From: Nitrospinaceae bacterium
Lineage (GTDB): Bacteria; Nitrospinota; Nitrospinia; Nitrospinales; Nitrospinaceae
Reading direction: 5' to 3'
Assembly: GCA_029261615.1 (NCBI GenBank)
Contig: JAJDAX010000092.1
Span: forward strand, 1 to 5,768
DNA: 5,768 bases
Positions 1-5,768 of the stretch are shown in pieces. Both the position numbers and the translations under genes were made by a program. How positions within the stretch are numbered: the stretch's first letter is position 1; each line of letters starts with the position of its first letter. The notes beneath the pieces were generated by a model. That model was not told the DNA's origin. It did no database searches and was given only the letters and a program-made list of their open reading frames with translations.

Positions 1-236
1 TGATATGTAGTGGGAAAACCCATGTTCATGTCCAGGCCATAGCTGACGCCATTCTTGAAGCAACCGTGGGGACCCCGCACAAAGTGGTTACCATGGAAGG
101 TTATAGCGCAGGAAATTGGATTATTCTTGATCTTGTGGACACTATTGTTCACGTTTTCAAAAAGGATGTTAGAAAGTATTACGATCTTGAACGGCTGTGG
201 GGTGACGTGCCAGTTGTCGCTGAAGTGGACGGATGA
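1..236 (+). CDS. rsfS: Ribosomal silencing factor RsfS (Iojap family), 3' end only
   Basis: RsfS binds ribosomal protein uL14 on the large subunit, blocks subunit joining and so lowers translation in stationary phase or starvation. The visible 77 residues, read in frame 3 up to the TGA at 234-236, are the C-terminal two thirds of the family. They include a VQAIADAIL helix, the G-NWIILDLVDTIVHVF core strand-loop-strand and the KYYDLERLWGD signature near the end, which together are diagnostic for Iojap/RsfS. The start and the N-terminal part lie before the window. The reading frame is intact. An ATG overlaps the stop (ATGA at 233-236), but the 35-codon frame it opens is not convincing as a gene. 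The next real gene is the DksA-family protein 120 bases downstream on the same strand, so the two could share a transcript. Confidence 0.92.
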   Translation, partial: ICSGKTHVHVQAIADAILEATVGTPHKVVTMEGYSAGNWIILDLVDTIVHVFKKDVRKYYDLERLWGDVPVVAEVDG

Positions 237-267
237 TTAGGGCAGTTGAAACTATCTGGGGCTACAA

Positions 268-304
268 GTCCTCTTTGCCTAAAGAGGTGTGGCGAGTTGC
301 CACA
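268..304 (+). other. Two adjacent hairpins in the rsfS-DksA-family spacer
   Basis: Two stem-loops sit back to back in the 120-base spacer. The first is CCTCTTT (270-276), a four-base loop, and AAAGAGG (281-287). The second starts at the next base: TGTGGC (288-293), loop GAGTT, and GCCACA (299-304). Neither is followed by a T-run, so they are not a typical intrinsic terminator on the plus strand. They end about 50 bases before the DksA-family start codon and could be a leader structure, an RNase processing site or a transcript-stabilising element. The pairing is seen directly; the role is unknown, and I recognise no riboswitch class in it. Confidence 0.5.
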
Positions 305-356
305 ACCGGAACTAAAAAATTGCATGAGATACCCATTTAAGGAGTTTTAGTGTTTT

Positions 357-737
357 ATGAATGTGAAAAAAATTGAGAAGTTCAAAACTTCCCTGGTTGA
401 GTTGAGGAGCCATCTTTTAGGGGACGTTGAAAAAAATCGTAAGACCAGCCAAACAGACGAATTCACCGAAATGTTGGCCGACACTACAGACGAGGCAGCC
501 CGGCTATCCACCCGCCAAATGATCCTCAACCTTGGGGAACAAGGCAGGGAAAGATTAAAGTTAATCGAGGAAGCACTTGCACGCATTGAAGAGGGAGAAT
601 TCGGTACCTGCCAGCGTTGCGAAAAAAAAATCCCGGAAGCCCGGTTACGAGTCGTGCCTTTTACTCAATATTGCGTGGCCTGCCTGGATGAAATTGAAAA
701 AGAGGAAAATCTTGATCGTATTAACACAATCAAATAA
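357..737 (+). CDS. DksA/TraR family RNA polymerase-binding zinc-finger protein
   Basis: This is a 126-residue member of the DksA/TraR family. These proteins insert a coiled coil into the RNA polymerase secondary channel and, often with ppGpp, retune transcription initiation. Residues 1-80 are mostly charged helix, consistent with the coiled coil. The tip motif D42-x-x-D45-x-A47 matches the DxxDxA motif that makes E. coli DksA active. A four-cysteine zinc finger follows (C85, C88, C106, C109), embedded in the family signature around GEFGTCQRC. At 126 residues it is shorter than E. coli DksA (about 150), mostly at the N-terminus. ATG 357 is the first start after an in-frame TAG; its GGAG (341-344) is 12 bases upstream, a longish spacing. 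GTG 363 is a less likely alternative. It lies between rsfS and the LapA/LapB-like gene on the same strand. Confidence 0.94.
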   Translation: MNVKKIEKFKTSLVELRSHLLGDVEKNRKTSQTDEFTEMLADTTDEAARLSTRQMILNLGEQGRERLKLIEEALARIEEGEFGTCQRCEKKIPEARLRVVPFTQYCVACLDEIEKEENLDRINTIK

Positions 738-815
738 ATTGCATCGCGTCAGTGGAGATGCCCTCCTTCTCTTAAACGTGTTGTCCCGACCCAAACCCAT
801 TCAAAAACTTTCCCC

Positions 816-2153
816 GTGTCTCTAAGGTTCATCTTTTCATTAGCCTGCTTGATTCTGATGGCGGTGTATTTTGCCTTCTTGAATCCAACCGAACTTGAAG
901 TCCACCTGACCCGGAATCTGGCGTTTAAAATTCCGATGGTGGTGTTTCTTATGGGATCGCTTTTACTGGGTGTGCTGATCAGTGCTGCGTTCCAAAGCCT
1001 CCTCGAAATCCAGGCTTCGTGGAGCCATTTTCGTGAAAACCAGAAAGTTAAAAAGCAGGAGAGCCGTTTCAAAAAATGGGACAAGTGGTACCGCAAAGCA
1101 GAAAGCGCCATCGCCAGTGGGCGGTTACCCAAAGGAATCGCCCTGTTTGAAAAAATTCTGGCAGACAACCCTCATCATAGCGCCGCCCTGTTCCAATTAG
1201 GCAATCACAAGCGGGCGCAGGGCGAGTTTGAAACGGCCATTGACTATCATCAAAGAGCCCTGGTTGCTGACCCAGAAGATTTTCAAGCCTTGTATAGCCT
1301 GGCAGAGGATTTTGCCGCGGCAGGAAACATCGAGCAACAGGTCGAAACGCTCAACCGGTGCCTTTCCCTGGATTCCAATTCCCTGCCGACCCTGAAAAAA
1401 ATCCGGGAAGCTTACCTGTCAACACAAAACCTGGATGGCGCACAAACCGTACAAAAGTCCATTCTTGGCCTGATGCAGGATTCAAACAAGCTCCAGGATG
1501 AGCGTGAGCTGTTCACCTCAATTATTTATTCTCTTGGCATGAAACATTTTGAAGACGGGAATTATGATCCTGCAGTGGCTGAGTTCCGCCGGGCCATCAA
1601 GGAGGATGAAAACTCTGCCCCGGCCTATGTCAGCCTTGGAGATATCTATCTCAAGCTTGAAAACTCCAGACAGGCGTTGAAAGCGTGGAAGTCGGGATTT
1701 GAAAAAACCGGTGCACCGGTTTGTCTGCTGAGAATGCAGGAATGGCACGACTCGCAAGGAAACACCGGGGAAGGCGATAAACTCCTGCGAAACGCTGTTG
1801 AGAAAAGCGAGAAAAAGAAACGCGAGCTCTTCTCCCTGATATACGCACAACGTTTGTTGTCCCAGGGAAAAAGTACGGATGCCGCCGAGATATTGGAAGC
1901 GGTTGAAGATGGGGCCATCATCACGCGATTGTCTACCATCAAAGCATTTCAGGATTCGGGAGCCCAGGACAAGGCGGACGCCTTGATCCAATCTACTTTT
2001 GATCAAGTGGAATACGCAGTTCAGGTTTATTACTGCAGCGCCTGTGGAAACGAGTTCGATAACTGGTCCGGTCTTTGTCCCCAATGTGAATCCTGGGCCA
2101 CTCTGACTTGTGGTTCTTCCAAGCTTCGGTCACATTCAAAACCCTCTACCTGA
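816..2153 (+). CDS. lapB: LapA-LapB fusion: membrane-anchored TPR protein with rubredoxin-like C-terminus (LPS assembly)
   Basis: In E. coli, LapA and LapB (YciM) are separate inner-membrane proteins encoded side by side. LapB controls LPS synthesis by acting with FtsH and YejM/PbgA on LpxC. Here both parts lie in one 445-residue chain. Residues 1-60 look like LapA (DUF1049): a first helix at about 4-22, the typical Asn-Pro turn (23-24), and a second helix at about 39-59. A charged linker follows, then TPR-like helical repeats at about 90-400. The chain ends in a rubredoxin-like knuckle with C407-x-x-C410 and C421-x-x-C424, the LapB metal-binding hallmark. The start is inferred as GTG 816. 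The frame is open back to the DksA-family stop with no ATG, no clear Shine-Dalgarno is visible, and ATG 858 would cut the first helix. The C-terminal tail after the knuckle is short and unremarkable. Confidence 0.88.
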   Translation: MSLRFIFSLACLILMAVYFAFLNPTELEVHLTRNLAFKIPMVVFLMGSLLLGVLISAAFQSLLEIQASWSHFRENQKVKKQESRFKKWDKWYRKAESAIASGRLPKGIALFEKILADNPHHSAALFQLGNHKRAQGEFETAIDYHQRALVADPEDFQALYSLAEDFAAAGNIEQQVETLNRCLSLDSNSLPTLKKIREAYLSTQNLDGAQTVQKSILGLMQDSNKLQDERELFTSIIYSLGMKHFEDGNYDPAVAEFRRAIKEDENSAPAYVSLGDIYLKLENSRQALKAWKSGFEKTGAPVCLLRMQEWHDSQGNTGEGDKLLRNAVEKSEKKKRELFSLIYAQRLLSQGKSTDAAEILEAVEDGAIITRLSTIKAFQDSGAQDKADALIQSTFDQVEYAVQVYYCSACGNEFDNWSGLCPQCESWATLTCGSSKLRSHSKPST

Positions 2154-2373
2154 AACAAACCACCCCACCTCGAATAATTGCCACACACGCTCCACTGCGG
2201 GGCCAAGAACCCAACTCAAGTCTGACTACAAATAGTTCCCCACCTATCTTGGATAAGCAGAACAACAGTAACTTGAAAATGGTTTCAGACATTCCCTGCC
2301 TCAAGAGCTCGTTTTGGTATGGCTCCCGCTCTTGCCACAGGTGGCCCCTGCTCAGTAATCCAGAAAAATCAGA
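2154..2373. other. Convergent intergenic spacer, no clear feature
   Basis: This 220-base stretch separates the stops of two convergent genes. I see no tRNA, no convincing reading frame and no strong intrinsic terminator. The only inverted repeats are weak, for example TGAAA/TTTCA around 2274-2287 and GCCA/TGGC around 2334-2345. Termination of both genes is therefore either Rho-dependent or uses structures I cannot recognise by eye. Confidence 0.4.
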
Positions 2374-2862
2374 CTAGGGATTCATCTTCTGAGCTTGAAC
2401 CAGCTTGGTGCCCTTTAAAAATGTTTTCGCCGACAACAGGGCATCCTTGTTCAAGAGGAAATATAATCCCTGACTAGGGTAACGCACCACCTGACTTGAA
2501 ACCGTTTGAGGGGTTCCATAATGCTTGATGATGGTTGAGAACTTGTCACCCAGCTTCAGCCCTGAAACAAATTTGCCTTTGAAGGTAGGAGAAAGTTCAA
2601 TCGCTTCCACCTTACTACCTCCATTAAGAGCGCGAATGATCAGCCCCTGGCTGGCATAATTGATTTCAATACTGTCTTTGCTGGCATCGGGCCCACGATT
2701 GACCTTGACCGAGGAGGGTATCCCCAGAATTTTGATCGCATCGCTAAGTGCCATGCCAGGCTTAATGTTTTCACCGACCACAAGATTTGCGGACCAGGAC
2801 AGAACGGGGCTGATTAAAAACCCAACCAGAAAAATCGCCCCGATTACTTTATCAAGCTTCAC
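2374..2862 (-). CDS. Small exported protein with two tandem copies of one repeat, function unknown
   Basis: This is a 162-residue protein starting at GTG 2862. It is preceded by a strong Shine-Dalgarno (GGAAGGAG on the minus strand, 2876-2869) with a six-base gap. A longer frame from ATG 2907 exists but lacks this site and would bury the signal peptide. Residues 1-25 form a classical signal peptide: Lys early, a hydrophobic stretch, then cleavage after Ser-Trp-Ser-Ala. The mature part has two matching halves. Each begins G-x-x-L-x-D, runs through I-K-x-x-G-x-P-x-x-V, and reaches Y-x-SQGL (YASQGL at 69-74, YPSQGL at 128-133). The layout resembles small BamE-like or copper-amine-oxidase-N-like periplasmic folds, but I do not recognise the family. 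It is likely periplasmic or surface-attached; no lipobox cysteine is present. It lies downstream of the HD-GYP gene on the same strand, 266 bases away, so it probably has its own promoter. Confidence 0.78.
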   Translation of the reverse strand: MKLDKVIGAIFLVGFLISPVLSWSANLVVGENIKPGMALSDAIKILGIPSSVKVNRGPDASKDSIEINYASQGLIIRALNGGSKVEAIELSPTFKGKFVSGLKLGDKFSTIIKHYGTPQTVSSQVVRYPSQGLYFLLNKDALLSAKTFLKGTKLVQAQKMNP

Positions 2863-3128
2863 GGCCGTCTCCTTCCAAGGTTTGAGGACAATAGATGATC
2901 CTATCACCTGATATTTCGGCAGATCACCCCTAATCCCTTAACAATCAAATAATTCAATCCATTTATTGTACTCTAAACAAGCTCCTGTGGAAAACAAAAA
3001 ATTCTCCAAAGACCTTCGACCTCAAATACTTAGGGCTAAACGGGGGTAAACTTCAAAGGTAAAAAAACCGCTTTAATTTAAATGAGGAGTATTTATTAGG
3101 TGGGAAATGGCCAAAAAAGGCCTCTGCC

Positions 3129-4208
3129 TCAGGGTGAGACTGTTTCCAACGCATCAGTAAACTGATCCCGAATCTTATTGACCTCAGGGAGGGTTTTGAT
3201 GAATGCGTCCATCAATTCCGGTTGAAAATGCTTCCCTTTCTGTTCCTGCATCCAGTCAACTGCCTCATTCACATCCCAGGCTTTCTTGTAAGGCCGTTCG
3301 GAAGTAAGGGCATCGAACACATCGCAGACGGCTACGATGCGCCCCTCTATTGAGATATCTTCTCCACTCAGTCCTTCCGGATATCCCGATCCATCCCATT
3401 TCTCATGGTGATGTTGGGCGATATTGCGGGCAGCTACCATCAGAGTGGAGTCATTCCCGGACAATATCTCCGCCCCCTTGTTAACATGGGTTTTCATGAT
3501 TTCCCATTCATCGGCTTCCAGTTTGCCGGGTTTTAGCAGAATCTTATCTGGAATGCCGATCTTCCCAATGTCATGCATGGGACTGGCGTTCAGAATAAGT
3601 TGGCATTGTTTGTCTGGAAACCCCATCTGTTTCGCCAGCAAACATGAAAACTGACTCATCCGGATTACGTGGTTTCCTGTTTCGTTATCACGATATTCCC
3701 CGGCCCGACCAAGGCGATGGATAACCTCCTGCCTTGTTTCCTCCAGTTCCAGTGTCCGTGCTTTTACCTGCTCTTCCAGAATCTGGTTGAGGTTACGGTG
3801 TTTGTTATGGAGAATCCTGACTTCCAGCATATTCCGGATGCGACACACAACCTCCGATACATCCAGAGGTTTTCCCAGGAAATCGCGTGCCCCTGCGCTC
3901 AACGCACGGTGACGTATGGTCGGGTGGTCAACAGCTGTCAAAACCAGAACTGGGATATACGAATCTGTTTCCACCTCTTTGAGCTGCTTCATGACGCCAA
4001 AGCCATCAAGGTGGGGCATATTGAGGTCAAGCAACACCAGTTCTGGTTTGTGCAACTTATACAATTCTAAGACTTCAAGGGGGTTCTGGGTGGACAGAAT
4101 ATTCGTGTAACCGGCCTGAGTCAGGATTTGCTGTAGTAATAAAACATTTGAAGCCTGATCATCAACAATCAGGATTTTTGAATCCAGATACTCATTCGGG
4201 TCCATCAT
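3129..4208 (-). CDS. Two-component response regulator, REC + HD-GYP c-di-GMP phosphodiesterase (RpfG-like)
   Basis: This 359-residue cytoplasmic regulator is expected to hydrolyse cyclic di-GMP when its receiver is phosphorylated by a histidine kinase, which is not in the window. Receiver domain, about 10-128: acidic pair D16-D17, phosphoacceptor D61 in LLDLNMP, switch T91 and conserved K113. A helical linker (about 130-163) looks coiled-coil. The HD-GYP domain runs from about 165 to 340 and has H180, the H212-D213 pair in MHDIGKIGIPDKIL, H241, and the HHEKWDGSGYP motif at 267-277, followed by R290 and D296 in the IVAVCDVFDALTSERPY segment. All key residues of an active HD-GYP enzyme appear present. 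ATG 4208 has GGAG (4219-4216) seven bases upstream; the second ATG, one codon later, is less well placed. A weak sigma-54-like site lies just upstream. The architecture is that of RpfG-class regulators controlling motility or biofilm. Confidence 0.97.
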   Translation of the reverse strand: MMDPNEYLDSKILIVDDQASNVLLLQQILTQAGYTNILSTQNPLEVLELYKLHKPELVLLDLNMPHLDGFGVMKQLKEVETDSYIPVLVLTAVDHPTIRHRALSAGARDFLGKPLDVSEVVCRIRNMLEVRILHNKHRNLNQILEEQVKARTLELEETRQEVIHRLGRAGEYRDNETGNHVIRMSQFSCLLAKQMGFPDKQCQLILNASPMHDIGKIGIPDKILLKPGKLEADEWEIMKTHVNKGAEILSGNDSTLMVAARNIAQHHHEKWDGSGYPEGLSGEDISIEGRIVAVCDVFDALTSERPYKKAWDVNEAVDWMQEQKGKHFQPELMDAFIKTLPEVNKIRDQFTDALETVSP

Positions 4209-4233
4209 TTTCAGGCTCCAGTAATAAGAATAA

Positions 4234-4249
4234 AGCGGTTAATTGGCCA
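4234..4249 (-). promoter_or_regulatory. Possible sigma-54 (-24/-12) promoter of the HD-GYP gene
   Basis: The minus strand reads TGGCCAATTAACCGCT. It keeps the essential GG, the exact ten-base gap and the GC followed by T, but the positions in between match the consensus poorly. The predicted start, near 4223, would give a leader of about 15 bases that still includes the GGAG at 4219-4216. A sigma-70 reading is also possible: TTGAGG, 18 bases, TATTCT on the same strand. The better sigma-54 site nearby makes this one worth noting, but it is weak by itself. Confidence 0.28.
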
Positions 4250-4361
4250 CCCTCAAGGAGTTCTATTTTCTCTTTTAACCACTCCCAAACACCCGGCCTT
4301 TTTCATTCGCTGGCCTTATTTTTTCCGACTGAAGGAGGAATTCCCTCTCGCAATGATTCCA

Positions 4362-4426
4362 ATGGGCGGTCCCAGATTTACGGGAGGGGTTGTAAATCTG
4401 GGACAGGATTCCTTCCTGCCGCCCAT
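4362..4426. repeat. Three-way-junction palindromic element
   Basis: The outer stem is ATGGGCGG (4362-4369) with CCGCCCAT (4419-4426). Inside lie two hairpins with no unpaired base between the three helices. The first is a perfect 12-bp stem, TCCCAGATTTAC (4370-4381) with GTAAATCTGGGA (4392-4403), and a ten-base loop. The second is CAGGA (4404-4408) with TCCTG (4414-4418) and a five-base loop. All pairs are Watson-Crick. A T6 run (4428-4433) follows on the plus strand, so the element could also end transcription rightward. Its form resembles REP/MITE-like palindromes or a compact structured RNA; which of these it is cannot be told from one copy. Confidence 0.7.
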
Positions 4427-4672
4427 ATTTTTTATTTCCGCCTCCCAATATTTCTAGCCTGTCGTCCAAACTTTAATTTACAGGAACCAAAATTAAGTTA
4501 AGGGAAGTATTTCTAAATATCAACCCTCAAAGGTTGATTGTTATCGCTATCACGTTTTTAAAATCCTTGCCCAAAGCCTCTTACTTCTGCAAGACTTTTT
4601 ACCTTTCAAAATACGCCTCTTGGGACACAGACCTTTCAACACATTCATGGGCCTTATAATTCATAAGTTTGA

Positions 4673-4705
4673 GGAGAGATTCTTATTAAAAAGAATCTCC
4701 TTTTT
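4673..4705 (+). terminator. Rho-independent terminator, plus strand
   Basis: The stem is AGATTCTT (4677-4684) with AAGAATCT (4691-4698) around the loop ATTAAA. It is extended by further G-C pairs at its base with one bulged A (4675), and a TTTTT run (4701-4705) follows. On the minus strand the hairpin is not followed by T residues, so it points rightward. No protein gene on the plus strand precedes it; the nearest plus-strand gene ended more than 2.5 kb to the left. It therefore suggests an unannotated plus-strand RNA. Confidence 0.6.
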
Positions 4706-4745
4706 AACCCGGTTGCCCTGCCAACGTCCGCTAACCAAACATTCA

Positions 4746-4797
4746 GGGGACCTTGGAAGGTGCGCGGTGGCACCACTCAGTGGCTTACGTCACCCCT
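4746..4797. other. Cluster of overlapping hairpins just downstream of the 73-residue gene
   Basis: This stretch begins right after the stop of the 73-residue gene on the minus strand. It contains several competing pairings, given here in plus-strand sequence: ACCTT/AAGGT (4750-4754 with 4757-4761), GGTGC/GCACC (4759-4763 with 4770-4774), CCAC/GTGG (4773-4776 with 4780-4783), and an outer GGGGAC-type arm near 4746-4751 with a GTCACCCC arm at 4789-4796. There is no T-run on the minus strand side. It may act as a 3' end structure protecting or ending the small-gene mRNA. The pairing is seen; the function is inference. Confidence 0.4.
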
Positions 4798-5019
4798 TCA
4801 GTTTATGAACGAAAAAGATTGATCGAAAACACCTGCATATTTTTGATCCAGTTTTTTCTTAACATGATTTGGGACATTACTGTTTCGTGGTCCGTGCATA
4901 AGATCGATCTGGTTTTCGTCATCGTAAAATCGTCTCCAATGCATGTCTGTCAATTTGCTACCGCTGACCACTTTTTTTACCTTCCCATTTTTGTTGAGGA
5001 TTTTCACTGGATAAATCAT
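4798..5019 (-). CDS. Small basic protein of 73 residues, unrecognised, under an apparent sigma-54 promoter
   Basis: The start is ATG 5019, chosen because AAGGAG (5032-5027 on the minus strand) stands seven bases upstream. An in-frame start at 5073 would add 18 residues but has no such site. The protein has no signal peptide and no membrane segment. It is basic (13 Lys/Arg against 7 Asp/Glu by count) and has three histidines. It opens with a beta-strand-like PVKILNKNGKVKKVV segment, followed by an acidic, aromatic stretch HWRRFYDDENQ at 27-37, then a Lys-rich helix (53-60). I do not recognise the family. A near-consensus sigma-54 promoter lies about 70 bases upstream, and the next gene upstream encodes a sigma-54 activator. 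The job is thus probably conditional, as with small adaptor or stress proteins, but that is inference. Confidence 0.72.
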   Translation of the reverse strand: MIYPVKILNKNGKVKKVVSGSKLTDMHWRRFYDDENQIDLMHGPRNSNVPNHVKKKLDQKYAGVFDQSFSFIN

Positions 5020-5088
5020 AACTCTTCTCCTTAAGTAATGACGGTTTGGGGTAATCCCAAAGCTCCTTGGCATTTCTTCTTATTACTT

Positions 5089-5105
5089 AGCAACAGGCGT
5101 GCCAA
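5089..5105 (-). promoter_or_regulatory. Sigma-54 (-24/-12) promoter of the 73-residue gene
   Basis: The minus strand reads TTGGCACGCCTGTTGCT. Against the consensus YTGGCACGRNNNTTGCW every defined position matches except the single R. The GG and GC are separated by exactly ten bases. The expected transcription start is about 5078, giving a leader of about 59 bases that contains a small hairpin and the AAGGAG site before ATG 5019. Sigma-54 promoters need an AAA+ activator, and such a gene lies directly upstream. Confidence 0.85.
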
Positions 5106-5168
5106 AAAGAGAATTCAAAGTTTTACCCAATTTTTCAATTACTTATCGGTATTGCGGGCATGGAGGGG

Positions 5169-5231
5169 TTTTCATAAATGATCATGTTTTCATATAAAAA
5201 TTTATAATGCCCAACTACTTTTTCATATAAA
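5169..5231. promoter_or_regulatory. Repeated TTTTCATA boxes, candidate activator-binding sites
   Basis: TTTTCATATAAA occurs exactly twice (5187-5198 and 5220-5231), with starts 33 bases apart, close to three helical turns. A third, shorter copy, TTTTCATAAA, is at 5169-5178. They lie about 90-155 bases upstream of the predicted start at 5078, inside the range usual for enhancer sites of sigma-54 activators. The region is AT-rich, so chance or a bending site (for example for IHF) is possible. Confidence 0.4.
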
Positions 5232-5353
5232 CCAAACTATTAAATATCAGGGTTTTCGAAAATGGATCTTTCAATTGGGGAGTTGGAGGGTGAAAACGGG
5301 CGGATAATACTTTTATAAAGCTCGGTCGATACTTCCCTAATTAACCGGCCCTG

Positions 5354-5375
5354 AAAAGGGCGTATGGGCTACGCC
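5354..5375 (-). terminator. Candidate terminator of the sigma-54 activator gene
   Basis: On the minus strand, 15 bases after the TAA of the regulator gene, GGCGTA (5375-5370) pairs with TACGCC (5364-5359) around GCCCA, and CTTTTC follows. The T-run is short (four). A second hairpin, GCCCT/AGGGC with a four-base loop (5348-5361), overlaps its right arm, so the two cannot form together. It is likely a weak terminator separating the regulator from the small gene. Confidence 0.42.
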
Positions 5376-5389
5376 AGGCAATAGAATGG

Positions 5390-5768
5390 TTAGAGAAAAT
5401 CTTTCCGTTTCAAATTAAACTTTTTCATTTTGGAACAAAGGGTCTGGCGGGGAATTCCCAGAGCGAGATGGGTTTTGGAAATATGACCATTTTGCCGAGA
5501 CAGCTCTTCAACCAAAAGATGCTTTTCAAAATGGACCAGCTTTTGCTTGAGAGTGTCTTCCGGGTCTATCCCATGCTCCAACGTCAGGGATGGGTTTTCT
5601 TTTTCCTGAAGGCGGGAGAGTCCGAGACTTTGTTCCAGCACAAAACGCTCGGCTTCATTTTTCAGTTCCCGAATATTGCCGTCCCAGTTACGGGACTTTA
5701 ATTCATCCAAATAACTGACTGAGGGTGTGGTCACCTCTAATTGAGTCCGGGCACCCGCCTGCTGCGCA
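5390..5768 (-). CDS. Sigma-54-dependent response regulator (NtrC/DctD type), C-terminal 125 residues
   Basis: The frame is open to the right edge of the window, so the receiver and most of the AAA+ domain (Walker A, GAFTGA) lie outside. The visible part starts in the end of the AAA+ domain. It includes the sensor II segment LKSRNWDGNIRELKNEAERFVL (residues 23-44 of the visible part), the equivalent of WPGNVRELxNxxER in DctD and NtrC. A linker of about 35 residues follows, then a Fis-type helix-turn-helix: LLVEELSRQNGHISKTHLALGI followed by PRQTLCSKMKKFNL, ending at TAA 5390-5392. The Asn-Glu-Ala-Glu-Arg-Phe pattern is closest to DctD-like regulators, but the signal it responds to cannot be told. 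A GTG at 5734 is internal and should not be taken as the start. The next gene on the same strand has a sigma-54 promoter, so it is a likely target. Confidence 0.94.
   Translation of the reverse strand, partial: AQQAGARTQLEVTTPSVSYLDELKSRNWDGNIRELKNEAERFVLEQSLGLSRLQEKENPSLTLEHGIDPEDTLKQKLVHFEKHLLVEELSRQNGHISKTHLALGIPRQTLCSKMKKFNLKRKDFL

Follow-up and report, generated by a model that had tools for sequence, protein, structure and literature searches.

PspF and ZraR are sigma-54 activators that have a small target gene, pspA and zraP respectively, as their neighbor. RpfG-type proteins have a REC-HD-GYP arrangement, and the Nitrospinota, from which the DNA studied here comes, include major marine nitrite oxidisers. 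The locus described below resembles PspF-pspA and ZraR-zraP in combining one enhancer-binding protein, upstream boxes, a -24/-12 promoter and a small stress or signaling output; it differs from them in that no family in the libraries searched matches the output, and different members of one lineage-limited family share the arrangement. Its downstream gene has a receiver and an HD-GYP domain as in the RpfG type but differs from that type in its linkage to genes for an NtrC-type regulator and a small protein. A small protein encoded inside a two-component regulon recalls MgrB, the small modulator of PhoQ (PMC8404706), which differs from the present protein in being a membrane protein. Regulons of the Desulfovibrio vulgaris sigma-54 regulome, hypothetical proteins included, were likewise deduced from conserved boxes and sigma-54 promoters; that organism belongs to another phylum, and the available part of the report describes no small-protein family with many activators (PMC4641369). 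In the open-licence literature we found no sigma-54 or RpoN work on Nitrospinota (the nearest papers by title concern Nitrospira or Nitrosococcus), nothing on small proteins without an assigned role in Nitrospinae and, to judge from titles, no treatment of a system of activator, sigma-54 and small protein; a word search for 'nitrospin' in the main text of a cross-phylum sigma-54 study gave no match (PMC12316311).

The DNA analyzed was a stretch of 5,768 nucleotides from a Nitrospinaceae bacterium, referred to here as the window. The features relevant to this study are as follows.

3129 to 4208, minus strand: REC-HD-GYP response regulator, with Response_reg and HD_5 matches and HDIG and GYP motifs in the translation
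4357 to 4434, minus strand: conserved structured element with a strong predicted fold (z about -4.8) and conserved loop AACCCCTCCC, placed between the small gene and the HD-GYP gene in the window and three relatives
4798 to 5019, minus strand: small gene of 73 aa plus stop, supported by the ORF, homolog lengths, dN far below dS and an AF2 model
5027 to 5032, minus strand: putative ribosome-binding site AAGGAG, from the sequence and from AAGGAG or AAGGAG-like bases in the ortholog alignment
5089 to 5105, minus strand: predicted sigma-54 -24/-12 promoter, TTGGCACGCCTGTTGCT, with a predicted transcript start at about 5078
5187 to 5198, minus strand: candidate enhancer box 2, TTTATATGAAAA, an exact 12-nt repeat conserved in three relatives
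5220 to 5231, minus strand: candidate enhancer box 1, the same exact 12-nt repeat 33 nt from box 2, conserved in three relatives
5390 to 5767, minus strand: C-terminal part (125 aa) of an NtrC-type activator with AAA_lid_14 and HTH_8, running off the window end

Read from 5105 to 5089, the promoter fits all 12 positions of TGGCACG-N4-TTGCW and keeps the GG-N10-GC spacing. Its single deviation from the longer sigma-54 consensus is a C where a purine is expected after TGGCACG. Because the six sigma-54-like sites in the window are fewer than the chance mean of 7.66, the weaker ones have no meaning; the other five listed sites have 2-3 mismatches, and only this one has none. No 12/12 site was found in 200 Markov copies of the window when both strands were scanned. 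The promoter lies on the same strand as the 73-aa ORF, about 70 nt upstream of its ATG, and the start was placed at 5078 because the -12 C is at 5090. The scan listed no sigma-70-like site near the 73-aa gene, the three in the window being at 1539, 2150, and 2993. The rpoN gene was found in all 10 relatives tested.

Upstream DNA was compared among the window and its orthologs L001, L002 (Nitrospinaceae OFTM7), and G003, the DNA of the database homologs P0001-P0004 lying outside this comparison. The aligned sequences were much diverged, and the conserved islands were the promoter, TTTGGCA(C/T)G-N4-TTGCTA or near, the ribosome-binding site and two ATATGAA boxes. The preliminary description of this DNA had reported a near-perfect -24/-12 match with exact spacing on the minus strand, placed between the 73-residue gene and the activator gene and facing the former, and had proposed looking for the 17-base motif in relatives that keep the small gene. 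Each of these points held up: the promoter, the 73-aa gene and the activator gene share one strand, and the window and all three orthologs with readable DNA retain the -24/-12 elements at 11-12 of 12 positions amid diverged sequence. We are highly confident that the sigma-54 promoter is real and serves the 73-aa gene. Transcription from it is strongly inferred, and any action assigned to the 73-aa protein is a guess.

The start codon at 5019 is supported by the four database homologs, each of which is exactly 73 aa long; the same lengths ruled out a longer reading of 91 aa from 5073. Coding differences among the four orthologs were mostly synonymous (14 synonymous and 3 non-synonymous codons between the window and L001, with dN 0.012 and dS 0.49; dS was saturated in two of the six ortholog pairs), and thus the 73-aa protein is real and constrained. 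This constraint eliminated the reading of 5019-4798 as a spurious ORF. The AF2 model (mean pLDDT 77, pTM 0.41) is confident for a beta-hairpin plus helix at residues 5-37, which a flexible linker joins to a second helix (51-60).

Scanning 54 members of the small-protein family for a curated family or solved chain gave only weak, scattered hits, the best being Pfam at E 0.011, NCBIfam at 0.0038 in one member, PHROG at 0.0011 in a set of five members, and PDB at 0.75. The description of the output as an undescribed small protein was thus borne out in the libraries searched. A profile of the 54 members retrieved 450 database proteins; among the 120 matches listed, the source names were Nitrospinota, Nitrospinae, Nitrospinaceae, Nitromaritima, and one 'bacterium AH-315-C08', and the sources label the members, where they name them at all, only 'hypothetical protein'. 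Matches occurred in 62 of 77 Nitrospinota genomes, with up to eight per genome. Outside Nitrospinota, the genome-by-genome search covered 299 Pseudomonadota genomes and gave matches in two, one being G001 and the other a weak match inside a 476-aa frame. By sequence similarity, the 73-aa gene is one member of a Nitrospinota-wide unnamed family, not a lone gene.

The G001 match is the ortholog L001, on the 4.2-kb contig JAJFIP010000389.1. This contig, whose gene order is Nitrospinaceae-like, was assigned to a MAG labelled Emcibacter, probably by misbinning. A phage origin of the small gene was considered and rejected, as the only viral relative (L003:5001-5390) is a 129-aa protein with mainly N-terminal likeness, 36% over residues 1-65, its E-value being relative to the candidates only. 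On its viral contig, this protein has nearly the same first 20 residues (MIYPVKIYDKDGKLKKVVAS), after which comes a stretch rich in Cys.

To place the promoter within the family, the 300 nt upstream of 131 unique members, in loci among the matches listed, were scanned for sigma-54 sites. Two rows with stop codons, one partial row and one at a contig end were left out, and 40 of the N-terminal-only rows were picked and the rest omitted. A site of at least 10/12 was found for 43 of the 131 members, vs 0/131 on the antisense strand of the same DNA, 1/316 for other ORFs, and 0.32% of 6550 resampled stretches. Visual sorting divided the site-bearing members into 14 groups; where a group had at least three rows, as six did, mean identity was 89-99% in the core columns and 60-84% in the flanks (one row in this comparison, L051, scores 9). 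On a tree of the 131 rows, which has few columns and many unresolved forks, the site label needed 10 changes vs a shuffled mean of 36, and none of 500 shuffles was as low.

The site was also associated with an activator gene. Ten of the 43 site-bearing members (the window, L001, L002, L022, L054, L087, L105, L118, L123, and L134, from six groups) had one directly upstream on the same strand, vs 0/88 other members (Fisher p 7e-6, kinship uncorrected). Activators were counted by similarity, and for the seven outside the window clade Pfam confirmed Sigma54_activat in every case; at L054, the gene caller had picked an overlapping opposite-strand ORF in place of the activator. For the other 33 site-bearing members no activator was found directly upstream within limited flanks, and since many members had flanks of 1.5 kb, more distant activators would have been missed. 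In L091, one of the 88 members without a site, an activator gene lay on the opposite strand at a distance of about 2 kb.

We next consider which gene the promoter serves. The REC-HD-GYP gene, probably encoding a c-di-GMP phosphodiesterase to judge from its motifs, is the next recognized gene downstream of the 73-aa gene in the window, with the same order in three relatives. It is conceivable, although we consider it unlikely, that the promoter mainly serves this gene, with a transcript that continues past the small ORF and through the structured element, the small protein then being a secondary or leader product. Consistent with this, a same-strand REC-HD-GYP gene follows the small gene in all four members of the window clade (domains checked in the window and G003), and the minus-strand list shows no terminator-like site immediately beyond 4798. 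In subfamily E, an HD-GYP gene lies downstream in three of four members (L022, L025, and L081), and in L023, L025, and L081 the following frame, which in L023 holds a receiver only, is about 28 nt away from the small gene or overlaps it; in L022 a 122-aa ORF occupies part of the 985 nt that separate the small gene from the HD-GYP gene. However, the small protein is itself strongly constrained, the window clade has a gap of about 380-840 nt between the two genes containing a conserved sigma-70-like sequence seen by eye, and the sigma-54-linked members of most other subfamilies had no recognized HD-GYP gene beside them.

The sigma-70-like sequence is TTGATA-N17-TAACTT at 4495-4523 on the minus strand, in a stretch conserved in four species and unlisted by the scan; it resembles a promoter of the sigma-70 type that could serve either the HD-GYP gene or the structured element. 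In the structured element itself, 95.8% of alignment cells pair and three pairs change on both sides; because 23 of 500 shuffles scored as high, this covariation is suggestive only. The element had no match in Rfam. Its model, run on 77 Nitrospinota genomes, found the same locus in G002 and G003 plus one weak place, a second G003 match (L190, E 6e-6) that was discarded as a C-rich run near a transposase-like ORF, by chance or repeat-derived.

Other neighborhoods bear on what the small protein may do. In G008 and G010, a same-strand activator, CheA, PAS hybrid kinase, and REC kinase precede the small gene (the G010 kinases judged by likeness to those of G008), and in L123 genes for an MCP and a globin-containing CheA lie downstream of the small gene. 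Because three groups lie in signaling clusters, a small adaptor or modulator is the best guess; because the neighbors of other groups, assigned by eye, are different (a CDGSH-like protein with glycosyltransferases, an HMA-like protein, and TPR-like proteins), its probability stays low. A role for the 73-aa protein as adaptor in c-di-GMP or chemosensory signaling, guessed from neighborhood, is thus put forward tentatively. As a separate observation, the CheA at L170:7406-10015 has a bacterial-type globin domain (Bac_globin, E 4.8e-15) flanked by its Hpt and dimerisation domains.

The activator gene ends with its stop at 5390, on the same strand as the 73-aa gene and about 370 nt before its start codon. 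The lid and HTH_8 in the window, and the full-length L001 and G003 orthologs with their Response_reg, Sigma54_activat, and HTH_8 domains, agree with the earlier assignment to the NtrC/DctD type; unlike the classical type, which has GAFTGA, the L001 and G003 translations have GSFTGA in the activator loop. The activator is adjacent to the small gene in the window, L001, and L002, where its end is 899 nt upstream of the small gene at the contig end. In G003 it is about 6.6 kb away, the intervening DNA holding an iron-uptake cassette (L191:7418 to end with L094:37-4502) that encodes an ECF sigma factor, FecR, a TonB-dependent receptor, and a PepSY protein; the boxes and promoter stay with the small gene despite this cassette. 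Also in G003, the activator gene overlaps by 4 nt a kinase gene encoding REC, HisKA, and HATPase domains, with a GAF match below the curated cut-off; in L001 a kinase tail precedes the regulator gene.

The two ATATGAA boxes, which the preliminary description had not mentioned, are a candidate enhancer. Boxes of NtrC-type proteins usually lie roughly 100-150 nt upstream of the start point. The present boxes, at about -115 and -147 relative to the predicted start and spaced 33 nt apart in the window and relatives (32 nt in G003), would fit such an upstream enhancer (UAS). A strict pattern for the pair occurred once in G003 and once in G001, each time at the small-gene promoter, and gave no hits in G002, G004, or G010, the G002 boxes being a variant. 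A relaxed pattern occurred at 14 places in 13 of 77 Nitrospinota genomes vs 4 control places; of the three places inspected, those in G002 and G003, the sole G003 hit and one of the two G002 hits were at the small-gene promoter.

Taken together, these features are consistent with the following scheme. A cytosolic REC-GAF-type histidine kinase would phosphorylate the NtrC-type regulator encoded beside its gene. The phosphorylated activator would bind the boxes at 5187-5198 and 5220-5231, reach sigma-54 RNA polymerase at 5089-5105 through looping, and use ATP to open the promoter, so that transcription from near 5078 would yield the 73-aa protein. Within that signaling network, this protein might then serve as a small adaptor or modulator, and the REC-HD-GYP phosphodiesterase from the next gene would be its closest candidate partner. 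Sequence, conservation, gene order, and coding constraint are direct observations, to which phosphorylation, looping, and activation would be added from established sigma-54 biology. That the adjacent activator acts on the promoter through the boxes is likely; for the full chain from phosphorelay through activator and sigma-54 to a small signaling adaptor, our confidence is moderate.

The neighboring activator might instead serve other targets, such as a che cluster, with the sigma-54-dependent promoter depending on another protein; we regard this as improbable, slightly more so than transcription aimed mainly at the HD-GYP gene. A paralogous activator (55% in G002, 54% in G003) is followed by two ATATGAA boxes (G002) or one (G003), a sigma-54 site (11/12 and 10/12, respectively), and cheA, so that cross-talk is possible. 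A cheA-like ORF was next to the activator in 6 of 10 loci (L224, L225, L227, L228, L229, and L232), boxes plus a sigma-54 site being present only in L224 and L225 among these 10; in L227, L228, L229, and L232, where the activator directly precedes the cheA-like ORF, neither boxes nor a sigma-54 site was found within 1.5 kb. In addition, the G004 genome has an activator with 73% identity yet lacks an ortholog of the small gene, and the 1.5 kb downstream of that activator showed no boxes. Activator-like hits at E <= 0.001 were numerous, with 57 in G003 and 48 in G002, many of them receiver-only. Against this reading, the link between activator and small gene recurs in six subfamilies, and the window-clade activator is beside the small gene in three of the loci and about 6.6 kb off in the fourth. 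The dedicated switch proposed from the initial reading is likely; the cheA boxes in G002 and G003 and the G004 activator without the gene speak against exclusivity.

The perfect sigma-54 pattern gave 33 hits in 12 Nitrospinaceae genomes vs 3 for the reversed control pattern. Although the latter show that chance matches do occur at genome scale, this excess, retention of the site in three relatives, and enrichment of sites across the small-protein family make it extremely improbable that the motif at 5105-5089 is a functionless chance match. In 20 of the 30 readable loci with a perfect site, a small ORF of one of four kinds followed: the 73-aa family (2), about 132 aa (6), about 89-99 aa (8), or 76-77 aa (4). 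These 20 loci represent a few families across several genomes and are not independent cases. No Pfam match was found for the other three families, one member of each being searched.

A recurring unit of activator, sigma-54, and small protein is a testable entry into Nitrospinota signaling, and the sigma-54 link gives regulatory context to proteins otherwise known as 'hypothetical protein'. On a broader and more doubtful reading, Nitrospinota may route much of their sigma-54 output via lineage-specific small proteins, the 73-aa family and at least three others (about 77, 92, and 132 aa), which would be interchangeable adaptors joining chemosensory, two-component, and c-di-GMP circuits. Examples of perfect sigma-54 sites before the three other unnamed small families are L198, L203, and L201, with similar cases among L194-L223.
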